DNA of 64,000 nt, from positions 124,001-188,000 of the forward strand of contig NZ_JACEFB010000005.1 of NCBI RefSeq assembly GCF_013694095.1. The letters are read 5' to 3'. Under the pieces are notes generated by a model, which was not told where the DNA came from, searched no databases, and saw only the letters and a list, made by a program, of their open reading frames with translations. Of the stretch, positions 1 through 64,000 are shown one piece after another. The position numbers and the translations under genes were made by a program. How positions within the stretch are numbered: position 1 is the stretch's first letter; every line of letters begins with the position of its first letter. The DNA is from Thermogemmata fonticola. Lineage in GTDB: Bacteria > Planctomycetota > Planctomycetia > Gemmatales > Gemmataceae.

Positions 1-83
1 TCTGGGTTGATAGTCTCCATGCTCACCTGTGTGTCTGCGGCGACCAGAGTACGACCGGGAAATGCGAGGCGAAAGGGGGGATT

Positions 84-1613
84 GTGACAGGACCGCGCGT
101 GTTGTTTGCCACGCCTGAAGTGGCCGGTTTTGCCAAAACCGGGGGATTGGCAGACGTATCCGCTTCCCTGCCTCGTGCCTTGGCGCAATTGGGGGCCGCC
201 GTCGCCGTCGTCATGCCGTATTACAACGCGGTCCGCCGGAGTGGGCAACCGATCGAACGGACCCCATTCGTCCTCCCCGTGCCGTTGGGGGACCGCGTTC
301 TAGCTTGCCGAGTGTACCGTTCCCTGCTCCCGCGCTCCTCAGTACCCATTTACTTCATCGAGCATTCCCCTTTTTTCGAACGGGATGATCCTCGCCTGGG
401 CCGCGGGTTGTATCAGCAAGTCATGCTCGGCGGCTATCGTGCCGACTATCCCGACAACGCGGAACGCTTTATCTTTTTCAGCCGGGCGGTGTTGGAACTG
501 GTACCCCACTTGGATTTCCGACCCGAAGTGATTCACGTCAATGATTGGCAAACGGCACTCGTGCCGGTGTTTCTGGCGGAAGCCTACCGTTCCCGGCCAG
601 GGTACAACCATCTGCGCACCCTCCTCACCATCCATAATTTGGCTTATCAAGGCATTTTTGGCCGGGATGTTTTGCCCCTGACCGGACTGCCGGGTTGGCT
701 ATTCAATCCCACGCAGTTGGAGTATCACGGCTTTTTCAACTTCCTGAAGGCGGGGATTATCTACGCTGACGCCATCAATACGGTCAGCCCCACCTATGCT
801 CGCGAAATCCAGACGCCAGAATACGGTTACGGCTTGGAAGGTTTACTAGCCAGCGTGCAGCATAAACTGACGGGCATTGTGAACGGCTGCGATTACGAAC
901 AATGGGACCCTGCCCATGATCCCCACATCGCCGCCACTTATACTCCGGACACTGTGGTAGAACGCAAACCGCTTTGCAAAGCAGACTTGCAACGCCGCTT
1001 CGACCTGCCGGTGATGGCGGACACCCCTGTCTTGGGAATGATCGCCCGGTTGGTCCACCAGAAGGGGATCGATCTGGTACTTAGCGCAGCACCGGGATTC
1101 CTCGACCTGGGCTGTCAAATCGTATTTTTGGGAGAAGGGGACCGCGAATACCACGACCAGCTTCAGGCGTTTCGTAGCCGACACCCCAACCGGGTGGGTT
1201 TGTACTTGGGATTTCACGAAGGTCTTGCGCATGTCATCGAGGCTGGGGCCGACTTGTTCCTCATGCCTAGCCGCTACGAACCCTGTGGTCTTAATCAGCT
1301 CTACAGCCTCAAGTATGGCACGCCGCCGGTGGTCCGGGTCACCGGAGGGTTAGCCGATACTGTCGTCAATGCCACGGAGGAAAATATCGCAGCCGGCACG
1401 GCGACTGGCTTCGCCTTTCACGACTACACGGCCAGTGCCCTCTACGAAACCGTTCGCTGGGCGTTGACACTTTATCATCATCGCCCTCATCACTTCCGGC
1501 AAATTATGCAGACCGCGATGCGGCAGGACTGGAGCTGGAATCGCAGCGCCCGGGAGTATGTCGCTTTGTACGACCGACTTTGCCAGACGGTTGCACGCTT
1601 GCAACACGGGTAA
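84..1613 (+). CDS. glgA: Glycogen/starch synthase (ADP-glucose type, GT5)
   Basis: The 509-aa product is a GT-B fold glucosyltransferase that adds glucose from ADP-glucose to the non-reducing end of a growing alpha-1,4-glucan in the cytoplasm. The N-terminal nucleotide-sugar motif KTGGLADV is at residues 18-25. The C-terminal acceptor/donor block LMPSRYEPCG starts near residue 393 and is followed by a GT..VVR.TGGLADTV segment, as in GlgA. The length fits the family (about 480-520 aa). I chose the GTG at 84 because a GAAAGGGGGG purine run lies just upstream and the protein begins directly with the beta strand before KTGG. No other glycogen gene is adjacent, and the next gene is convergent. Family assignment is very secure. 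Confidence 0.95.
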   Translation: MTGPRVLFATPEVAGFAKTGGLADVSASLPRALAQLGAAVAVVMPYYNAVRRSGQPIERTPFVLPVPLGDRVLACRVYRSLLPRSSVPIYFIEHSPFFERDDPRLGRGLYQQVMLGGYRADYPDNAERFIFFSRAVLELVPHLDFRPEVIHVNDWQTALVPVFLAEAYRSRPGYNHLRTLLTIHNLAYQGIFGRDVLPLTGLPGWLFNPTQLEYHGFFNFLKAGIIYADAINTVSPTYAREIQTPEYGYGLEGLLASVQHKLTGIVNGCDYEQWDPAHDPHIAATYTPDTVVERKPLCKADLQRRFDLPVMADTPVLGMIARLVHQKGIDLVLSAAPGFLDLGCQIVFLGEGDREYHDQLQAFRSRHPNRVGLYLGFHEGLAHVIEAGADLFLMPSRYEPCGLNQLYSLKYGTPPVVRVTGGLADTVVNATEENIAAGTATGFAFHDYTASALYETVRWALTLYHHRPHHFRQIMQTAMRQDWSWNRSAREYVALYDRLCQTVARLQHG

Positions 1614-1655
1614 CGCTACCCCGCGGACGCAACTGGCTGCCTGGGGGCACCACCA

Positions 1656-2360
1656 CTAGCGACCGTTCAGGGGCGGCACATCGCACACCAACGTCGCAAT
1701 GTGACGCACCGCTTCGTACTTCTTCCCGGCCCACTCGCCACTTCGTCGTTCGGTCACACGTGCTGCCACACAGTAGCGACCGCCTTCCTTGTAGATCGGG
1801 GTCAAGCCCTGGGTATCCGTCTTGACCGATGTGCTGCTGACTTCGCCCTTTTCCGCTTTTTCGGAGAGGTCTACGCTCACCTCCGCATCGGCCACTGTCT
1901 TACCCTGACGCCGCACCTGAAACCGCACCCCGCCATCGGCACGCAGCGGAACAATTTCCATCGGCAACGCCTCGCCCACCGCGTTGCCGGCTGCAAACGG
2001 GTCCCCCACGATAACCTTGGGATAGTACCACGTCAACATCGGCGGGTTATCCCCTCGCTGAGTCACCGCTGCTTCCGTTACTCCAAAAATGAGGCGCGGT
2101 TGATGCTCCTTCAAAAGAGCACGATAATAATTACCGGCCCCTTTTTCCACGACGAGCTTGTAGTCCTGGCCATTCACACTGCGGAGAGTCAACAAGGTTT
2201 TTTCGGCTCGCGTGGCTGGCGTCTTCGGATCCGGTGCGGCAGCGTGACCAAAAACCAAACGGGCCTCCCCTGCCTCACTACTCACATAAACAAACACAAA
2301 GTGCGCGAACGCTGAAAAACTTACCCCCAGTAGGACCACGGTTGCGACTGCAAGACGCAT
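1656..2360 (-). CDS. Secreted DUF4198-like protein
   Basis: This is a 234-aa protein with an N-terminal signal peptide (MRLAVATVV...SAFAH) and an all-beta look thereafter. The mature protein begins with an AHFVFVYV strand and contains V.VR..GKTVADAEVSV, resembling the DUF4198 and carboxypeptidase-regulatory-like periplasmic families often found near metal uptake genes in other bacteria. The ATG at 2360 is chosen over an upstream in-frame ATG because AGGAGG sits seven bases before it. It is convergent with glgA and divergent from the acyl-CoA dehydrogenase. The specific role is unknown, and the family call is by resemblance only. Confidence 0.6.
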   Translation of the reverse strand: MRLAVATVVLLGVSFSAFAHFVFVYVSSEAGEARLVFGHAAAPDPKTPATRAEKTLLTLRSVNGQDYKLVVEKGAGNYYRALLKEHQPRLIFGVTEAAVTQRGDNPPMLTWYYPKVIVGDPFAAGNAVGEALPMEIVPLRADGGVRFQVRRQGKTVADAEVSVDLSEKAEKGEVSSTSVKTDTQGLTPIYKEGGRYCVAARVTERRSGEWAGKKYEAVRHIATLVCDVPPLNGR

Positions 2361-2642
2361 GGCAATACCTCCTGGACTGGAAACCTGCACTGAACTTCGT
2401 CACGGGCGAAGCGACTGGAAATTCTTGCAGTCTTACCTTTTCGCGTTGCCAATTTAGGGACAACCGTTGATTCGCCAAGTCCCAGAGGTGCATCGACACC
2501 CACCGAGGGAAATAATTCCATGCCTGCGGTCTGAACCTTGGGATTCACCGCCTTCTGGGAACCACGCTGGGAGCTTGGCCCTCTTCCCTATCATAACTGT
2601 GGGACAGGCGTGAGGAATTCGAGCGGCACGGGAGCGGGAATC

Positions 2643-3833
2643 ATGGAACGAGATGCGGAGCGCTTGCTGGAGGACGTCGAGGCGTTCTGTCGGGAAATCC
2701 GGCCGATCGAAGAGCTGGCCTACGCGGAGCGGCGTTACAACGATCAGGTCATTCCTTTGGCCCAAAAACACAACTTGCTTGGCATGATCATTGATCCCGC
2801 CTACGGGGGGCGGGGAGCGGATACCGTCACCTACCTCAAAGCTCTCAGCCGAATTGGACGCGAGGGAACCACGGTCCGCACATTTTTCTCCGGTCATCTG
2901 AGCATCGGAGCCTATCCCATCCAAACCTGGGGAAGCGAGACCTTGAAGCGGAAATATCTACCCCGTGCAGCCAAAGGGGAATGCATCTTGGCTTTCGGCC
3001 TAACAGAACCGGAAGCGGGTAGCAATCCCCGCCAGATGACCAGCACCTACCGCCGCCAAGGTGAAGGATACGTACTCAACGGAGTCAAATATCTGATCTC
3101 CAACGGTGGCATTGCCGATGCGATTGTGGTTTTCGCCTATCCCGCGGACCTGCCTGAGTCGGACCCCCGCCGCCGCATCTCGGCATTTGTGATCGACACG
3201 CATGTCCCCGGCTTCGAGGCGGAAAGTTTCACCGCTCAGGCCAAGTTGGGGCTGCCCACCTCCAACACCGCCATGTTTTCCATGCACGAACTCTACATTC
3301 CCGCAGAAAACCTTTTGGGAAATGAAGGCGAGGGCTTCCGCATTGCCATGGGAACGCTAGTCAGCGGCCGCTTGAGTGTGGCAGCAGGCTGCCTTGGTGT
3401 GATTGAGGACTGCCTGGCCGAGGCCAGTCAGTATGCCAAGGAACGGGTTCAACACGGCAAGGAGATTGCACGTCATCAATTGGTGCAGGAACATATCGCC
3501 ATGATCGAGATGGCTCGAGTCGCCACTGCCGCACTCGTGCATCAGGCGGCTTTAGCCAAGGATCGGGCCTCTGCTCACCCCCAGGACCCGGCCCTGGCCC
3601 GCGAGGCGGACTTGCTAGCAGCCCAAGCCAAATTCTTCGCCTCCCATGCCGCTTGGGACGCCGCCGATCGCGCGGTGCAGGTCTTCGGAGGCCGTGGTTG
3701 GAGTACCTTGTACCGCCCGGCTCGCCACCTCGCTGACGTCCGCGTGTGCCGCATTTATGAGGGAACCGATGAAATCCTCAAGCTAAAAATCGCCGCCGCC
3801 GTGCTTGGTAAAGAGTGGGAAGCATTCCATTGA
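2643..3833 (+). CDS. Acyl-CoA dehydrogenase
   Basis: The 396-aa product is a cytoplasmic FAD-dependent acyl-CoA dehydrogenase, which makes the alpha,beta-double bond in acyl-CoA and passes electrons to ETF. Family signature 1 (FGLTEPEAGSN) is at about residues 118-128. Signature 2 (QVFGGRGW.. through IYEGTDEI) is near the C-terminus, with the probable catalytic base Glu373 in YEGT. The reading frame is open upstream to 2538, but the ATG at 2643 gives the usual family length and follows a GGGAGCGGG purine stretch. It stands alone, with no ETF or thiolase genes beside it, so the acyl substrate cannot be deduced. Confidence 0.93.
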   Translation: MERDAERLLEDVEAFCREIRPIEELAYAERRYNDQVIPLAQKHNLLGMIIDPAYGGRGADTVTYLKALSRIGREGTTVRTFFSGHLSIGAYPIQTWGSETLKRKYLPRAAKGECILAFGLTEPEAGSNPRQMTSTYRRQGEGYVLNGVKYLISNGGIADAIVVFAYPADLPESDPRRRISAFVIDTHVPGFEAESFTAQAKLGLPTSNTAMFSMHELYIPAENLLGNEGEGFRIAMGTLVSGRLSVAAGCLGVIEDCLAEASQYAKERVQHGKEIARHQLVQEHIAMIEMARVATAALVHQAALAKDRASAHPQDPALAREADLLAAQAKFFASHAAWDAADRAVQVFGGRGWSTLYRPARHLADVRVCRIYEGTDEILKLKIAAAVLGKEWEAFH

Positions 3834-4039
3834 CAGAAGGCTCATGGTGGGAAAAATTCCTTCTGGCGGGGCTTTCTCGTCCGCTGAAATGCAGAAAGTT
3901 TTCCTCGAGAAAGTTGTTTCTTCATTAAACTGGAACGACTCCGAGCGGGAGTGTCGAAAGCGGGATTGTAACTGACTCGATTCCATCTCGCGCCGGGCCG
4001 TTTGAGTGCCTACCAACGCCAGGCGGGCGGCACGGTCTC

Positions 4040-5494
4040 TCACGGCCCTGTTTCCTGGGCGAGTCGCTGAAGCATCTCTTGCAAAGTCCTGGTGATTTTG
4101 ACCGACGCTGGAACTTCCAGATAACTGGAACGTGCCCGCCAGGTTTCGTATCCACCCAAGGCGTGATGTTCCGGCGTGGGCAAATAGCCGTGGTAGCCGT
4201 TGGCCAACGACACCACCGCGGTCACAGCAAACGGACTCGTCCGTTTCAATTCCAAACCGATTTCCACGAAGACTTCACAAGGAATGGCCGCCAGCGCAGC
4301 ATCTCCTATACGCATCGCTTGGAGTTGCAAAGTCACCTCTGAGGGGTATTTGGCGAGGAGGACGGTTTCCCGCGCGTAAACTTCCTCCGGCGTCCGCAGG
4401 ACCTTTTCTTTCGCGCGAGCCAGGATAGCCTCCGCTCGTCGGACCTCCTCAGCCGTCGGTTTGCGAACTCCGAGGGTCAATTCTCGATTGACCACAGCCA
4501 GACGCACATCGCTGCGGTAAGTCGCCTTCTGAATAGCTCGTAGGGCCGCATTGGCTACCGCTTCGGCCACCAAACGGGACTGTTCCCCCGGCTGGCGCTT
4601 GGGAGCTGGCTCACGGAAATTGATATTGTTGACATCTCCACTGGTGCCGTTCGACAACAGAGCGACAAAGTTCGGGCCAGCCTTGAGCTTGGTCCGCATG
4701 ACCGTGGCAAAGACTCCAAAATAATCGGCCGACAGCGGAGGCATATCCCCCACGTAGTGCAACGAATAATTGGCATACAACGCCAGCGGTTCGCCTTGGG
4801 CGGTTTGCACACTCAAGACGGTCACCCGCGGATCAGTTGGCCCTGCCGGCTCGAGCAAATCCGGGCTGGCACGCGGCGGATTCATGCGAACTTGATCCGA
4901 GGTTCCCCCGAAAGGATCGCGATGGATCACGCCTGCCTTCATCTTCCAACGGCGATTGAAAACCTGGTGGGGTTCCTCAGCCACCCCCCAAGCGATCTGA
5001 GCAGGGGCCAAGCGGGCATGAGCTTGGATGATTCCCTCGGCAATCCGTTCGGTGAGGAACTGAACGTAGTCTGGATCGGGTTCGCTCTGGAACACCCCCG
5101 CCACGGTGGGAGCTGTATGGGTGTGCGTCGCGGAGATCAGCATGTTGCCGGGAGGAATCCCGGTCTTTTTCGCAGCTAAGGCCTTGGCCTTGTCCAGAAT
5201 GTCCCGCGGGATCATGCAACTATCTACGACCACCAAAACCAGGGCTGTCTTCCCATCCTCGAGCACCAGGCAGCGTGCGTGGAGGGGGTCATGAGCACGT
5301 GTGGCTTGTCGATCCTGAAACCCTCCGTTGACCGAGATGGGAAACTTCTGAGGGGTAATGTCCTGGGCGTATGCTCCCGCCCGAAGCCGACCTCCTGCCC
5401 CACCGGGCTCAACTTCGCAGGTCCGTCCATTCCCGAAAGCACCGGCTATCACGCAGAGCGCTAGGAATATGTATCGACCAGGAATGCTCAACAT
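4040..5494 (-). CDS. Secreted neutral/alkaline ceramidase-like protein
   Basis: The 484-aa protein has a signal peptide (about residues 1-26) and the N-terminal domain of the neutral/alkaline non-lysosomal ceramidase family. The opening AGAYAQDITP block and the zinc-type THTHTAP motif (residues 123-129) are typical, as is YSLHYVG (about 243-249). The family's GDVSPN hexapeptide, which carries the nucleophilic serine, appears here as GDVNNI (about 286-291), so the serine is absent. Only the catalytic-type domain is present, since full ceramidases are longer. The start at 5494 follows a GGGAGGGGG Shine-Dalgarno run. It is likely a metal-dependent periplasmic hydrolase of unknown substrate. Confidence 0.8.
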   Translation of the reverse strand: MLSIPGRYIFLALCVIAGAFGNGRTCEVEPGGAGGRLRAGAYAQDITPQKFPISVNGGFQDRQATRAHDPLHARCLVLEDGKTALVLVVVDSCMIPRDILDKAKALAAKKTGIPPGNMLISATHTHTAPTVAGVFQSEPDPDYVQFLTERIAEGIIQAHARLAPAQIAWGVAEEPHQVFNRRWKMKAGVIHRDPFGGTSDQVRMNPPRASPDLLEPAGPTDPRVTVLSVQTAQGEPLALYANYSLHYVGDMPPLSADYFGVFATVMRTKLKAGPNFVALLSNGTSGDVNNINFREPAPKRQPGEQSRLVAEAVANAALRAIQKATYRSDVRLAVVNRELTLGVRKPTAEEVRRAEAILARAKEKVLRTPEEVYARETVLLAKYPSEVTLQLQAMRIGDAALAAIPCEVFVEIGLELKRTSPFAVTAVVSLANGYHGYLPTPEHHALGGYETWRARSSYLEVPASVKITRTLQEMLQRLAQETGP

Positions 5495-5709
5495 GGGATG
5501 CCCCCTCCCTTCCCTCACTGCGGTCCAAACCGCTCGTTGCGGCCGGGGTAGAAGATGGCCATATTTTGTTCCTCAGGCCATCATACCTGAAGCCGAGCGG
5601 TACGGATACTCCCAAGTCGTGAAAGAAATTCCCAGTCCCGCGCCACTAATGATTATGAGGAAGACTCCACCTTCCTGAAGTTCCTGATGGGCAGCTAAGG
5701 GGTGACCTC

Positions 5710-7902
5710 ATGCCACGGCTCACGCTGCGAACCCTACTCGCCTACCTGGACGACACCTTAGAGCCTGAAGAGGCACGCGATCTGGGACTCAAGATCGCAG
5801 AAAATCCCGAGGTGCAGCAACTCATCGAGCGTATCAAGCGGGTGACACGCCGCCGGGGATTGGGCGCCCCACCCCCTATCAGCGATGAGGATGAAGTCTC
5901 TGATCCAAATACGGTGGCGGAGTATTTGGATAATCGCTTGGATTCGGAATCCATTAAAGAATTTGAGGCCGCCTGTTTGAAATCTGACGCTCTGCTCGCT
6001 GAGGTCGCAGCCTGCCATCAGATTTTGACCTTGGTTCTGACGGAACCCGTCCGCGTGCCGCCACCGGCTTACCAGCGTATGTACCGGCTGCTGCCCCCTC
6101 CGCTGGCCAACCATCAACGCAAACCTGGCAAAGCCCCCACCCTGACCCCTGTGCCTCCACCGGCGCCGGACAACTTGGAATCCGAGGAAGCGGACGTTGC
6201 CCTACTTCTGGGATTGAAACGCTATGACTCCAGCGACACGTGGCGCGGACAATCCATGCTCCTCGGTGCGATTGCGGGATGTGTGATTCTGCTAGCTATC
6301 GCCATTTGGATGGCTTTACCTTCCCCGCCCACCAGCACAGCACGCGTGATCCCCGGCAGCGGTGATCTGGCCAAAAGCAGCCAAACCCCGACGGACTCCC
6401 TCCCCCCTGCCCCAGATAAAATCCCTGAGACGGATAGCCAGTCCAAAACCACCACACCCCCGCCTCCCGTGGAACCAGGGAAAGGAGCCAGCCCCGAGGA
6501 AATACTCCCACCGCCTAAAAAGCCCGCGGAAAAACCGGACATCTCCGCGGAAAAACAACCGGCTCCCAAAGACTTTACCCCGGTCACGCCACCGGAACAG
6601 GCACGCAAAGTAGCTGGAGAATGGCTCCGCTCGAATACTCCGATTCTGCTCGTAACGCGAGAACCCCGTCCGGATGCCCCTTGGCTCAAAGTGGATGAGA
6701 GCAACGCTAATCTGTTCACCAATGACATCATTGTGGCATTGCCAGGTTACAAGGCTGACCTGAAACTGAATCATGAGGTAGCTCTGCACCTCTGGGGAAA
6801 CGTCCCGGAACAATACGCCGTTCCCTTCGAGACGCCCCTGGAAGTGCGCTTGCGCCTACATCCGCCCTCCCAAAACTTTCACGCCGACCTGACGTTGGAG
6901 GCCGGACGCATTTACATCACCTGCCAAAAGCCGGACACTCACATCCGCCTGCGATTGAACGGGGAAAACGGGGAAGTTTGGGATTGCATCTCCCGCGAAG
7001 CCAATACGGAGATGATGGTGCAAGTGCATAAGGCCTTTGTCCCCGGCACACCCTTTGCCGTGGAGGGAGGCGAACCCCCGCGAGTCACAGCCGTCTGGCT
7101 CGTCACACGCGGTCAAAGCGAGTTCCGAGCGCCCAAACGGTTCAAAAAGTTCACCGCCTCCGCAGGAAATCTCGTGTCTTGGGATAGCATCAGCGGCCAA
7201 CTTTCGGAACCGCAACCGCTTCCCAAAGGGGAAAGACGATACGAGCGCTTTCCTCTGTTATCCGCAGAGCAAGGCAAGCCCCTTCAGGCTGCTCTGGCCG
7301 AACTGGCCGATGGTCTCAAGGAACCTCAAGGATTGCGGGTCCATCTGGAGAGCCGACTCCAGGCTCCGTTTTTACCGGGCAACATCTTACCAACGACCCT
7401 CGCGATCTACTCCTACGCCGCTATTACGGAAGGAGCGGATGTCGAGGTCATGGCAGGCCACCTTTTCGACGTGTTGTCTGACCGCGACCGCCCCTACGCC
7501 CGGCGGGCCGCGATCACCGCTGCCAGCGCTTGGCTGGCACGGGACAGTCAAAACACCAAGATTTTCAGGAACGTCCTGACCGACAAAAAGCAACTGCCCC
7601 CCGAGGAAGCTGACTTAATCCTGTTCCTGTTGCGGGGTTATTCCTCACGCCAACGGCCGGATGCCGCGGCTGCTGCTGAACAACTGGTGCAATGGCTTAA
7701 CCATCCCAACCTCGTGGTGCGGGAGGCCGCTTTGGGCAACCTGATTGCCTATTTCGACCCCAATATCGTCAACCGCAAGGAACTTATCGATATTCCCCTA
7801 ACTCAGAGAGACGCGGAGACTTATAAAACTTATCTCGCCAATTGGAATAAATGGCTGGAGGAATTCAAGAGTAGCCTGCAATCCTCCCCGCCGAAGCAGT
7901 AA
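5710..7902 (+). CDS. Large membrane protein with duplicated anti-sigma-like N-terminus
   Basis: The function of this 730-aa protein is not recognised. It begins with two similar helical modules, LLAYLDDTLEPEE... (residues 9-45) and VAEYLDNRLDSES... (69-106). They resemble the small cytosolic modules at the N-terminus of planctomycete anti-sigma-factor-like proteins but lack the zinc-binding HxxxCxxC. One membrane helix (about 183-204) and a long proline/lysine-rich linker (about 205-300) follow. The rest is a predicted extracytoplasmic region of about 430 residues without a known motif, whose last 150 residues look alpha-helical and HEAT-like. AAGGGGTGACCTC precedes the ATG. A 74-aa membrane protein gene and mscL follow on the same strand. 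Confidence 0.75.
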   Translation: MPRLTLRTLLAYLDDTLEPEEARDLGLKIAENPEVQQLIERIKRVTRRRGLGAPPPISDEDEVSDPNTVAEYLDNRLDSESIKEFEAACLKSDALLAEVAACHQILTLVLTEPVRVPPPAYQRMYRLLPPPLANHQRKPGKAPTLTPVPPPAPDNLESEEADVALLLGLKRYDSSDTWRGQSMLLGAIAGCVILLAIAIWMALPSPPTSTARVIPGSGDLAKSSQTPTDSLPPAPDKIPETDSQSKTTTPPPPVEPGKGASPEEILPPPKKPAEKPDISAEKQPAPKDFTPVTPPEQARKVAGEWLRSNTPILLVTREPRPDAPWLKVDESNANLFTNDIIVALPGYKADLKLNHEVALHLWGNVPEQYAVPFETPLEVRLRLHPPSQNFHADLTLEAGRIYITCQKPDTHIRLRLNGENGEVWDCISREANTEMMVQVHKAFVPGTPFAVEGGEPPRVTAVWLVTRGQSEFRAPKRFKKFTASAGNLVSWDSISGQLSEPQPLPKGERRYERFPLLSAEQGKPLQAALAELADGLKEPQGLRVHLESRLQAPFLPGNILPTTLAIYSYAAITEGADVEVMAGHLFDVLSDRDRPYARRAAITAASAWLARDSQNTKIFRNVLTDKKQLPPEEADLILFLLRGYSSRQRPDAAAAAEQLVQWLNHPNLVVREAALGNLIAYFDPNIVNRKELIDIPLTQRDAETYKTYLANWNKWLEEFKSSLQSSPPKQ

Positions 7903-7921
7903 CGTGTTCAGCTCCTGCCCG

Positions 7922-7956
7922 CCGGTCCTGCTCTTAGCGTGGATCGACCGGTTTTT
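7922..7956 (+). terminator. Possible rho-independent terminator
   Basis: A six-base-pair stem (CCGGTC pairing with GACCGG, with an 18-base loop that can form a small inner GCT/AGC helix) is followed immediately by five T residues. It lies 19 bases after the stop codon of the 730-aa membrane protein. The large loop makes it a modest candidate. Confidence 0.4.
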
Positions 7957-8049
7957 CCATGACATTTATCAACCGACAGCGAATAATGAAGTAGACGGTA
8001 AGCAGGAGGGAAGAGACGAAACTTACTCCCCTTAAGAGGGGACTCCATC

Positions 8050-8274
8050 ATGCGGCTCAAATTCTGGTACCTGCTGGCGTCCCTGGTTGGGCTTCTCACC
8101 CCCCAGCAGGTCATGAGTCAAAATCCGACCTCCTCCACAGCGTGGCGGGACCCTCCTCCTTCCGCTCCCGCCGGTAATCCGCTGCTTGGACTGCTGATTA
8201 TCGCTGGCATCACACTCATCGCGATATTCATCATCTGGCTTATCAGCCGAGCGGATGATACATCACCGAGTTGA
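8050..8274 (+). CDS. Small secreted/membrane protein
   Basis: This is a 74-aa protein with a signal-peptide-like N-terminus (MRLKFWYLLASLVGLL, about residues 1-23), a short Pro/Ser-rich stretch, and one strongly hydrophobic helix (about 45-66, LLGLLIIAGITLIAIFIIWL) ending in a short acidic tail. No family is recognised. GAGGGGACTCCATC upstream of the ATG gives a plausible ribosome site. It lies between the 730-aa membrane protein and mscL on the same strand, so it may be co-transcribed with mscL. Confidence 0.6.
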   Translation: MRLKFWYLLASLVGLLTPQQVMSQNPTSSTAWRDPPPSAPAGNPLLGLLIIAGITLIAIFIIWLISRADDTSPS

Positions 8275-8311
8275 ATGAATCCGCTCCCGCTCCTTGCCCC
8301 TAGGTATGCCC

Positions 8312-8743
8312 ATGCGTGAATTTCTCCAGGAATTCCAGAAGTTCATTCTCCGCGGCAATGTGGTCGATCTGGCGGTGGGCCTGATCATTGGGGCCGCTTT
8401 CACTAACATCATCAACTCTTTGGTCAAAGACATTTTCATGCCCATCTTGGGACTACTCACCGGCGGTTTCGACCTTTCTGGCCAAACGATTACTCTCTAC
8501 GGAGACGCTCGGCTAGGATGGGGTAACTTCGCCCAGTCCACGATCACTTTTCTGATTATCGGTTTCTGCTTATTCCTCGTGGTCAAAGCCATGAACCGCG
8601 TGCGGGAATGGGCACCCCTTCCCGCTGTTCCACCCCCTGAACCGGCGGAAACGGAAAAACTTCTCCGGGAAATCCGCGATCTTCTCCGCGAACAAGCTTC
8701 CAAACCCTCCGCGTCCCCGGCCAATCCCCCTGCCGCTCTCTGA
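8312..8743 (+). CDS. mscL: Large-conductance mechanosensitive channel MscL
   Basis: The 143-aa inner-membrane protein forms a homopentameric tension-gated channel that releases solutes on hypo-osmotic shock. The N-terminal amphipathic helix (EFLQEFQKFILRG) and the first membrane helix motif NVVDLAVGLIIGAAF are diagnostic. A second hydrophobic helix (STITFLIIGFCLFLVV) and the C-terminal charged helix KLLREIRDLLREQ follow. In-frame alternatives begin at 8294 (TTG) and 8306 (ATG). I prefer 8312 because TAGG is well spaced before it and the protein then starts as family members do. The C-terminus carries a short Pro/Ala/Ser tail. Confidence 0.93.
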   Translation: MREFLQEFQKFILRGNVVDLAVGLIIGAAFTNIINSLVKDIFMPILGLLTGGFDLSGQTITLYGDARLGWGNFAQSTITFLIIGFCLFLVVKAMNRVREWAPLPAVPPPEPAETEKLLREIRDLLREQASKPSASPANPPAAL

Positions 8744-8772
8744 ACAAGGGATTTCCTCGCTTCATCGCTGAC

Positions 8773-10113
8773 TCATGGGGAAGGGAAGAATGTGAGGTTC
8801 TTCATCAGCTCAACATCTTTGTCGCCGAAGCGCTGCTGGTGTTCCGGAGGCAGGGTCACCGTCATGACCAACTGGTCTCCGCGGGGGGTCGTGATGAGCC
8901 AGAATCTTTGGATGATCCTCTGCTCTCCGATCTTGCCTTCCTGAATGATCCGATAGACGGACTGCCCCCCGGCCTCCACTTCCCCTTCGTGCAGCAGTTT
9001 GTCAGGCTTCCATCCCGGCGTAGCCGCCACAGCTTTCCGGAACTCTGCTATTTGCTCTGTTCGGGTACCAATGGCTCGCCGCCAATGAGTCAGGGTAAGC
9101 TGGGCGATGGGAACTCCCCGATCCACGAGCCGCATCATCAGATGCTCCGCGGTTTCCCCGAGGATGTACCACTCTCGACCATAGGTGAGACGATAGCTCT
9201 TTTTCGGTCCTTCCACTTCGAGCCGCAAGAGTTCGGCTTTCGGTTGCTGCCACATCTGAGGATTGAGCACAACCGAGCGGGAACATTCACTCTCTGGTAC
9301 TTCTCGCTTCTGGTGTTGGACGTGGGCTTGGATTCGCAGGCGTGAGGCGGGATTCCACCACCCCGCCGTTCGTTCATCTTCTTGGACCCAACGGCATTCC
9401 ACAATCCGCCCGCTTTGCCGGTCATAACGCCCTTTTCCGTCCACCTGCAAAGTGACTTGCGCACCCTTATCGATCCCCCGGACTTTCCCTTGAATTGTGA
9501 ACTCTGCAAAACCATCTTCGATTGAGAGGAGTTTCCCCTCGACTTGACTTTCGACCACAGCGTCCAACAAGCAGACCTCGCCAAGGATCGCATCGCTGAT
9601 TTTCCAACTCTGGCCGACTGTCACGACCTTGCCTGGCAGTAAGCCAGCCAGCATCGACGGGGCCAGATGCTCCGTCACGATTTCCAACTCGTCTCGGGTC
9701 AAAGGCCCTTGGGGGCAGAATCCCCGCGTCCCATCGGGCAACCGGCCGTAGAGGATACAACTCCGTTGCGGCCGTAAGGTCTTGACCAAGCGTTCCCCGG
9801 CGACGTGCACCTCCACGGAAGCCTGCTTGTAGGAGCGGAGAATTCGGTTCGGCAATCCGCCACTAGTGGCAAGAATCCGCTCGGCCAGTTCATGCTTCCC
9901 GTTCCCTCGAATGCGAACAGGGGCCGACTTTTGCTCTCCCTCACCCCGCAGTTCCCCTTCCACGGTGGTGGTCATGACATAGCCGCGCCACTCCTCCGGC
10001 TTGATCTCCTCTCGCAGGAGCACCGCTGGGGAAGGTTCCGCATCCGCTCCAAGCGGCCATTTTCCCCACGTCAATAAGGTGTCAAACAGCCATAGAGTAA
10101 AAAGCAGGCTCAT
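8773..10113 (-). CDS. Secreted protein of unknown function
   Basis: This is a 446-aa protein with an N-terminal signal or anchor (MSLLFTLWLFDTLLTW..., about residues 1-24). The body is rich in beta strands. The central part (about residues 120-260, including GKVVTVGQSWKI and GKGRYDRQSGRIVEC) resembles planctomycete secreted proteins that measure or bind a ligand, but no named domain is recognised. The last 140 residues (YRLTYGREWYILGE... to LTFFPSP) look like a separate domain. GGGGA lies five bases before the ATG. It is convergent with mscL and divergent from the FG-GAP gene. Confidence 0.65.
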   Translation of the reverse strand: MSLLFTLWLFDTLLTWGKWPLGADAEPSPAVLLREEIKPEEWRGYVMTTTVEGELRGEGEQKSAPVRIRGNGKHELAERILATSGGLPNRILRSYKQASVEVHVAGERLVKTLRPQRSCILYGRLPDGTRGFCPQGPLTRDELEIVTEHLAPSMLAGLLPGKVVTVGQSWKISDAILGEVCLLDAVVESQVEGKLLSIEDGFAEFTIQGKVRGIDKGAQVTLQVDGKGRYDRQSGRIVECRWVQEDERTAGWWNPASRLRIQAHVQHQKREVPESECSRSVVLNPQMWQQPKAELLRLEVEGPKKSYRLTYGREWYILGETAEHLMMRLVDRGVPIAQLTLTHWRRAIGTRTEQIAEFRKAVAATPGWKPDKLLHEGEVEAGGQSVYRIIQEGKIGEQRIIQRFWLITTPRGDQLVMTVTLPPEHQQRFGDKDVELMKNLTFFPSP

Positions 10114-10281
10114 CCTTGTCCCCGTTGTGGCAGTCCATTGAGATAACCGGTTCCACTAAAACGCAGAATATCCGCGGCTGTCAAGGCAGAGATGGGGCTT
10201 TCCTATTTGCAGTTGCTTCGGAACCCTGCATAATGCACAGCAAGCGTTGCTTTCCGTAGTCGAGTTTCAAGGATCACTGCC

Positions 10282-11559
10282 ATGTTCGGTCTCTCCCGCT
10301 TGATGTCTGCTTTGCTAACACCCAAGGTTGCTGTGTTTCTTGCAGCCCTCTTCCTGGTTTGGCTCCCGTGGTTCACGGGGGCTGCCGAGGTGGTGCCCCC
10401 GGAGAACATCCGCTGGAAAAAGATCGTGTTGGATCGTAAGTTCCGGGCGGAAGGTGTGGCCATCGCGGATGTCAACCGGGACGGCAAGTTGGACGTGCTC
10501 AACGGGGAATACTGGTACGAAGCCCCGGATTGGACTCCGCACGAGATGCAGCCGCCGGCGGATTTCAAGGATGGCCTGGCCAACTACAGCCGGGTTTTCG
10601 CCTGCTGGAGCGACGATCTCAATGCCGATGGCTATCCCGATCTCATTGTGATCGACTTTCCGGGCACCCCCTGCTACTGGATGGAAAACCCAAAAGGCAA
10701 AGCACGGGCTGAAGGGCAACCACTGCACTGGAAAAAGCACATGATCTGGCATTCTGCCTGCAACGAAACGCCGCAATATGTGGACCTGCTCGGCACCGGC
10801 CGCCGTGTCCTGGTGATGGGCTGGCAGCCCAAGGGTAAGGACAATGAAGGCCAGATGGCTTATTTCACACCAGACCCCAAAGACCCTTATGCCCCGTGGA
10901 TCATGCATCCCATCAGCCCGCCCAGTCAACCGGGCAAGCCAGTCCCCGGCACCCATCGCTTCAGTCATGGCCTGGGAGTGGGGGATGTCAATGGGGATGG
11001 CCGACTTGATGTCCTCTGCACAGGCGGCTGGTGGGAACAGCCAGCGAAAGTCGATGGCCAAACGCCCTGGACCTTCCATCCGGCCCCCCTCGGCGAGGCC
11101 TGTGCTGATATGTTCGCTTGGGACATCGACGGGGATGGTCTAAACGATGTTCTGAGCACCTCCGCCCATAAATTCGGCATCTGGTGGCATAAACAGCGCC
11201 GGGATCCCAAAACCGGGGCCACTTCCTGGACCACCCATACTCTTTTTGGCTTGCTGGTTTCCGAAACGCATGCCGCTCACTTGACCGATATCGACGGGGA
11301 TGGCTTGCCGGACCTGGTAACCGGCAAACGCTGGTGGTCCCACGGACGGGCCGAACCGGGTTCCTCCTGGAATGCCGCCATCTACTGGTTCAAATCCATC
11401 CGCCATCCCGATAAGGTGATTAGTTTCCATCCCTACCTGATCGACAGCGATTCCGGCATCGGCACCCAATTCGTCGTGGCAGACCTCAACGGCGACGGAC
11501 TCAAAGATGTGATCACGTCTAACAAGAAAGGAGTCTTTGTTATCTTACAGCAAAGATAA
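10282..11559 (+). CDS. Secreted FG-GAP/VCBS repeat protein
   Basis: The 425-aa protein has a signal peptide (about residues 1-36) followed by a seven-bladed-propeller-type array of FG-GAP/VCBS repeats. At least six calcium-loop motifs of the form D-x-[ND]-x-DG are visible: DVNRDGKLDV, DLNADGYPDL, DVNGDGRLDV, DIDGDGLNDV, DIDGDGLPDL and DLNGDGLKDV. Such repeats form extracellular calcium-stabilised propellers that bind proteins or carbohydrate. The interspersed YWYEAP and GGWWEQP segments are common in planctomycete members. AAGGA precedes the ATG by eight bases. No enzyme domain is present, so binding is the likely role. Confidence 0.85.
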   Translation: MFGLSRLMSALLTPKVAVFLAALFLVWLPWFTGAAEVVPPENIRWKKIVLDRKFRAEGVAIADVNRDGKLDVLNGEYWYEAPDWTPHEMQPPADFKDGLANYSRVFACWSDDLNADGYPDLIVIDFPGTPCYWMENPKGKARAEGQPLHWKKHMIWHSACNETPQYVDLLGTGRRVLVMGWQPKGKDNEGQMAYFTPDPKDPYAPWIMHPISPPSQPGKPVPGTHRFSHGLGVGDVNGDGRLDVLCTGGWWEQPAKVDGQTPWTFHPAPLGEACADMFAWDIDGDGLNDVLSTSAHKFGIWWHKQRRDPKTGATSWTTHTLFGLLVSETHAAHLTDIDGDGLPDLVTGKRWWSHGRAEPGSSWNAAIYWFKSIRHPDKVISFHPYLIDSDSGIGTQFVVADLNGDGLKDVITSNKKGVFVILQQR

Positions 11560-11634
11560 ACTCATACAGATCAAGGATAATTCAAACATCGAGTCTTACC
11601 TATCTCCATATCTCCTATCCACCGGGAGTCGCCC

Positions 11635-13134
11635 ATGCAACGTTCGCACATCCTTGCTTTCATCCTAATTTGTGGTGGATACTTTCTGGCCATGTATCCC
11701 CACACGATGGTATTCCACCGTTTCTACTTTGGCGATAGCGGATGGCCATACACTGTAGAGATGATGCTACGGGAAGGCTTGATGCCGGTCACCGATTTCG
11801 CCTACTTTTATGGACTGATCGTATTACTCATCAACAAAATCTGGTTTGGCATTTTCGGCCTCACACCTGAAGCGTTGCTCTACATGTATATCGTCGGCAT
11901 CATCGCCTCGATGTATGGTGTTATCCAGACCGTGACAGCACTGAAGCTAGATCGCCTGGCCAACTTTATCATCGTGGTCGCTGGTCCCATCATGGTCAAC
12001 GCCGGACACCTGCTTCTGACACCGGTGCACATCCTAGAACCTGCCCTCCTGATCAATGCTCTAGCCGCCCAGGTGCGTGGTCGTTATGCCACGGCCTTAG
12101 CACTAACCACTCTAGCTGCTCTGATCAAGCCCTCGTTGGCTTACGTGTACGGTTTGCTTCTCATCATCCAAATCCTGGGCGGCTGGCTACCCCAGCAAGC
12201 CCATCGTCCACCCTGGCGTCAGCGGTTCTCCATGCTGCTGCCTGCCGCCGGCGTAGGTGCTGCGATCTCCGCCATTGTGGCCGCCTACTTCGGTATCGAT
12301 CGCTTCCTCCAAACGCAAATCCCATGGACAGCAAGCCAGGCTTATGCGGACTTTCGATTCGGCTTTTTCTACGGTGTGGGTCGTGAAATGTGGCGGCCTC
12401 AAGAATGGACACCTGCCCATTACTTTTTCACCATCGCTGGAGCTTGGATCACAGCTAGTATCGTCTTAGTGATCGGTACCCTAGTCAGTTTGCGATATCT
12501 GCATACCACAAGCGGAAGATTTATTGTCACCTGTGGCATCCTCCATTTGGTCTTTGTCTGTTTTCTCTTCGGCAATGAATGGTCCTGGATTTACTATCCC
12601 TACATTCTGTTTATCGGTGCAGCATTAGTGATAGATCGCGGATTAAAATATAGCAATAAGTTGGTTCAACTTTCCTGCATGTTTATCGGATTAACTCTGA
12701 GTGGATTTCTACTTTTTATTGTAGTATTTTTCTGGATGGGAATTAATGGAATCGAACTTTGGAAAACTCATAGCCGTAATCCCCAGACAAATATGTTGTA
12801 CGCCGATCGAGAGGACCGCGAGGCCTGGGCGGAGGTAATGCGTCTGTCCCAAACACAGCGGGTACTTGTCCTGAACCGCACCAATGCAGCTCATATCTTC
12901 TCGCCTCCCGTCGATGGCCCCCGCGTCTGGGTTTTGATCCGCTCGATCGCTACCCCTGGGGAAATGGAGCGAGTTCGCCAGCAAATTGCCCAGGCAAACG
13001 TGATTGTCAAACCGGAATGGCATGACAATGATTTACTGGAGTGGCCGGAATTTGCCGAAGACCTCCGTCCCTTCCGCCTGAGTCAGCAGTTCAAGCGATT
13101 CGCCTTGCTCACCCGTATGCATCCACAGAAATAA
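11635..13134 (+). CDS. Polytopic membrane protein, GT-C glycosyltransferase-like
   Basis: The 499-aa protein has about ten predicted membrane helices and a soluble C-terminal segment of about 110 residues. The first periplasmic loop holds FGDSGWPY and, after it, MPVTDFAYFYGLI. The acidic residue in the first loop and the DFxxxYG element are the pattern seen in GT-C type lipid-linked-sugar glycosyltransferases. I cannot assign a substrate. The start is preceded by CCGGGAGTCGCC. AT-rich codons between about 12,540 and 12,790 contrast with the GC-rich remainder. It is separated by 75 bases from the upstream FG-GAP gene. Confidence 0.6.
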   Translation: MQRSHILAFILICGGYFLAMYPHTMVFHRFYFGDSGWPYTVEMMLREGLMPVTDFAYFYGLIVLLINKIWFGIFGLTPEALLYMYIVGIIASMYGVIQTVTALKLDRLANFIIVVAGPIMVNAGHLLLTPVHILEPALLINALAAQVRGRYATALALTTLAALIKPSLAYVYGLLLIIQILGGWLPQQAHRPPWRQRFSMLLPAAGVGAAISAIVAAYFGIDRFLQTQIPWTASQAYADFRFGFFYGVGREMWRPQEWTPAHYFFTIAGAWITASIVLVIGTLVSLRYLHTTSGRFIVTCGILHLVFVCFLFGNEWSWIYYPYILFIGAALVIDRGLKYSNKLVQLSCMFIGLTLSGFLLFIVVFFWMGINGIELWKTHSRNPQTNMLYADREDREAWAEVMRLSQTQRVLVLNRTNAAHIFSPPVDGPRVWVLIRSIATPGEMERVRQQIAQANVIVKPEWHDNDLLEWPEFAEDLRPFRLSQQFKRFALLTRMHPQK

Positions 13135-13232
13135 CACCGTCCCAACTCCGCGACCAGCCACTAGCAGTCCGAGGTGAGCGACTAGCTTGATTGAAGCGAG
13201 CGTGAGAATTCGTAACATTTCTATGGGCAATA

Positions 13233-13257
13233 TCCCTGACACATTTCAGGTCAGGGA
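13233..13257 (+). promoter_or_regulatory. Perfect stem-loop in the leader before ilvH
   Basis: TCCCTGAC and GTCAGGGA form a perfect 8-bp stem around a nine-base loop, ending 34 bases before the ilvH start codon. No T run follows, so it is not a typical intrinsic terminator. It could be a leader element controlling ilvH or the end of the upstream transcript. No leader peptide rich in branched-chain codons was seen. Confidence 0.45.
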
Positions 13258-13291
13258 CATTCGAACCGGCACGGGGAGGTAACCGAAAGCG

Positions 13292-13798
13292 ATGCGGCAT
13301 ATTTTGTCCGCTTTAGTGCAGAACAAACCAGGCGTGCTCGCTCACATCGCCAGCATGTTGGCTTCTCGCGGTTTCAACATTGATAGCCTGGCCGTGGGGG
13401 AAACCGAGCATCATGACCTATCCCGCATGACGTTCGTGGTCCATGGTGATGACGCGGTCCTGGATCAGGTTCGCAAGCAGTTGGATAAGATCGTCACGGT
13501 GGTGCGGGTGGACGACATCAGTTCGGAAAATTACGTCGAACGCGACCTGATGCTCATCAAAGTCAATTGCCCAGCGGAGAAACGTCCGGAGGTGTTCCTG
13601 ATAGCGGAGACGTTCCGCGGGCGTGTCGTTGATATCCAGCACAACAACGTCATCATCGAAATCAGCGGTACGGAAGCGAAGGTGGAGGCCTTCATCGAGC
13701 TAATGCGTCCCTATGGGATACTGGAACTGGCTCGCACAGGCCGTATTGCTCTGGTACGCGGGGAGCCGAAACCCCAGGTCGCGGAGGAAGGGACATGA
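13292..13798 (+). CDS. ilvH: Acetolactate synthase small (regulatory) subunit
   Basis: The 168-aa cytoplasmic protein is the regulatory subunit of acetohydroxyacid synthase, which confers valine feedback control and activates the catalytic subunit in branched-chain amino acid synthesis. The N-terminal ACT domain begins at residue 3 (HILSALVQNKPGVL..IASMLASRGFNIDSLAVG). The C-terminal domain carries the RDLMLIKV and FRGRVVDI elements of the family. Length is typical (about 160-170 aa). GGGGAGGTAACCGAAAGCG precedes the ATG. The catalytic subunit gene ilvB is not next to it. Its stop overlaps the start of the following gene by four bases (ATGA), which implies translational coupling. Confidence 0.95.
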   Translation: MRHILSALVQNKPGVLAHIASMLASRGFNIDSLAVGETEHHDLSRMTFVVHGDDAVLDQVRKQLDKIVTVVRVDDISSENYVERDLMLIKVNCPAEKRPEVFLIAETFRGRVVDIQHNNVIIEISGTEAKVEAFIELMRPYGILELARTGRIALVRGEPKPQVAEEGT

Positions 13799-14112
13799 CT
13801 GTGCTGCCGGAACGAATTCTCCTGCCCACGCGGCATCTTCCACCGGCACTGGCCGAAGTACTGAGCCGTTTGCATCCGGGAGACCGCATCCGCATCACGC
13901 AACAAGTCCGGGTGGGAAAACGCCTCTGGACGACCACCGTCGAAGGGCATTTCCGCGACATAAGCTACTTGGAAACCGGTATCACAACGGAACGTGTGCG
14001 TGAAGACGACATTGTCGTCCCGGTTGTCCGCTTTGTGAAAGATAATGGCGAGTTGAGCAGCATCAGTCTCGATGAGAACACCCGCATCGAGCGGTTAGCT
14101 CCACCGTCTTGA
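13795..14112 (+). CDS. Conserved small protein coupled to ilvH
   Basis: This 105-aa cytoplasmic protein has no signal or membrane segment and no function I recognise. The predicted structure is a small beta barrel: HPGDRIRITQQVRVG, WTTTVEGHFRDISYLETGI, then a VVPVVRFVKDNGELSSISLDENTRIERL strand-rich tail. Its start codon overlaps the ilvH stop (ATGA), so the two are almost certainly co-translated. A role in controlling or assembling acetolactate synthase is possible, but that is inference from position only. Confidence 0.7.
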   Translation: MTVLPERILLPTRHLPPALAEVLSRLHPGDRIRITQQVRVGKRLWTTTVEGHFRDISYLETGITTERVREDDIVVPVVRFVKDNGELSSISLDENTRIERLAPPS

Positions 14113-14140
14113 CCATGAAGCGATCCTAGAATGCCCTCGG

Positions 14141-14596
14141 TTACTCCGCTTCTGCATTGCCCCAGATGCAAACCTCGAAGCCGTGCAAGTCGATGTCTTC
14201 CCCTTCCTTGTCATAATCGGCCGGCCCGCCGTAATCGATCGACAAGCGGAGATACGCCCAGAAACAAGCCCGCATGCCGTGGAGGTCGTAACCGGAGGCA
14301 TCCACGTCGGCTTCCAGCATCCACCGCCAGCGCCGCCGTTCCTCGCGAGTTGAATCAGCGGCTTCCTCCTGCCAGCCTTTCAGGACACGGGCAATATGGC
14401 TCAAGGCGTGCTGCCAGAGGCGCGGTTCGCTCAGATAGGCCCGCCACTCATTCGCCTGCCGTTCAACGGTCACTCCGGGGATGGTGCAAACGACCTCGAA
14501 GAGCTTATGCTCCAGAAGAGTGCACCGCCAGGGAGAACGCAGGTAGACCGTCACTCCAGGGCTTTCGAGAATCAGACCGTAGAAATCCACCCGCAT
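14141..14596 (-). CDS. Hypothetical protein downstream of pckA
   Basis: This is a 151-aa soluble protein of unknown family. It has Trp-rich helical segments (EWRAYLSEPRLWQHAL, RRRWRWMLEADVDASGYDL) and an acidic C-terminus. The ATG at 14596 is chosen because GAGGGG lies six bases upstream of it. An in-frame ATG at 14644 would overlap the pckA stop codon as ATGA but has no ribosome site of its own, so it would need coupling. Either start places the gene in an operon with pckA. No motif allows a function. Confidence 0.6.
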   Translation of the reverse strand: MRVDFYGLILESPGVTVYLRSPWRCTLLEHKLFEVVCTIPGVTVERQANEWRAYLSEPRLWQHALSHIARVLKGWQEEAADSTREERRRWRWMLEADVDASGYDLHGMRACFWAYLRLSIDYGGPADYDKEGEDIDLHGFEVCIWGNAEAE

Positions 14597-14640
14597 GAAC
14601 CGTCCCCTCTTGCCACTGCTTTTCTCTTGGAGAACACCCT

Positions 14641-16215
14641 TCATTGGGGCAAACGGAATTTATCTTGTTCCGCAGCAAATCTCTCCGCCAGAGCGGTAGC
14701 CGTCTTGTCATAGGCAGTCGGGTCCGGCCAGGTTTGCCGCGGATGGAATAACCGCTCTGGCACCCCCGGACACTCCCTGGGAATCGCCAGCCCAAATATC
14801 GGCTCAGTCTCATAGGGCACGTGTTCCAGATGTCCCTCCAGAACGGCGCTGAGCATCGCGCGCGTCCAGTCCAGGGGGATGCGGCGACCAATTCCGTAGG
14901 GGCCGCCCGTCCAACCCGTATTGAGCAGCCAAACTTGAGGGCGATACCGTTCCAGGCGTTGCCGGAGCAATTCCGCGTAAACCTGCGGAGGGCGCGGCAA
15001 GAAAGGCTTGGCAAAACAGGTGCTAAACTCCGGGACAGGTTGAGTGATGCCGGTTTCGGTGCCAGCCACCTTGGCCGTGTAGCCACATAAGAAGTAACGC
15101 AGGGTCTGGGCCGCATCCAGACGCGCCAAGGGCGGTAAGACCCCGAAAGCATCACACGTGAGAAAAAAGATGTGCCGCGGGTGCCCTCCTTGCCCGCTCA
15201 ATTCCGCATGCGGGATGTAATGCAGCGGATAAGCAGCCCGCGTGTTTTCCGTGAGCCGGTCGTCATCAAAATCCGGATCACGTGTGTAAGGATGAACAGT
15301 AACATTCTCCAACACACTGCCAAAGCGCAAGGCATTCCAGATTTGCGGCTCCCCCTCCGCTGACAAGCGGATTGTTTTCGCGTAGCACCCTCCTTCAAAG
15401 TTGTAGATTCCTTGGTCGCTCCAACCGTGTTCATCATCTCCGATCAGCCGCCGGGATGGATCAGCGCTGAGAGTGGTTTTCCCCGTTCCCGAAAGCCCAA
15501 AAAACAGAGCAACATCTCCATCCGATCCGACATTGGCGGCACAGTGCATCGGAAAGACGCCCCGTTGCGGGAGCAGAAAATTCAACACGGTGAAAATGGC
15601 CTTCTTGATTTCGCCGGCATAATGAGTTCCCCCCACTAGGACCATCCGATGCTCGAAACTGATGACGATGCAAGCGTCGGACCGCGTGCCATCACGTTGG
15701 GGATCCGCATGGAAGTCCGCTGCGTGCCAAACCGTCCATTCCGGGGTAAAACTCTCTAACTCTTCCAGAGGAGGGCGGAGGAACAGGGCACGCGCGAAGA
15801 GATTGTGCCAGGCCTTTTCGGTCACCACCCGCAAGGTGAGGCGGTAGCGCGGATCCGCGCCGGCTTGGCCATCAAAGACGTAAAGGTCCCGCCCGCGGAA
15901 ATGTTCCCGGAAGCGCTCCCGCAAACGCCGGAATTGTTCGGCTTCCAGGGGCTGATTGGCCGACCAGTCCACTTGGGAAGCCGTCAGGGCGTCGCGCACT
16001 ATATACTTGTCTTGGGGAGAACGGCCGGTGCGCGCACCGGTAAAGGCGGAAAAAGCGCCCCGCTCCGTCAATACACCTTCCCGCCGGCGCACCGCATGCT
16101 CCACCAGAACCGCGGAGGTCAAATGGGCATAAACACGACCGGGTTGCGGAATCTCCAGTACCGTCGGATCAAACGGCGGCACAGCTTCCAGCAACTGATC
16201 GACCAACGACGTCAT
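14641..16215 (-). CDS. pckA: Phosphoenolpyruvate carboxykinase (ATP)
   Basis: The 524-aa cytoplasmic enzyme converts oxaloacetate and ATP to phosphoenolpyruvate, ADP and CO2, the entry step of gluconeogenesis. Diagnostic motifs are RTGRSPQDK (62-70), the metal- and substrate-binding GTHYAGEIKK (196-205), the P-loop GLSGTGKTT (240-248) and LIGDDEHGW (257-265). The last two identify the ATP- rather than GTP-dependent type. Length matches the family (about 520-540 aa). A GGAGG lies about ten bases before the ATG. The gene is divergent from argJ across about 240 bases. Confidence 0.97.
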   Translation of the reverse strand: MTSLVDQLLEAVPPFDPTVLEIPQPGRVYAHLTSAVLVEHAVRRREGVLTERGAFSAFTGARTGRSPQDKYIVRDALTASQVDWSANQPLEAEQFRRLRERFREHFRGRDLYVFDGQAGADPRYRLTLRVVTEKAWHNLFARALFLRPPLEELESFTPEWTVWHAADFHADPQRDGTRSDACIVISFEHRMVLVGGTHYAGEIKKAIFTVLNFLLPQRGVFPMHCAANVGSDGDVALFFGLSGTGKTTLSADPSRRLIGDDEHGWSDQGIYNFEGGCYAKTIRLSAEGEPQIWNALRFGSVLENVTVHPYTRDPDFDDDRLTENTRAAYPLHYIPHAELSGQGGHPRHIFFLTCDAFGVLPPLARLDAAQTLRYFLCGYTAKVAGTETGITQPVPEFSTCFAKPFLPRPPQVYAELLRQRLERYRPQVWLLNTGWTGGPYGIGRRIPLDWTRAMLSAVLEGHLEHVPYETEPIFGLAIPRECPGVPERLFHPRQTWPDPTAYDKTATALAERFAAEQDKFRLPQ

Positions 16216-16455
16216 AACACCCGCGCCTCCACGGCCTGGAAGTATCCGATTCTCGAATATGCCGCCGGGATGATGGATAGGTATTATAGCTGATCGTTCC
16301 CGTCGATCCTACCGTCTCAGACCCATGAGCACCAGGACAGCCCAACGATCTTCCCACAGCCTCCCCCTTGTATCCACGCTCGTGACGAGCCACCATACCC
16401 AGAACACTCGAGCCTCTTCGAGTTTCGGAATACCCGATGAATGCTGAGGACGACC

Positions 16456-17646
16456 ATGACCCAGGAACAGCAACAATGGCACTTGGCACGCGGCTACCGT
16501 TTCGCAGGCGTGGTCAGCGGGCTACGAAATGAACCGGATCGGCGGGACGTCGCTGTCATCATCAGTGACACACCGGCCTCGGCCGTGGGCATGTTCACCA
16601 AAAACCAGATTTGTGCGGCTCCTGTGCGCGTCTGCCGGCAGCGCCTGCCCTCGACTCGGACCCGCGCCATCGTCATCTGCTCTGGAAACGCGAACGCGTG
16701 CACCGGTGCCCAAGGGCTAGCCGATGCTCAACGGATGACGGCTCTGGTAGCCCAAGAATTGGGATGTGAGGCAGAACAGGTCCTCGTCGCTTCCACGGGC
16801 GTAATTGGCCGTCTCCTGCCGATGCCCCTTTTAGAAGCGGCGATCCCCCAAGCAGTCCGCTCCGCTGTGGCAAGTCCCGAAGCATTCCGTCATGCAGCCC
16901 AAGCCATCCTCACCACGGATACGGGGATCAAAGTCGCCACCCGTCAAGGTCCTTCCTTTACCCTCACTGGCTTCGCCAAAGGGGCGGCCATGATCGGCCC
17001 CAACATGGCCACCATGCTTGCATTCCTCCTCACGGATGCACATCTTTCCCTCGACGATCTTCAGCAGACCCTACACACAGCCGTGGAACATAGTTTTCAT
17101 TGTATCTCCGTGGAAGGTCACACCAGTACCAACGATACCGTGTTATTACTCGCCAACGGCACAGGCCCGCGGCTGGAGGGAGCAGAGTTGGCGCTCTACC
17201 AAGAAACGGTTACTAGCGTCTGCCTCGAATTGGCACGCAAAATTGCCCGTGATGCTGAAGGGGCAGAGCATTTCATCACCATCGAGGTGGAAGGGTGCCG
17301 GAATGACAGCGAAGCCCGCCGGATCGCAAAAACCATCGCGGACAGCCCATTGGTCAAGACCGCCATCTTCGGACATGATCCCAACTGGGGGCGGATTGTC
17401 TCCGCCGCGGGTTATGCGGGAGTCGAGTTTGCGGAGGAGAATCTCTCCCTCTGGCTTGGCGACATGTTGCTGTATCGAGCGGGGACTCCGTGTCCTTTTG
17501 ACGTTCTCACAGCTTCTGCCTATCTGAAACAGAACCGCGATATCCATATCCGCCTCAAGTTCGATCTTGGTCCAGGAAAATGCACATTCTACACGTGTGA
17601 TCTCACCACGGAATACGTGCGTCTCAATGCAGATTACACGACCTAA
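16456..17646 (+). CDS. argJ: ArgJ glutamate N-acetyltransferase/amino-acid N-acetyltransferase
   Basis: The 396-aa enzyme transfers the acetyl group between N-acetylornithine and glutamate in the cyclic arginine pathway. It is made as a proenzyme that cleaves itself before a catalytic threonine. The cleavage block KGAAMIGPNMATML is intact, with the nucleophile at about Thr186, and GHTSTNDTVLLLA follows in the beta-chain region. The C-terminus (DLTTEYVRLNADYTT) is typical, including the conserved NADY. I prefer the ATG at 16456 to the one at 16441 because GAGGA is five bases upstream. Whether it is mono- or bifunctional cannot be read from the sequence. Confidence 0.95.
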   Translation: MTQEQQQWHLARGYRFAGVVSGLRNEPDRRDVAVIISDTPASAVGMFTKNQICAAPVRVCRQRLPSTRTRAIVICSGNANACTGAQGLADAQRMTALVAQELGCEAEQVLVASTGVIGRLLPMPLLEAAIPQAVRSAVASPEAFRHAAQAILTTDTGIKVATRQGPSFTLTGFAKGAAMIGPNMATMLAFLLTDAHLSLDDLQQTLHTAVEHSFHCISVEGHTSTNDTVLLLANGTGPRLEGAELALYQETVTSVCLELARKIARDAEGAEHFITIEVEGCRNDSEARRIAKTIADSPLVKTAIFGHDPNWGRIVSAAGYAGVEFAEENLSLWLGDMLLYRAGTPCPFDVLTASAYLKQNRDIHIRLKFDLGPGKCTFYTCDLTTEYVRLNADYTT

Positions 17647-17722
17647 TGCCATCAACAGTCATGTTTGCGTAGCATTCATTCGAGGGTTGGCTGGCGTTAC
17701 CCGGCCTGATGCGAGAGTCCTC

Positions 17723-18721
17723 ATGGTTTACCCGCTGTCCTCCCCTTTACTGGAGTTGCATCATCTGGGACGCGACTACGGCTCGATAACAGCCCTGTCC
17801 GATATCAGCTTGACATTACCCCCAGGGCGGATCGGATTGCTGGGACCTAACGGGGCCGGAAAATCCACTTTGTTGAAAATCCTGTTAGGGTGGTTGCCCC
17901 CTTCGCGAGGCACCGGCCGCTTCCTGAATGTGGAACTGACTGCACCAGCCCACCTCCGCCGTCAGTTACGTGAGCGGGTGGGTTTCATGCCGGAAGCTGA
18001 TGCCTTGATCCCAGGGTTGTCAGGAGTCGAGTACGTCGCTTTTGCAGGAGAATTATGCGGCCTGCCACGACGCCATGCCCTACGCCGCGCCCACGAGATC
18101 CTTCATCTTCTCGAAATGGACGAGGCACGCTACCGCCCCGTGGAAAGCTACTCCACGGGTATGCGGCAAAGAGTCAAACTCGCCCAGGCTCTGGTACATG
18201 ACCCGCCTGTGCTGCTCCTCGACGAACCCACAGCCGGTCTCGACCCTGCTGGCCGCGATGCTCTGCTCCAATTACTGGAGCACATTGCCACTCAGTACAA
18301 CAAGTCCATCATACTCTCCACCCATTTGCTGGCTGACGTCGAGAGGATCTGCGATCAAGTCGTTGTTCTAGCCGCAGGGCAAGTGTGTGCAGCCGGTCAG
18401 GTAGAACACCTCAAGGACCCTCGCGGCAATCGCTACAGACTCCAAACCTACGGCGAGGACGAGGTGTTCGCAACCCAACTGCGGCTTCACAACATCACGG
18501 TCTTAGATCACCACCGACCAGGAGCATGGCGCGTCCTTGTTCCGGCGGATTGGAAACCCCAACATTTTTTCAAGATTGCCCACCAATCCCAGACCATAAT
18601 CCATCGCCTTGTACCGGATGAAGAAACTCTGGAGGAGCTTTTCCTTCGCTTACTCTCGGCCAATAAGATGAAGAGGGGCGAGGATGCCGGCCCTCCATCC
18701 CTCTCCACCGGCGAGAAATGA
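17723..18721 (+). CDS. ABC transporter ATP-binding protein (ABC-2 type), first pair
   Basis: The 332-aa cytosolic ATPase belongs to the ABC-2/DrrA-like exporter family. Walker A is GPNGAGKST at residues 41-49, the signature loop is YSTGMRQR (143-150), and Walker B VLLLDEP.AGLDP starts near 163. A C-terminal extension of about 100 residues is typical of this family. The frame is open back to 17567, inside argJ, but the ATG at 17723 starts directly before the first ABC beta strand. Its stop overlaps the start of the following permease gene by four bases (ATGA), so they form a coupled pair. Confidence 0.88.
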   Translation: MVYPLSSPLLELHHLGRDYGSITALSDISLTLPPGRIGLLGPNGAGKSTLLKILLGWLPPSRGTGRFLNVELTAPAHLRRQLRERVGFMPEADALIPGLSGVEYVAFAGELCGLPRRHALRRAHEILHLLEMDEARYRPVESYSTGMRQRVKLAQALVHDPPVLLLDEPTAGLDPAGRDALLQLLEHIATQYNKSIILSTHLLADVERICDQVVVLAAGQVCAAGQVEHLKDPRGNRYRLQTYGEDEVFATQLRLHNITVLDHHRPGAWRVLVPADWKPQHFFKIAHQSQTIIHRLVPDEETLEELFLRLLSANKMKRGEDAGPPSLSTGEK

Positions 18722-19653
18722 TGATGAAGGGAGTTGATTCACAACTCTTGCAATTCACTCCATGGGAGGGGAATCACACTCGGCGACATGCCGCAGCCGT
18801 GGCGATTCTCCGTATCTCGCTGCTTCTCATAGTCCGCCAGCGCCTCTTCTGGGCACTCTTAGCGCTAGCGGCACTGGCCTTTTTCTTCTTTTTCTACGCC
18901 CAATATCTCCTCGTTTGGATCAGCCAACACCTTGCCCAAGAGACGATCCGGATCGCAGGCTTCCCTGTCAGTGTCTCCAACCTCTTGCGCTTTCTAGATC
19001 GCCTCGCCCTGAATGGTTCTGCACATACTTATGGCAACTTCATCTGGTTTCAAGGATACATTATTGTGATTCTGCTAGCTTTCAGCGGATCGCAACTCTT
19101 TGGTAACGATATTGTATATGGATCTATGTTATTTTATTATTCCAAGCCCATATCTCTATGGCATTATTTTTACGGAAAATGTTGCACCATAGCCTTACTT
19201 TTACTCATGACAACTTTTATACCCGCTATTATACTCTGGATCGAGGCAGGATTACTTTTCGATTGGAAAACATACTATATGCAAAACTATCATCTCCTGC
19301 TAGGAATCACAGGATATTCGACCCTTATAGCTCTGACTCTCAGTCTCTTGACCGCTGCTACTGCCTTGTTGTTTCGCCGGACCACTCCCTTGGTGCTCGC
19401 TTGGATGGGCCTCTTCGTCCTTCTCCGCCTGATATCGAATTGGTTGACCTTGGCCACCCAAGATGCCAGTTGGCGATTGCTGGATTTGTGGAACAACCTG
19501 TATCTATGCGGGCTATGGTGCTTCGGCGTTGACCATGCCACGATCCGCCCGGTTCCTCAGCCAAGTTACGACGCGGCTTGTTTAGTGATAGTGGGAATAA
19601 TAATACTATGTTTGATGTATATAAATTTTTATCTGAAATATTTATATAAATGA
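18718..19653 (+). CDS. ABC-2 type permease, first pair
   Basis: This is a 311-aa inner-membrane protein with about six to seven predicted helices. It is coupled to the preceding ATPase by an ATGA overlap, and three in-frame ATG codons stand at the start (18718, 18721, 18724). The body has the pattern of ABC-2 permeases: a hydrophobic helix near the N-terminus, a long loop (VSVSNLLRFLDRLAL), and a membrane bundle at the C-terminus. The DNA is unusually AT-rich between about 19,080 and 19,330. The transported substrate is unknown. Confidence 0.75.
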   Translation: MMMKGVDSQLLQFTPWEGNHTRRHAAAVAILRISLLLIVRQRLFWALLALAALAFFFFFYAQYLLVWISQHLAQETIRIAGFPVSVSNLLRFLDRLALNGSAHTYGNFIWFQGYIIVILLAFSGSQLFGNDIVYGSMLFYYSKPISLWHYFYGKCCTIALLLLMTTFIPAIILWIEAGLLFDWKTYYMQNYHLLLGITGYSTLIALTLSLLTAATALLFRRTTPLVLAWMGLFVLLRLISNWLTLATQDASWRLLDLWNNLYLCGLWCFGVDHATIRPVPQPSYDAACLVIVGIIILCLMYINFYLKYLYK

Positions 19654-19676
19654 GTTATTATTTACTTTGAATCAAA

Positions 19677-20654
19677 ATGTATAATTCAGCTCTTTACAAA
19701 GATGAGCCATTGCTGCAATTCATCGACGTTTCCAAGTGGTTCGGTCCTATCCTGGCTTTAAGTCAGATCACCTGGACCTTCAAGTCCGGAATCGTAGGAC
19801 TGGTCGGTGCTAATGGAGCTGGCAAGTCCACCTTCTTGCGCCTGGCCGCTGGCTTGCTTCGGCCGACTCTGGGGGAAGTCAAAATTGCGGGACATGACGC
19901 GTGGGACTGGCGCAGTCGGCGCTTAATAGGGTATTGCCCCAGCACCGACGCGTTTTTTCACGATCTGAGCGGACAGCAATTCGTCTTGGTCATGGCTCGT
20001 CTATGCGGAATGACACGGCGGGAGGCACGAAAAAGCACGGAAGCGATCTTACAGCGTCTAGGCCTGCACGATTTGGCAACCCGACCTATTTATGGGTACT
20101 CTAAGGGCATGCGCCAACGGATCAAATTAGCTCAGGCTCTTGTACACCACCCCCCTCTCCTGATCCTTGATGAGCCTTTGGCGGGAATCGATCCGTTAGG
20201 ACGACACGAACTCATCGGTCTCTTTCGACAGTTGAATCAGGAAGGTCACTCCCTCATCATCTCCAGTCACGAATTGGAAACTCTGGAGCAGCTTACGGAC
20301 CAGATTCTCATCCTGAGTCGAGGCCGGCTCGCGGCTGCTGGTACGATCGCAGAAATCCGCCATCAGCTCTCGGAATATCCCATTACCATTCGGATAACAG
20401 TCAGCTCTCCTCGCGAGTTGGCCCGCCAACTTATCGACTGGCCGGAGGTCAGTGCCATCGAATGGCCTGCTTCCTCGCAACATACATCCTGCAACACACT
20501 ACTCGTTCGTGTGCATCGACCCAGAGAGTTTTTCCAGCGTCTTACGCAGTTTCTCGCGCAGAATACATCATGGGATATCACATGTTTTGAATCTATTGAT
20601 GAATCTGCTCATGCATTATTAGGATATATACTCGGTGGTTCTGGAAAAACTTGA
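19677..20654 (+). CDS. ABC transporter ATP-binding protein (ABC-2 type), second pair
   Basis: This 325-aa ATPase is similar in design to the protein encoded at 17,723. Walker A is GANGAGKST (44-52), the signature loop is YSKGMRQR (141-148) and Walker B is LLILDEP (161-167). The signature loops differ by one residue from the first pair (YSTGMRQR), which suggests an old duplication. No clear ribosome site precedes the ATG at 19677, and the upstream 24 bases are AT-rich. It is followed by its own permease gene. Confidence 0.85.
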   Translation: MYNSALYKDEPLLQFIDVSKWFGPILALSQITWTFKSGIVGLVGANGAGKSTFLRLAAGLLRPTLGEVKIAGHDAWDWRSRRLIGYCPSTDAFFHDLSGQQFVLVMARLCGMTRREARKSTEAILQRLGLHDLATRPIYGYSKGMRQRIKLAQALVHHPPLLILDEPLAGIDPLGRHELIGLFRQLNQEGHSLIISSHELETLEQLTDQILILSRGRLAAAGTIAEIRHQLSEYPITIRITVSSPRELARQLIDWPEVSAIEWPASSQHTSCNTLLVRVHRPREFFQRLTQFLAQNTSWDITCFESIDESAHALLGYILGGSGKT

Positions 20655-20671
20655 AATAAAATTACCATCTT

Positions 20672-21676
20672 ATGTCAAAAATTGGAGATTTAGAAAACCC
20701 TATGCTACAAGACAATACTGTCTCTTTCACGTTTAAATATAGAAATATAGTTTTATCGTGGTTTTATTTGATCTGGTTCATACTCGCGGGTCAACTGCGC
20801 CGTAACAGTCTCACCCTATGGGTATCTACAATACTTTCCGGGGTGGTTGTGCTGTGGGTCAGCATCGAAACCCAACGTGATCGCTGGGATCTGCGCCAGC
20901 GCCGGATAGCACGGGCTGGCCCCACTTATGGACAGATCCTGGATCGCGCCATCATGGAACAAGCGTATGCGGTCCTATCTTCTCAGTTCCCCGCAGGGAC
21001 TGCCGGCGCGGTGCCACTTCTGATACCTTCCACCCTCCTGCGCCTGAACCAAATTCAATCTCACTTAGGTTTCATGCACTATTCCTACTGGATAATGTAT
21101 GGCGTATATCTAGGATTTCTAATGCCATTATTGACATTATCTTGTGTCAATACATTGATTGATCCCGAAAATGATGCTTGGGTGTGGCTATGGTCCCGAC
21201 CCCTTCCTCGTAGCAGCATTTATCTGGCCCAATGGATAGGCACATTGCCGTGGATATTTCTCCTGAATTTCGGTGTTTTGACAGCGTTAGCATTAGCCGG
21301 TGGAACATATGGACGGAGATCACTATTCCTATATTCGCTATCTATCATGCTGGGTATCTTCGCTTTGGCATCCCTTTTTCATTTTTTCCATATTCTATTT
21401 CGGCGGCCTGTTGTTATTGGACTGATATATGTATTCTTCTTCGAATCACTGGTGGGCAACTTGCCCGGTAGTGTTAAGCTGTTAAGCTTGACGTTCCATA
21501 TTCGTAGCCTCATGTATAGGGCAGCCCAAGCGGAGGGATATCAAGTAGAACTCCTCTTGTTTCCCGAAGCTGCCACGTGGGAAGCCGCTGTGGGATTCTT
21601 GCTATTTGTTACTGTCTTGTTGACATTGCTGGGAGCATGGCTATCGAGTTACCGGGAACGAAGAGAAATCATTTGA
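20672..21676 (+). CDS. ABC-2 type permease, second pair
   Basis: This is a 334-aa polytopic membrane protein with about seven predicted helices. Its central helical loop MPLLTLSCVNTLIDPENDAWVW, followed by SRPLPRSS.YLAQW, is typical of ABC-2 permeases that handle large or amphipathic substrates. Only the first helix and its extended periplasmic loop (about residues 48-125) differ strongly from the permease at 18,718. The start at 20672 has no strong ribosome site, and an alternative ATG is at 20702. Function is assigned by position behind an ABC ATPase. Confidence 0.72.
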   Translation: MSKIGDLENPMLQDNTVSFTFKYRNIVLSWFYLIWFILAGQLRRNSLTLWVSTILSGVVVLWVSIETQRDRWDLRQRRIARAGPTYGQILDRAIMEQAYAVLSSQFPAGTAGAVPLLIPSTLLRLNQIQSHLGFMHYSYWIMYGVYLGFLMPLLTLSCVNTLIDPENDAWVWLWSRPLPRSSIYLAQWIGTLPWIFLLNFGVLTALALAGGTYGRRSLFLYSLSIMLGIFALASLFHFFHILFRRPVVIGLIYVFFFESLVGNLPGSVKLLSLTFHIRSLMYRAAQAEGYQVELLLFPEAATWEAAVGFLLFVTVLLTLLGAWLSSYRERREII

Positions 21677-21751
21677 GTCGACGGATCCAATTACGAGAAT
21701 GTCGAAAATGCTGATTCGTGCATGGAATACGAATATCTTGGGGGAAGAGCA

Positions 21752-22483
21752 ATGAATCCCAAAGATGTTGTCTACGAATCGCCTCTTCACGGATATCAGG
21801 GGGATCGTGTCCCTCAGGCACAGAAAGTATTACCCGCGGGTTTGACGTTGTGCATTAGTCGTGAAGCCGGTGCACGGGGTGGAACCATTGCTCGCAAAGT
21901 CGGCGATCTTCTCGGCTGGCAGGTCTTTGCCCAAGATAGCATCGATTATCTGCTCCAACAGGAGAATGCCCGCCAGCAGTTGGAGACCGAGTTATCTATT
22001 TCCTCTCAGGACTGGCTTGCGGAGCAACGGAAGCGCTTGGAAGGCCAACGCTGGCCATCGGAAGATGCAAAAACCTTAGTGGATCTGCTGCTCGTGATTG
22101 CAGCCCGTGGAGAAGCCGTCATCGTCGGTCGGGGTGCGGGTTTCCTCTTGCCCCCGCAAAGCACCATCCATGTGCGGATTGTGGCTCCCTTCCCGGATCG
22201 TGTCGCTTGGCTGGCCCAACTCCTCCGCCTGACCCAACAGCAGGCCGAAGAAGAGGTCCAAGCACGGGATCGCCGCCGTGCGCGGTTTCTCTCGCAAGTA
22301 TTTGGACAGGAAGCTGCGGATCCCACCCGTTACGACGCCGTTCTCAATTCCAGCCGTTTGGGAGTTGAAGCCTGCGCTCAGATTCTGGGTTGGATGGTCC
22401 GTACTCGCCAGGCTTTGACGGCGTGGGCCTCGGACCGAGAAGCGTTACTTCCAGACTCTGGTCTTTGGGAACGACCCTCATGA
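21752..22483 (+). CDS. Cytidylate kinase-like family protein
   Basis: The 243-aa protein fits the cytidylate-kinase-like family, relatives of Cmk in which nucleotide binding is retained but the substrate is undefined. The opening LTLCISREAGARGGTIARKV holds the P-loop-like region, modified to GARGGTIA. The AVIVGRGAGFLL strand and the HVRIVAPFPDRVAWLA block are characteristic. GGGGGAAGAG lies just before the ATG at 21752, which is preferred to the ATG at 21722. Its stop overlaps the start of the purine nucleoside phosphorylase gene by four bases. This is a likely nucleotide-salvage operon, but the biochemical role is inferred. Confidence 0.75.
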   Translation: MNPKDVVYESPLHGYQGDRVPQAQKVLPAGLTLCISREAGARGGTIARKVGDLLGWQVFAQDSIDYLLQQENARQQLETELSISSQDWLAEQRKRLEGQRWPSEDAKTLVDLLLVIAARGEAVIVGRGAGFLLPPQSTIHVRIVAPFPDRVAWLAQLLRLTQQQAEEEVQARDRRRARFLSQVFGQEAADPTRYDAVLNSSRLGVEACAQILGWMVRTRQALTAWASDREALLPDSGLWERPS

Positions 22484-23232
22484 CGTCCCCGGAATCATGG
22501 TTAACCCGGCGGGGGGCACCTCAGCCTCGTGCCGCGATTATTTTGGGATCGGGATTGGGCCATCCTCCCCCCGGCTACGTCGAGGTCGTAAGCGGCGCTT
22601 ACCAGGAGCTTCTGCCTCTGCTGCACCCTCCTGTTCCAGGACATGCTCATCGGTTGTCCATTGGGTTCTGGAAAGGGGTTTGTGTGCTATTACTTTATGG
22701 AAGACTTCACTATTACGAGGGTTATCCCCTGGAACAAAGCACTGCTCTGGTCCGCTTGGTAGCGACTTGGAATATTCCACGGCTCATATTTACCAACGCT
22801 GCTGGTAGTCTTACACCCGCATTGAAACCTGGTGATTTGATGGCCATCCGTGCACACTACATGTTAGTAGGGTCGACAGCCTGGAAGCATCTGCTCTCCA
22901 AAACCCCGAATGAGCGACCTTATACATCTCAATTATTACAACGCCTGTCTGATCTTCCCCAGGGAACCTATGCCGCCGTTCCTGGACCCTGCTATGAAAC
23001 TCCTGCGGAAGTTCGAGCATTGAGTAGGTGTCAGGCCCATGCCGTCGGTATGTCCACAGCTTGGGAAGCCGAAGCAGCTCACCACCTCGGCCTGGAAGTC
23101 GCAGCACTCAGTTGCATCACCAATTATGCTACAGGTATACAAGGCTCTACTCCTGCTCATCAAGAAGTGATGGAAGTATCCCGTCGGTCCTATGACAAAT
23201 TATTCCATCATATATCAAAGTTGATTGAGTAG
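22480..23232 (+). CDS. Purine nucleoside phosphorylase
   Basis: The 250-aa product belongs to the trimeric PNP/MTA phosphorylase family, which splits purine nucleosides with phosphate into base and ribose 1-phosphate. The phosphate-binding ILGSGLG is at residues 21-27, GRLHYYEGY at 74-82, TNAAGSL at 105-111 and PGPCYETPAEVR at 168-179. The base-binding block is GMSTAWEAEAA (190-200), where most family members have GMSTVPEV, and TN (214-215) follows. The start overlaps the preceding gene's stop (ATGA). The exact substrate (inosine/guanosine or another) is not decided by the sequence. Confidence 0.88.
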   Translation: MTSPESWLTRRGAPQPRAAIILGSGLGHPPPGYVEVVSGAYQELLPLLHPPVPGHAHRLSIGFWKGVCVLLLYGRLHYYEGYPLEQSTALVRLVATWNIPRLIFTNAAGSLTPALKPGDLMAIRAHYMLVGSTAWKHLLSKTPNERPYTSQLLQRLSDLPQGTYAAVPGPCYETPAEVRALSRCQAHAVGMSTAWEAEAAHHLGLEVAALSCITNYATGIQGSTPAHQEVMEVSRRSYDKLFHHISKLIE

Positions 23233-23390
23233 AAACTATCAGAAATTTATATATCACATATCAAGATTCGGAAAACCGCATCTTGTGAAACTCTACAGCT
23301 TTCCGCCAGCACTTCGTTCTTCTCCCTATCCAAGAGCTGACCTCAGGCGTATGATAAATATGCGATTCATCACACGCAGAGGCCGAGCAC

Positions 23391-23891
23391 ATGGGCTTAA
23401 GAAGCTCCCTTCAATGCCATCTGAGCCTCATCGCTGGTATGGGAATCATGCTATTATCGCCGGACCTAGCTAGCGCTCACGCTTTGGAAGCGATTGTGCG
23501 GGTGACCAACACTGCCTTAGTCATCGAGGCCGGTTACGACGATGACACACCTGCCCCGAGTGCTAAAGTCGTTATCAGAGATGCCAATCAGCGCATCGTT
23601 TTTGAAGGAACAACGGATGATCGCGGCTTATGCACTTTTTCTCTCCCTCCCCCAGGGATGTACGTTGCTGAAGTGACATCAACAGGTCATCGCGCTAGTG
23701 TGGAGTTTGTTGTTGAAAATGCTCCTGGGGAATATCAAAGTTGGCGGCCGAACCGCCGCACTGGACTCTTCGTAGGGATCGGCGGATTACTAGTCCTCGT
23801 GTTGATAAGCTGGTGGCGATTGCGTCGGCGTCAACGATCTCCTCGGAACAGCCCACCGATGGACGCCAATCAAGAAGGCGGATTGACCTAA
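23391..23891 (+). CDS. Secreted or membrane-anchored Ig-like protein
   Basis: The 166-aa protein starts with a signal peptide (about residues 1-29, ...LASAHA). An extracytoplasmic beta-sandwich domain of about 90 residues follows (VIEAGYDDDTPAPSAKVVIRD, then GTTDDRGLCTFSLPPPGMYVAEV). It ends with a single C-terminal membrane helix (about 126-142) and a short basic tail. The domain resembles carboxypeptidase-regulatory or DUF4198-like modules of periplasmic proteins near metal transporters, but no transporter is adjacent. The function is unknown. Confidence 0.6.
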   Translation: MGLRSSLQCHLSLIAGMGIMLLSPDLASAHALEAIVRVTNTALVIEAGYDDDTPAPSAKVVIRDANQRIVFEGTTDDRGLCTFSLPPPGMYVAEVTSTGHRASVEFVVENAPGEYQSWRPNRRTGLFVGIGGLLVLVLISWWRLRRRQRSPRNSPPMDANQEGGLT

Positions 23892-24275
23892 TGGAGGGCA
23901 CGATTCACGCGAGGCGAGTGGAGGTCTTCGGGGAAAGGGAGCGGTAGGGAGCAATGACGCTCTAGCCATAACGCACCCCAGGATTGGCGGTATTATCGAG
24001 GCGTCAGCCCGAACTCGCAGAACTGCTACACTTGCTATCCGCAGAGTTCTCGGCCCGTTTGCTCCCACACCACATTGGAGCGAGCACAAAAGCGATTCCC
24101 AACATCGATCCGTTGCGATATGCTACTTCTAGATATGGGGCAAGTGGCGGGAACAAATTGAAGGATTGGCAGCCAAATTGCTATTCCATCATTTTCCAAC
24201 ATGGGACGGTAATAGTGAGGTTGGTTGTACTATCCTGAATCCTGAAAAGTCATCTGCTGTCAAGAGGAAGTCACT
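23892..24275. other. Intergenic stretch of 384 bases without a gene
   Basis: No convincing coding sequence, repeat or tRNA was found. An 84-codon frame (23984-24238) exists but has no ribosome site and no recognisable family. The region is the leader of the PQQ-propeller gene, whose ATG follows CAAGAGGAAGTCACT. Confidence 0.5.
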
Positions 24276-25970
24276 ATGCAGCGGACAGCGCACATTCTAG
24301 CTTTCGGGGCCGGAATCGTTACTATGGTGTCCTTAGCAACGGGGATTCACGGCCAATCCGGAAGACTGGGTCCATTAGGGCTGCCATCGGTATCTGCATT
24401 AGATCGCCTCAACTTGCGGGCTGAGTGGTCGCTCCAATTGCCGATGGAAATCAACCGTGATGCCATCATGCAAGCGCAAACTATCGACGAGCAACTTTTT
24501 GTCCAAACACGAACGGGTCTTTTTTTCGCTATCGATAGCCGCACGGGGCAAATTCAGTGGCAGAAACAATTGGGCAACGGTGGCTATTCGGTAATGCACC
24601 CGGCTGCAGCTAATGAACGTCTCGTTTTCGTTACCTTTGTCACCAAACTTTATGCATTTCACCGATACACAGGCAACGTGGAGTTTGAGATCGACTTGGG
24701 CAGCGGCCCCACAGCTGGATTAGCTGCCGATGATACTGGAGTGTATTGTGTATTAGGGATGCGGACTGGTAATAGTGCTGCCCATCGCATCACTGTCTAT
24801 AACTTACTCAATCCAATTCCTGTACCATCACAGCAACGCGTGGGTCCTATTGATCCTCAACGTCCTTGGATCAAAGATGCCTACGGCTCGCCCGTGGATG
24901 AAGTCATGAAACGCTATGCTCCAGGTACACGTCCCGCCAACGGAGGCGAGCCAATCCCAGTGATCCGACCTTACTCCCTCTCCAACACCGAACCCACGGG
25001 TGGCTACACCGGCAGTCGCACACCCTCTCTCTCCCCTTTGCCTCGTATCACTCCACCATATACGCTGACCAATGAAAATTATACCCCATCATTGAATGCA
25101 CTTCCTTCACTACGACAACCATACCATCTTCGTACGGAATCGAGCAAATATATTCAGAGCACGCCATCGATAGGTACCATTCCTCCATCCGTGGCGGCAG
25201 CCCTGGCGCTCACAGACCTACGACCCAAGCCAATCCAACCGTCGATACGCTGGGAGTACGGGTTGCGGGGGCGTATCGAGTATCCTCCGCTTCTGACGCA
25301 GCGGCGTGTGTGGGTCTTCCTTTCTCCCCAGTACGCCTATGCCTTCAACAAAAAGGATCGAACCTTGGAGTTGACGGACAGATTGGTCGACAACATCACC
25401 GCCGCACCGGTCCAAGCTGAGAACACTATTTACATTCCCACTGCTAATGCTCTCTTGGCAGTCAATGGAGAGTTGGGTGGTACCGACAGCGGCCTTGAGT
25501 TGCTCTGGCGTACCCCGATTCCTGGCCGCAATAATCATTCCCCATTTATCACGAACAAGTATGTCTACGTATCCGGGGATGAGACTGGGGTCATTTGTTT
25601 GGATCGCCGCACCGGACAAGTTCTTTGGCAATCGGACAAGGACGTTGACACCGTCTTCGCCGCTAATGAGGAATTCGTTTATACCCGCGATCGAGTTGGC
25701 AATCTTTTGGTCTTCGACGCTGGTCGGCCAACGGATCCATTCCGTCGACGCTCTCTCCCCTTAGCCGAACTCGAGGCCGGCGATTACAACCTCGTCATTA
25801 CTAACACGGTTTCTGATCGGGTTTATCTCGCCACCAAAGGGGGAACAATTCTCTGCATGCGCGATAAAGCTCCCAAGTATGCGGCACCTGTTCGTGTCTG
25901 GCCGACACCCCTTATCAAACCCGCCCCACTCAAAGAAGGCCAGAATCCCCCTAAAGACGGCAAATCGTGA
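24276..25970 (+). CDS. Secreted PQQ-type beta-propeller protein
   Basis: The 564-aa protein has an N-terminal signal peptide (about residues 1-27) and an array of PQQ-like blades: GLFFAIDSRTGQIQWQKQLG, TGVICLDRRTGQVLWQSDKDV and related W-containing repeats. It is probably an extracytoplasmic scaffold or binding protein, because no quinoprotein dehydrogenase residues were identified. A linker at about residues 230-303 carries three degenerate repeats containing PY.L, a nearby acidic residue, TPS and LP/IP. AAGAGGAAGTCACT precedes the ATG. The next gene, a methyltransferase, begins 38 bases after the stop. Confidence 0.8.
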   Translation: MQRTAHILAFGAGIVTMVSLATGIHGQSGRLGPLGLPSVSALDRLNLRAEWSLQLPMEINRDAIMQAQTIDEQLFVQTRTGLFFAIDSRTGQIQWQKQLGNGGYSVMHPAAANERLVFVTFVTKLYAFHRYTGNVEFEIDLGSGPTAGLAADDTGVYCVLGMRTGNSAAHRITVYNLLNPIPVPSQQRVGPIDPQRPWIKDAYGSPVDEVMKRYAPGTRPANGGEPIPVIRPYSLSNTEPTGGYTGSRTPSLSPLPRITPPYTLTNENYTPSLNALPSLRQPYHLRTESSKYIQSTPSIGTIPPSVAAALALTDLRPKPIQPSIRWEYGLRGRIEYPPLLTQRRVWVFLSPQYAYAFNKKDRTLELTDRLVDNITAAPVQAENTIYIPTANALLAVNGELGGTDSGLELLWRTPIPGRNNHSPFITNKYVYVSGDETGVICLDRRTGQVLWQSDKDVDTVFAANEEFVYTRDRVGNLLVFDAGRPTDPFRRRSLPLAELEAGDYNLVITNTVSDRVYLATKGGTILCMRDKAPKYAAPVRVWPTPLIKPAPLKEGQNPPKDGKS

Positions 25971-26008
25971 TTGGCAGCCGACTCTGACAGCATCTTCATC
26001 AACAGCGT

Positions 26009-26521
26009 ATGGTCACTCTACCCACGCGATTGCATTACGCCCGCTTGAGTTGGGAGGTGGGGACGCTGTTGTTTGCTGCCTCGGCTCATGGATTGGCAGT
26101 GGTTTCTTTCGCCCAAAATCTCCAGGACTTTCTGCGCTGCCACCCGAGAAAACGGCGATCAATAGTCTGGCGTGAGGATGCGCTGGGACTGCGGGATTAC
26201 AGGGAAGCTCTCAGGAAGTGGCTGGTTACTCTGGAAGGTGAGCTTCCTTTTCCGTTGGATATGAGGGGAAGCGATTTCCAAAAAGAAGTCTGGCGTGCCT
26301 TACAAACCATACCTCGCGGGAGTGTCCGAACGTATGGCCAAGTGGCGCGGGAGATAGGCCGGCCGTCGGCTGTCCGTGCCGTTGCTCAGGCGTGTGCCGC
26401 TAATCCTCTCGCGCTGGTCATTCCTTGTCACCGTGTGGTACGATCCGATGGCTCATTGGGGGGCTATCGCTGGGGACAGCGGCGTAAACGCCTCATACTC
26501 CAACATGAATCTCAATTATAG
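26009..26521 (+). CDS. ogt: Methylated-DNA-protein-cysteine methyltransferase
   Basis: The 170-aa protein repairs O6-alkylguanine in DNA by a one-time transfer of the alkyl group to its own cysteine. The active-site motif PCHRVV is intact, with the acceptor at Cys140. The helix-turn-helix region FQKEVWRALQTIPRGSVRTYGQVA and the RAVAQACAANP block (123-133) are typical. Length is normal for Ogt. The region from about residue 20 to 75 is less conserved. It follows the PQQ-propeller gene by 38 bases on the same strand, but no functional link is evident. Confidence 0.93.
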   Translation: MVTLPTRLHYARLSWEVGTLLFAASAHGLAVVSFAQNLQDFLRCHPRKRRSIVWREDALGLRDYREALRKWLVTLEGELPFPLDMRGSDFQKEVWRALQTIPRGSVRTYGQVAREIGRPSAVRAVAQACAANPLALVIPCHRVVRSDGSLGGYRWGQRRKRLILQHESQL

Positions 26522-26766
26522 GCACATGCTATTTTTTCAGCAATATGGATTACATTGATTCATATAAATATAGCAGTCTGCATATTATTATCAAGAGCAT
26601 TGACCCTTCCATATAATCCCTCAAGCTGAATTGCCTGTCAGTCAAATTACCAAGCTCCGGCAGAACTGCTCTTGCCTGACCTGGAAAACACGCTATAGCC
26701 ACGCATGCCGCTGCCACAGGCGGCAGGGCCATTAGGGTCGCTATTGAAGAGATACTGGGGAACAAA

Positions 26767-27888
26767 ATGAAAAGGCTCATCCGGAATCGGCAGAATCAGA
26801 ATCGCAGGACGTTCATCGGGCCTGTGTCTGCGAATCGTTTCCGTTCCTGGTGGGGTATCGCGATGGCTTTGGCCGCAGTGTGTGGCTATGGTATCGGCAG
26901 TATAACGAGTACCGGAGCTTTGCTATTCGCACAGTCTCAAAATCATGGAAGTAATAATAAACAAGTAGTTGCATATATTTATAATGGAATACCAGTTACG
27001 CGTGAAGAACTCGGCGAGTTTTTGATTGCACGTGGCGGATATCAAAAGTTGGAGCTATTGGTTAATAAGCGCATCATCGAAATCGAAGCCGCGCGGCGCA
27101 ATCTCAGCGTAACACCGGAAGAAGTTCAAGCTGCCCTCAATGAAAATCTACGCACTTTAGGTATCAGTAAAGAAGATTTCGTCAACAAAGTCCTTCCCCA
27201 TTATGGTAAAACACTTTATGAGTGGACAGAAGATGTTATTAAACCGAGATTGTTGTTAACAAAGATGTGCCGAGATCGCGTCAAAGTCCATGAGGAAGAC
27301 ATACAACGTGCCTTTGAGAATAAATACGGAGAGCGTCGGCAAGCCAAGATCATCATTTGGCGCCCCGCGGAATTGAAAGTAGCCCAAAAGCAATGGGATG
27401 AGGCCCGGCGGAGTGACGAAGATTTTGACCGTATCGCACGCATGCAAGCGGACCCGAACCTAGCGGCTGCTTGTGGGCTAGTCGCTCCGATCGGAAGATA
27501 TGCTTGGGTAGATAGCGAAGGCAAAAGCGATGCGGTGGAAAAAATGCTCTTCAGTCTCAAGGAAGGCGAAATCAGCCAGCTATTCCAAACTCCGGCAGGT
27601 ATTATGTGCGTAAAATGTGTGAAGATCATCCCTCCAGATCCACGTGTAAAATTGGAGCAAGTCCGTGGAGAACTCGAAAAGGAGATTTTTGACAAAAAAC
27701 TGAATGCGGAAATCCCTAGATTCTTTGGGGAACTCAAGGACCAAGCTCGGCCGCAGTTGCTCCTCAAAGGCCCACCGACCCCGGAAGAGTTCTCGGAGGG
27801 AACCCGACGCCTGATCGAAGCCGCTGGCCTACAAGTCCCTCCTTCAACCGACTCTAGTAACAACAACTCACCCCAGGAAAAGAAGTAG
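26767..27888 (+). CDS. Peptidyl-prolyl isomerase / SurA-like foldase
   Basis: This is a 373-aa membrane-anchored or secreted protein. A basic N-terminus precedes a hydrophobic helix (about residues 32-56). A SurA-like helical domain follows (KQVVAYIYNGIPVTREELGE through VKVHEEDIQRAFENKY). A parvulin-like segment (RQAKIIIW..., then AWVDSEGKSDAVEKMLFSLKEGEISQLFQTPAGIMCVKCVKI) sits before a helical C-terminus. The isomerase core is divergent, so the protein may act as a chaperone only. It probably folds exported proteins in the periplasm. No obvious partner gene is adjacent. Confidence 0.78.
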   Translation: MKRLIRNRQNQNRRTFIGPVSANRFRSWWGIAMALAAVCGYGIGSITSTGALLFAQSQNHGSNNKQVVAYIYNGIPVTREELGEFLIARGGYQKLELLVNKRIIEIEAARRNLSVTPEEVQAALNENLRTLGISKEDFVNKVLPHYGKTLYEWTEDVIKPRLLLTKMCRDRVKVHEEDIQRAFENKYGERRQAKIIIWRPAELKVAQKQWDEARRSDEDFDRIARMQADPNLAAACGLVAPIGRYAWVDSEGKSDAVEKMLFSLKEGEISQLFQTPAGIMCVKCVKIIPPDPRVKLEQVRGELEKEIFDKKLNAEIPRFFGELKDQARPQLLLKGPPTPEEFSEGTRRLIEAAGLQVPPSTDSSNNNSPQEKK

Positions 27889-28108
27889 ATCAATCCGCCC
27901 GCAAGCGATCCGGCGGAGAATCAGAACAGGGCTTTCATTGGCGGGTCACGTTCATCGGAGCATGCTTCCTCCATCCCGCAGCCGGCGGATAACTTCTCCT
28001 GGCGGTCCGCGGCTAACTCCTCTTGCCAGCCCCGCCATTGGTCCGTTACTCAGGGGGTTGCGGCTGGAACTTCTCTTGACACACCGTTTGTGATTCGAGC
28101 TGAAGACG

Positions 28109-29881
28109 ATGCAGGAGATAAGCCCGAAGCAAAATTGGCAATGGTCCTGGGCCACAGCGGTGCTGCTTCTCAGCGTCGCAGGTGGGCTGTATTTGGTACC
28201 CGTGGTGTGGGGGCGAACGCTTACGGGGCACGAATCCGTACAACCTCAGACCAGCCGGGAGATGCTCAGCAGCGGTCACTGGCTTATTCCCACGATTGGC
28301 GGGGATGTCTGGTTAGAACGGCCGCCGCCGCCCATGTGGTGGATCGGGATCGTGTACACCGTCACAGGAGTAAAAGCTTCTGATTCAATCGCACGATTGG
28401 CTGCTGTTCTGGCTGCCCTGCCCATAATTCTTCTGACTGTAGGAATAGCCAAACGATTATTCGGGAAAGGTGTAGCGGTGATGGCAGGGTTGATCCTGGC
28501 CACCATGCACGAGTTCTACTCCTACGCGATCAATCCTGAAGCGGACATTTTTCTTTGCCTGATTGTAACGGCCGTGCTGGCCCTCTTCGTCTCGATGGAA
28601 TTCCCACACGTCAGAACTACGGGTGCAGTCGCTGGCTCAGGAAAGCCGTCATTTTTCGGCACGCGTCCCTGGCCTATGGCCGGCTTTTTCTTGTTGCTTG
28701 GGGCCACGAATTGGGCAAAAGGGCTGCTCTTCGGTACGGTCATGGCTGCCGCCCCGATCGTGTTGTATTTGCTGGGCAGGGCCTTACAGGAGCGATCCTT
28801 TCATCCTCTGCGTCCTTATCTCTGGTGCTGGGGCTGGCTGATCGCGGGGGCTGCCGCCTTGGCCTGGCCGGTAGCAGTTATTGGTCAGTATCCCGAAATC
28901 CTCCAGTTGTGGCAGGAACATTATCTGGGACGGTTGCATCGCGGATATCTACGGGAACCATGGTGGTATTACGCGGTTCAAGTGCCCTACGTGCTCTTAC
29001 CCTGGACTCTACCCGCGCTGGTAGGACTTCTTTGCTCAGCCCGAGCGGCATGGCAACACGCCGGCCGAGAACGATTCATCTGCTGCTGGGCGCTTTCCGC
29101 TCCTTTGCTCCTTTCACTGGCAGATGGCAAGCACCATCACTATCTGCTCCATTGCCTAGGCGGATGGGCCATCCTCGCCGCCGTAGGATTGGCACCACTC
29201 TGGGGTTGGCTTCAGGACAAGCTCCGCCTTATCCCTTATAGTGCTGCGTTGGGCGCAGTTGCCATGGCATTACTCGCTGGTACGGGAGGTATTTTGTGGT
29301 ATTCTCGAATTCCTGGAAGATGGGGCACAATCGTTGGAGCGGTGGTTTTCATCAGCCTTGCCACTTGGGTAATCCTCACTGCCTGCCAGCAGCGCCATCT
29401 GTTACGAGCATTTGTCGGCATCCTCGCACCGATCCTTGCCGCCTATTGGCTCTGGGTCCCCTACCAAGCAAGCTATCTCGATGACTACAAAGAGGACCTG
29501 GTTTTTCTCCGAGGTGCGGAAAGCCTAATCCCGAACGATGTCCCAGTGCTGGTGCAGTATGATTGGACCGCGCCTTTGGAAACCTTTTGGGTGCTCTACC
29601 ACATGCGGCGTCCTGGCGTGTTGATTCGCGATCCCTGGCAAGCGGCCGAAAAAACTGCAAATGGAGGCCAGAATTCGTCAACAGCCTATGTACTCGCCCG
29701 CCGGCTTGACCTGCCGCTATACCGCCGCGCTGGTACAGTGGAGACAGTACTGGAAAGCACTCGGACACGAGGGGAAAAAAATCCCGACCAACGGCGTGTT
29801 CTCTATCGGATCCACTTTACCCAACCCTTGCCTCCCGCGCCAGAAGACTACCTGCGGGTCGTTCGCCGTACCTTGTGGTGA
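28109..29881 (+). CDS. GT39/ArnT-like integral membrane glycosyltransferase
   Basis: The 590-aa protein has about twelve membrane helices and the plan of PMT/ArnT-like GT-C enzymes that move a sugar from a lipid carrier to a target at the outer face of the inner membrane. The first loop reads TGHESVQPQTSREMLSSGHW, where ArnT-type enzymes carry an acidic DE pair. LERPPPPMWWIG matches the EKPPL region. A periplasmic C-terminal domain (about residues 455-590) is present. The substrate is unknown. It precedes moaD by only 30 bases. Confidence 0.82.
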   Translation: MQEISPKQNWQWSWATAVLLLSVAGGLYLVPVVWGRTLTGHESVQPQTSREMLSSGHWLIPTIGGDVWLERPPPPMWWIGIVYTVTGVKASDSIARLAAVLAALPIILLTVGIAKRLFGKGVAVMAGLILATMHEFYSYAINPEADIFLCLIVTAVLALFVSMEFPHVRTTGAVAGSGKPSFFGTRPWPMAGFFLLLGATNWAKGLLFGTVMAAAPIVLYLLGRALQERSFHPLRPYLWCWGWLIAGAAALAWPVAVIGQYPEILQLWQEHYLGRLHRGYLREPWWYYAVQVPYVLLPWTLPALVGLLCSARAAWQHAGRERFICCWALSAPLLLSLADGKHHHYLLHCLGGWAILAAVGLAPLWGWLQDKLRLIPYSAALGAVAMALLAGTGGILWYSRIPGRWGTIVGAVVFISLATWVILTACQQRHLLRAFVGILAPILAAYWLWVPYQASYLDDYKEDLVFLRGAESLIPNDVPVLVQYDWTAPLETFWVLYHMRRPGVLIRDPWQAAEKTANGGQNSSTAYVLARRLDLPLYRRAGTVETVLESTRTRGEKNPDQRRVLYRIHFTQPLPPAPEDYLRVVRRTLW

Positions 29882-29911
29882 CAAGATGAGAATAAACTCT
29901 ACAATAAGAGC

Positions 29912-30187
29912 ATGACCCAAGTGCTCGTGCATCTACGCCTGTTCGCAGTCTTCCGAGATACCCTTGGAGCCGACCTGATACCTGTGGAACTGCCGGCTGG
30001 AAGCACGGTCGCCGACCTGCGGCAAGCGCTGTACTGTCGCTGGCCGACTCTGCGAAATCTCCTGGAACGAAGCGCTATCGCCATTAACCAAGAGTATGCT
30101 TCTGATAACCACGTTCTTTCATCCGGCGATGAAGCGGCTCTGATCCCCCCCGTGAGTGGAGGCCAACCATTCTCCCCCATCCCGTGA
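29912..30187 (+). CDS. moaD: MoaD/ThiS-family sulfur carrier with C-terminal extension
   Basis: This 91-aa ubiquitin-fold protein would be the small subunit of molybdopterin synthase, carrying sulfur as a thiocarboxylate on its C-terminal glycine. The family pattern is clear: VLVHLRLFAVFRDTLGAD at the start, AIAINQEYAS..HVLSSGDEAALIPPVSGG near the end. Gly-Gly is at residues 83-84, but seven residues follow it (QPFSPIP), so the carrier glycine is not terminal and would need to be exposed by cleavage. moaE and moaA lie downstream on the same strand. Some family carriers with such tails are processed by JAMM-type peptidases. Confidence 0.85.
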   Translation: MTQVLVHLRLFAVFRDTLGADLIPVELPAGSTVADLRQALYCRWPTLRNLLERSAIAINQEYASDNHVLSSGDEAALIPPVSGGQPFSPIP

Positions 30188-30370
30188 TACGTCCTTTTCT
30201 TCTCCCGTAAACTCCCCAGACTCAAATTGGCGTAAACCAGCTTCCATCACCCCACGTGCATGCCTCCTCAAAGGCATCATCTGGGCAACACTATCCGCGC
30301 TCATCTAATGGATCCCATGACCCTACAGATATATTGAATGACTACACGGACAGCTAAAATAAGGGGAGTC

Positions 30371-30392
30371 CCACAGGACATCCCTGCTGTGG
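30371..30392 (+). promoter_or_regulatory. Small hairpin in the leader upstream of moaE
   Basis: CCACAG pairs with CTGTGG around a ten-base loop, about 70 bases before the moaE start. It sits in a 274-base gap between moaD and moaE that is otherwise without a gene. It may be part of a structured leader. The known molybdenum-cofactor riboswitch was considered, but its consensus could not be confirmed here. Confidence 0.3.
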
Positions 30393-30461
30393 AAACCATG
30401 CGGTATTCCAGAGAACCTCCTTGATCATTCGAGGAAAACAACCCTAGCTACGGCGTTGATC

Positions 30462-30914
30462 ATGATCCAACTGACGCGCGAGGCGATCGATTATCACAGC
30501 ATCTCCGAAGCGGTGCGAGACCCTCATCACGGTGCTGTGGTGCTTTTTCTGGGCACGGTGCGGGACTTGACGGGCGAGGATCGAACGCTTCGTCTGGAAT
30601 ATGAAGCTTACGAACCAATGGCGAAGAAGAAACTCCAGGAGATCCTAACCCAGGTCCAGCAACAATGGCCTGGAGCCAAAGTAGCCATAGTGCATCGGCT
30701 CGGCGTCTTAGATGTCGGTGAAGTGAGCGTCGCCGTGGCCGTTAGCACCCCTCATCGTGCTGAGGCATTCGCGGCCTGCCGCTACGTGATGGAGGCGATC
30801 AAAGCCGATGTGCCGATTTGGAAAAAGGACATCAACCCGGAAGGGAAGGAACAATGGGTCCATCCAGAGGAAAAAACAGGTAGCCCGGCAACTACCGCAG
30901 GTTCACTACAATGA
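30462..30914 (+). CDS. moaE: Molybdopterin synthase catalytic subunit MoaE
   Basis: The 150-aa cytoplasmic protein is the large, catalytic subunit of molybdopterin synthase, which converts precursor Z to molybdopterin using sulfur from MoaD thiocarboxylate. Landmarks are GAVVLFLGTVRD, LEYEAYEPMA, VAIVHRLGVLDVGEVSV, and the active-site region VPIWKKDINPEGKEQWV with the conserved lysines. The frame opens with TTG at 30456, but I prefer the ATG at 30462. No clear ribosome site is visible. A 274-base gap separates it from moaD. Confidence 0.94.
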   Translation: MIQLTREAIDYHSISEAVRDPHHGAVVLFLGTVRDLTGEDRTLRLEYEAYEPMAKKKLQEILTQVQQQWPGAKVAIVHRLGVLDVGEVSVAVAVSTPHRAEAFAACRYVMEAIKADVPIWKKDINPEGKEQWVHPEEKTGSPATTAGSLQ

Positions 30915-30961
30915 CATGTATGCCTGGTCGCCCTAAGGATTCTGGTCAATAGGCAGGCACC

Positions 30962-32032
30962 GTGACACGGTACAAGTTACCTCTGGCAGGCGAAACCTTC
31001 TCTGAAAGCGGGAAAAGCGTTTTTGCTTCCCCGTTTTCCTCCACCTCCGGTGAGCTGACGGACCGATATGGCCGGCGGCATAACAATCTCCGCATTTCAG
31101 TCACCGATCGGTGCAATCTCCGATGCCTTTACTGCATGCCGGAGGAGGTGGTCTTCCTGCCCCGACAAGAACTTTTGAGCTTCGAGGAGATCACCACCTT
31201 CGTTCAGGCGGTGCTTCCCTTGGGTATCGACAAAATCCGCCTGACAGGTGGCGAGCCTCTCCTCCGCAAGGACTTGCACAAGTTAGTGCGGATGCTGTCC
31301 GCCTTACCGGGTCTGCGCGATCTGAGCCTGACAACCAACGGCTTGCTTCTGGAAGAACAGGCTCCGAGGCTTTATGAAGCGGGACTCCGCCGGATCAACA
31401 TCTCGTTGGATACCCTGGACCCTCAGCGCTTCCGGTTATTGACCCGGCGCGATGGACTGGAGCGGGTGTTAGCCGGCATTCAGGCTGCCCGGCAACTGGG
31501 CTTTTCGCCGATCAAGATCAACATGGTGGCTCTTCGGGGCTTCGCAGAACGGGATCTAGTTCCGTTGGCTCGCTTGTGCCGAGATTGGGGTCTGGAGCTG
31601 CGCATTATCGAATACATGCCGATCGGGGCCGAAGAATGGGAACGGGATAAAGTCGTCACTGCCGAAGAATGTCTACAATGGCTCGAAGAGTCGATCGCAC
31701 CACTCCGACCAATCGCGAATGATCCGACCTCTCCCGCTCAGGAATACGAGTATTTGGATGGCCAAGGACGAGTGGGCATCATTGCCTCAATTTCACGGCC
31801 TTTTTGCCGCCACTGCAATCGTCTGCGATTGACGGCGGAGGGGAAGCTCCGCTATTGTTTGTTCGCACTCGAAGAGACGGACATCAAGCCGCTTCTTAGG
31901 CAATCTCCACCGGATTTGCTACAAGTGCAACAGCTCGTGCGGCAAACCGTCTGGGCCAAATGGCCAGGACATCAAATCCACTCTGCCGAGTTCGTCAAGC
32001 CCACGCGGACCATGCACGCCATCGGCGGATAA
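30962..32032 (+). CDS. moaA: GTP 3',8-cyclase MoaA
   Basis: This is a 356-aa radical SAM enzyme that, with MoaC, rearranges GTP to cyclic pyranopterin monophosphate, the first step of molybdenum cofactor synthesis. The N-terminal [4Fe-4S] motif CNLRCLYC is at residues 51-58. The C-terminal cluster cysteines are at 282, 285 and 299 in a C-x2-C-x13-C arrangement, and the conserved C-terminal Gly-Gly is present (MHAIGG). The start is a GTG at 30962, and an extra N-terminal segment of about 30 residues precedes the core. moaC is not in the window. Confidence 0.95.
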   Translation: MTRYKLPLAGETFSESGKSVFASPFSSTSGELTDRYGRRHNNLRISVTDRCNLRCLYCMPEEVVFLPRQELLSFEEITTFVQAVLPLGIDKIRLTGGEPLLRKDLHKLVRMLSALPGLRDLSLTTNGLLLEEQAPRLYEAGLRRINISLDTLDPQRFRLLTRRDGLERVLAGIQAARQLGFSPIKINMVALRGFAERDLVPLARLCRDWGLELRIIEYMPIGAEEWERDKVVTAEECLQWLEESIAPLRPIANDPTSPAQEYEYLDGQGRVGIIASISRPFCRHCNRLRLTAEGKLRYCLFALEETDIKPLLRQSPPDLLQVQQLVRQTVWAKWPGHQIHSAEFVKPTRTMHAIGG

Positions 32033-32238
32033 TCACGAGGTGGTTACGTCAGGTCTCCGTTCATTGGCGCCAAGGAGCGGTACTGGCCGAGCAGGTGTAG
32101 AGCAGCCCTGTAGGAAGTGATGCATGAACTTTCTGGACCGGTGTGGAGCAGGGGGAAGTGTATTATTCCTCGCGCCGTTCCTACAATTTCCGCAATACGT
32201 TGTAAGAAGCGGCTAGGCATCGGGAGGCTAAAACCGCC

Positions 32239-32781
32239 GTGGAATATCGCATCGGGCTGGGTCACGATACGCACCGATTGGTCGAGGGACGCCCTTTGAT
32301 TCTCGGTGGGGTAAGCATTCCCCATCTCCGTGGTCTAGTGGGGCATTCGGACGCCGATGCGCTCTTACATGCTTTGACAGATGCTTTGTTGGGCGCAGCA
32401 GGACTGGGAGACATCGGCGAAGCCTTTCCCGACGATGATAGGCGTTGGCAAGGGGCAGACTCCCGTATTTTCCTCGATGCGACCCTACAACGTCTCCAGG
32501 CCCTCCGGTGGAAGGTGGTCAATATCGATGCGATCATCTTCGCTCAGGAACCGAAACTGGGAGCCTGGAAAGCTGTCATTCGGCGGAACCTCGCCAGACT
32601 CCTAGCTCTTCCCGAAGATAACATCAACGTGAAAGCGAAAACTGGGGAAGGGGTTGGGCATATTGGCCGTGGTGAAGCATTGGCAGCACAAGTCGTTGTC
32701 CTGCTCCAGCGACCGCCACTTTCCGTCCCGGACCAGGACTTAGCCCCCACGCCCTCCTCAGAACCACCCGATACAGCCTGA
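32239..32781 (+). CDS. ispF: 2-C-methyl-D-erythritol 2,4-cyclodiphosphate synthase
   Basis: The 180-aa enzyme closes the cyclic diphosphate ring in the non-mevalonate isoprenoid pathway, acting as a homotrimer with zinc. The N-terminal GLGHDTHRL block supplies metal ligands Asp10 and His12, and His44 in ALLHA completes the site. The C-terminal segment NVKAKTGEGVGHIGRGEA is diagnostic. A GTG start at 32239 is consistent with the family length. A Pro/Ser-rich tail of about 20 residues follows the core. The gene is 206 bases downstream of moaA on the same strand. Confidence 0.95.
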   Translation: MEYRIGLGHDTHRLVEGRPLILGGVSIPHLRGLVGHSDADALLHALTDALLGAAGLGDIGEAFPDDDRRWQGADSRIFLDATLQRLQALRWKVVNIDAIIFAQEPKLGAWKAVIRRNLARLLALPEDNINVKAKTGEGVGHIGRGEALAAQVVVLLQRPPLSVPDQDLAPTPSSEPPDTA

Positions 32782-32881
32782 TCCGACAGAGGCACGACCT
32801 ACCTACCGATAGGTAAAAAAGTTAGCAGGGAGAGGCATTCGTTTGCAGAGAGTCTAACGTTGTCAGTTGGCGAGGGATCGC

Positions 32882-34447
32882 ATGGCATTGCAGATTTACT
32901 CCACACTTAGCCGCAGCAAGCAGCCGTTTCACAAGCAACCGGGCGAAACGGTGACGATGTATGTCTGCGGCCCAACAGTCTATAAGCCTAGCCACATCGG
33001 ACATATGGTGGGGCCGGTGATCTTCGATACTGTGAAGCGGTATCTCACCTGGCTTGGCTATCGCGTCACGTGGGTGGTCAATATCACCGATGTGGATGAC
33101 AAACTCATTGAGCGCGCCCGGGAACTGGGGCAGAGCGTCACGGCGTTGGCCCGCGAGATGACCGAGGACTACTTCCGCTGCCTGCAAGCGTTGAACGTCA
33201 CGGGAATCGATCATTTCCCGCGGGCCACGGAATATGTGCCCGTGATGATTGACATCATTCTCGATCTCGAGGCCAAAGGCTACGCCTATCGTGCCGATGG
33301 AGATGTGTACTTCGATATCAGCCGGGACCCGGATTACGGCAAGTTGTGCCATCGCGATCCGGAGCAGATGGCAGCCGGCGCTCGTCTGGAAATCAATCCG
33401 AAAAAACGGAATCCAGGCGATTTTGCCCTTTGGAAGGGTGCCCGACCGGATGAGCCTCCTGAAGTCCGCTTTGATAGTCCATTCGGACCTGGACGTCCCG
33501 GCTGGCATATCGAATGCTCCGCAATGTCACTGCGATTGCTCGGCGCACCCATTGACATCCACGGCGGCGGTCTGGATTTGCAATTCCCTCACCATGAAAA
33601 TGAGCTAGCCCAGAGCGAATCCTATACCGGTGGCGAGTTCGTCAAAATCTGGATGCACAACGGACTGTTGAAATTGCGAGACAAGGAGGGGCACGAGGCC
33701 AAGATGGCCGGCTCATTGGGCAATGTTCTCAATGTGATGGACGCCCTGCGGCATCTCAGCGGCGATGCCCTGCGATTTTTCATCCTGAAAACCCATTACC
33801 GCACCCCCATTGACCTCGGCATCTGGGACTGGAACAATCCGGCCACTCCGCTTCCCCAGGGTCTGGTGGAAGCCCGCAAAGCTCACGACACTTTCGTCCG
33901 CTTTGCCGAGCGAGTCCAGCGGATTCTCCACGTACCCTTCGACCAGATTCCTGCTCCTCAAAGAGCCTCGGATCCGCACACGGTGACTCAGCCGGAACAT
34001 CAGGCGGCCTTCCAACGCTTCCGGGAATTCATGGATGACGATTTCAACACAGGCGGCGCGGTGGGCGTTCTCTTCGAACTCGTCAATCATCTCAATCGGG
34101 TGGCGGATCGCGGTAAGTTAGAAGACCCTGCCTGCGCAGACCCGGCACTGCGGGAAACTTTCCGCGAAGGAGTGACGCTGGTTCGCGAGATGGCGAACAT
34201 TCTGGGATTGACCTTCCAGGCTCCGGCGACAAAATGGGAGGCAGATCAGGGACTGACACCGCAATTGCTTCAGCTTCTCATTCAGTTGCGGGAGAAACTC
34301 CGCGACAGTGCCAAAGCAGCACCCAAGGATAACCCTTTGCGGGGGACCTTGTTTCAACTGTCGGATCACATTCGTGCCCAACTGCTCGAGTTGGGCATCA
34401 TCCTGGAAGATCGTCCCACAGGGACTTCCTGGCGCTTCAGCCGTTGA
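32882..34447 (+). CDS. cysS: Cysteinyl-tRNA synthetase
   Basis: The 521-aa cytoplasmic class I synthetase charges tRNA-Cys. The zinc-site CGPTVY starts at residue 29, HIGH is at 38-41, HGGGLDLQFPHHENELAQSE supplies further conserved residues, and the KMSKS-type loop is KMAGSLGN beginning at Lys274. An upstream TTG (32867) is in frame, but the ATG at 32882 is preceded by GAGGGATCGC. Length is a little above the common range (about 460-490 aa) because of C-terminal additions. It is expected to be essential and is followed by pxpA. Confidence 0.96.
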   Translation: MALQIYSTLSRSKQPFHKQPGETVTMYVCGPTVYKPSHIGHMVGPVIFDTVKRYLTWLGYRVTWVVNITDVDDKLIERARELGQSVTALAREMTEDYFRCLQALNVTGIDHFPRATEYVPVMIDIILDLEAKGYAYRADGDVYFDISRDPDYGKLCHRDPEQMAAGARLEINPKKRNPGDFALWKGARPDEPPEVRFDSPFGPGRPGWHIECSAMSLRLLGAPIDIHGGGLDLQFPHHENELAQSESYTGGEFVKIWMHNGLLKLRDKEGHEAKMAGSLGNVLNVMDALRHLSGDALRFFILKTHYRTPIDLGIWDWNNPATPLPQGLVEARKAHDTFVRFAERVQRILHVPFDQIPAPQRASDPHTVTQPEHQAAFQRFREFMDDDFNTGGAVGVLFELVNHLNRVADRGKLEDPACADPALRETFREGVTLVREMANILGLTFQAPATKWEADQGLTPQLLQLLIQLREKLRDSAKAAPKDNPLRGTLFQLSDHIRAQLLELGIILEDRPTGTSWRFSR

Positions 34448-34604
34448 TCCTGAGCTTGATCGGTCCCTGGGTGTTGGTCCAGGATGAAGAGTATCTGTTC
34501 GCAGATCATCTCTGGGACCGCCTTCCCTCCCAGCAAGGCTTGGTTTGCGGGAGTTGCTACAATTTTCTGGGAGGCGGGTCACGGGAACAGGCAACTTGAC
34601 TGCG

Positions 34605-35363
34605 ATGAAGGTGATCGATTTGAACGCCGACGTGGGAGAAGGTGCAGGCTCGGACGCCGAGATTCTGCCCTTGATTAGCTCCGCAAATGTCTGTTGCGGC
34701 CTGCATGCGGGGGGAGTGGAAGAGTCGGCCCGAACCATTCGCGAGGCGATGCGCGCGGGGGCGGTCATTGGAGCACATCCGGGATACGCCGACCGAGAGC
34801 ACTGCGGGCGGCGTGAATGGTCGGTGACAGCCGAGCAGGTCCAGCATCTGATGCTTTATCAGGTCGGTGCACTGCAGGCCTTGGCCGAAGCCATGGGAGG
34901 CCGGGTCTGTTACGTCAAACCCCATGGCGCTTTGTACCATCAATTGTGCCGGGAACGGCCGCTAGCTGAGGCATGCGTGCAGGTGCTGGAGCACTGGCAC
35001 TTGCCGATCGTGGGATTGCCCGGCAGCCAATTGGAAGCTGCATGTCAGGGCCGCCTTCCCTTCATCCGCGAAGGCTTTCTGGATCGGCGCTATCGTCCGG
35101 ATGGAAGTTTGGTACCGCGCCACGAAGCGGATGCCTTGATCCTGGACCCCCAGCAGGCAATCGCCCAGGCTGAGCGCTTGTTGCAGCACTGGGGTGTTCA
35201 GACGCTCTGCGTCCACGGGGATACCCCAGAAGCCGTCGCCTTGATTCGCAATGTTCGGGCCGAGCTTTTGCGTCAAGGGTATCTCATCCGCTCGTTTGTT
35301 CATTCCAATAAAGCGGCCCGAAGCGGCGGAGCCAACCGGCAAGGAGAAGAACCAACCGGCTGA
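34605..35363 (+). CDS. pxpA: 5-oxoprolinase subunit A (LamB/YcsF family)
   Basis: The 252-aa protein is PxpA, one of three proteins of the prokaryotic ATP-dependent 5-oxoprolinase that opens pyroglutamate to glutamate. Its core begins with IDLNADVGEGAGSDAEIL and contains ANVCCGLHAGG, GAVIGAHPGYADREHCGRRE and YVKPHGALYH, all typical of the LamB/YcsF family. The frame is open to 34545, but the ATG at 34605 gives the usual start of the family, MKVIDLN. pxpC follows 51 bases later, and pxpB is absent between them. Confidence 0.93.
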   Translation: MKVIDLNADVGEGAGSDAEILPLISSANVCCGLHAGGVEESARTIREAMRAGAVIGAHPGYADREHCGRREWSVTAEQVQHLMLYQVGALQALAEAMGGRVCYVKPHGALYHQLCRERPLAEACVQVLEHWHLPIVGLPGSQLEAACQGRLPFIREGFLDRRYRPDGSLVPRHEADALILDPQQAIAQAERLLQHWGVQTLCVHGDTPEAVALIRNVRAELLRQGYLIRSFVHSNKAARSGGANRQGEEPTG

Positions 35364-35414
35364 AAAGCAGAGCTAACCGCCTGAGAGACGGGAAGGGCCA
35401 TAGTGGGGGGCAGA

Positions 35415-36362
35415 ATGTCGGCAGGCTTGCGTGTCGTGGCAGCAGGGTTATACAGCCTCGTGGTGGATGAAGGGCGGCCGCAGACACGCCATTGGGGCAT
35501 TCCGCGGGGAGGAGCAGCGGATCGCGCGGCTTGGCAACTAGGCAACGCCCTCCTCGGCAACCCTGCTAACGCTGCCGCTTTAGAAATCACACTCTCTGGC
35601 CCGACTCTGGAAGCCACCTGTCCCATCGCTCTCGCCCTCTGCGGCGCCCCTTTTGATGTCACGGTGGATGGCCAGGAATGGTCTGTGGGGATCACCCGGA
35701 CGTTGCAACCCGGTCAACGTCTGGCCATTGGCGGGGCGCAGCGCGGCGCTCGCCTCTACCTATGCGTCGCCGGCGGCCTGCTCACACCCCTACAACTGGG
35801 AAGCCGCACAATGTGGGAACCGATTCACCGCGGACAGCTCCTGCCCTGCCGCCCGGCTGTGGTCCCCCGCCGAAGGCTGCCCGATGATTTGCTGGAATCT
35901 CTCGTTCCTTCTGCCACCCCTATTTCCTTGCGCGTGCTAGACGGCCCCCAACGTTCCTTCTTCCCGGATGACGCGTTCTTCCGTCATATCTATACCGTGC
36001 AGCCTGCGAGCAACCGCATGGGGCTGCGCCTGAAGGGACCGACTCTCGCCTCCCTTCGGGAAGAGTTGCTCTCCGAGCCTGTCGCTCCAGGAGCTGTCCA
36101 AGTGACCCATGATGGCCAGCCGGTCATCCTGGGGGTCGACGGCCAAACCGTTGGGGGTTATCCCAAAATTGCTCATGTTATCCGGGCTGATCTCGACCTG
36201 CTCGGCCAACTCCGCCCCGGTGATACCGTACATTTTGTTCGTGTTAGCCTTGAAGAGGCGGAACAAGCCGGCCAAGCGCGCGACCGCTGGCTCCATCATT
36301 GGCTCGTTCGCCTTACCCATGCTGAAGGCACACCCGCCTTTCTGGACTCCAACAGCTTCTAA
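35415..36362 (+). CDS. pxpC: 5-oxoprolinase subunit C / biotin-dependent carboxyltransferase family
   Basis: The 315-aa protein belongs to the AHS2 (allophanate hydrolase subunit 2-like) family that includes PxpC and KipA. The N-terminal SLVVDEGRPQTRHWGIPRGGAAD region and the sequence RVLDGPQRSFFPDDAF are typical, as are the C-terminal VILGVDGQTVGGYPKIAHV blocks. GGGGGGCAGA precedes the ATG at 35415, and an in-frame GTG at 35403 would add four residues. In the complete complex PxpC pairs with PxpB, which is not encoded here. Confidence 0.9.
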   Translation: MSAGLRVVAAGLYSLVVDEGRPQTRHWGIPRGGAADRAAWQLGNALLGNPANAAALEITLSGPTLEATCPIALALCGAPFDVTVDGQEWSVGITRTLQPGQRLAIGGAQRGARLYLCVAGGLLTPLQLGSRTMWEPIHRGQLLPCRPAVVPRRRLPDDLLESLVPSATPISLRVLDGPQRSFFPDDAFFRHIYTVQPASNRMGLRLKGPTLASLREELLSEPVAPGAVQVTHDGQPVILGVDGQTVGGYPKIAHVIRADLDLLGQLRPGDTVHFVRVSLEEAEQAGQARDRWLHHWLVRLTHAEGTPAFLDSNSF

Positions 36363-36433
36363 ACGCCCTTTGCACCTCCCTACCTCCCCCCTGCTTTCGA
36401 TACCTGCTTAAACACCAACCCGGCGTTCCCCCT

Positions 36434-36454
36434 CGGATAGCGCCCCGGATAGCG
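36434..36454 (+). repeat. Short tandem repeat before the DUF1549 gene promoter
   Basis: CGGATAGCG occurs twice with a 12-base period, about ten bases before a candidate -35 element. The arrangement resembles a regulator binding site but has not been matched to any known factor. Confidence 0.35.
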
Positions 36455-36463
36455 ACTTTTCCG

Positions 36464-36491
36464 TTGCACGTCTCGACTAGCGTGGTACAAT
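36464..36491 (+). promoter_or_regulatory. Weak sigma-70-type promoter candidate
   Basis: TTGCAC, a 16-base spacer and TACAAT. The -10 box is good (five of six) but the -35 is weak. It would start transcription about 160 bases before the DUF1549/DUF1553 gene. Confidence 0.33.
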
Positions 36492-36657
36492 GAGATTGCG
36501 ATTGAAAGTATTCAGGATCATCCCGCCGATGATCCCCCACCCTGCGATTGTTCCCTAGCGGATCGTGGATGGTCTGGAGGCCTGCTCCCCTAGCCGTCCC
36601 GGACTGTAGAGTGACGCTTCCAACGATCTCGCCCACCCTCAAAACCATTGATTCGCC

Positions 36658-38952
36658 ATGCTGCCGATTCTTTTTGCCGTAGCCATCCAAGCCGCGCCGA
36701 CCCCTGTTATGGGTTCAGGCTTGGCAGCTCTCTTCGCCGCCGTCTCAGCGACAACCCCCCCTTTGGAACCCTCAGGTCCGACGACGGCGGGAGAGGTGTC
36801 CTTTCTGCGAGAGGTTTTACCGGTACTGACCCGTGCCGGGTGCAATGCCGGCGCCTGTCATGGGAATCTCAACGGCAAGGGTGGGTTCAAATTATCGCTC
36901 AAGGGTGAAGACCCCGCCGCCGATTATGCCGCTCTGACACGAGACCTGGGTGGACGACGGACAAATGTCCACGCCCCAGAACAAAGCTTGATCCTACTCA
37001 AAGCCACGGGAATGGTCCCCCACGAGGGAGGAATTCGATTTCCCTCTCAAAGTCCGGAATACCGGCTGCTTCACCGTTGGATTGCTAGCGGATGCCCTAG
37101 AGAAGATGCTAGCCAGGTAACCCTCCGCCGCTTGCAGGTGACGCCAACCGGGGAGCAATACATCTATCCTCCTCAGGAGAGTTTTCGCCTCCAGGTAACC
37201 GCGGAGTTCAGCGATGGCAGCCGTCAGGATGTCACTCATTTGATCGCTGCCGAGTTCACCACCTTGGGGGTGGCCCGGTTGACTCCCGCCGGAGAAGTGG
37301 TGCGTGAAGGCTACGGCACGACGGTCTTGCTGGTGCGGTATTGGAATCAGGTTCAGCCACTGCGCATCGTCTTCGTTCCCAATCGACCCCCCGTGCCAGA
37401 TGCGACCGTGGCCAGTGAACACGAGATCGACCGGCTCATTTTCCAACGCTTGCAGCGATTGCGCCTTCCTCCAGCACCTCCAGCAAGTGATGAGGTCTTT
37501 CTCCGCCGGGCTTACTTGGATGCCATCGGTGTGTTGCCTACGGTGGAAGAGACCCGTGCCTTTCTGGCCGATCCTGATCCGCACAAGCGAGAGAAACTGA
37601 TTGATCAGTTGCTGGCACGTCCAGAATTCGCGGAGCACTGGGCATTGAAGTGGGCGGATGTCCTGCGGAATGAAGAGAAAACCCTGGATCGTAAGGGGGT
37701 GGGGGTGTTCCAGCGCTGGCTCGCGACCCAGATGGCCATCGACCGGCCTCTCCCCGAAATGGCCCGCGAGTTGCTTGGCGCCACGGGGAGCACCTACGCC
37801 CACCCGCCGGCCAATTTCTGGCGTGCCATCCGCGAACCGCTGGCGCGGGCCGAATCTGTGGCCCAGGTCTTCCTCGGCCTGCGCATCGGATGTGCTCGCT
37901 GCCACAACCATCCCTTCGATCGCTGGACGATGGATGATTACTATCAGTTCGCCGCCCTTTTTGCACGGATCGACTACCGCATCCTGGAAAACAATCGTCG
38001 TGACCGCTTCGATGGACACGAATTCGTAGGCGAACAGGTGGTATTTCAGAAGCGGGAAGGAGAACTGATCCATCCGCGGACAGGCCAACCGGCCCGCCCT
38101 CGCTTGTTGGGAAGCCCTTCCCCCCTGCCGCCAGATGCCGACCGTTTGGGAGCTATCGCCCAATGGATGGCCGACCTCGACAATCCATTCTTTGCCGCCG
38201 CTCAAGTCAACCGGGTCTGGAAGCACCTGATGGGGCGCGGCCTGGTCGAGCCGAATGACGATATGAGCCTGAATAATCCTCCCAGCCACCCGGAAGTACT
38301 CGCTTGGTTGGTCGAGGATTTTCGCCGCCAGGGCGGTCGGCTCAAGCCATTGGTGCGTCGGATCATGACTAGCCGCACGTATCAGGCGGCCAGCCAGCCG
38401 GCGGAGGGGCATTCTGCCAACAGTGCCGAGGCGGAAATCTACCATGCCCAGGCCATCATACGCCCCCTGACTGCGGAAGAGTTACTGGACGCCTGTTCGC
38501 AAGTCTGTGCAGTGCCGGTGGCATTTCAGGGTTACCCCGCCGGTTTACGCGCCCAGCAATTGCCGGCGCTGCCCCTTCCCGCACGCCGGGGTGCTGACAG
38601 ACCAGCAGAACGATTCCTCAAAACCTTCGGCAAACCCGATCGCCTGTTGACCTGTGAATGCGAACGCCACACCGACCCCCATCTGTTGCAAGCCTTCCAA
38701 CTGCTCAGCGGCGACCTAATCCATCAAATGTTGACGGAACCGAATAACCGGCTCGGACAGCTCCTGCAGTCCGGACACAAGGATCAGGAGATTCTAACCG
38801 AACTCTATCTTGCCGCCCTGTGCCGCTATCCCACAGCGGAGGAACAGAAGCGTCTGCTGCGCCATGTGGGCCAGGCTTCTGACCGTCGAGCTGCTTGGGA
38901 AGATGTGCTGTGGGCGATACTCAACAGCAAGGAGTTCCTACTCCGGCGCTGA
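36658..38952 (+). CDS. DUF1549/DUF1553 domain-containing secreted protein
   Basis: The 764-aa secreted protein has the order Ig-like N-terminal region, DUF1549, DUF1553, which is common in planctomycetes. The cysteine motif GCNAGACHG lies at residues 61-69 and resembles but is not a CxxCH heme site. The Pro-rich segment PPAPPASDEVFLRRAYLDAIGVLPT begins DUF1549. RIGCARCHNHPFDRWT contains a second CxxCH. The conserved ANFWRAIREP and NPFFAAAQVNRVW mark the later domain. A DUF1501 gene follows 153 bases downstream on the same strand. Biochemical function is not established in the family. Confidence 0.85.
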   Translation: MLPILFAVAIQAAPTPVMGSGLAALFAAVSATTPPLEPSGPTTAGEVSFLREVLPVLTRAGCNAGACHGNLNGKGGFKLSLKGEDPAADYAALTRDLGGRRTNVHAPEQSLILLKATGMVPHEGGIRFPSQSPEYRLLHRWIASGCPREDASQVTLRRLQVTPTGEQYIYPPQESFRLQVTAEFSDGSRQDVTHLIAAEFTTLGVARLTPAGEVVREGYGTTVLLVRYWNQVQPLRIVFVPNRPPVPDATVASEHEIDRLIFQRLQRLRLPPAPPASDEVFLRRAYLDAIGVLPTVEETRAFLADPDPHKREKLIDQLLARPEFAEHWALKWADVLRNEEKTLDRKGVGVFQRWLATQMAIDRPLPEMARELLGATGSTYAHPPANFWRAIREPLARAESVAQVFLGLRIGCARCHNHPFDRWTMDDYYQFAALFARIDYRILENNRRDRFDGHEFVGEQVVFQKREGELIHPRTGQPARPRLLGSPSPLPPDADRLGAIAQWMADLDNPFFAAAQVNRVWKHLMGRGLVEPNDDMSLNNPPSHPEVLAWLVEDFRRQGGRLKPLVRRIMTSRTYQAASQPAEGHSANSAEAEIYHAQAIIRPLTAEELLDACSQVCAVPVAFQGYPAGLRAQQLPALPLPARRGADRPAERFLKTFGKPDRLLTCECERHTDPHLLQAFQLLSGDLIHQMLTEPNNRLGQLLQSGHKDQEILTELYLAALCRYPTAEEQKRLLRHVGQASDRRAAWEDVLWAILNSKEFLLRR

Positions 38953-39105
38953 ATCCCCACGACCGTCCTCCAGGGACCGCAAAGATGCGCGATCCGCGCG
39001 AGTCCCACCTAGGAAGCTAGTCCAGCCGAACGAGAAAATATCACGATCCGAGAGAGACAATACAAGCGGGAAAAGAAGGACAGCAGTAGCAGGAGAAGGA
39101 AAAAA

Positions 39106-40497
39106 ATGTCACCCGTCATCATGCCAGGAACATGCCGGAGCCAGGGTCGGCTGTGGAGTCGGCGAGCCGTTCTCCGCGTGGGAGGAATGGGACTGCTGGG
39201 CTTGAGCTATGCGGACATGCACGCTTGGGCCAGCACTCCCAGCGCTCGGCAAAAAGCCACCGCCCGCGGCGTCATCTTTCTGCATCAATGGGGCGGACCG
39301 GGCCACCATGAAACCTTCGATCCCAAGCCTGATGCGCCGGACAAGGTACGCGGCTGGTTTGGAGTGACAGCAACGCGTATTCCCGGCATCCGCTTCGGGG
39401 AAAGACTTCCTAAACTCGCCGCTCTCGCCGACCGGCTTACCGTCATCCGCTGCATGCAGCACCGGATGAAGAACCACAACTCCGCCGGTTACTACAGCTT
39501 GACCGGTGTCCCCCCACCCAGTGACGATATTCGCCTGCGCGACTCGTTGGACCTCTGCCCGGCATACGGGAGCCTCGTCAGCTATCTCCGCCCCGCACCG
39601 ACAGGGACGGCCACCTTTGTCGCCCTTCCCCACGTGATCGCTGATGGTTCGGTCACCCCTGGCCAACACGCCAGCTTCCTCGGCAAAGCCCACAATCCCT
39701 TGCTCATCACACGCGACCCCAATCAACCCGACTTTCAGCTTCCCGAATTGTCACTCCCCGCCAACTTGACCGTCGAACGTTTGGAACACCGCCGCAGCCT
39801 GCAACAACTCATCGACGAACAAAGCCGGCTGATCGAATACTCCCTTTTGGCCCGCGGCATCGAGGAGAACTATCAGAAGGCAGCCGCTCTGCTCCTGTCT
39901 CCTTCCTTCCGGAAAGCCTTTGATCTGTCGCAGGAACCCCGCAGTCTGCGGGAGCGTTACGGGCGCACCACCTACGGCCAGGCCTGCCTGTTGGCGCGCC
40001 GATGCATCGAGGCCGGTGCCCGGTTCGTCAATGTCTATTTTTCGCGTTCTATAGGCGGTATCGGCGGCGGATGGGACTACCACGGCAATAACGGCGAAAG
40101 CACCATCAAACGGCTGGACGAACTGCTCCCGATCACCGATCAGACTCTGTCCGCCCTAATTGAGGACTTGGAAAACCGGGGCTTGTTGGACGAGGTGCTT
40201 ATAGTCTGGGTGGGAGAGTTCGGCCGCACCCCGCGGATCAATAACAACGGAGGGCGAGATCACTGGCCGCAATGCTATAGTGCTGTCCTGGCTGGCGGTG
40301 GTATCCGCCGCGGTTATGTCCACGGAGCCAGCGACAAACTCGGTGCGTACCCCACCATGGGAGTGGTGCGCCCCGAAGACTTGGCCGCCACGATCTTCAC
40401 CGCCTTGGGCATCGATCCGGAAACAGAAATCCGCGATCGTTTGAATCGCCCCTTGCCCGTTGCCCGTGGCCAACCGGTCCGTCAGCTTTTCGCCTAA
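39106..40497 (+). CDS. DUF1501 domain-containing Tat-like secreted protein
   Basis: The 463-aa protein is a DUF1501 family member (alkaline-phosphatase/sulfatase-like fold) with a twin-arginine-type signal peptide: RR at residues 19-20 followed by AVLRVGGMGLLGLS. GVIFLHQWGGPGHHETFDPKP opens the catalytic-like core, and VWVGEFGRTPRIN and GRDHWPQCYSAVLAGGGI close it. It is paired with the DUF1549/DUF1553 gene, as is usual in planctomycetes. A GGAGAAGGAAAAAA region precedes the ATG. Substrate and exact chemistry are unknown. Confidence 0.88.
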   Translation: MSPVIMPGTCRSQGRLWSRRAVLRVGGMGLLGLSYADMHAWASTPSARQKATARGVIFLHQWGGPGHHETFDPKPDAPDKVRGWFGVTATRIPGIRFGERLPKLAALADRLTVIRCMQHRMKNHNSAGYYSLTGVPPPSDDIRLRDSLDLCPAYGSLVSYLRPAPTGTATFVALPHVIADGSVTPGQHASFLGKAHNPLLITRDPNQPDFQLPELSLPANLTVERLEHRRSLQQLIDEQSRLIEYSLLARGIEENYQKAAALLLSPSFRKAFDLSQEPRSLRERYGRTTYGQACLLARRCIEAGARFVNVYFSRSIGGIGGGWDYHGNNGESTIKRLDELLPITDQTLSALIEDLENRGLLDEVLIVWVGEFGRTPRINNNGGRDHWPQCYSAVLAGGGIRRGYVHGASDKLGAYPTMGVVRPEDLAATIFTALGIDPETEIRDRLNRPLPVARGQPVRQLFA

Positions 40498-40833
40498 GGC
40501 GGCGACGGAACCCAATAAATGCAGTCCTGCCTCGCCGAGAAATGAGGGCACTTCGATGCCAGGGGGTTTTATTCCCATTGTCTCTGAAGTGTGCCCTGCT
40601 AGCACTCAGTTTGGCAACAACCTGCCGGTTGAACGATACCTTGATCGCGCAGGACCTTGATCACGCAGGCGGACTGATAGGTTTCACGCCCCATGATTGC
40701 TAAATTATCTCTGGACAGACCCGGATCAGAACGGATTTCCATCCGGGAATCCAAACCGGCCAGGTCCGAATCTCCTGCCACGCGCCGGTAAAGGTTCCCG
40801 ACGGAATGGTCCAGGGCCGAAGGGGTAGCAGAC
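40498..40833. other. Intergenic stretch of 336 bases
   Basis: No gene was recognised between the DUF1501 gene and the histidine kinase gene. It contains the short tandem repeat at 40639-40669 described separately. No convincing terminator or promoter was seen. Confidence 0.5.
40639..40669 (+). repeat. Short imperfect tandem repeat
   Basis: CCTTGATCGCGCAGG is followed one base later by CCTTGATCACGCAGG, a 15-base unit with a 16-base period and one difference. It lies about 165 bases before the histidine kinase gene. Only two copies are present, so it may be a small slippage duplication or a factor binding site. Confidence 0.55.
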
Positions 40834-42615
40834 GTGGCCCGATTGATCGTAACCCGTGGTGTAGATGAGGGGCGCCAGTTTGAACTCGTCGATCCCGTGG
40901 TAACGGTTGGACGGCACTCCTCCAACACCGTCATATTGCATGACATCCAGGTTTCACGCCGGCATCTGGAACTGCGGGCAAACGAGGGGGGAACCCATCA
41001 CCTACGCGATTTGGGCAGCGGCAACGGCACCTGGGTGAACGGACGGTCTGTGCTGGAAGCGCTCTTGCGCAACGGGGACACCATCACTGTTGGGCAAACG
41101 GTGCTGCTGTACGTCAGCGGCGGTCCCGGCGGCGGGGGGGGCAGCGTGGAACGCACGGAACGCGTCCGCTGGGTGTCCGGTGCGCCAGTACCAGACTATC
41201 CGCCGGAGCTGATCCGCACCATCCCCGGCGAGTGGGGCAGCCGCATCTTCCGCGATCCTCAGACCGCCAGCGAGTGGGTCCGCCTGCGCTTAGCTGGTCT
41301 TTCCATGCTCTACGAGGCTGCAGAAGCTGTCAGCCATATCCTGGACCTGGACCAATTGCTCGACAAACTGCTGGAATTGGTCCTGCAAACGACCGAAGCG
41401 GATCATGGCTGCATCGTCCTGCTGGACAATGGAGGCCAGCTCGTTCCCCGCGCCGTGCGTTATCGGCCAGGAGTCCCTCAGGATCGGGAATGGACGGTCA
41501 GCCGTACCATTGTCGAACATGTTCTACGTGAAGGCAAAGGGCTGCTCATTAGCGATGTCGCAGCGGATGAACGCTTCCAGAGCGTCGATAGCCTGCACCG
41601 GCATCATGTCAGCGAAGTCATCTGCGTGCCGCTTCGGGGACGGCGCGAGACCGTCGGCGTCCTATTCGTTGATACCCAATCTTCCCTCAAGGAAGTCCTG
41701 GCGCGCGACAAAGAGGGGGGAAAGTTCCGCGAAGATCACCTGACCCTGGTCATCGCTGTAGCCCACCAGGCTGCCATTGCTGTGGAAGAAAGCCGCTATC
41801 ACCAAGCCTTGTTGCAAGCTGAACGGCTCGCTGCTATTGGACAAACCATCGCCGCTTTGTCCCACCACATCAAAAACATCATGCAGGGCATACGCTTCGG
41901 AGCTGATTTGGTTCGTACCGCCCTGAGAGACAATGACCGCGAACTCCTCCTGAAAGGCTGGCGACTGGTCGAGCGCAATCAGGAACGAATTGACCAGCTC
42001 ATTCTGGACATGCTCTCGTTTTCCAAAGAAAGGGAACCGATTCTGGAAGCTGTTAATCTCAACGCCCTTTGCGAGGACGTCCTGGAGGTGGTGCGCGGGC
42101 GTGCTCAGGAAGCACAAGTGGCACTCCATTGGCACGAGGGCAGCGGCGTGGAGCAAGTCCTGTGCGATCCGGAAGGGATTCATCGCGCCTTGCTCAACAT
42201 CGTATGCAACGCGGTGGAAGCCGTTGAGGGACGGCCTAACGGCCAAGTAGTCGTACAAACCGGTGTTGAGGGTGAAGAAGGGGAATGGGCTGTCATTCGC
42301 GTTTCGGATAATGGTCCGGGTATCCCGCCGGAGGAGCAGGAGGCCATCTTCCAGCCGTTTGTCAGCAGCAAGGGGAGCCGGGGTACAGGACTGGGACTGC
42401 CGGTTTCCCGGAAAATTTTGCGGGAGCACGGCGGTGATGTTCTCCTGCAGAGTGTGGTGGGACAGGGCAGTTGTTTCATTTTGCGACTTCCCTTGCGTTG
42501 GGCCGCTCCGGAGCCGGCCTTGGCCCCGGAGAATCCACCGGCTCCTTTGGACCCGCCGAACGTCCCACCTACCGCCCCCTCCCCGGCCTTGTCCTCGGGT
42601 CAGACCCAGCCTTGA
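40834..42615 (+). CDS. FHA-GAF histidine kinase
   Basis: The 593-aa cytosolic sensor kinase has an N-terminal FHA domain (GRHSSN at 26-31 and SRRH at 41-44). A GAF domain follows (about 165-330, with LLDKLLELVLQTTEADHGCIVLLDN). The dimerisation segment has the H-box ALSHHIKN (His344 or His345), where many kinases have SHEIKN. The ATPase domain carries NIVCNAVEAVEG, DNGPGIPPEE and GTGLGLPVSRKI. The C-terminus is Pro-rich. No response-regulator gene is adjacent, so it is an orphan kinase. The start is GTG at 40834 after GAAGGGG. FHA may bind phosphothreonine partners. Confidence 0.9.
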   Translation: MARLIVTRGVDEGRQFELVDPVVTVGRHSSNTVILHDIQVSRRHLELRANEGGTHHLRDLGSGNGTWVNGRSVLEALLRNGDTITVGQTVLLYVSGGPGGGGGSVERTERVRWVSGAPVPDYPPELIRTIPGEWGSRIFRDPQTASEWVRLRLAGLSMLYEAAEAVSHILDLDQLLDKLLELVLQTTEADHGCIVLLDNGGQLVPRAVRYRPGVPQDREWTVSRTIVEHVLREGKGLLISDVAADERFQSVDSLHRHHVSEVICVPLRGRRETVGVLFVDTQSSLKEVLARDKEGGKFREDHLTLVIAVAHQAAIAVEESRYHQALLQAERLAAIGQTIAALSHHIKNIMQGIRFGADLVRTALRDNDRELLLKGWRLVERNQERIDQLILDMLSFSKEREPILEAVNLNALCEDVLEVVRGRAQEAQVALHWHEGSGVEQVLCDPEGIHRALLNIVCNAVEAVEGRPNGQVVVQTGVEGEEGEWAVIRVSDNGPGIPPEEQEAIFQPFVSSKGSRGTGLGLPVSRKILREHGGDVLLQSVVGQGSCFILRLPLRWAAPEPALAPENPPAPLDPPNVPPTAPSPALSSGQTQP

Positions 42616-42911
42616 GCTGACAAGGAGTTGCATCTTAGGGCGACCCTCGTTGTTTCCTCTCAATTCACGCTCACGTTAGCGGAGCAATGCGGGACACCTC
42701 ACCTCAAGCCGCCCCCTTCACCTTACAGACTGCACAGACCGCAAAATTTGGCCCCTTTCGCTTCTTTACCCACGCCATTCCTTGGGAACTGAGATGCCCT
42801 CAGGAAGAACCATTTTTTCTCAAGTTTCCTCCCCGGCGGGTGGTTTGTGACGGAAGATGATGACACAGGATGCGGCGCCCGAGACGGACCTCCGGCCTTC
42901 GGCACGAGTGT

Positions 42912-43763
42912 ATGCACATGAACCGGCCATCCCTGCAGCAGCACAATTCCAACTCCGTTCATTGGGTACCTCTTCGCCGCCTCCAAGCGGGCGGATTGAT
43001 GGTACTGTCTCTGGCCTTAATGTCCGGGGCTGAACCTGCTGCTAGCTCCTCTCCCCGTTTCAGCGATGTGGTGCTGGCCCGTTCTGCTCTGGCTGCACTG
43101 GATCAGGTCCCGGAACTCCGCGGTATCAATCTTGTGGTAAGTGTAGTAGACGGGATAGCGGTGATAGGCGGGCCGGTCCCGTCGCCGGTCCATGCTCAGC
43201 GAGCGGAGCAAGCCGTTCGCGCCGTGCCAGGCATCCGTGATGTCCGCAACACGTGCTTCGTCTCTCAAGGTCCTGATCCTCTACTGCGTGCCGTGACAGA
43301 CAAAAGCTGGACGGAGCAACAGCCACGTTCCTGGGAGGTGCCCGGCGTGTGGGAGCGGCAGCCGCCGGTTTCGCCTTTCCCGCTGCATAGCGTGGCTCGC
43401 GGACCGGACACAAAAAAGACGGTGATAGCCCGTCGCCCAGCCGAAGCCCTACCGGGTGGCCAGGAAGTGCTCGGCGCACCCGTGCCGCCTCAGTCCCCTT
43501 CCGCCCTTCCAGCACGGGATGTGCCGTTGGTGGCGCCCGGCACCCTCACGGCCACAGGCCGAGATGACCCGCTGACAATAGCTCGACAACTCCTGCACTC
43601 GGAGCCACGGTTCGCTCAGTTGCACATCGAGTTTCGAGAGCAGACCCTCTGGATCAGCGGAAGCGTCCGCCGGCCCGACGATGCCTGGGAACTCGCGGCC
43701 CGATTACGGCAAATCCCTGGCGTGCATCGTGTCGTCGTGGGAAAGCTCCAGCTCACTCGATGA
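42912..43763 (+). CDS. Secreted protein with two BON domains
   Basis: The 283-aa protein has a signal-like N-terminus (LQAGGLMVLSLALMSG) and two BON-type modules. The first (about residues 50-110) contains LRGINLVVSVVDGIAVIGG. The second, at the C-terminus, contains FAQLHIEFREQTLWISGSVRRPDDAWELAARLRQIPGVHRVVVG. BON domains bind phospholipid membranes. A Pro-rich linker separates them. Alternative in-frame starts at 42870 and 42918 cannot be excluded because no good ribosome site is visible. A foldase gene follows convergently. Confidence 0.72.
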   Translation: MHMNRPSLQQHNSNSVHWVPLRRLQAGGLMVLSLALMSGAEPAASSSPRFSDVVLARSALAALDQVPELRGINLVVSVVDGIAVIGGPVPSPVHAQRAEQAVRAVPGIRDVRNTCFVSQGPDPLLRAVTDKSWTEQQPRSWEVPGVWERQPPVSPFPLHSVARGPDTKKTVIARRPAEALPGGQEVLGAPVPPQSPSALPARDVPLVAPGTLTATGRDDPLTIARQLLHSEPRFAQLHIEFREQTLWISGSVRRPDDAWELAARLRQIPGVHRVVVGKLQLTR

Positions 43764-43899
43764 CAATGTGCCATCACCTGGAGAGAACATCGGCAAGGGG
43801 TGGTCCAGCTTCAAGAGGTGGACGCCATTCTTACCAGCCGGTGATCAATGAGTCTTAACACCCTCCACGGGGAAAGGCAAGGCGATAGTGGGAGGTGAG

Positions 43900-45207
43900 T
43901 CAAGGTGGGGATGCGACTACTTGCACGCCGCCAGTCCGCCACAATTCTGCAATCAACCGGGAATATTCGCTCTCGCGATTGTGCCGCAGTAGTTTCTCCC
44001 GAATCTCATCCTGTAGTTTACCGTCGAAGGGGCGAATACCGGCGTATTTTCGCTCGACGACTTTCAAGAGGTGGCAGCCGGATGAGGTGGTGATCACTTC
44101 GCTAATCTCGCCGGGCCGCAAGGACCAGACCACGTTTTCCAGATCGGCGGGCTGGATTTGGCCGCGACGATGCCCGATCCCCCAACCGCCATTGCCAGCG
44201 GCTAGCCCCTGGTCGTGCTGCTGCACAAGCGTGGCAAAATCCACACCTTGGAGAGCCAGTTGCCGCACCTGCTCGGCATGCTGGCGGGCCGCTGCTTCAC
44301 TGGGATAGCGGGCAAAACTGAAAAAGATGTGCTGCCACTGGACCTGATCTTCGGTCCGGAATTCGTCGGGATGGGCTTCATAATAAGCTCGAATCTCAGC
44401 AAAGCCGGGAGTGCGCACGCGGTCTTTGAGCAAGGTCCGAGCATATTCGTCCGCCATAATCTGTCGGATCAATTGCCGCCGGACAATTTGTAAGGTCAAT
44501 CCCTGCGCCCGCAAGATGTTCAGAAACTCCTCGTCGCTTTCCGTGCCGTAGGCTTTGCGGATCTGATGGAGGGCACGATCCGCGGTTTTCTCTGCATAGT
44601 CCCGGATTTCCTCCATGGCCGAGAGTTTGCCAGCTTTTTTCAACCGGGCCTGCATATCGGCTAAGAGCAATTCCCGTTCGATGATCCGCCGCAATTCGGC
44701 TGCATATAATTCCTGTTGCTTCGCCGCACGTAAAGGTCCGGGTAAGTGGCGATACTCGGCCAGCCGTTGATACACAGCCTCCCGTACCTCTTGGTCAGTC
44801 ACGACTGTATGGGAACCGATCAGGGCGACGATTTTGATGCGCGGTGTCGCCCGTTGCAACAATTCATGGAGGCGAACTGCGGTCTGAGGCCAGCTTAGGC
44901 TTGCCGGCATCACCTCCTCCGCGCCTTGCTCTGCCTTCAGGGTCGAGGTCGCGAGGGAGTGGGGAGAAAGATTCGAGGGTCCTTTACCGGCTGCCGCCTT
45001 CGGCCCCTCATTCCCGCACTCCAAGGGTGGGGGCAGCACAGCAGGCGACAGGGGGCGTGCTAATTCTGAACTATCAGTCGAGGACGACGGTGCCTGACCC
45101 CGAATTGTGGGCAGAGGAACCTTATGACACCACTTGCAACCGCTCAGCCATCCTACGGTTGCAATCGTCAGCCAGACTCCCCACCGCCGCACTGGTTCGA
45201 CTCTCAT
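43900..45207 (-). CDS. Lipoprotein SurA/PpiC-type peptidyl-prolyl isomerase
   Basis: The 435-aa protein starts with a lipoprotein signal ending in a lipobox LSGC (Cys at about residue 24), so it is likely anchored to a periplasmic membrane face. Its N-terminal half is helical like SurA (ALIGSHTVVTDQEVREAVYQRLAEY...). A parvulin domain follows with WQHIFFSFARYPSEAAARQ and GGWGIGHRRGQIQPADLENVVW. GEISEVITTSSGCHLLKVVERK ends the isomerase core. It probably assists folding of exported or outer-membrane proteins. The start is at an ATG after a nearby GTG (45219). Confidence 0.86.
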   Translation of the reverse strand: MRVEPVRRWGVWLTIATVGWLSGCKWCHKVPLPTIRGQAPSSSTDSSELARPLSPAVLPPPLECGNEGPKAAAGKGPSNLSPHSLATSTLKAEQGAEEVMPASLSWPQTAVRLHELLQRATPRIKIVALIGSHTVVTDQEVREAVYQRLAEYRHLPGPLRAAKQQELYAAELRRIIERELLLADMQARLKKAGKLSAMEEIRDYAEKTADRALHQIRKAYGTESDEEFLNILRAQGLTLQIVRRQLIRQIMADEYARTLLKDRVRTPGFAEIRAYYEAHPDEFRTEDQVQWQHIFFSFARYPSEAAARQHAEQVRQLALQGVDFATLVQQHDQGLAAGNGGWGIGHRRGQIQPADLENVVWSLRPGEISEVITTSSGCHLLKVVERKYAGIRPFDGKLQDEIREKLLRHNRESEYSRLIAELWRTGGVQVVASPP

Positions 45208-45219
45208 GACAGCACCCAC

Positions 45220-45646
45220 TTAGATTCCTCATCCGCCCGCCCGAACACCGCCTTATAACTCCCGCCGGTTTCCACGCAAGCACAAATTGATTTCCATCTC
45301 CCCACCCTGCCGCCACCTTCGACTTTCGTTCACTCCGCATGGTGCCCGTCCGTCTGGAGCTAGACTGCACGTTGCAAAATGGGATCAACCGAAACTTGCC
45401 TTGACGACTTCTGCTCGTGGTCACGAGATCAACGCACTGGACAAGTAGGTTGAGACGATAGCGGACAATCCCTATCACCGCGCCAGGTTTCACTCCGCCC
45501 ACCCTGGTTTGGGAAGCTCTCTAACTTGGGGACATCGACTCTTTCCCCTAGACCGCTTGATCGGAAAACCCCTTGACGTGAGAAAAGGGCATGATTATGG
45601 GGGTCGGACATTCTACAGGGGGAAGAATCCAGCAGGTGAGGCGTCG
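45220..45646. other. Divergent intergenic stretch of 427 bases
   Basis: This lies between the foldase gene (minus strand) and the patatin-like gene (plus strand). A 14-base palindrome CTCGTG-gt-CACGAG occurs at 45414-45427 and could be an operator. A TTGACG occurs at 45401 and another at 45573, but neither is followed by a convincing -10 box at the expected spacing. Confidence 0.45.
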
Positions 45647-46876
45647 ATGGCAGCTAAGCCAAGGCACCAGCCCAAAGGGGTGATGTCGTATGGGACCGCC
45701 GCCCAACTCGTGGTTATCGGGGTGGGCGCAGCCCTGGTGGGTTGCTGGCGAACCGAAATTCATCCTCCCCCGCTCGCCATTATTGAGCAACCATGGCTCA
45801 ATGTGGGTCCCACTTCACCAAGCCGGGACGGTGACGTGGAGACGGTCGTTGGATTGTCGCAGGTGCTCGCCGGCGAAGCCCCGAAGCGCGCTGCTGGCCG
45901 GCCCTTGAATATCCTGGTCCTTTCGGGGGGCGGCAAATACGGAGCCTTCACTGCGGGTGTTCTGGTAGGCTGGACTGCATCCGGTCAGCGACCGGTCTTT
46001 GATGTGGCCACCGGCATCAGTAGCGGAGCGATCGTAGCCACTCTCGCTTTTCTCGGCCCAAAATATGATGATAAACTTCGCAACGGCTTTACCACCTTGC
46101 GCCGCTCGGACTTGTTCGTCTGGCGCCCCATTCGCGGTCTGATCCGCGGTACCGGCTTGATGTCCGCCGCCCCGCTGGAAGAGCTGTTGGCCCGCGAAAT
46201 CACCCCCGAATTGATGAGCGAACTGCAACAGGCATACCACGACGGGCGCCGGCTCTACATTGGCACGGGCAACATCCTGACCAACCGCTTCACGGTGTGG
46301 GACCTAACAGCCATAGCGTCCAGCGGCCGACCAGACGCGCCCGTGCTCGTGCGAAAAATCCTACTGGCTTCCAGCGCAGTACCTGGCGTGGTCGCGCCTG
46401 TTGAATTCGATGTGGAAGTCAACGGAGTGCGCTACCGGGAGCTACACGCCGATGCGGGAAACATGGCCCAGGCATTTGTACGCACGACCGGCCCGATCCC
46501 GGCAGGTTCCACCATCTGGGTCCTCTCTGCTGGCAAGGTGTACCGCGATCCCCTCAAGGACCGACCCCGTGTGTTCGGCCTACTCGGCGGAGGCGTTTCC
46601 AATGCCCTTTATGCCCTGTTCCGTTCCGACCTGATCAAGCTCTACGCCCTCTGTGCTGTCACAGGGTCGCAATTCCGCCTCATTGCATTGCCCCAGGATT
46701 TTCCTGCCGAAACTAGCAGCTTTGCCTTCGACCCCGAAGAGTTGCAGCGGATGTTCTGGCTAGGGTATCAGATGGCCGCCTCGGGACAGGATTGGCGCAG
46801 TGTGCCGCCGGATACCCTTCCCGGCGAAGCCTCTCCTCCGCGGACTGGCTTTCAATTTGTCACCCCGCGTCCCTGA
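45647..46876 (+). CDS. Patatin-like phospholipase lipoprotein
   Basis: The 409-aa protein is a serine hydrolase of the patatin family, probably attached to the envelope as a lipoprotein: the N-terminus ends in ALVGC with Cys33. The glycine-rich oxyanion motif LSGGGKYGAFTAG and the nucleophile motif GISSG (Ser125) are intact. The catalytic aspartate is probably the HADAG element further on. The ATG at 45647 follows GGTGAGG, and an in-frame ATG at 45683 is also possible. Likely reaction: hydrolysis of acyl ester bonds in lipids. Confidence 0.85.
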   Translation: MAAKPRHQPKGVMSYGTAAQLVVIGVGAALVGCWRTEIHPPPLAIIEQPWLNVGPTSPSRDGDVETVVGLSQVLAGEAPKRAAGRPLNILVLSGGGKYGAFTAGVLVGWTASGQRPVFDVATGISSGAIVATLAFLGPKYDDKLRNGFTTLRRSDLFVWRPIRGLIRGTGLMSAAPLEELLAREITPELMSELQQAYHDGRRLYIGTGNILTNRFTVWDLTAIASSGRPDAPVLVRKILLASSAVPGVVAPVEFDVEVNGVRYRELHADAGNMAQAFVRTTGPIPAGSTIWVLSAGKVYRDPLKDRPRVFGLLGGGVSNALYALFRSDLIKLYALCAVTGSQFRLIALPQDFPAETSSFAFDPEELQRMFWLGYQMAASGQDWRSVPPDTLPGEASPPRTGFQFVTPRP

Positions 46877-47041
46877 TTCCCCTTGGGTCCATCTGCAGGG
46901 ATGTGCTTCTGTCCGCCTGTTGCGATGTCATTGGCAAGCTGTTGGGATAGTCCTACATCATCAGCAGTGCGCGCACGATACCCGCCATCGGAAGCTCACG
47001 CTCAGGCAGCCACCCTGGAGATGGATCAGGGGTTCATCGCC

Positions 47042-48109
47042 ATGCCGTACCCGCAATTCGATCGCCGGCAGTTGCGATTGCAGCCGCTGTCCCAACGGCA
47101 GCATGATCTGACCCTCGATGTCATCCAACCTCTTAGTACCGTTCCCTCTTTCCATCATCCTGCTTTACCAATTCTGGCAGAACGACTGCTTCAGGCCCGG
47201 CAACGAGGAGCAGCCCGCATCTTGCTCATGGGCGCCCACGTGCTGCGAGCAGGAACCCAACGGTTTTTGATTGATTTAATGCGGCGCGGTCTGATCTCCC
47301 TGATCGCCATGAACGGCGCCGGTCCCATCCACGACTGGGAATTTGCTCTCATTGGCGCCACCACGGAAAGCGTCGCCCGTTATGTTTCCAGCGGAGAATT
47401 CGGCTTGTGGGAAGAGACGGGCCGCATCAATGACGCCGTGGTTCAAGGCGTGCGGGCCGGCATGGGTTTGGGAGAAGGGATCGGGCGGGCCATCGCCGAA
47501 GGGTGTTTCCCTTACAAGGACATTTCCGTCCTCGCCCAGGCTTACCTGTTGCGCATTCCCGTTACGGTGCACATCGGCATCGGCTACGACATCATTCATG
47601 AGCATCCCAACGCCGATGGCGCCGTGCTAGGCCGGGCCAGCTACACGGATTTCCTCATCTTCGCCGAGCATATCCGCCAGTTGGAAGGCGGCGTGGTGCT
47701 CAATTTTGGCTCGGCTGTCATGGGACCGGAGGTGTATCTCAAGGCTCTAGCTATGGCGCGCAATGTCGCCCATCAGCACGGCCAACGAATCGCCCGCTTC
47801 ACCACGGCGGTCTTTGATTTGGTTCCTCTGGATGACGACTATCGCCGCCAAGCTCCGAAATCCGATCCCCGCTATTACTTCCGCCCTTGGAAGACAATTC
47901 TGGTCCGTACCGTAGCGGATGGGGGGGAGAGCTTTTACATAGCCGGGGATCACAAGGACACGCTTCCTGCTCTCTGGCACGCTGTGCAGCGCTTGGACCC
48001 TCAGCCCGCACCTGATCCATCCGTTGCGCCCTCACCGCGCACCGCCGAAGGCTCTACCGCCTCGACCTCGATCACGGATACCCCAACTCCTCCCGCCGCC
48101 CAATCCTAG
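47042..48109 (+). CDS. Deoxyhypusine-synthase-like protein
   Basis: The 355-aa cytoplasmic protein shows a deoxyhypusine synthase (DHS)-like plan. GAARILLMGAHVLRAG and ISLIAMNGAGPIHDWEF (NGAGPIHD at 91-98) correspond to DHS NAD-binding strands. GGVVLNFGSAVMGPE (216-230) matches the family's GGG-containing region. The C-terminal FTTAVFDL... followed by RPWKTILV (W283-K284) resembles the DHS active-site lysine block. The substrate cannot be eIF5A in an ordinary bacterium, so the reaction is unknown. A long disordered Pro/Ser tail follows residue 320. The ATG at 47042 is preferred to earlier frame codons. It is followed by a PfkB kinase gene. Confidence 0.68.
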   Translation: MPYPQFDRRQLRLQPLSQRQHDLTLDVIQPLSTVPSFHHPALPILAERLLQARQRGAARILLMGAHVLRAGTQRFLIDLMRRGLISLIAMNGAGPIHDWEFALIGATTESVARYVSSGEFGLWEETGRINDAVVQGVRAGMGLGEGIGRAIAEGCFPYKDISVLAQAYLLRIPVTVHIGIGYDIIHEHPNADGAVLGRASYTDFLIFAEHIRQLEGGVVLNFGSAVMGPEVYLKALAMARNVAHQHGQRIARFTTAVFDLVPLDDDYRRQAPKSDPRYYFRPWKTILVRTVADGGESFYIAGDHKDTLPALWHAVQRLDPQPAPDPSVAPSPRTAEGSTASTSITDTPTPPAAQS

Positions 48110-48176
48110 TACAATGGGCAGCACCTATTCTCTCAGACACCCTCGATCTGGAACGCGAGACATTCCGGGTTCTGCT

Positions 48177-49190
48177 ATGCTCAACGACTCGGTGATCGAT
48201 CGCATACTGGCTCACTTACCCCGCTGTACCATCGGAGTACTGGGCGACCTGTTTCTGGATCGGTACCTGGACATCGACTCCCATTTGAACGAACCCTCAC
48301 TGGAAACAGGTCTGACGGCCTACCAGGTAGTGCGCATCCGCAGCTACGCCGGAGCCGCGGGAACGGTGATCAACAATCTGGCGGCATTGGGAACGGGGCG
48401 TATCCTGCCCATCAGCTTCATCGGAGATGATGGAGAAGGTTATGAGCTACGCCAAGCCCTAGCCCGTTGGGCGAATGTCGATGGCCGCCATATCCTCATT
48501 ACGGCAGAGCGCCGCACCCCCACTTACACCAAACCGATGCTCGACGGACGGGAATTGAATCGGCTCGACATCAAAAACCGCACTCCAACACCTCCCCTCC
48601 TCGAAGAGAAACTTTGTGAAAAACTCCAGGAGTGCTGGCACGAGGCAGACGCTTGGCTGGTGCTGGATCAAGTCAGCGAGGCAGATTGCGGCGTGGTGAC
48701 GGGACGGGTGCGTGAATTGCTGGCCCAGTTGGCATCCCAGGACCCCACCAAGTTCGTCTTGGCCGACAGCCGGGAACGGATCGGTCTGTTCCGCCACGTC
48801 AGTCTCAAGCCCAATGAGCGGGAATGCCGCCGGGCTTGTGGTGCGGGACAGGAAACCCCGATCGAACACTGCGTCGAGCAGTTGGTCCGGAGTGGTGGGC
48901 GAACCGTCTTTTGCACTCAAGGGGAAGCAGGCATTTTGTTAGGAGAAGAGCAGGAGGGCCGTGTCCGCCTCCAGCGGGTTGCAGCTTACCCCGTCACTGG
49001 CCCGATCGATCCTGTCGGTGCAGGAGATAGCTGCTCGGCTGGGATTGTCAGCGCTGTCCTGGCGGGAGGCAACCGGGCAGCAGCGGCGGCTTTCGGGAAC
49101 CTGATTGCGTCTATCACCATCCAGCAGATCGGAGTCACCGGTACGGCGACACCCCAGCAGGTCCGGCAGCGGTGGCAGATCGTAAAGTAG
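48177..49190 (+). CDS. PfkB-family carbohydrate kinase (RfaE-like)
   Basis: This is a 337-aa ribokinase-type sugar or nucleoside kinase. GVLGDLFLDRYLDI opens the fold, then YAGAAGTVINNLAALG and GRILPISFIGDDGEGYEL. The PfkB signature 2 region is GPIDPVGAGDSCSAGIVSAVLAGG, with the catalytic Asp in GAGDS. It resembles heptose kinases such as the N-terminal half of HldE/RfaE, but the substrate is unknown. The frame opens earlier inside the preceding gene, but the ATG at 48177 gives a normal start (MLNDSVIDRILAHL). It lies 67 bases after the deoxyhypusine-synthase-like gene. Confidence 0.85.
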   Translation: MLNDSVIDRILAHLPRCTIGVLGDLFLDRYLDIDSHLNEPSLETGLTAYQVVRIRSYAGAAGTVINNLAALGTGRILPISFIGDDGEGYELRQALARWANVDGRHILITAERRTPTYTKPMLDGRELNRLDIKNRTPTPPLLEEKLCEKLQECWHEADAWLVLDQVSEADCGVVTGRVRELLAQLASQDPTKFVLADSRERIGLFRHVSLKPNERECRRACGAGQETPIEHCVEQLVRSGGRTVFCTQGEAGILLGEEQEGRVRLQRVAAYPVTGPIDPVGAGDSCSAGIVSAVLAGGNRAAAAAFGNLIASITIQQIGVTGTATPQQVRQRWQIVK

Positions 49191-49194
49191 CTCC

Positions 49195-50496
49195 ATGGCC
49201 CCCTCTCCCTCTACCTCCGAGTGCCCGACCCCTCCGCCCTCTGACTCTAGCGGCTGGTTCAATCGCACGGTTTGGGGAGCGGGCCTGACCAGTTTTCTCT
49301 CCGATGTCAGCTACGAAATGGCCTCGGCGATCCTGCCGGCATTCTTGCGGCTGCTGCACATTCCCCCCGAAAGCGTGGGCCTGCTTCTCGGCTGGATCGA
49401 AGGGATCGCCGATCTCAGCTCCAATGCCGTCAAGCTGATCATGGGTTGGTATTCTGACCGAATCGGCCACCGCAAGCCCTACGTGGTCGCCGGCTATACC
49501 TTGACCGGGGTCGCCTTCGTTCTGTGCGCTGTAGCAGTCAGTTGGCCCTTGGTACTGGCGGCCAAGGTGATAGGTTGGATTGGCAAAGGATTGCGCGGTC
49601 CCTTGCGCAACGCCATTTTGGCGGATGCCGTACCGCCGCAGCACGTCGGCAAAGCGTTCGGCTTCCATCGTGCCGGGGACACCTTGGGAGCCATCATCGG
49701 GCCACTATTGGGAGCCGCTCTTCTTGCCTATCTCCCGCCGGAGTGGTTCGATCAACCCGATGAACCCTACCGTTTGATTTTCCTGCTCACATTGATCCCC
49801 GGTCTGGCAGCAGCCATCGCGTTTGCCGTTCTGGTCCGTGAACAACGTTTTACTCCCCGACCGGCTTTGCGTTTCACTGCTTCCCTCCGTTCCCTACCGA
49901 AGGATTTCCGGCGTTACCTGCTGCCGGTGTTCGTGTTTGGCATTGGGGATTTCTCCCACGCCCTACTGATCCTGACCGCAGGCTTGCTGCTCACCCCGCT
50001 TTATGGCATGCCCTCGGCAGCGGTCTGGGCCGGCGTGCTTTATGCCATTCGCAACACCGCCGGGGCTTTGACTGCTTATCCGGCGGGGTGGCTAGGCGAT
50101 CGCTTCGGACGCCGACGCGTCCTTGTCGCCGCTTATCTCCTAGCCGCTGCCGTCATGTTCGGATTTACGCTCCTGACCCTCAATGGCTGGACCCATCCTG
50201 TCATTCTGATTCTCCTCTTCACCCTGGCTGGTGTTTACATTGCGATGGAAGAAGCACTAGAACCTGCGATCACCGCCGATCTGGTCCGCGACCGATCTCT
50301 CCGTGGCACAGCGATGGGCGTGCTCGCTACCGTCAACGGATTGGGAGACTTCATTGCCAGCGCCGCTGTTGGAAGCTTGTTCCTACTAGGTCAACCCTAT
50401 GCTTATGCGACCGCTGCTATCCTCATGTTCCTCGGCGCCGTGCTGCTCATTCCCCGTACCGGCCACGTGGAACCCCCTCCCCCTTCTTCAGATTGA
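49195..50496 (+). CDS. MFS transporter
   Basis: The 433-aa inner-membrane protein has about twelve predicted helices and the pattern of major facilitator sugar/drug transporters. It begins after a short cytosolic Pro/Ser segment with FLSDVSYEMASAILPAFLRLL. A conserved loop motif between helices 2 and 3 is GWYSDRIGHRKPYVVAGY (the G-x-x-x-D-R-x-G-R/H-R/K signature), and GWLGDRFGRRRVLVAAY repeats it in the second half. It starts 4 bases after the PfkB kinase stop, so the kinase and transporter could act on a common substrate. Confidence 0.9.
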   Translation: MAPSPSTSECPTPPPSDSSGWFNRTVWGAGLTSFLSDVSYEMASAILPAFLRLLHIPPESVGLLLGWIEGIADLSSNAVKLIMGWYSDRIGHRKPYVVAGYTLTGVAFVLCAVAVSWPLVLAAKVIGWIGKGLRGPLRNAILADAVPPQHVGKAFGFHRAGDTLGAIIGPLLGAALLAYLPPEWFDQPDEPYRLIFLLTLIPGLAAAIAFAVLVREQRFTPRPALRFTASLRSLPKDFRRYLLPVFVFGIGDFSHALLILTAGLLLTPLYGMPSAAVWAGVLYAIRNTAGALTAYPAGWLGDRFGRRRVLVAAYLLAAAVMFGFTLLTLNGWTHPVILILLFTLAGVYIAMEEALEPAITADLVRDRSLRGTAMGVLATVNGLGDFIASAAVGSLFLLGQPYAYATAAILMFLGAVLLIPRTGHVEPPPPSSD

Positions 50497-50859
50497 TGTG
50501 GCAATTTCTCGACATACCAAATCGGACCATAACACCTCCCCGCCCCATCATAACTAGTTTCTCTGACAAAGCCGCCTCCCAAAGGATACCCACACGCTTT
50601 TGGCATCCCCGCTACCTGGCAATTCTCCTGGCTTGCCGGCTTTGCCTGAAGGTCCTCCATGTGGACAAGTGATAGTCATGCGAATCAGATATGAAGGAAA
50701 CTATCAATACTCGCTTTCTGCGGACGAATTCCATGATAACCCAAGCCTTTATTGAGCCAAGCGAACACGAGAGAATAAATACCCACCAGCGTACCCAAGA
50801 CGTGATTCCTGAAGGCATGCCTCGGGGCAACCGGTAGCGAGTTTTGGAGGGTACAAATC
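50497..50859. other. Intergenic stretch of 363 bases
   Basis: No gene or known element was found. TTGAGC at 50752 followed after 18 bases by TAAATA is a weak promoter candidate for the downstream Csx3-like gene, whose ribosome site GGAGGG precedes the ATG. Confidence 0.45.
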
Positions 50860-52119
50860 ATGGTGTGGTTCATCCAGCGTGATGATATCATCGAGTTTCA
50901 GGACAATCCGGAAGGATTCTGGGCGCCACAGGTCATGTCGCAGCACCCTCTGCGGCTCGAAGCGATGCGGGGCCGGCCGATCTCCATCCGCGGGAAAGGA
51001 GCGGTGTGGATGTATGCCCACGCAGGTGCGATGGCCCAAGCAGCAGGTGCGGCGTCGATCCACCTGAAGGAACTGATCCGCGGGAACTCGTCCGATATCC
51101 GCCAGTGCTTGTGCAAACTCGAAGAGTCACGCCAACATCCAGGCTGCTATCTCTGGCAGATGCAACTCAATTCGGTGCAGGACCTGAAACCCGAAGCCAT
51201 CGAGAGCCTACTAGAACCTACCCTTAAGGAAATCCGAGAGAAACGTCCACGGGAACTCTGCCTGACCGGCAAAGCCCCCGTCACAGTTTATGCCCGCGTG
51301 GCCTGGGAGGCTGTAGCCGCGGGATGCCAGCACCTTTACTGCCTAACGCCGATCCACGATTGTATTCTGGTTTACAGCACTTCGGACTCGCAATTAGGGG
51401 AACGCCTTCCCCTCCCATGGCTAGAGCAATTCGTACCCCAGCCGCAAAAATCCATGATCCTCGGCGTCATCGGGGACCCCAACTCCGGGAAGTCTGTATT
51501 TGCCCGTGCTCTTTATGCTTGTCTCCTGAGCCGAGTCATCTCTCAGCAGCGGCGCTTGTGGATTTTGGATTGCGACGGCCAATCACCCACCCCTGCGTGG
51601 TATCTCAGCCTGCTCCAGGAGGGACATGTCGAACTCGCCCGGCAATATCGCGACATTCTCAAGGAGCGCCGCCGGTGGACCCCCACCATGGAGGATCACT
51701 TTGTCCGCATTCTCCAAGGTCTGCGCCGCTTCTTTGAGTTGGTGATCACGGACCAACCGGGAGGAGACCTCGGAGCGGATCCACCCCAACGGATTCCTCC
51801 AGGACGGGAGCGATTCTTCCAGCAGCTCGATGAATTGATCCTCGTAGCTCGCGAAGGGGAAGTCACCTGGAAACTATGGCATGATGAGTTGGCCCGGCAC
51901 GGCCTGGCCCACCGCTTGCGGGTCATCCTGTATGGCTCCCATCCTGAGGCACCCCCCACGCTGCAACTTACCCGCCAAGGCGATCTGTGGATCGGCACAG
52001 TGCAAGGTCTGGAACGCACGCGCACCAAACAGGAACTGGTCCAAGCGTTTCAGCCCGTCCTGGAGCCGCTCTGGGAAGATTGGCGACAGCGATTGCGCTC
52101 CTGCGTAGCGGAAGTTTGA
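50860..52119 (+). CDS. Tandem Csx3-like domains fused to a P-loop ATPase
   Basis: The 419-aa cytosolic protein carries two segments resembling the CRISPR-associated ring nuclease Csx3 (Crn3). Repeat 1 (about residues 39-72) has RPISIRGKGAVWMYAHAG, repeat 2 (about 102-185) has ELCLTGKAPVTVYARVAWEA, then HLYCLTPIHDCILVYST. Both match the Csx3 strand G(K/R)GPIWL. The conserved Asp-Pro-Arg of Csx3 is not kept, as the second repeat has TPIHD. An ATPase follows: Walker A GDPNSGKS (205-212), DGQSPTPAW (239-247), RRWTPTMEDHF (271-281) and ITDQPGGD (296-303). This order matches Csx3-AAA fusions. GGAGGG precedes the ATG. Confidence 0.62.
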   Translation: MVWFIQRDDIIEFQDNPEGFWAPQVMSQHPLRLEAMRGRPISIRGKGAVWMYAHAGAMAQAAGAASIHLKELIRGNSSDIRQCLCKLEESRQHPGCYLWQMQLNSVQDLKPEAIESLLEPTLKEIREKRPRELCLTGKAPVTVYARVAWEAVAAGCQHLYCLTPIHDCILVYSTSDSQLGERLPLPWLEQFVPQPQKSMILGVIGDPNSGKSVFARALYACLLSRVISQQRRLWILDCDGQSPTPAWYLSLLQEGHVELARQYRDILKERRRWTPTMEDHFVRILQGLRRFFELVITDQPGGDLGADPPQRIPPGRERFFQQLDELILVAREGEVTWKLWHDELARHGLAHRLRVILYGSHPEAPPTLQLTRQGDLWIGTVQGLERTRTKQELVQAFQPVLEPLWEDWRQRLRSCVAEV

Positions 52120-52227
52120 CTTCGTCCGATCCTGCTGCCAGAAAGCCAACCTTCGAGAGACCCCAGTTCCTCAGACCGTCTTCGCCCACCCTCCCAAGAC
52201 ATCCAGCGGCACTCCTAAGATAACAAC

Positions 52228-53310
52228 ATGAGTGCTACCTGGGCGATTGCTACAGAAGAGCTAACGCGTACCTTCACCAAAGTGCGCCGCCGTAATTGGC
52301 GGAAACGCCAGGCGGCTGCGGCCAATTCCTCACTTTCCAGTCCCGTCAAGGATGAGGGAACCTTTATCGCATTGCATCGAATCAATCTACAAGTGCGGCA
52401 CGGGGAATTATTCGGCCTCCTCGGCCCAAACGGTGCGGGAAAGACCACACTGATCAAAATCCTGGCCACTCTGCTCTCCCCAACCTCCGGCCAAGCCTGG
52501 GTCAATGGCTGGGATGTGGTCCGCCAGGCCGAAGCGATCCGTCCGCACATCAACATGGTCTCTGGTGGCGAAAGCTCCGGTTACGGTATTCTCACCGTGC
52601 GCGAGAATCTCTGGCTCTTCGCCCGCCTCTACGGCGTCCCCAGCCGCCTGGCTTATGAGCGGATCGACCGCATGCTCCAAATCGTCGGCCTGGAAGATAA
52701 GGCCCAGACACGCATCAGCCACCTGTCCACCGGACAACGTCAAAAGATGAACTTCTGCCGCGGTTTCATCACTGATCCGAAAATCCTCTTCCTCGATGAA
52801 CCCACCTTGGGGCTGGATGTGCAAAGTGCCCGCGCGATTCGCACTTTCATCCGGCAGTGGCTGCAAGAGCAACCGGGGCGCACCATCTTACTGACGACCC
52901 ATTACATGGCAGAAGCCGAGGAACTGTGCGACCGGATCGCCATCATCGATCATGGCCAGTTGCTCGCTTGCGATACGCCCACGGCCCTGAAACGGCAGGT
53001 CCAGCAGTATCCGCGTTATCTCATTCATCTGGCCCCTAGCACAGACGGTTGGTCCCGTCTCAGCCAGATTCCGGGCGTCCATAGTTTGCAAATTCGTACC
53101 ACAACTGCGACCACAGACCTGAAGCTCTCCCTGCTGGAAGATGCTGTCATCGGCTCCGTAGTCCAGACCGTCGTTCAACATGGCGGCCGCATCCTCAGCC
53201 TCCAAAAGCTAGAGCCAACCTTGGAGGATGTCTTCTTGGAATTGGTGGGCCGGCAATTGAACGATCAGGAGGAGGAACTGCTAACCGCTCCAGTCCAAAC
53301 TAGCGATTGA
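52228..53310 (+). CDS. ABC-2 type transporter ATP-binding protein
   Basis: This is a 360-aa ATPase of the NodI/DrrA type. After a 50-residue basic N-terminus come Walker A GPNGAGKTT (66-74), the signature LSTGQRQK, and Walker B ILFLDEPTLGLD. The conserved histidine switch is in LLTTHYMAEAEELCDRI. A 90-residue C-terminal extension is typical. The gene lies 108 bases after the Csx3-like gene and 15 bases before its permease. Likely energises export of a lipid, polysaccharide or drug, but the substrate is unknown. Confidence 0.9.
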   Translation: MSATWAIATEELTRTFTKVRRRNWRKRQAAAANSSLSSPVKDEGTFIALHRINLQVRHGELFGLLGPNGAGKTTLIKILATLLSPTSGQAWVNGWDVVRQAEAIRPHINMVSGGESSGYGILTVRENLWLFARLYGVPSRLAYERIDRMLQIVGLEDKAQTRISHLSTGQRQKMNFCRGFITDPKILFLDEPTLGLDVQSARAIRTFIRQWLQEQPGRTILLTTHYMAEAEELCDRIAIIDHGQLLACDTPTALKRQVQQYPRYLIHLAPSTDGWSRLSQIPGVHSLQIRTTTATTDLKLSLLEDAVIGSVVQTVVQHGGRILSLQKLEPTLEDVFLELVGRQLNDQEEELLTAPVQTSD

Positions 53311-53325
53311 GAACAGGATCGAGCG

Positions 53326-54261
53326 ATGGCAGTTACCCATTCGCAACTGGACGGAACCTGTAGGGATGTGGAAGCCCAACGACGAGGCGGCGTTACCGTC
53401 CCCAGCGATTTTTCAGGAACAGATGCTACCGGCATTCGGGTACTTGCGATGAATGGGAAACCCATCCGATTGTTTGTGATGGCGACCTTGGCCCGCACCT
53501 ATCCGCGGGTAGCCTGGTTGTTCCGCAGCCGTATTTGGTTGATCCAGGAGACGGTTCTGCCCGTCCTGGCCGCCGCAGGTTTCGTTTACGCTTATCGGGC
53601 GATGCAGGCGCCCCCCGCGTATGCTGGTGTCGTCGTGCTCGGAGCCGCTCTGACCACCTTCTGGCTCAACGTACTTTGGGGTATGGGCGCACAACTGTAT
53701 TGGGAACGGGATGCGGGAAATCTGGAGTTGTTCGTACTTTCTCCCGCTCCACTGACCGCAATCCTGACTGGTATGGCTCTCGGCGGAATGATCACGACTC
53801 TGGTACGGGCCACGGCGATCACTCTAACCGGCGTCTTGCTCTTTGACATCCCGATTCGTCCCAGCAGTTGGTGGCTTCTGATCAGCTTTTTCCTCCTGAC
53901 CCTGGCCGCCCTTTACGGGCTGGGTATGCTCTTCGCCTCGCTCTTCCTGCGGTGGGGTCGGGAGGCCTGGCATCTGGTCAGCCTCTTCCAGGAGCCGATC
54001 TACCTGCTCAGCGGAACCAACTTCCCCCTCACCATTTTCCCTAAGGCTGTCATCGTTGTAGCCAGCATCGTCCCGTTGACCCTGGGCATGGACGCGTTGC
54101 GCCAAGTATTGTTCCACATGCCGGGAGTGCTGCCTTTGTGGGGAGAAGCCGCCGCTTTGATCATCCTGGCTATTGGCTTTTTCGGAGCGGCCCGGCTAAG
54201 CCTAAGGCACTTGGAACGGCGAAGCCGCGAAGAGGGGACCCTTACCCTCCGCTGGCAGTAA
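53326..54261 (+). CDS. ABC-2 type permease
   Basis: The 311-aa inner-membrane partner of the preceding ATPase has about six predicted helices and the ABC-2 membrane-domain pattern. After a 45-residue soluble start, LARTYPRVAWLFRSRIWLIQ begins the first membrane region. Helices with GMGAQLYWERDAGNLELFVLSPAPL and YLLSGTNFPLTIFPKAV follow. The start at 53326 follows AGGATCGAGCG. The end is convergent with nuoM. Confidence 0.88.
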   Translation: MAVTHSQLDGTCRDVEAQRRGGVTVPSDFSGTDATGIRVLAMNGKPIRLFVMATLARTYPRVAWLFRSRIWLIQETVLPVLAAAGFVYAYRAMQAPPAYAGVVVLGAALTTFWLNVLWGMGAQLYWERDAGNLELFVLSPAPLTAILTGMALGGMITTLVRATAITLTGVLLFDIPIRPSSWWLLISFFLLTLAALYGLGMLFASLFLRWGREAWHLVSLFQEPIYLLSGTNFPLTIFPKAVIVVASIVPLTLGMDALRQVLFHMPGVLPLWGEAAALIILAIGFFGAARLSLRHLERRSREEGTLTLRWQ

Positions 54262-54401
54262 ATCGGCGCGGACCCACACCGGTCGGTTCTTGTTTTTCCT
54301 CCGTTCTTGTTCTTCCACTCCTCTTCATCCCGATGAAGCAAAGAGAGAGAAGGAAGGCGGGCCAATAGCTTGCGGTGCCAGTGTACCCTGAAGAATCCAT
54401 T

Positions 54402-56276
54402 TCAACGGAGCGAAGCGAGATTCGCCACCCACCCGGTGATGGCCGGATCCACCCACTGGAGCACGAGGGTGTAAGGAAGGATCCCCAACAAAATGGCCAA
54501 AACCACGTAGGGAAAAAGCGTTATAGCCTCACGGGGAGAGAGATCAGGGTAGGAGCGTGTCGCATCATTGACACCGGTAAAGACTCGCAGCCAGGTCCAG
54601 AGAAGATAACCCGCGGTGAGGATCACGCTCAGTATAGCCGGAATCGCTAATACTGGAGAGAAATGCCACGCCGAGAGTAGTACGAAAAACTCTCCCACGA
54701 AACCGCACAAGCCCGGTAGCCCCATACTGGCGAAAAAAAGCACAGCGCTGAAGCCGCAGTAAAGAGGCATTGGTTCCCACAATCCACCAAAACGCCGCAG
54801 GTCCCGATGATGGGCACGGTCATAGACCACTCCAACTACGAAAAACAAGGCGGCCGCGGTGATGCCGTGGGAGAGCATTTGAAACACCGCACCATTGACT
54901 CCCCATTGCCAGTACTGGGCGGAATTCCCCGACGACCACGCCGCCACACCTAAGACGACAAACCCCATGTGGCTGACGGATGAATACGCCAGCAGTTTTT
55001 TGAAATCCGTCTGACCCATGGCGACAAGAGCGCCGTAGAGGATGCCCACTACGCCGATCAACCCCAGGACCACACTCAGTTGCGCCGCTGCCCAAGGGCA
55101 TAGAGGTATAACCAGGCGCACCAAGCCGTAGCCCCCCAGTTTCAGGAGCACACCGGCCAGGATCATGCTGATGGGTGTCGGCGCTTCCACGTGGGCATCC
55201 GGCAGCCAGGAATGCAGGGGCACAATGGGTATCTTGACGGCAAAGCCCAAAAAAAGCAGGGCGAAGACCAGATACTGGAATGGGCGGGTACACACCGGCT
55301 GAGCCTTAAGACGGGCAATCGCCGCGGACACATCGACTCCCGGCGCGAACACTTTGACCGGTCCCGTGTTTCCTCCGCCCCAAACGGCCTGTTCCGCGAT
55401 AGAGTCGCGAGCCGCCAACCTTTCTTCCTCGCCGTTGAGGATCAGCATGACGGCTCGCCCGACCTTCGTCAGCGTGACGATGTCAAAAGTGTGAATCCGC
55501 ACATGTTTGTCCGCATCTTGCTCGTTCCAATTCCGTTCCTTGGCCAGCTCCCGCACGCGTTGCTGGACTACGGCTTGATCCACGAAATCCCGCACATCCA
55601 CACTATGGCAGGCGAAAAGGGCCGCCAGGATCGCCACACTGCCGCCGAGAGTATAAACCACAAACTTAAAAGCTGCATAGCGCCGACGGATGCCGCCCCA
55701 TAAGCCGATCAAAACGAACATCGGGATCAGCATCAATTCGTAGAACACATAAAACAGGAAAAAGTCCAGGGCTAAGAAGGCTCCGATCACCCCGGTTTCC
55801 AAAAGCAACACGAGCATGAGGTAGCCCCGCACTCCCTGCTCGATGTTCCAACTCGCCGCCAAGGCTGTCAAAGTAACCAAAGCGGTTAGAACCACTAGCG
55901 AAAGGCCAATCCCATCCACTCCCAAAGCGTAGTCGATACTAAAAGCCGCAATCCAGGGTCGGCGCGCGATCCAATCATCGGAAAGCAAGGCTTTGGGAAC
56001 CGGCTGGGCAGCATCGGAAGCCGCCTGATCGGCGCGAGCATCCAGGCGCGATAAGGCGCTGTAAAGCGGGCGGCCATGCACATCCAGGCGCGAATCCAGC
56101 AGCAGATAATACCCCACCACCACACACAAGCTGACGGACAACGTGGCCGCGGCACCAAACAACGCCACCCACCGCATCGCTTCGAGCCATCGCGATGGCA
56201 GAAGTGCCAAGAGCAAAGCGGTCCCCGCGGGCAGGAAAATCAACACGGTCAACCAGACCAGATCGGCTTCCAGCAT
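54402..56276 (-). CDS. nuoM: NADH-quinone oxidoreductase subunit M
   Basis: The 624-aa antiporter-like proton-pumping subunit of complex I. The conserved Glu is in FYVFYELMLIP (Glu180) and the pump Lys is in FAVKIPIVPLHSWLPDA (Lys348). A membrane core follows with LLKLGGYG. The protein is about 120 aa longer than typical NuoM (about 500). Added segments lie near residues 61-108 and 224-330, including GGGNTGPVKVFAPGVDV, between conserved helices. GAGG lies six bases before the ATG at 56276, preferred to 56282. nuoL is upstream on the minus strand. nuoN is missing downstream. Confidence 0.9.
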   Translation of the reverse strand: MLEADLVWLTVLIFLPAGTALLLALLPSRWLEAMRWVALFGAAATLSVSLCVVVGYYLLLDSRLDVHGRPLYSALSRLDARADQAASDAAQPVPKALLSDDWIARRPWIAAFSIDYALGVDGIGLSLVVLTALVTLTALAASWNIEQGVRGYLMLVLLLETGVIGAFLALDFFLFYVFYELMLIPMFVLIGLWGGIRRRYAAFKFVVYTLGGSVAILAALFACHSVDVRDFVDQAVVQQRVRELAKERNWNEQDADKHVRIHTFDIVTLTKVGRAVMLILNGEEERLAARDSIAEQAVWGGGNTGPVKVFAPGVDVSAAIARLKAQPVCTRPFQYLVFALLFLGFAVKIPIVPLHSWLPDAHVEAPTPISMILAGVLLKLGGYGLVRLVIPLCPWAAAQLSVVLGLIGVVGILYGALVAMGQTDFKKLLAYSSVSHMGFVVLGVAAWSSGNSAQYWQWGVNGAVFQMLSHGITAAALFFVVGVVYDRAHHRDLRRFGGLWEPMPLYCGFSAVLFFASMGLPGLCGFVGEFFVLLSAWHFSPVLAIPAILSVILTAGYLLWTWLRVFTGVNDATRSYPDLSPREAITLFPYVVLAILLGILPYTLVLQWVDPAITGWVANLASLR

Positions 56277-56348
56277 GGTCATCCTCGTCCTGCATAGGGG
56301 CACGTGATCAGAACATCATCACGTGGCCCTCATGGATGCTACCTTCCT

Positions 56349-58790
56349 TCAGCGGTTCCAACCCGCGAGCATTCCCAGAATGAGCACCGACGTCAAGGCC
56401 AGCATCCCGATGTACCAGCGTAAGCGGCCGGATTGCCATCGGCGGAGAACTTCACCCCCGGCCGCAGCCAGGTCGCCCACGGCGTTGAGCCAGCCATCTA
56501 GAGTTCCCCAGTCGAAGCGGCGGGGCGGTGGCTCTTCCAGCGCCGCAGGAGCAGGGACTGAAACCTCCACTTCCGTCGGGCGTTTGTCCGCTTGGGCAAT
56601 CACCTGAGCGGCTTGGACCACGGGACGCAACACCGCCGCATCGTAAATCTCGTCGAAATACCATTTGTTCTCCAGAAACCGACCGACCTGACTGTGCACT
56701 TGAAACTGTTCCGCGGTCACCGTTGTCCGTCCGAACCACAGATAGGCCAGCCCCGCTCCGCCCAGGGTACAGGCCAGAGCCAAACCCGCCGTCAGCAGGT
56801 GATAATGGTGACCCCGTTCTGTCACCTCAACATATTCCTGAACCATCGCCGGTTGAGCCTGTTCCAGCACCCGGCCCAGCCAACTGGCCTCCACTTCCCA
56901 CACCGGCCAGCCCCAAGCCCCACCTGCACTCAGTACGGCTAGGACAACGAGCGGACCGGTCATCACCCCAGGCGACTCCTGCACCTGCTCATACACCTGC
57001 TCGTCTCGAGGCGTGCCCGCAAAGGTCAATAGCCACAAGCGGAACATGTAGTAGGCCGTCAGCACCGTGGTTAGCCACGGCAACAGCCACAGCAACACAT
57101 GCTGCGGTTGATACAAGCCCCACCCCACCGCCTGGCTCAGAATGCGTTCCTTGCTGTACCATCCACTCAACAATGGTACCCCTGAGATGGCCAGCACCCC
57201 CACCAGCATGGTCAAAGCGGTGATAGGCATCTTCCGGCGGAGGCCTCCCATTTGCCGCATATCCTGAACGTGGTGACAGGCGTGGATCACGCTTCCCGCT
57301 CCCAGAAATAACAACGCCTTGAAGAAGGCATGGGTCAGCAGATGGAGCAATCCCGCGATCCACCCTCCCAATCCCAACGCCAGAAACATCAGCCCCAGTT
57401 GGCTACACGTGGAGTACGCAAGGACTCGCTTGATGTCGGTTTGCACCAAGGCGATGCTGGCCGCCAAAAAAGCGGTGATAGCGCCAATGTAGGCCGTGAT
57501 CAACAGAACCTCGCTAGCAAAGAGGGGATAGCAACGACCGACCAGATAGACGCCGGCCGCCACCATCGTCGCCGCGTGGATCAAGGCGGAAACGGGCGTA
57601 GGGCCTTCCATTGCATCCGGCAACCACGTGTGCAGCGGCCATTGGGCGCTCTTGCCGATACAGCCCAAAAGAATCCCCACACCCATAACCACCCACAACC
57701 AGTAGGGCATCACCGCGTAGTCCTGCAAGCTCATCGGTTCTGAAACGCGCACGCGTGCTGGTACGTCAGATCCCCGACCTGACAGCGGATGCAGCAGCAC
57801 ATGGGTCCCCCCCTGGCGGTCCGCGCCCACCTCATAGCTTCTTCTGCGAACTTCACCCGCTGCCCCTATCGGCAAAGCATCGGTCCCTTCAGCCTCCGCG
57901 ACCACGCGGGCGTATCGCACTCTCCCATCGGAATCAGTCCCCCCTCTCAGGCGTTGGAATATCTCCTCCAGGTTGAGCGTTCCCAATTGGGTCCAGGCGA
58001 TAGCGATACCGATGAGGAAACCCGCATCCCCCACCCGGTTGATAATGAATGCCTTGTTAGCCGCGTAACTGGCACTCGGCCGCTCTTGATAGAACCCGAT
58101 GAGCCAAAACGAGCAGACGCCGACCAACTCCCAGCTCACGAAGATTTGGAACAGATTATCCGCAATCAGCAGATGGAGCATGGCGAAGCAAAACAGGGAT
58201 AAGAACAGATAGAAACGCCCAAAGCGCCCCCGCCGCTCGACAGGTTGATCCCGGTGATATTGGTGCTGGGCTTCGTGATCTTCCACTACCGTTTGGGTTT
58301 CTTCCGCCATGTATCCCAGAGCGAAGATGAAAATCGCCAAGGCCACCACCGCGACCATGGCGAAGAGTACCGCCGTCAAAGCATCGATCCGGTATCCCAC
58401 TTGCAGAACCAGGGCAGGAAGGGTGGCATGATCCACGCCCGTTCCGGCGGTCAGATTGTCCGACAAGGGACCGATCCGGACCCAATCGATCCGTTCTGCC
58501 CAACGGACGGGTTCGGCGGAGTCCGTCGCTGACAGAAACTGCACCAGACCCACCAAACTCAGGAAGGCGGTTACTGCCATAGCGGCGACTGACAGAAAGG
58601 CCCCCGCCCGGAGAGGAACGTCTCCTCCGAGCATCCAGTACACAGTTTCCGTCCAGCTTCCCGGCGTGCGGAGAGGGCGAATCCAGGCCCGGAGCATCCC
58701 GGCTGTCGCCAGCACAAGCACCACCGCCAGCGGTAACAGCGTCGCTACAACATACAATCGTCCGGGTGTCGCTTCCCAACCTGGTATCAT
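56349..58790 (-). CDS. nuoL: NADH-quinone oxidoreductase subunit L
   Basis: The 813-aa proton-pumping subunit of complex I. Core motifs are present: WELVGVCSFWLIGF with the conserved Glu221 and GKSAQWPLHTWLPDAMEG with Lys380, and PTPVSALIHAATMV. The family is usually about 610-670 aa, so this version carries extra segments, including residues about 275-358 between helices and a His-rich loop near 165-185. The C-terminal lateral helix region is present in part. Spacing to nuoM is 72 bases and to nuoK 150 bases. Confidence 0.92.
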   Translation of the reverse strand: MIPGWEATPGRLYVVATLLPLAVVLVLATAGMLRAWIRPLRTPGSWTETVYWMLGGDVPLRAGAFLSVAAMAVTAFLSLVGLVQFLSATDSAEPVRWAERIDWVRIGPLSDNLTAGTGVDHATLPALVLQVGYRIDALTAVLFAMVAVVALAIFIFALGYMAEETQTVVEDHEAQHQYHRDQPVERRGRFGRFYLFLSLFCFAMLHLLIADNLFQIFVSWELVGVCSFWLIGFYQERPSASYAANKAFIINRVGDAGFLIGIAIAWTQLGTLNLEEIFQRLRGGTDSDGRVRYARVVAEAEGTDALPIGAAGEVRRRSYEVGADRQGGTHVLLHPLSGRGSDVPARVRVSEPMSLQDYAVMPYWLWVVMGVGILLGCIGKSAQWPLHTWLPDAMEGPTPVSALIHAATMVAAGVYLVGRCYPLFASEVLLITAYIGAITAFLAASIALVQTDIKRVLAYSTCSQLGLMFLALGLGGWIAGLLHLLTHAFFKALLFLGAGSVIHACHHVQDMRQMGGLRRKMPITALTMLVGVLAISGVPLLSGWYSKERILSQAVGWGLYQPQHVLLWLLPWLTTVLTAYYMFRLWLLTFAGTPRDEQVYEQVQESPGVMTGPLVVLAVLSAGGAWGWPVWEVEASWLGRVLEQAQPAMVQEYVEVTERGHHYHLLTAGLALACTLGGAGLAYLWFGRTTVTAEQFQVHSQVGRFLENKWYFDEIYDAAVLRPVVQAAQVIAQADKRPTEVEVSVPAPAALEEPPPRRFDWGTLDGWLNAVGDLAAAGGEVLRRWQSGRLRWYIGMLALTSVLILGMLAGWNR

Positions 58791-58940
58791 GGCTTGTCCA
58801 CTTTCCTCTGCTATCGCAGCACGAGGCTACTCTCACGTGTTCTGCAGGCTTCCGTTCGGCAAGCTCCTCGCACCTGCGTGGTCCGGGGAGCACGACACGG
58901 CCAGTGGCCTCATTCGCACAGCGTGTTCTTCCAGGCGTAA

Positions 58941-59255
58941 CTAGTTGCGCAACTGCTGGGCGGCATCAACATCTACTGTGGCATAAGTGTTGTAGTAGTG
59001 CAAAATGATCGCTAATGCCACCGCGGCCTCTGCTGCCGCCAGCACGATCACGAGTAGAGCGAATATTTGACCTTCCAGGCGAAAGGCGGGATTGTAATGA
59101 GCCACTGCGATTAGGTTGATATTCGAAGCGTTTAGCACCAATTCAACACCCATCAAAACTCCCAAGGCATTGCGCTTCAACGCCAAACACGCCACACCGC
59201 ACACGAAAACCCACGCACCCAGTAGCAGTACCATGTGCAAACCAGCATCTCCCAT
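58941..59255 (-). CDS. nuoK: NADH-quinone oxidoreductase subunit K
   Basis: The 104-aa subunit of complex I has three membrane helices and the family landmarks MGVELVLNASNINLIA and the following AAAEAAVALAII with glutamates in helices two and three. Length is typical (about 100 aa). GGAGGAGGCAGA precedes the ATG. It follows nuoJ and precedes nuoL on the same strand. It contributes to proton transfer in the membrane arm. Confidence 0.95.
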   Translation of the reverse strand: MGDAGLHMVLLLGAWVFVCGVACLALKRNALGVLMGVELVLNASNINLIAVAHYNPAFRLEGQIFALLVIVLAAAEAAVALAIILHYYNTYATVDVDAAQQLRN

Positions 59256-59513
59256 TCTGCCTCCTCCGTGGGTTATGTTATGTCCTTTAGGCCACCTCCA
59301 CTTGATTCCATCCTCCTTCTGATCAGCTTCGTCGGAGCCGGGCAGCCACCTTCTCCCAAACGATGGCTAATCATCATGGATCAACGTCTTCGGCGGTAAG
59401 GTGACTTCCAGCACGGGATCGCAAAAATCAGCACGACAAGAGACTCCACAAGCCGAGACTCCAGGCTCTGATCTCCCGCTGCTACCCACCGTCCGATGGC
59501 CCAATGAACCCTC

Positions 59514-60176
59514 TCACGTCTGCTCAGGAGCAGCACCATGATTCGTGGATGCCCCAGATTCTGCTTCGTTTGACCGGTCCAACTCTGTCGATGCCTGCCT
59601 GTGCACCAATTTTTTTCGTGCACGGGCCAGATAGGCGGCACCGATCAAGACCACCAACAGATGGACTGAAACAATCTCGAACGGCAGCAGATACGCTACG
59701 GGGGTACGCCCTAACTTTTCGCTATTCTCCGGCAGCCCGGAAAGAGTAGCGCTTGGGGTCGTCTCTTGAACACCGAGCAATCCTAGACCAAGCGGGGCTG
59801 TCCCCGGCAGAGGGCCTATGCTGGCTTGAGGCGACGGCAAGCGCCAAAGAGTACAAGCCACCAGAATCAACAACAGGCCCGCTAAAATCCCGCCCACCGC
59901 CCATTCCGCCGGTGCTGTCCGCAGTTCCCGGAGCGGACCCTGAGCCGTCAGCATCACTCCGAACACGAGCAATACCAGGGTTCCGCCCACATACACGATC
60001 ATTTGAGCTGCCCCCAGAAACTCCGCGCCCAATAGGAAGTACAAGAGGGCCACGCCGACCAGGGTAAAAAGCAGCCACACAGCCATACGGACGATGTGGC
60101 GGCTCAGAACCACTCCCAGGGCCGAGACAGCCACCACCGCTGCGATCACCACAAACAACACCCCGGAAAGCGTCAT
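59514..60176 (-). CDS. nuoJ: NADH-quinone oxidoreductase subunit J
   Basis: The 220-aa membrane subunit J has about five helices, with FLGAAQMIVYVGGTLVLLVFGVMLT being the characteristic third helix, including its pi-bulge glycines. A long Thr/Pro segment (about residues 110-155) precedes a late hydrophobic helix, and a hydrophilic C-terminal tail ends the protein. The first helix reads SGVLFVVIAAVVAVSALGVVL. The gene is first in the nuoJKLM set, 258 bases before nuoK. No earlier nuo gene precedes it. Confidence 0.92.
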   Translation of the reverse strand: MTLSGVLFVVIAAVVAVSALGVVLSRHIVRMAVWLLFTLVGVALLYFLLGAEFLGAAQMIVYVGGTLVLLVFGVMLTAQGPLRELRTAPAEWAVGGILAGLLLILVACTLWRLPSPQASIGPLPGTAPLGLGLLGVQETTPSATLSGLPENSEKLGRTPVAYLLPFEIVSVHLLVVLIGAAYLARARKKLVHRQASTELDRSNEAESGASTNHGAAPEQT

Positions 60177-60240
60177 CGGCGTCCATCCCCCCTTCCGCGT
60201 CGTTCCAGTTGCGGTCTCAATTGCTCGGACTCGTTTCTGT

Positions 60241-60963
60241 TCATTTGCCAGCGATTGGTTTGTATTCCACGACTTTGAAGGTCATCACGCTGCCAGGGTC
60301 ATGCCCCTGCAAGGCAAAATGCCCTTTCTTGTATGTGAAGTTCGGGTCTTTCCAATCCACCGTTTTCTTGCCGTTGACAAAGACCTGGATGTGGTTGCCG
60401 ATCGCGATGACTTCCTGGGTGAAATACTCATCCGGTTTGTGAGGAGCTTTATCCAGTACCAGCACCTCTTTGATCTTGGGAAAGTACAAACTGCCGGTGC
60501 GAATGCGATCCGTGTGAGTCGCGTTGATCTGGGCCTCATACCCTTTGGGAAAACCGGGACCGAATTGGGTCCGGAAATACTGACCGCTGTTCCCTTTATC
60601 ATTGATCTTGGCCACGACGCGGTAGTGGAAGTCCTCCGCTTCGACCTCCGAGAAGATATGGCTGGCTGGCCCGCCCCCGATGAGCAAACCGTCTCGGACC
60701 TGCCACAGGGTGACCTCCTGGCCATTCTTCAAGATGCCCACAAAAGCGGTCACCTTGCCCGCCTCGTTTTTGACCTCCCGCACCCCCCGGAATTGGGAAC
60801 TCGGTGGGTTGGGGATTTTCCAGCCGCTTAGGTCTTTGCCGTTGAATAACGGAATCCAATTCTCTTGGAGGGGTTGTCCCGCCAATTCCGCCATCGGCCA
60901 AGCGGCGATTCCCCCCATGAGAGCAACCAGAAAAGCGTGAGCTGGAATACGCCAGAGTTTCAT
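60241..60963 (-). CDS. Secreted DUF1080 (3-keto-glycoside hydrolase-like) protein
   Basis: The 240-aa protein has a signal peptide (about residues 1-28) and a jelly-roll-like DUF1080 domain beginning WIPLFNGKDLSGWK. The conserved LLIGGGPASHIFSEVEAEDFHYRVVAKI and NSGQYFRTQF blocks follow, ending in the QGHDPGSVMTFKVVEYKP element. Some DUF1080 members hydrolyse 3-keto-disaccharides, but this cannot be confirmed here. AAGGAG precedes the ATG at 60963, and a GTG at 60972 is in frame. Its upstream region faces the YTV gene divergently. Confidence 0.88.
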   Translation of the reverse strand: MKLWRIPAHAFLVALMGGIAAWPMAELAGQPLQENWIPLFNGKDLSGWKIPNPPSSQFRGVREVKNEAGKVTAFVGILKNGQEVTLWQVRDGLLIGGGPASHIFSEVEAEDFHYRVVAKINDKGNSGQYFRTQFGPGFPKGYEAQINATHTDRIRTGSLYFPKIKEVLVLDKAPHKPDEYFTQEVIAIGNHIQVFVNGKKTVDWKDPNFTYKKGHFALQGHDPGSVMTFKVVEYKPIAGK

Positions 60964-61447
60964 GAGTGTCACTCCTTCGTCATATGTTGTTAACGGTGCT
61001 CACCCCTGCCTAACTCGCTCGCGGGAAGCGATACTGAGAAAAATTTGGATATTTTCAGGACCAATCCGCATCGTACGTGGGCGGTGCCGTGATCGTACCC
61101 GGAGAGGAAAGCTCCGGCCAGAGGCAATTATCCAGGACTACTTTCACTCGGACATCCCCGCTAGCTGCTTGGAGGAAAAAATCGCCCCATTTATCCCATT
61201 TTGCTGTTGCCCTTCGACGGCATAAACCATAGGCTTTGTATCGGGGCGGAAGATTGGAGAAAATGGGAGAAATCGCCAAGACAGAGCTATTACATACCTT
61301 CTTCGGGGAGGGGCGAATGAGCGCCCAGAATTGAGGAAATACCGGATGACGGTAATGGTCCCTTTGGAAGGGTGACTGGGTTTTGGGGGGAACTGTACAG
61401 GGAATGTCAGGGACCCCCGTACACCATCTGATGAGGAGTCTGGTCCA
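60964..61447. other. Divergent intergenic stretch of 484 bases
   Basis: This is the shared upstream region of the DUF1080 gene (minus strand) and the YTV protein gene (plus strand). No gene was found and no convincing promoter was identified. AGGAG sits ten bases before the YTV gene start. Confidence 0.5.
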
Positions 61448-62419
61448 ATGAAGCGACGTTTGTGGAGTTGGGGTTTGTTGTCGGCTGTTACGCTAGCCTT
61501 GAGTTTCCCGGCAGCGGCGTCGGCTTTTGGAGGCCGCACCGCCTCCTGCGCGACTCCTTGCCCCGTCAGCTACGTTGAGCAGAAGGTGACGGCGTACAAA
61601 TGCGAGACCGAAACCAAGGAGGTCAAAGTCATTGTTCACGAATGGCGTGATGTCCGTGAAGAGTACAAGTACACCGTCTGTGAACCTGCGATCACGAAAC
61701 AAAAAGTCAAAGTCCTAGAACCACGCACCAAGGAGGAGACATACAAGTACACGGTGATGGAACGGCAATATGTCAAAGAAAAAGTCAAAGTCTGTGAAAT
61801 GAAGCCTGTGACTAAAGAGATTGAAGTTGTGACTTACGACTGCGTACCAGTCAAGACGAAGCAGAAGCGACTGGTCTGCGAAACGGTCTGCGTGCCTACG
61901 ACAGTGGAAGTCGTAGTCAAACCCCGTGGCTGCTGCCTCTTGGCCTGTTGCCGCAAGGCGGATCCCTGCAATGCGCCCTGCCCCCAAACCGTGCAATGCA
62001 CCGTCATGAAAAAGCAGCGGGTGACTAAGGAAGTAGAAGTAGAAGTCACTACCTTGCAACGGGTCGCCAAGACAGAAAAACGAAAAGTCACCGTGTGTGA
62101 ACCCCAATGGGTTGAAAAGGAAGTCACCGTCTGCAAGTGTGTTCCTGTCCAGAAAGAAGGCAAGCGCAAGGTTTGCTATTATGAAACCGTGGAAAAGGAA
62201 ATGGATGTATGCACACACAAGCTGGTAGAAAAGACCGGCGTACGTGTGGTGAAAAAATGTGTACCCGTGGAGAAGGTCGTCAAGCAGACGTTCGTCAAAT
62301 GGGTACCCTACGAAACGACTGTGAAAGTGCCGGTGTACTCCTGTCCGGCACCGGCTCCACGCTGCAAGGGCTTACGGGGATGCTGTGGTAGTCGAGCTCG
62401 CGTCGCTTGCTGCAACTAA
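61448..62419 (+). CDS. Cysteine-rich YTV-type surface protein
   Basis: The 323-aa protein has a signal peptide (about residues 1-26) and is built of short Val/Lys/Glu-rich repeats. EYKYTVCEP and TYKYTVMER are clear YTV-type repeats, and 27 cysteines are spread along the chain, including CCLLACC and CCGSRARVACC. Such proteins are thought to be part of the proteinaceous cell wall of planctomycetes. The repeats (V.V/E.K.V, with C.P.. and CVPV) are degenerate. AGGAG precedes the ATG. Its function is likely structural, possibly via disulfide cross-links. Confidence 0.82.
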   Translation: MKRRLWSWGLLSAVTLALSFPAAASAFGGRTASCATPCPVSYVEQKVTAYKCETETKEVKVIVHEWRDVREEYKYTVCEPAITKQKVKVLEPRTKEETYKYTVMERQYVKEKVKVCEMKPVTKEIEVVTYDCVPVKTKQKRLVCETVCVPTTVEVVVKPRGCCLLACCRKADPCNAPCPQTVQCTVMKKQRVTKEVEVEVTTLQRVAKTEKRKVTVCEPQWVEKEVTVCKCVPVQKEGKRKVCYYETVEKEMDVCTHKLVEKTGVRVVKKCVPVEKVVKQTFVKWVPYETTVKVPVYSCPAPAPRCKGLRGCCGSRARVACCN

Positions 62420-62546
62420 AAGCGCCTGCCGGGGTCCATAGTCTAATCCCGACTTTAGTGCATGCTCGAACCCCGGCTGTGACTTCTTCCTGACCGCCGC
62501 ATTCACCAACCATTTCACCGTCCATCCGCAAAAATGGCGCCTCCGA

Positions 62547-62570
62547 TCCCCTTCTCTCAAAAGGAGGGGA
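62547..62570 (+). promoter_or_regulatory. Stem-loop between the YTV gene and hemP
   Basis: TCCCCTTC and GGAGGGGA form an 8-base-pair stem with one G-T pair and an eight-base loop. It lies between two convergent genes. It has no following T run, so a terminator function is uncertain. Confidence 0.35.
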
Positions 62571-62713
62571 ATATTGGTTGACTTTTGGGTAGCCATTCAT
62601 TCCAAGGCTAGCTTTATCCCTGGGCCATCTCGAAAGCTGGTGAAGGGCCAATCATTGGCAGAAATACCACTGCCCTTAAGGTCTCGTTTTATTCGGCCCT
62701 CTTGGATGTACGG

Positions 62714-62932
62714 CTACTTTTGTAGAATCAGTCTGCCTCGGCGTGTCACGCGTAACCGATATGTTTGCCCCTCATGCAGAATCTGCACTTCCCGCTGACC
62801 GGCCAGAATATCTTCGCTGCGGAGGACGCGACCTGTCGGCGGTGCAGTTTCCCGTTGATGAGATGAAGGCAACGGCGTTTGATCTGTGTTATTCTTGTTA
62901 CGCCCCGAATTGGGATTAGTTGGCATGAGCAT
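62714..62932 (-). CDS. hemP: HemP-like small protein
   Basis: This is a 72-aa protein with the compact HemP signature at its C-terminus: ILAGQREVQILHEGQTYRLR followed by VTRRGRLILQK. The family is associated with hemin uptake and regulation. A polar, probably disordered N-terminus of about 35 residues precedes it. AAGGAG lies eight bases before the ATG. No TonB-type heme receptor is adjacent, so its role in heme use is inferred from the family only. Confidence 0.8.
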   Translation of the reverse strand: MLMPTNPNSGRNKNNTDQTPLPSSHQRETAPPTGRVLRSEDILAGQREVQILHEGQTYRLRVTRRGRLILQK

Positions 62933-63020
62933 TTCTTGGTCTCCTTATGCGACTGAGATGCAATTGCAACTATTTCCCCCACGCAAGATAGCCTTTTCGC
63001 TGCATCGCTAGTCTCAAACC

Positions 63021-63049
63021 TTGACTATACGGCATCGAGCACTTAAAGT
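63021..63049 (+). promoter_or_regulatory. Sigma-70-type promoter upstream of the DUF1559 gene
   Basis: TTGACT, a 17-base spacer and TAAAGT match -35 (five of six) and -10 (four of six) boxes. A transcript starting seven bases further on would begin at about 63056, the first base of the perfect hairpin described next. A leader of about 215 bases would precede the DUF1559 start. Confidence 0.5.
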
Positions 63050-63054
63050 AAAGG

Positions 63055-63081
63055 TGTTGTTGCGACTAAATCGCAACAACA
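63055..63081 (+). promoter_or_regulatory. Perfect 10-bp stem-loop at the predicted transcript start
   Basis: GTTGTTGCGA at 63056-63065 pairs exactly with TCGCAACAAC at 63071-63080 around the loop CTAAA, and a flanking T-A pair extends it to 11 bp. No T run follows, so it is not a terminator of the ordinary kind. The position at the predicted 5' end suggests an mRNA-stabilising or protein-binding element. Confidence 0.6.
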
Positions 63082-63272
63082 TGGGGTCCGGGTGACCGTC
63101 GCTTGGATTCCATCGCTGACTGCTAAGCCAATGTTCTGGGAGGCACCGATGGCTCCACCTTCACCTGTGCGACGAGGATAGGAGCCGAAGACCACCACCC
63201 CCGGTGCTCACCTACCGCCGCCAAGCAGTCACTTTACTTCCGCTTCCTGCCCACTATTCAGGAGTCTTGGTG

Positions 63273-64000
63273 ATGCCACTACGACAGCGTTGTTCACGCG
63301 TCCCTCTGCGGTGCGAAGCTTTTACCTTGATCGAGCTATTGGTGGTAATAGCGATCATCGCCATCCTAATTGGGCTGCTGCTGCCTGCGGTCCAGAAGGT
63401 GCGCGAGGCGGCAGCACGTATCAAATGTGCCAATAATCTCAAGCAAATTGGGCTAGCGATGCACAACTATATGGATGTGAACAATGGCTTGCCTGCTAAT
63501 GGAAATTACATGTCCAGCGGAGGCATGATTGTGACGACCAATGCTTGGTCCGCCATGTCCCGGATACTTCCGTACATCGAACAGGAAAATCTGTTCCGCA
63601 ATATCGATTTCACGCAGAGTTACAATCTCCAGCCGGGGGTATCTTCCCAACGTGTCGCCACCTTCATTTGTCCCTCCGAGGTCAAGGATCAAGGTTACGG
63701 CACGGACCCGATCTATGGGCACAAGCATTGGATCATCAACTATGCGGTCAATCAGGGGAGTTGGGCCGTATTCATTCGCAAAAGCGGCGGGATGTATCTA
63801 GGAGACGGCGCCTTTGGGCCTAACCGCGGTTATCGCGCGACGGACTTCACCGACGGTATGAGCAACACGCTGGGAATCGCTGAAGTCAAGGCATTCACGC
63901 CTAAGGTACTAGGTTCCCCGAATACCGTCAGTTTTCCGACCCCGATGCCACCACCGACTACTCCAGGGGAGTTGGCGAATACCTTCGGGCTGAGCGGGAT
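63273..64000 (+). CDS. DUF1559 prepilin-like protein (truncated by window end)
   Basis: This reading frame runs past the end of the window. The first 242 residues begin with the type IV prepilin-like N-terminus: the cleavage-site region [20 protein letters not shown], followed by [15 protein letters not shown] and a DUF1559 domain with [15 protein letters not shown] and [11 protein letters not shown]. Such proteins are processed like pseudopilins and are abundant in planctomycetes. AGGAG lies before the ATG at 63273. The conserved H-x-DG motif would lie beyond the window. Confidence 0.9.

Follow-up and report, generated by a model that had tools for sequence, protein, structure and literature searches.

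Deoxyhypusine synthase (DHS) and ornithine cyclodeaminase both remove a hydride, and DHS gives the hydride back. The substrate of the C-terminal ornithine cyclodeaminase of ArgZ/AgrE, and of the TIGR00300 proteins, is an amino acid. Heptose is a sugar of the bacterial outer membrane. HldD (TIGR02197), the ADP-heptose 6-epimerase, belongs to an unrelated family and works by transient oxidation at C6. The nickel-pincer nucleotide (NPN) is completed by LarC.

The GSU2086 family (NCBIfam NF052581; Geobacter sulfurreducens GSU2086) carries no assigned function. By locus tag, GSU2086 lies between gmhA and hldE, and a G. sulfurreducens Tn-seq table gives similar scores for all three genes: -3.1 for GSU2085 (hldE), -3.2 for GSU2086 and -3.7 for GSU2087 (gmhA) (PMC5585712). 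In the open-licence literature we found no publication giving a function or cofactor for GSU2086, and none joining NPN and ornithine cyclodeaminase; the NPN papers found there on phylogenetic profiling, cyclodeaminase or heptose concerned, judging by their listing, LarA-type proteins.

Results and Discussion

The gene pair and its neighbours

The window (the whole 64-kb stretch of DNA analysed here) contains three adjoining genes on the forward strand: one for a 355-aa protein (47042-48109, starting with ATG), one for a 337-aa PfkB-family kinase (48177-49190), and one for a 433-aa MFS transporter (49195-50496; PF07690, E = 9.6e-47). The first two are separated by 67 bases, and the MFS reading frame begins 4 bases past the kinase stop. 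A preliminary description of this DNA had reported these reading frames and gaps, and we confirmed the coordinates and both distances. It had read the first protein as DHS-like from the segments NGAGPIHD, VVLNFGSAVMGP and RPWK, all of which are present. The second protein is a PfkB-type kinase, as described there (PF00294, 96.8 bits, E = 1.9e-27; cut-off 25.8). The closest named relatives of the 355-aa protein are from Gemmataceae MAGs (77-86% identity by tblastn), in agreement with the planctomycete assignment implied there.

Directly upstream of the pair is a gene for a patatin-like phospholipase (45641-46876; PF01734, E = 8.8e-20) with weak likeness to CBASS-type phospholipase effectors. 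A 419-aa P-loop protein (50860-52119) matched no Pfam family above cut-off; PADLOC matched it to Csx3-AAA, a CRISPR-associated fusion (E = 7.8e-7).

Family and fold of the 355-aa protein

We found that the 355-aa protein matches the GSU2086 family model NF052581 with 390.4 bits (E = 6.6e-117; cut-off 250), residues 5-314 aligning with positions 1-301 of the 301-position profile. It shares the conserved residues of 142 aligned members, in which H66, H97, E100, D183, D203, K234, N241, D259 and R281 are invariant. These matches identify the protein, at the level of sequence and predicted structure, as a GSU2086-family member with the DHS/ornithine-cyclodeaminase fold.

Profile searches with the window protein gave no match to PF01916 (DHS) at E<=0.1, none to the NCBIfam DHS models, including TIGR00321, at E<=0.01, and none to TIGR00300 (cut-off 410.8) or to the HldD model TIGR02197 at E<=0.01. 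A phmmer search of the PDB with the same protein gave no matches. PF21570, the ArgZ-like C-terminal Rossmann domain, matched it below threshold (E = 7.4e-4). We then compared 60 sequences of the window type ("type B"), consisting of the window protein and 59 relatives (alignment A2). At E<=0.1, PF21570 matched 58 of the 60, whereas PF01916 matched 20 weakly (best 8e-5). Because of this difference, we consider the ornithine-cyclodeaminase (ArgZ/TIGR00300) branch, by Pfam matches, to be the nearer relative. The profile of alignment A1 gave weak matches to ArgZ and AgrE, and TIGR00300 weakly matched 9 of 18 family members (best 2.2e-5). L-fuculose-phosphate aldolase matched 2 of the 18 (best E = 0.0034), which we judged to be chance.

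Profile-profile comparison (hhalign) gave 91.6% probability for DHS over 263 columns and 92.4% for ArgZ-type proteins over 71 columns. An AlphaFold2 model made from alignment A2 had a pLDDT of 92.3 and a pTM of 0.88. Foldseek and VIA-align placed the C-terminal domain of AgrE/ArgZ on top (6lrf_B; Z = 19.9, 220 residues, rmsd 3.1), with the LOR/SDH protein 3c2q (Z = 18.6) and human DHS (9iej_A; Z = 18.6, rmsd 3.6, 254 residues) close behind; the spread in Z among the three is little above 1. The DHS likeness noted in the preliminary description is therefore upheld for the fold and for the remote, full-length profile comparison with PF01916, but not for a direct match, and the ArgZ branch is nearer. 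The window protein has an HDxE...G.T motif in common with ArgZ/AgrE and TIGR00300. It differs from ArgZ/AgrE in lacking their N-terminal domain and in its conserved His/Lys set outside that motif.

Conserved residues and the amine reading

H97 (codon 47330-47332), in the NGAGPIHDxE motif, is present in 142/142 family members and aligns with the conserved His of ArgZ/TIGR00300. K234 (codon 47741-47743), in PEVYLKAL, is likewise invariant (142/142). K284 (codon 47891-47893), the lysine of RPWK, is found in all 83 type-B members and in none of 24 members linked to LPS genes. It lies close to the "SWGK" region of DHS, a stretch where the profile alignment is uncertain. The catalytic lysine of human DHS is K329. 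The LPS-linked members lack K284, so this lysine is not a catalytic residue of the family as a whole.

The preliminary description had taken the pair to indicate an NAD- or amine-dependent modification, distinct from hypusine formation, with the kinase supplying the substrate. A DHS-like enzyme carrying out NAD-dependent amine transfer or protein-lysine modification would suit the fold and the invariance of K284 within type B. We regard it as very improbable. In addition to the distribution of K284 and the failure of PF01916 to match the window protein, the same genome encodes one PF01916 protein, on a different contig, of the homospermidine-biosynthesis type (NF001980, 563.8 bits; cut-off 450), which indicates that the DHS-type role is filled elsewhere. 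We saw no sign of amine chemistry around family members. At 44 of 50 flanked type-B loci (defined below), at least one of a kinase, a HAD hydrolase and a SIS protein lies within 3 kb, and such neighbours point to sugar phosphates. For these reasons we rejected a hypusine or polyamine function as the main reading. The part of the earlier proposal that excluded hypusine formation agrees with the lack of a DHS profile match for the window protein. The gene pair is real and conserved, and its first member is not a DHS.

The kinase and the type-B loci

The best NCBIfam model for the window kinase was TIGR02198 (HldE), with 111.6 bits against 54 for the next family, and its nearest relative is the heptose-7-phosphate kinase domain of HldE. 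The score is below the cut-off of 345, and the window kinase, unlike HldE, has no adenylyltransferase domain. By its profile matches the second protein is thus a PfkB kinase resembling that of HldE/HldA.

A scan of contigs for window-type relatives gave 80 type-B loci, whose record titles place them in Planctomycetota, Armatimonadota, Chloroflexota, Acidobacteriota, Nitrospirota, Deltaproteobacteria, Firmicutes, Patescibacteria and archaea. We counted same-strand neighbours within 3 kb at the 50 loci flanked by 3 kb or more of sequence in each direction. An HldE-like kinase was present at 42 of the 50 (within 300 bases at 34), a HAD hydrolase of a single family at 28, and a GmhA-like SIS protein at 22. 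All three were absent at 6 loci. The kinase was absent at 8, including two in Gemmataceae (L040 and L041); at the closest loci (L036, L037 and L038, also Gemmataceae) the GSU2086-family gene and the kinase are kept, followed by MFS. The partnership with PfkB suggested in the preliminary description therefore extends across many phyla, in a setting that has not been described. HldE-like kinases, GmhA-like SIS proteins, HAD hydrolases and heptosyltransferases as neighbours point to sugar phosphates. Several type-B operons also adjoin genes for a ROK kinase, Gfo/Idh, xylose-isomerase-like and DUF4432 proteins, and sugar ABC transporters.

Two modules are on plasmids. One, from Chloroflexota (L034, 7170-10600), is beside a sugar ABC transporter; its SIS protein is nearest to gmhA (TIGR00441, 118 bits) and its kinase to TIGR02198 (138 bits). 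The other (L035, 10453-13534), on Solidesulfovibrio pDCAR1, is beside acylneuraminate genes.

We compared FastTree phylogenies of 142 GSU2086-family and 101 kinase sequences. The split between LPS-linked and other members was concordant in 100 of 101 pairs (support at the splits 0.85-0.91), L217 being the single discordant pair. This concordance shows, as far as gene trees can, that the GSU2086-family protein and its kinase diverged together into LPS-linked and window-type pairs. The window copy belongs to a separate branch from the LPS-linked members, with its own kinase and without LPS neighbours. A third branch (L192, L206-L211, L214-L216 and L218) has genes with an insertion, so that the profile matches them in two separate parts; HAD and kinase genes of the kinds named above adjoin some of them.

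LPS-linked relatives and the distribution of HldD

The genome that contains the window has a second GSU2086 member (C1:750358-751254), in the order lpxK, GSU2086, HldE, heptosyltransferase II, and no HldD above cut-off. Many of 59 further regions around family members in Planctomycetes had the order LpxK-GSU2086-kinase-adenylyltransferase.

We found that GSU2086 and HldD are nearly exclusive. Among 294 Planctomycete genomes, 141 had GSU2086 and 74 had HldD above cut-off. HldD was present in 8 of the 141 GSU2086 carriers, in contrast to 66 of the 153 non-carriers (odds ratio 0.08, Fisher p = 1e-14, with genomes that are non-independent samples). Five families, identified by eye, alternate between the two enzymes with no genome containing both; the numbers of genomes with HldD and with GSU2086, respectively, were 6 and 4 (f33), 4 and 2 (f58), 1 and 5 (f43), 1 and 1 (f85), and 1 and 2 (f23). 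Of the eight genomes with both enzymes, four were examined at the GSU2086 locus, which was LPS-linked in one (L197, genome G018), type B in one (L173), and a long variant in two (L206 and L209).

We also considered genomes with the HldE adenylyltransferase, which was above cut-off in 200 genomes. Among the 149 of these in the matches listed, 77 had GSU2086 only, 43 had HldD only, 3 had both and 26 had neither. Eight of the 26 had an HldD match just below cut-off, and 3 had GSU2086 below cut-off.

A proposed heptose-type module

We suggest that the window pair arose by duplication of a heptose-activation unit and is now a specialised paralogue of it, in which the GSU2086-family protein is a redox epimerase. 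We give this reading a probability of about 0.5; a duplicated heptose-type epimerase and kinase is the most likely identity of the pair. DHS and ornithine cyclodeaminase remove hydrides and HldD oxidizes C6, so an epimerase with hidden redox chemistry would be their natural sugar counterpart. GSU2086 proteins would act on a sugar phosphate by oxidizing one of its secondary carbons and then reducing it again, while a bound cofactor of the NAD or NPN type accepts the hydride. In LPS heptose synthesis the family would take the role of HldD, inverting C6 of D-glycero-D-manno-heptose as the phosphate or the ADP-sugar. For the window we propose that the type-B copy epimerizes a heptose-like sugar phosphate, that the PfkB kinase adds a phosphate at the anomeric position, and that the MFS protein transports the sugar in its free form or a compound related to it. 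In other genomes the adjoining GmhA-like SIS isomerase would interconvert ketose and aldose, and the adjoining HAD phosphatase would remove the distal phosphate. We favour a step on the sugar phosphate that precedes the kinase or runs alongside it, because GSU2086 usually adjoins the kinase, at LPS-linked as well as window-type loci, and many type-B loci were seen without an adenylyltransferase.

The proposal draws on the family and fold, the lpxK-GSU2086-HldE-heptosyltransferase II locus in a genome with no HldD above cut-off, the near-exclusion and within-family alternation of GSU2086 and HldD, the predominance of GSU2086-only and HldD-only genomes among the 149 in the matches listed, the neighbours of type-B copies, and the concordant gene trees. 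The gmhA-GSU2086-hldE order in Geobacter, with similar scores in the Tn-seq data, is consistent with it (PMC5585712). On the other side, the known fold relatives (DHS and ornithine cyclodeaminase) use amines as substrates. The exclusion of HldD is chiefly a property of the LPS-linked type and extends to the window copy by homology alone; eight genomes have both enzymes above cut-off, and 26 of the 149 in the matches listed have neither. Eight of the 50 type-B loci have no kinase nearby, and the 64-kb window contains no gene of the HAD, gmhA, LarC or ROK families seen at the other loci, and so neither the isomerase nor the phosphatase of the module. The sugar may not be a heptose, as the kinase and SIS proteins score far below the curated HldE and GmhA cut-offs.

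Two other accounts of the same genes are less probable. Within the same sugar-phosphate module, GSU2086 might carry out another redox-assisted step leading into GmhA and HldE, such as an NAD-dependent lyase or a ketose rearrangement, and not a replacement for HldD. Gene context names a pathway and not a step, and organisms that make D,D-heptose would likewise show an absence of HldD. However, reciprocal exclusion that alternates within families fits substitution better than simple loss, and we consider this account rather unlikely. Still less probable, in our estimate, is a catabolic module in which a rare sugar, taken up through an MFS or ABC transporter, is converted to a central sugar phosphate by one or more kinases, an isomerase and the type-B protein, as in salvage of L,D-heptose to sedoheptulose 7-phosphate. 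The MFS gene adjoining the window pair would fit, and the ROK kinase, Gfo/Idh, xylose-isomerase-like, DUF4432 and ABC-transporter genes near several type-B operons suit catabolism as well as they suit a heptose-type biosynthetic unit. Biosynthesis is indicated by type-B copies within surface-sugar clusters, such as the one on pDCAR1 (L035), where acylneuraminate genes and a fusion of kinase and adenylyltransferase are part of the cluster. If the heptose-activation proposal is correct, it would provide a function for a conserved family that has none assigned and would name a missing LPS-heptose enzyme of bacteria without HldD.

LarC and the nickel-pincer nucleotide

We used LarC as the marker of NPN synthesis in host genomes. 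In Planctomycetes, LarC was present in 130 of 141 GSU2086 carriers vs 90 of 153 non-carriers (p = 1e-11; non-independent genomes). All 87 Planctomycete carriers with completeness of at least 90% had LarC, and the 11 carriers without it were 73-87% complete. In a second phylum (that of genome G314), LarC was present in 186 of 202 carriers vs 102 of 134 non-carriers (p = 6e-5). Outside Planctomycetes, 40 of 50 genomes with type-B loci had LarC; it was missing from five of the eight in Firmicutes (L081, L086, L089, L104 and L111).

LarC was beside GSU2086 at one locus, L045 of Ornatilinea apprima, among the 80 type-B loci, two plasmid loci, L158 and 59 further regions. There, the gene for a divergent second LarC (12063-13244) separates that of the type-B kinase from that of a ROK kinase, and the LarC2 domain of this LarC scores 130 bits with NF052512 (cut-off 50).

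NPN dependence of the family deserves serious consideration. The case is better for LPS-linked members than for the window copy, for which it falls short of being established. LarC is common in the phyla examined, and although the genome containing the window has LarC (region L159), its presence there is also explained by a TIGR00300 protein (546.7 bits; cut-off 410.8); for these reasons the window copy cannot be assigned NPN. The phrase "nickel-pincer nucleotide-dependent" attached to TIGR00300 is the name of an NCBIfam model and serves here as a label only. A wider reading is bolder and less probable than the heptose-module proposal. GSU2086 proteins might be the sugar branch of an NPN-using superfamily with the DHS/ornithine-cyclodeaminase fold, acting as non-LarA epimerases in place of HldD when LPS heptose is made in Planctomycetes and in delta-proteobacterial lineages, and the type-B protein with its HldA-like kinase might form a second, undescribed pathway for a heptose-like sugar phosphate. 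About 15% of genomes encode NPN synthesis but no LarA, and what non-LarA proteins depend on the cofactor there is a question raised in PMC11796402; the family, if this reading is true, would be a candidate. In the genome containing the window, ArgZ is split into two adjacent genes (C1, L004): a cyclodeaminase gene (937-2247), which encodes the TIGR00300 protein mentioned above, is followed by an arginine dihydrolase gene (2330-3157).

What the first reader, a model, noticed from the sequence alone, without database searches (positions are those of the whole stretch)
50860..52119. Tandem Csx3-like domains fused to an ATPase, with no CRISPR locus in view
Residues 39-72 and 102-185 both resemble the Csx3/Crn3 ring-nuclease strand with G(K/R)GPIWL, and a P-loop (GDPNSGKS) plus DQPGGD follows, the order of known Csx3-AAA fusions. 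Csx3 degrades cyclic oligoadenylate in type III CRISPR systems. Here there are two Csx3-like copies in one chain, the usual Asp-Pro-Arg is replaced (TPIHD), and no cas gene lies within the 64 kb window. The protein may be a signal sensor or anti-defence enzyme outside CRISPR. The recognition of Csx3 is by eye; the CRISPR-independence is inferred only from this window.
Basis: partly seen in the sequence, partly recalled or inferred. Interest (0 to 1): 0.78.

Follow-up and report, generated by a model that had tools for sequence, protein, structure and literature searches.

The report
Orphan tandem Csx3-like ATPase, CRISPR kin
This gene encodes two worn-out copies of a CRISPR signal-cutting enzyme (Csx3) joined to an ATPase; it stands apart from the CRISPR genes, but it belongs to a family tied to type III CRISPR defence and most likely senses the alarm molecule rather than destroying it.

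Summary
The gene is real and intact (50860-52119, 419 aa). Its N-terminal half is two homologous Csx3-like copies (copy 1 vs copy 2, hhalign E 4e-16). Family profiles find A. fulgidus Csx3 as their best solved structure, and the AF2 model agrees. The C-terminal half is an intact SIMIBI-type P-loop NTPase (HypB/MinD/CTP-synthase fold), probably not AAA+. It is related to known 'Csx3-AAA' fusions such as Slr7080, which has one Csx3 copy. 'Outside CRISPR' is not supported. The same genome carries two type III loci with GGDD Cas10, and a 38% identical paralog sits beside one. Of 32 genomes holding the family, 29 also hold Cas10, against 20-29% of the phylum. At least 11 relatives lie next to cas genes; the window copy is an orphan. 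Every ring-nuclease residue (H57, H60, D69, R71, H80) is missing in the window protein, and no member of the family has the H57/H60 pair. Four stand-alone Csx3 proteins from sister genomes keep it. I therefore favour a non-cleaving cyclic-nucleotide sensor coupled to the NTPase. Two relatives are fused to a cytidine-deaminase-nucleotidyltransferase that is the operon neighbour in three others: a candidate output. Function is inferred.

The parts
50846..50851 (+). probable ribosome-binding site GGAGGG, 8 nt before the ATG
   Evidence: sequence read directly
50860..52119 (+). gene for the tandem Csx3-like / SIMIBI P-loop NTPase, 419 aa
   Evidence: open reading frame; 34 related loci found in genome contigs; AF2 pLDDT 92.5, pTM 0.90
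50860..51093 (+). Csx3-like copy 1, residues 1-78
   Evidence: profile hit to AfCsx3 9-62 (E 6e-5); homologous to copy 2 (E 4.3e-16)
50989..51009 (+). copy 1 binding loop RGKGAVW (residues 44-50; AfCsx3 S44-G45-R46...I49-W50)
   Evidence: W50-M51-Y52-A53-H54 invariant in the close family
51097..51399 (+). Csx3-like copy 2, residues 80-180
   Evidence: PF09620 sub-threshold hit 106-151; model aligns to AfCsx3 (6yud_H) over 103 of 103 residues, Z 7.8, rmsd 3.2
51265..51285 (+). copy 2 binding loop TGKAPVT (residues 136-142)
51346..51354 (+). TPI (residues 163-165) where Csx3 has catalytic Asp69-Pro-Arg71
51445..52116 (+). SIMIBI-class P-loop NTPase domain, residues 196-419
   Evidence: VIA-align Z 11-12 to HypB, CTP synthase, MinD/ParA, FleN; profile match to Slr7080
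51472..51495 (+). Walker A GDPNSGKS (residues 205-212)
   Evidence: six of its residues invariant in 29 relatives
51568..51594 (+). DCDGQSPTP (residues 237-245), resembles the ParA/MinD D-x-D-P-Q motif
   Evidence: D237, D239, T244 invariant; motif parallel is by eye
51751..51765 (+). Walker B-like DQPGG (residues 298-302)
   Evidence: D298, P300, G301, G302 invariant

Best explanation
The protein is an orphan member of the type III CRISPR-associated Csx3 / P-loop NTPase fusion family ('Csx3-AAA', Csx3'), in a branch with two Csx3-like copies. The two copies fold together like the two halves of a SAVED domain and bind a cyclic nucleotide, most likely a cyclic oligoadenylate made by the genome's Cas10 proteins. 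They do not cut it by Csx3 chemistry. Binding switches the SIMIBI P-loop domain, which then acts on a partner. In the paralog's operon the likely partner is a cytidine-deaminase-nucleotidyltransferase; the window copy works in trans or on another partner. Shown here: homology of both copies to Csx3, loss of the catalytic residues, conservation of the NTPase, association with Cas10. Inferred: ligand, switching, partner.
For: Csx3 homology and relation to Slr7080, E 2.6e-9 over 231 columns. No copy of any of 23 aligned members has the H57/H60 pair (a single His in L085 copy 2 and L087 copy 1); D69 is kept only in copy 2 of two members. Four stand-alone Csx3 in sister genomes keep H57, H60, D69, H80 with R or K at 71. 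Several genomes with the family have a separate ring nuclease: Csx3 in G012, G024, G037, G048, Csx15 in the same operon in G038. Walker A, D-x-D and Walker B are invariant. Cas10 in 11 of 12 and 18 of 20 genomes with the family against 78-112 of 392 in the phylum. Own genome: two type III loci with GGDD. N-terminus matches SAVED domains at Z 8-9 over 150-164 residues. Fusion to the deaminase-nucleotidyltransferase in L097 and L100, adjacency in three other loci.
Against: No ligand or activity was tested. The window copy lies outside any cas locus and has an eroded DPR site (TPI, against S-A/P-R in many relatives), so it may have drifted from cOA binding. SAVED similarity is of fold only; no sequence profile hit. 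The window copy has no deaminase neighbour. Cas10 co-occurrence is between related genomes, not independent events.
Confidence: 0.5

Rival explanations
1. It is a ring nuclease after all: the composite pocket cleaves cyclic oligoadenylate without the Csx3 histidines, by metal-independent in-line attack as some CARF and SAVED proteins do.
For: SAVED proteins with ring-nuclease activity exist (CalpL, PMC11417357; viral SAVED, PMC12751052) and the viral one (9r8s) is among the fold matches, Z 8.4. Binding loops GK are kept.
Against: All Csx3 catalytic positions are replaced; sister genomes hold a separate complete Csx3 or Csx15. An intact NTPase is not needed for ring cleavage.
Confidence: 0.2
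2. The window copy works outside CRISPR: a repurposed housekeeping or anti-defence regulator that responds to another nucleotide.
For: Orphan position with no cas gene on the contig and similar orphan copies in other genomes (L063, L080, L084, L085, L089). Lost DPR.
Against: Nearly all genomes with the family also hold Cas10. Orphans do not form a clade of their own. No viral or plasmid relatives found.
Confidence: 0.13
3. A decaying leftover of a lost type III locus.
For: Long branch, eroded copy 2, not at a conserved gene junction.
Against: ORF, ribosome-binding site and every invariant P-loop residue are intact. The protein keeps 38-41% identity to kin along nearly its whole length.
Confidence: 0.12

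Closest known systems
Csx3-AAA / Csx3' fusions, e.g. Slr7080 of Synechocystis pSYSA (PADLOC PDLC01045)
   Same: Csx3-like domain followed by the same P-loop domain; profile match E 2.6e-9 over 231 columns; type III association; Slr7080 also has no histidine in the Csx3 core
   Different: Slr7080 (310 aa) has one Csx3 domain and keeps Asp-Pro-Lys; the window protein has two copies, keeps none of the catalytic residues and lies outside a cas locus
Stand-alone Csx3/Crn3 ring nuclease (AF_1864; PF09620)
   Same: fold and GK/GR binding loop; best solved relative by sequence
   Different: H57, H60, D69, R71, H80 all missing; two copies in one chain; NTPase added
SAVED domains (Cap4, Cap5, CalpL)
   Same: two CARF-like halves in one chain; model aligns over residues 7-178, Z 8-9
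   Different: no sequence match; SAVED occurs with other effector domains
SIMIBI NTPases (HypB, MinD/ParA, CTP synthase domain)
   Same: fold of residues 196-419, Z 11-12; D-x-D-x-Q and D-x-P-G-G motifs by eye
   Different: GDPNxGKS without the deviant lysine of MinD/ParA; 10-18% identity; activity unknown

Membership tests
Csx3/Crn3 ring nuclease (PF09620) | profile match over the curated cut-off | tested here: not met
   window N-terminus 16.6 bits against 21; relatives L071 and L070 pass
Csx3/Crn3 ring nuclease (PF09620) | Csx3 fold / sequence relation to AfCsx3 | tested here: met
   profile E 6e-5; Z 7.8 over 103 residues
Csx3/Crn3 ring nuclease (PF09620) | metal-site and catalytic residues H57, H60, D69, R71, H80 (PMC7371418) | tested here: not met
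   A/Q in copy 1 and W/V in copy 2 at H57/H60; TPI for DPR; four sister stand-alone Csx3 keep H57, H60, D69, H80 and R or K at 71
Csx3/Crn3 ring nuclease (PF09620) | cA4 cleavage with Mn2+ | not testable with these tools
   needs an assay
Csx3-AAA (Csx3') fusion | Csx3 domain followed by the family's P-loop domain | tested here: met
   PADLOC PDLC01045 E 7.8e-7, PDLC01515 E 4e-5; hhalign with Slr7080 E 2.6e-9
Csx3-AAA (Csx3') fusion | lies in a type III cas locus | tested here: not met
   no Cas10, RAMP or Cas1 on contig C5; met for the paralog at C7:85090 and at least 10 other relatives
Csx3-AAA (Csx3') fusion | one Csx3 domain, as in Slr7080 | tested here: not met
   two homologous copies, E 4.3e-16
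SAVED domain | two fused CARF-like halves binding one cyclic nucleotide | tested here: inconclusive
   fold Z 8-9, no sequence match; ligand untested
AAA+ ATPase | AAA+ fold with lid, sensor and arginine finger | tested here: inconclusive
   listed best matches are SIMIBI folds; no AAA+ Pfam model passes its cut-off
Viral anti-CRISPR ring nuclease | encoded by viruses or phages | tested here: not met
   no relative in phage or viral collections; chromosomal contig

The most novel reading that the evidence does not exclude
A catalytically dead tandem of Csx3 copies, shaped like a SAVED domain, is the alarm sensor of an undescribed type III CRISPR effector module. Through its NTPase it controls a cytidine-deaminase-nucleotidyltransferase, with Gfo/Idh, TPP-enzyme and thymidylate-kinase-like partners in some loci. 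Csx3 would then be a source of sensors, not only of off-switches. The window copy would be a detached sensor of such a module.
Probability: 0.35. Interest if true: 0.75.

Novelty: new variant of a known kind. Interest (0 to 1): 0.5.

Why it matters
Csx3-AAA fusions are described as putative ring nucleases joined to an ATPase domain of unknown function (PMC9676260, PMC12409355). Here the metal-site histidine pair is missing across the tandem-Csx3 branch and in Slr7080, which argues that these fusions are sensors rather than Csx3-type ring nucleases. Gene fusion to a deaminase-nucleotidyltransferase names a concrete candidate output. Both claims can be tested with two small proteins.

Tried and rejected
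Single-sequence searches of PDB gave nothing useful; profiles were needed. Foldseek with the full model returned almost only P-loop NTPase folds, so the N-terminus was modelled alone. Foldseek E-values for the N-terminus are weak (best 8e-3). The viral structure library gave no match. Plasmid, phage and viral DNA collections gave no relative. Mobile-element ends were sought around the gene: only chance repeats; GC not unusual. I tried to show an empty site in the sister species. DHS-PfkB-MFS order is kept in G001 but its contig ends right after MFS, and the ABC pair lies on another contig, so insertion is not shown. Orphan and cas-linked copies do not separate on the tree. A phylum-wide search found the family in only 2 of 392 genomes, too few for a formal co-occurrence test. 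Cas linkage of some relatives is limited by short contigs. A 2020 paper notes a Csx3 domain in other conflict systems (PMC7159879); that architecture was not tested here.

Full report
WHAT IS THERE. The window holds an intact gene at 50860-52119 (+), 419 aa, with GGAGGG eight bases before the ATG. Its neighbours are ordinary chromosomal genes: a deoxyhypusine-synthase-like gene, a PfkB-like kinase and an MFS transporter before it, an ABC transporter pair after it (names by eye). The genome is a Gemmataceae planctomycete: the same-genus genome G001 shares contig length 97291 with the record 'Gemmataceae bacterium isolate SKYG125'.

ARE THERE TWO CSX3 COPIES? Yes, as homologs. Alone, the window protein is below the Pfam cut-off (16.6 against 21 bits), though PADLOC's Csx3-AAA model matches at 7.8e-7. 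With relatives the case becomes firm. A 23-row N-terminal alignment finds the five AfCsx3 entries as its five best PDB hits (E 6e-5 to 1e-3) through copy 1. A profile of copy 2 plus Csx3-type relatives and Slr7080 finds AfCsx3 at 8e-6, through the Asp-Pro-Arg strand; the added Csx3-type rows help that hit. 15 of 23 members match PF09620 at E<=0.1. More distant tandem fusions exceed the Pfam cut-off: G048 44.5 bits in copy 1 with an intact DPRFGG, G040 31.2 bits in copy 2. Copy 1 against copy 2: E 4.3e-16, score 87; the best of 100 column shuffles scored 7.

STRUCTURE. AF2 with relatives gives pLDDT 92.5, pTM 0.90, and 93.8 / 0.91 for residues 1-196. Residues 196-419 match SIMIBI P-loop NTPases (HypB, CTP synthase, ParA, MinD, FleN) at Z 11-12, rmsd 3-5. 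The 'AAA' name is therefore probably a misnomer. The N-terminus aligns to SAVED domains over residues 7-178 (Z 8-9, 150-164 residues, rmsd about 4). Copy 2 alone aligns to AfCsx3 over all 103 residues (Z 7.8, rmsd 3.2). Foldseek E-values are weak (8e-3 at best), but the list is almost wholly SAVED and Csx3. SAVED domains are known as two CARF-like halves in one chain (established knowledge), so a tandem Csx3 could build a similar composite pocket. That is inference.

CATALYSIS. AfCsx3 needs H57, H60 (Mn2+ site), D69, R71 and H80 (PMC7371418). At these places the window protein has A57 and Q60 in copy 1, and W149, V152, T163 and I165 in copy 2; no histidine stands at the H80 place. None of 23 aligned members has the H57/H60 pair in either copy; single His occur in L085 copy 2 and L087 copy 1. 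D69 survives only in copy 2 of L090 and L091. Many relatives keep the arginine (S-A-R, S-P-R); the window copy does not. Slr7080 has D-P-K and no histidine in the core. Control: stand-alone Csx3 genes in sister genomes G012, G024, G037, G048 all keep H57, H60, D69 and H80, with R or K at 71. So the loss is specific to the fusions, and genomes can hold both kinds. In G038 the ring nuclease Csx15 stands in the same operon as the fusion gene. In contrast, Walker A, D237/D239, K268, D298-x-P-G-G and R311 are invariant in 29 sequences. Selection has kept the NTPase and the binding loop, not the nuclease.

CRISPR OR NOT. The window's contig has no Cas10, RAMP or Cas1 hit. The genome does have type III genes: a type III-B-like cluster at C7:73.7-79 kb and another at C1:594-602 kb, both with GGDD Cas10. 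No Cas1 match was found in the genome. A paralog (38% identity) lies at C7:85090-86340, about 6.5 kb from that Cas10. Of 12 related genomes with a match to the window protein (full-length, partial or distant), 11 hold Cas10; of 20 genomes with tandem members found in the wider collection, 18 do. Background in the phylum: 78 of 392 over the cut-off, 112 at E<=0.001. At least 11 loci carry Cas10, Cmr or RAMP genes beside the fusion gene (L003, L061, L062, L064, L086, L091 weakly, L092, L097, L098, L099, L105). Several others, the window among them, are orphans; orphans are scattered on the tree, so detachment seems to have happened more than once. The window copy does not group with its C7 paralog.

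PARTNERS. In G000 C7, G001 and G038 the preceding gene encodes a protein with a cytidine-deaminase domain (HAE, PCGVC motifs), a nucleotidyltransferase motif and an OB-fold. In two distant relatives, L097 (Kiritimatiellae, 988 aa) and L100 (Treponema, 890 aa), the two proteins are one chain (36-38% identity, E down to 2e-89). A Gfo/Idh gene follows the fusion gene in L003, L064 and L092, and a thymidylate-kinase-like gene occurs in L003 and L097. Among 59 relatives, the full-length deaminase-nucleotidyltransferase occurs only in genomes with the fusion gene; other hits are short, ordinary cytidine deaminases. In G012 a CARF-Lon protease gene and a weakly sigma-like gene stand nearby, recalling the Calp system. 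I found no open-access paper that combines these terms. Two subscription papers that I looked up by DOI are not held, so prior mention cannot be excluded.

HOW IT LIKELY WORKS. Cas10 makes cyclic oligoadenylate on infection; the Csx3 tandem binds it through the kept G-K loops; the nucleotide state of the SIMIBI domain changes; a partner enzyme is switched. Steps shown: homology, residue loss, NTPase conservation, Cas10 association, partner fusion in kin. Steps inferred: ligand, binding, switching, partner of the orphan copy.

VERDICT. A new variant of a known kind.

Noticed in passing
L097:9311-12277, L100:236-2908; L003:7666-9057, L061:2158-3561 (-), L064:2911-4338: A cytidine-deaminase + nucleotidyltransferase + OB-fold protein is fused to the tandem Csx3 / P-loop protein in two phyla and adjacent to it in three planctomycete loci; PADLOC holds no clear model for it.
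   Followed up: partly
L113:20158-21090 (Slr7080, pSYSA): The Csx3-AAA protein of Synechocystis lacks all Csx3 histidines, so its published description as a putative metal-dependent ring nuclease looks doubtful.
   Followed up: partly
L062:11614-15904: Beside the fusion gene in G012: a weakly ECF-sigma-like gene, two unknown genes and a CARF-Lon protease (PDLC01981, E 8.5e-100), like a Calp-type transcription module.
   Followed up: partly
L108, L109, L110, L111, L112: In Patescibacteria and a Pacearchaeota MAG the same P-loop domain is joined to an N-terminal part that by eye looks like a DHH phosphoesterase; the genomes tested had no Cas10.
   Followed up: no
L102:9899-11208 and L103:2066-3375: Identical frame-broken copies with matching neighbours appear in two MAGs labelled as different orders (KatS3mg111 Pirellulaceae, KatS3mg105 Gemmatales): mis-binning or very recent transfer.
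   Followed up: no
L003:4623-6272 (G000 C7): An ISKra4-like transposase gene lies between the type III-B cas10 and the deaminase / Csx3 fusion genes.
   Followed up: no
G000 whole genome: Two type III clusters but no Cas1 match at 97% completeness, and no CRISPR array in the stretches read.
   Followed up: partly
L100:2850-4936: After the Treponema fusion gene comes a histidine-phosphatase plus PEP-synthase-like (PPDK_N) protein; the C7 locus of G000 has a TPP enzyme and a Gfo/Idh oxidoreductase, hinting at a small biosynthetic cassette.
   Followed up: no
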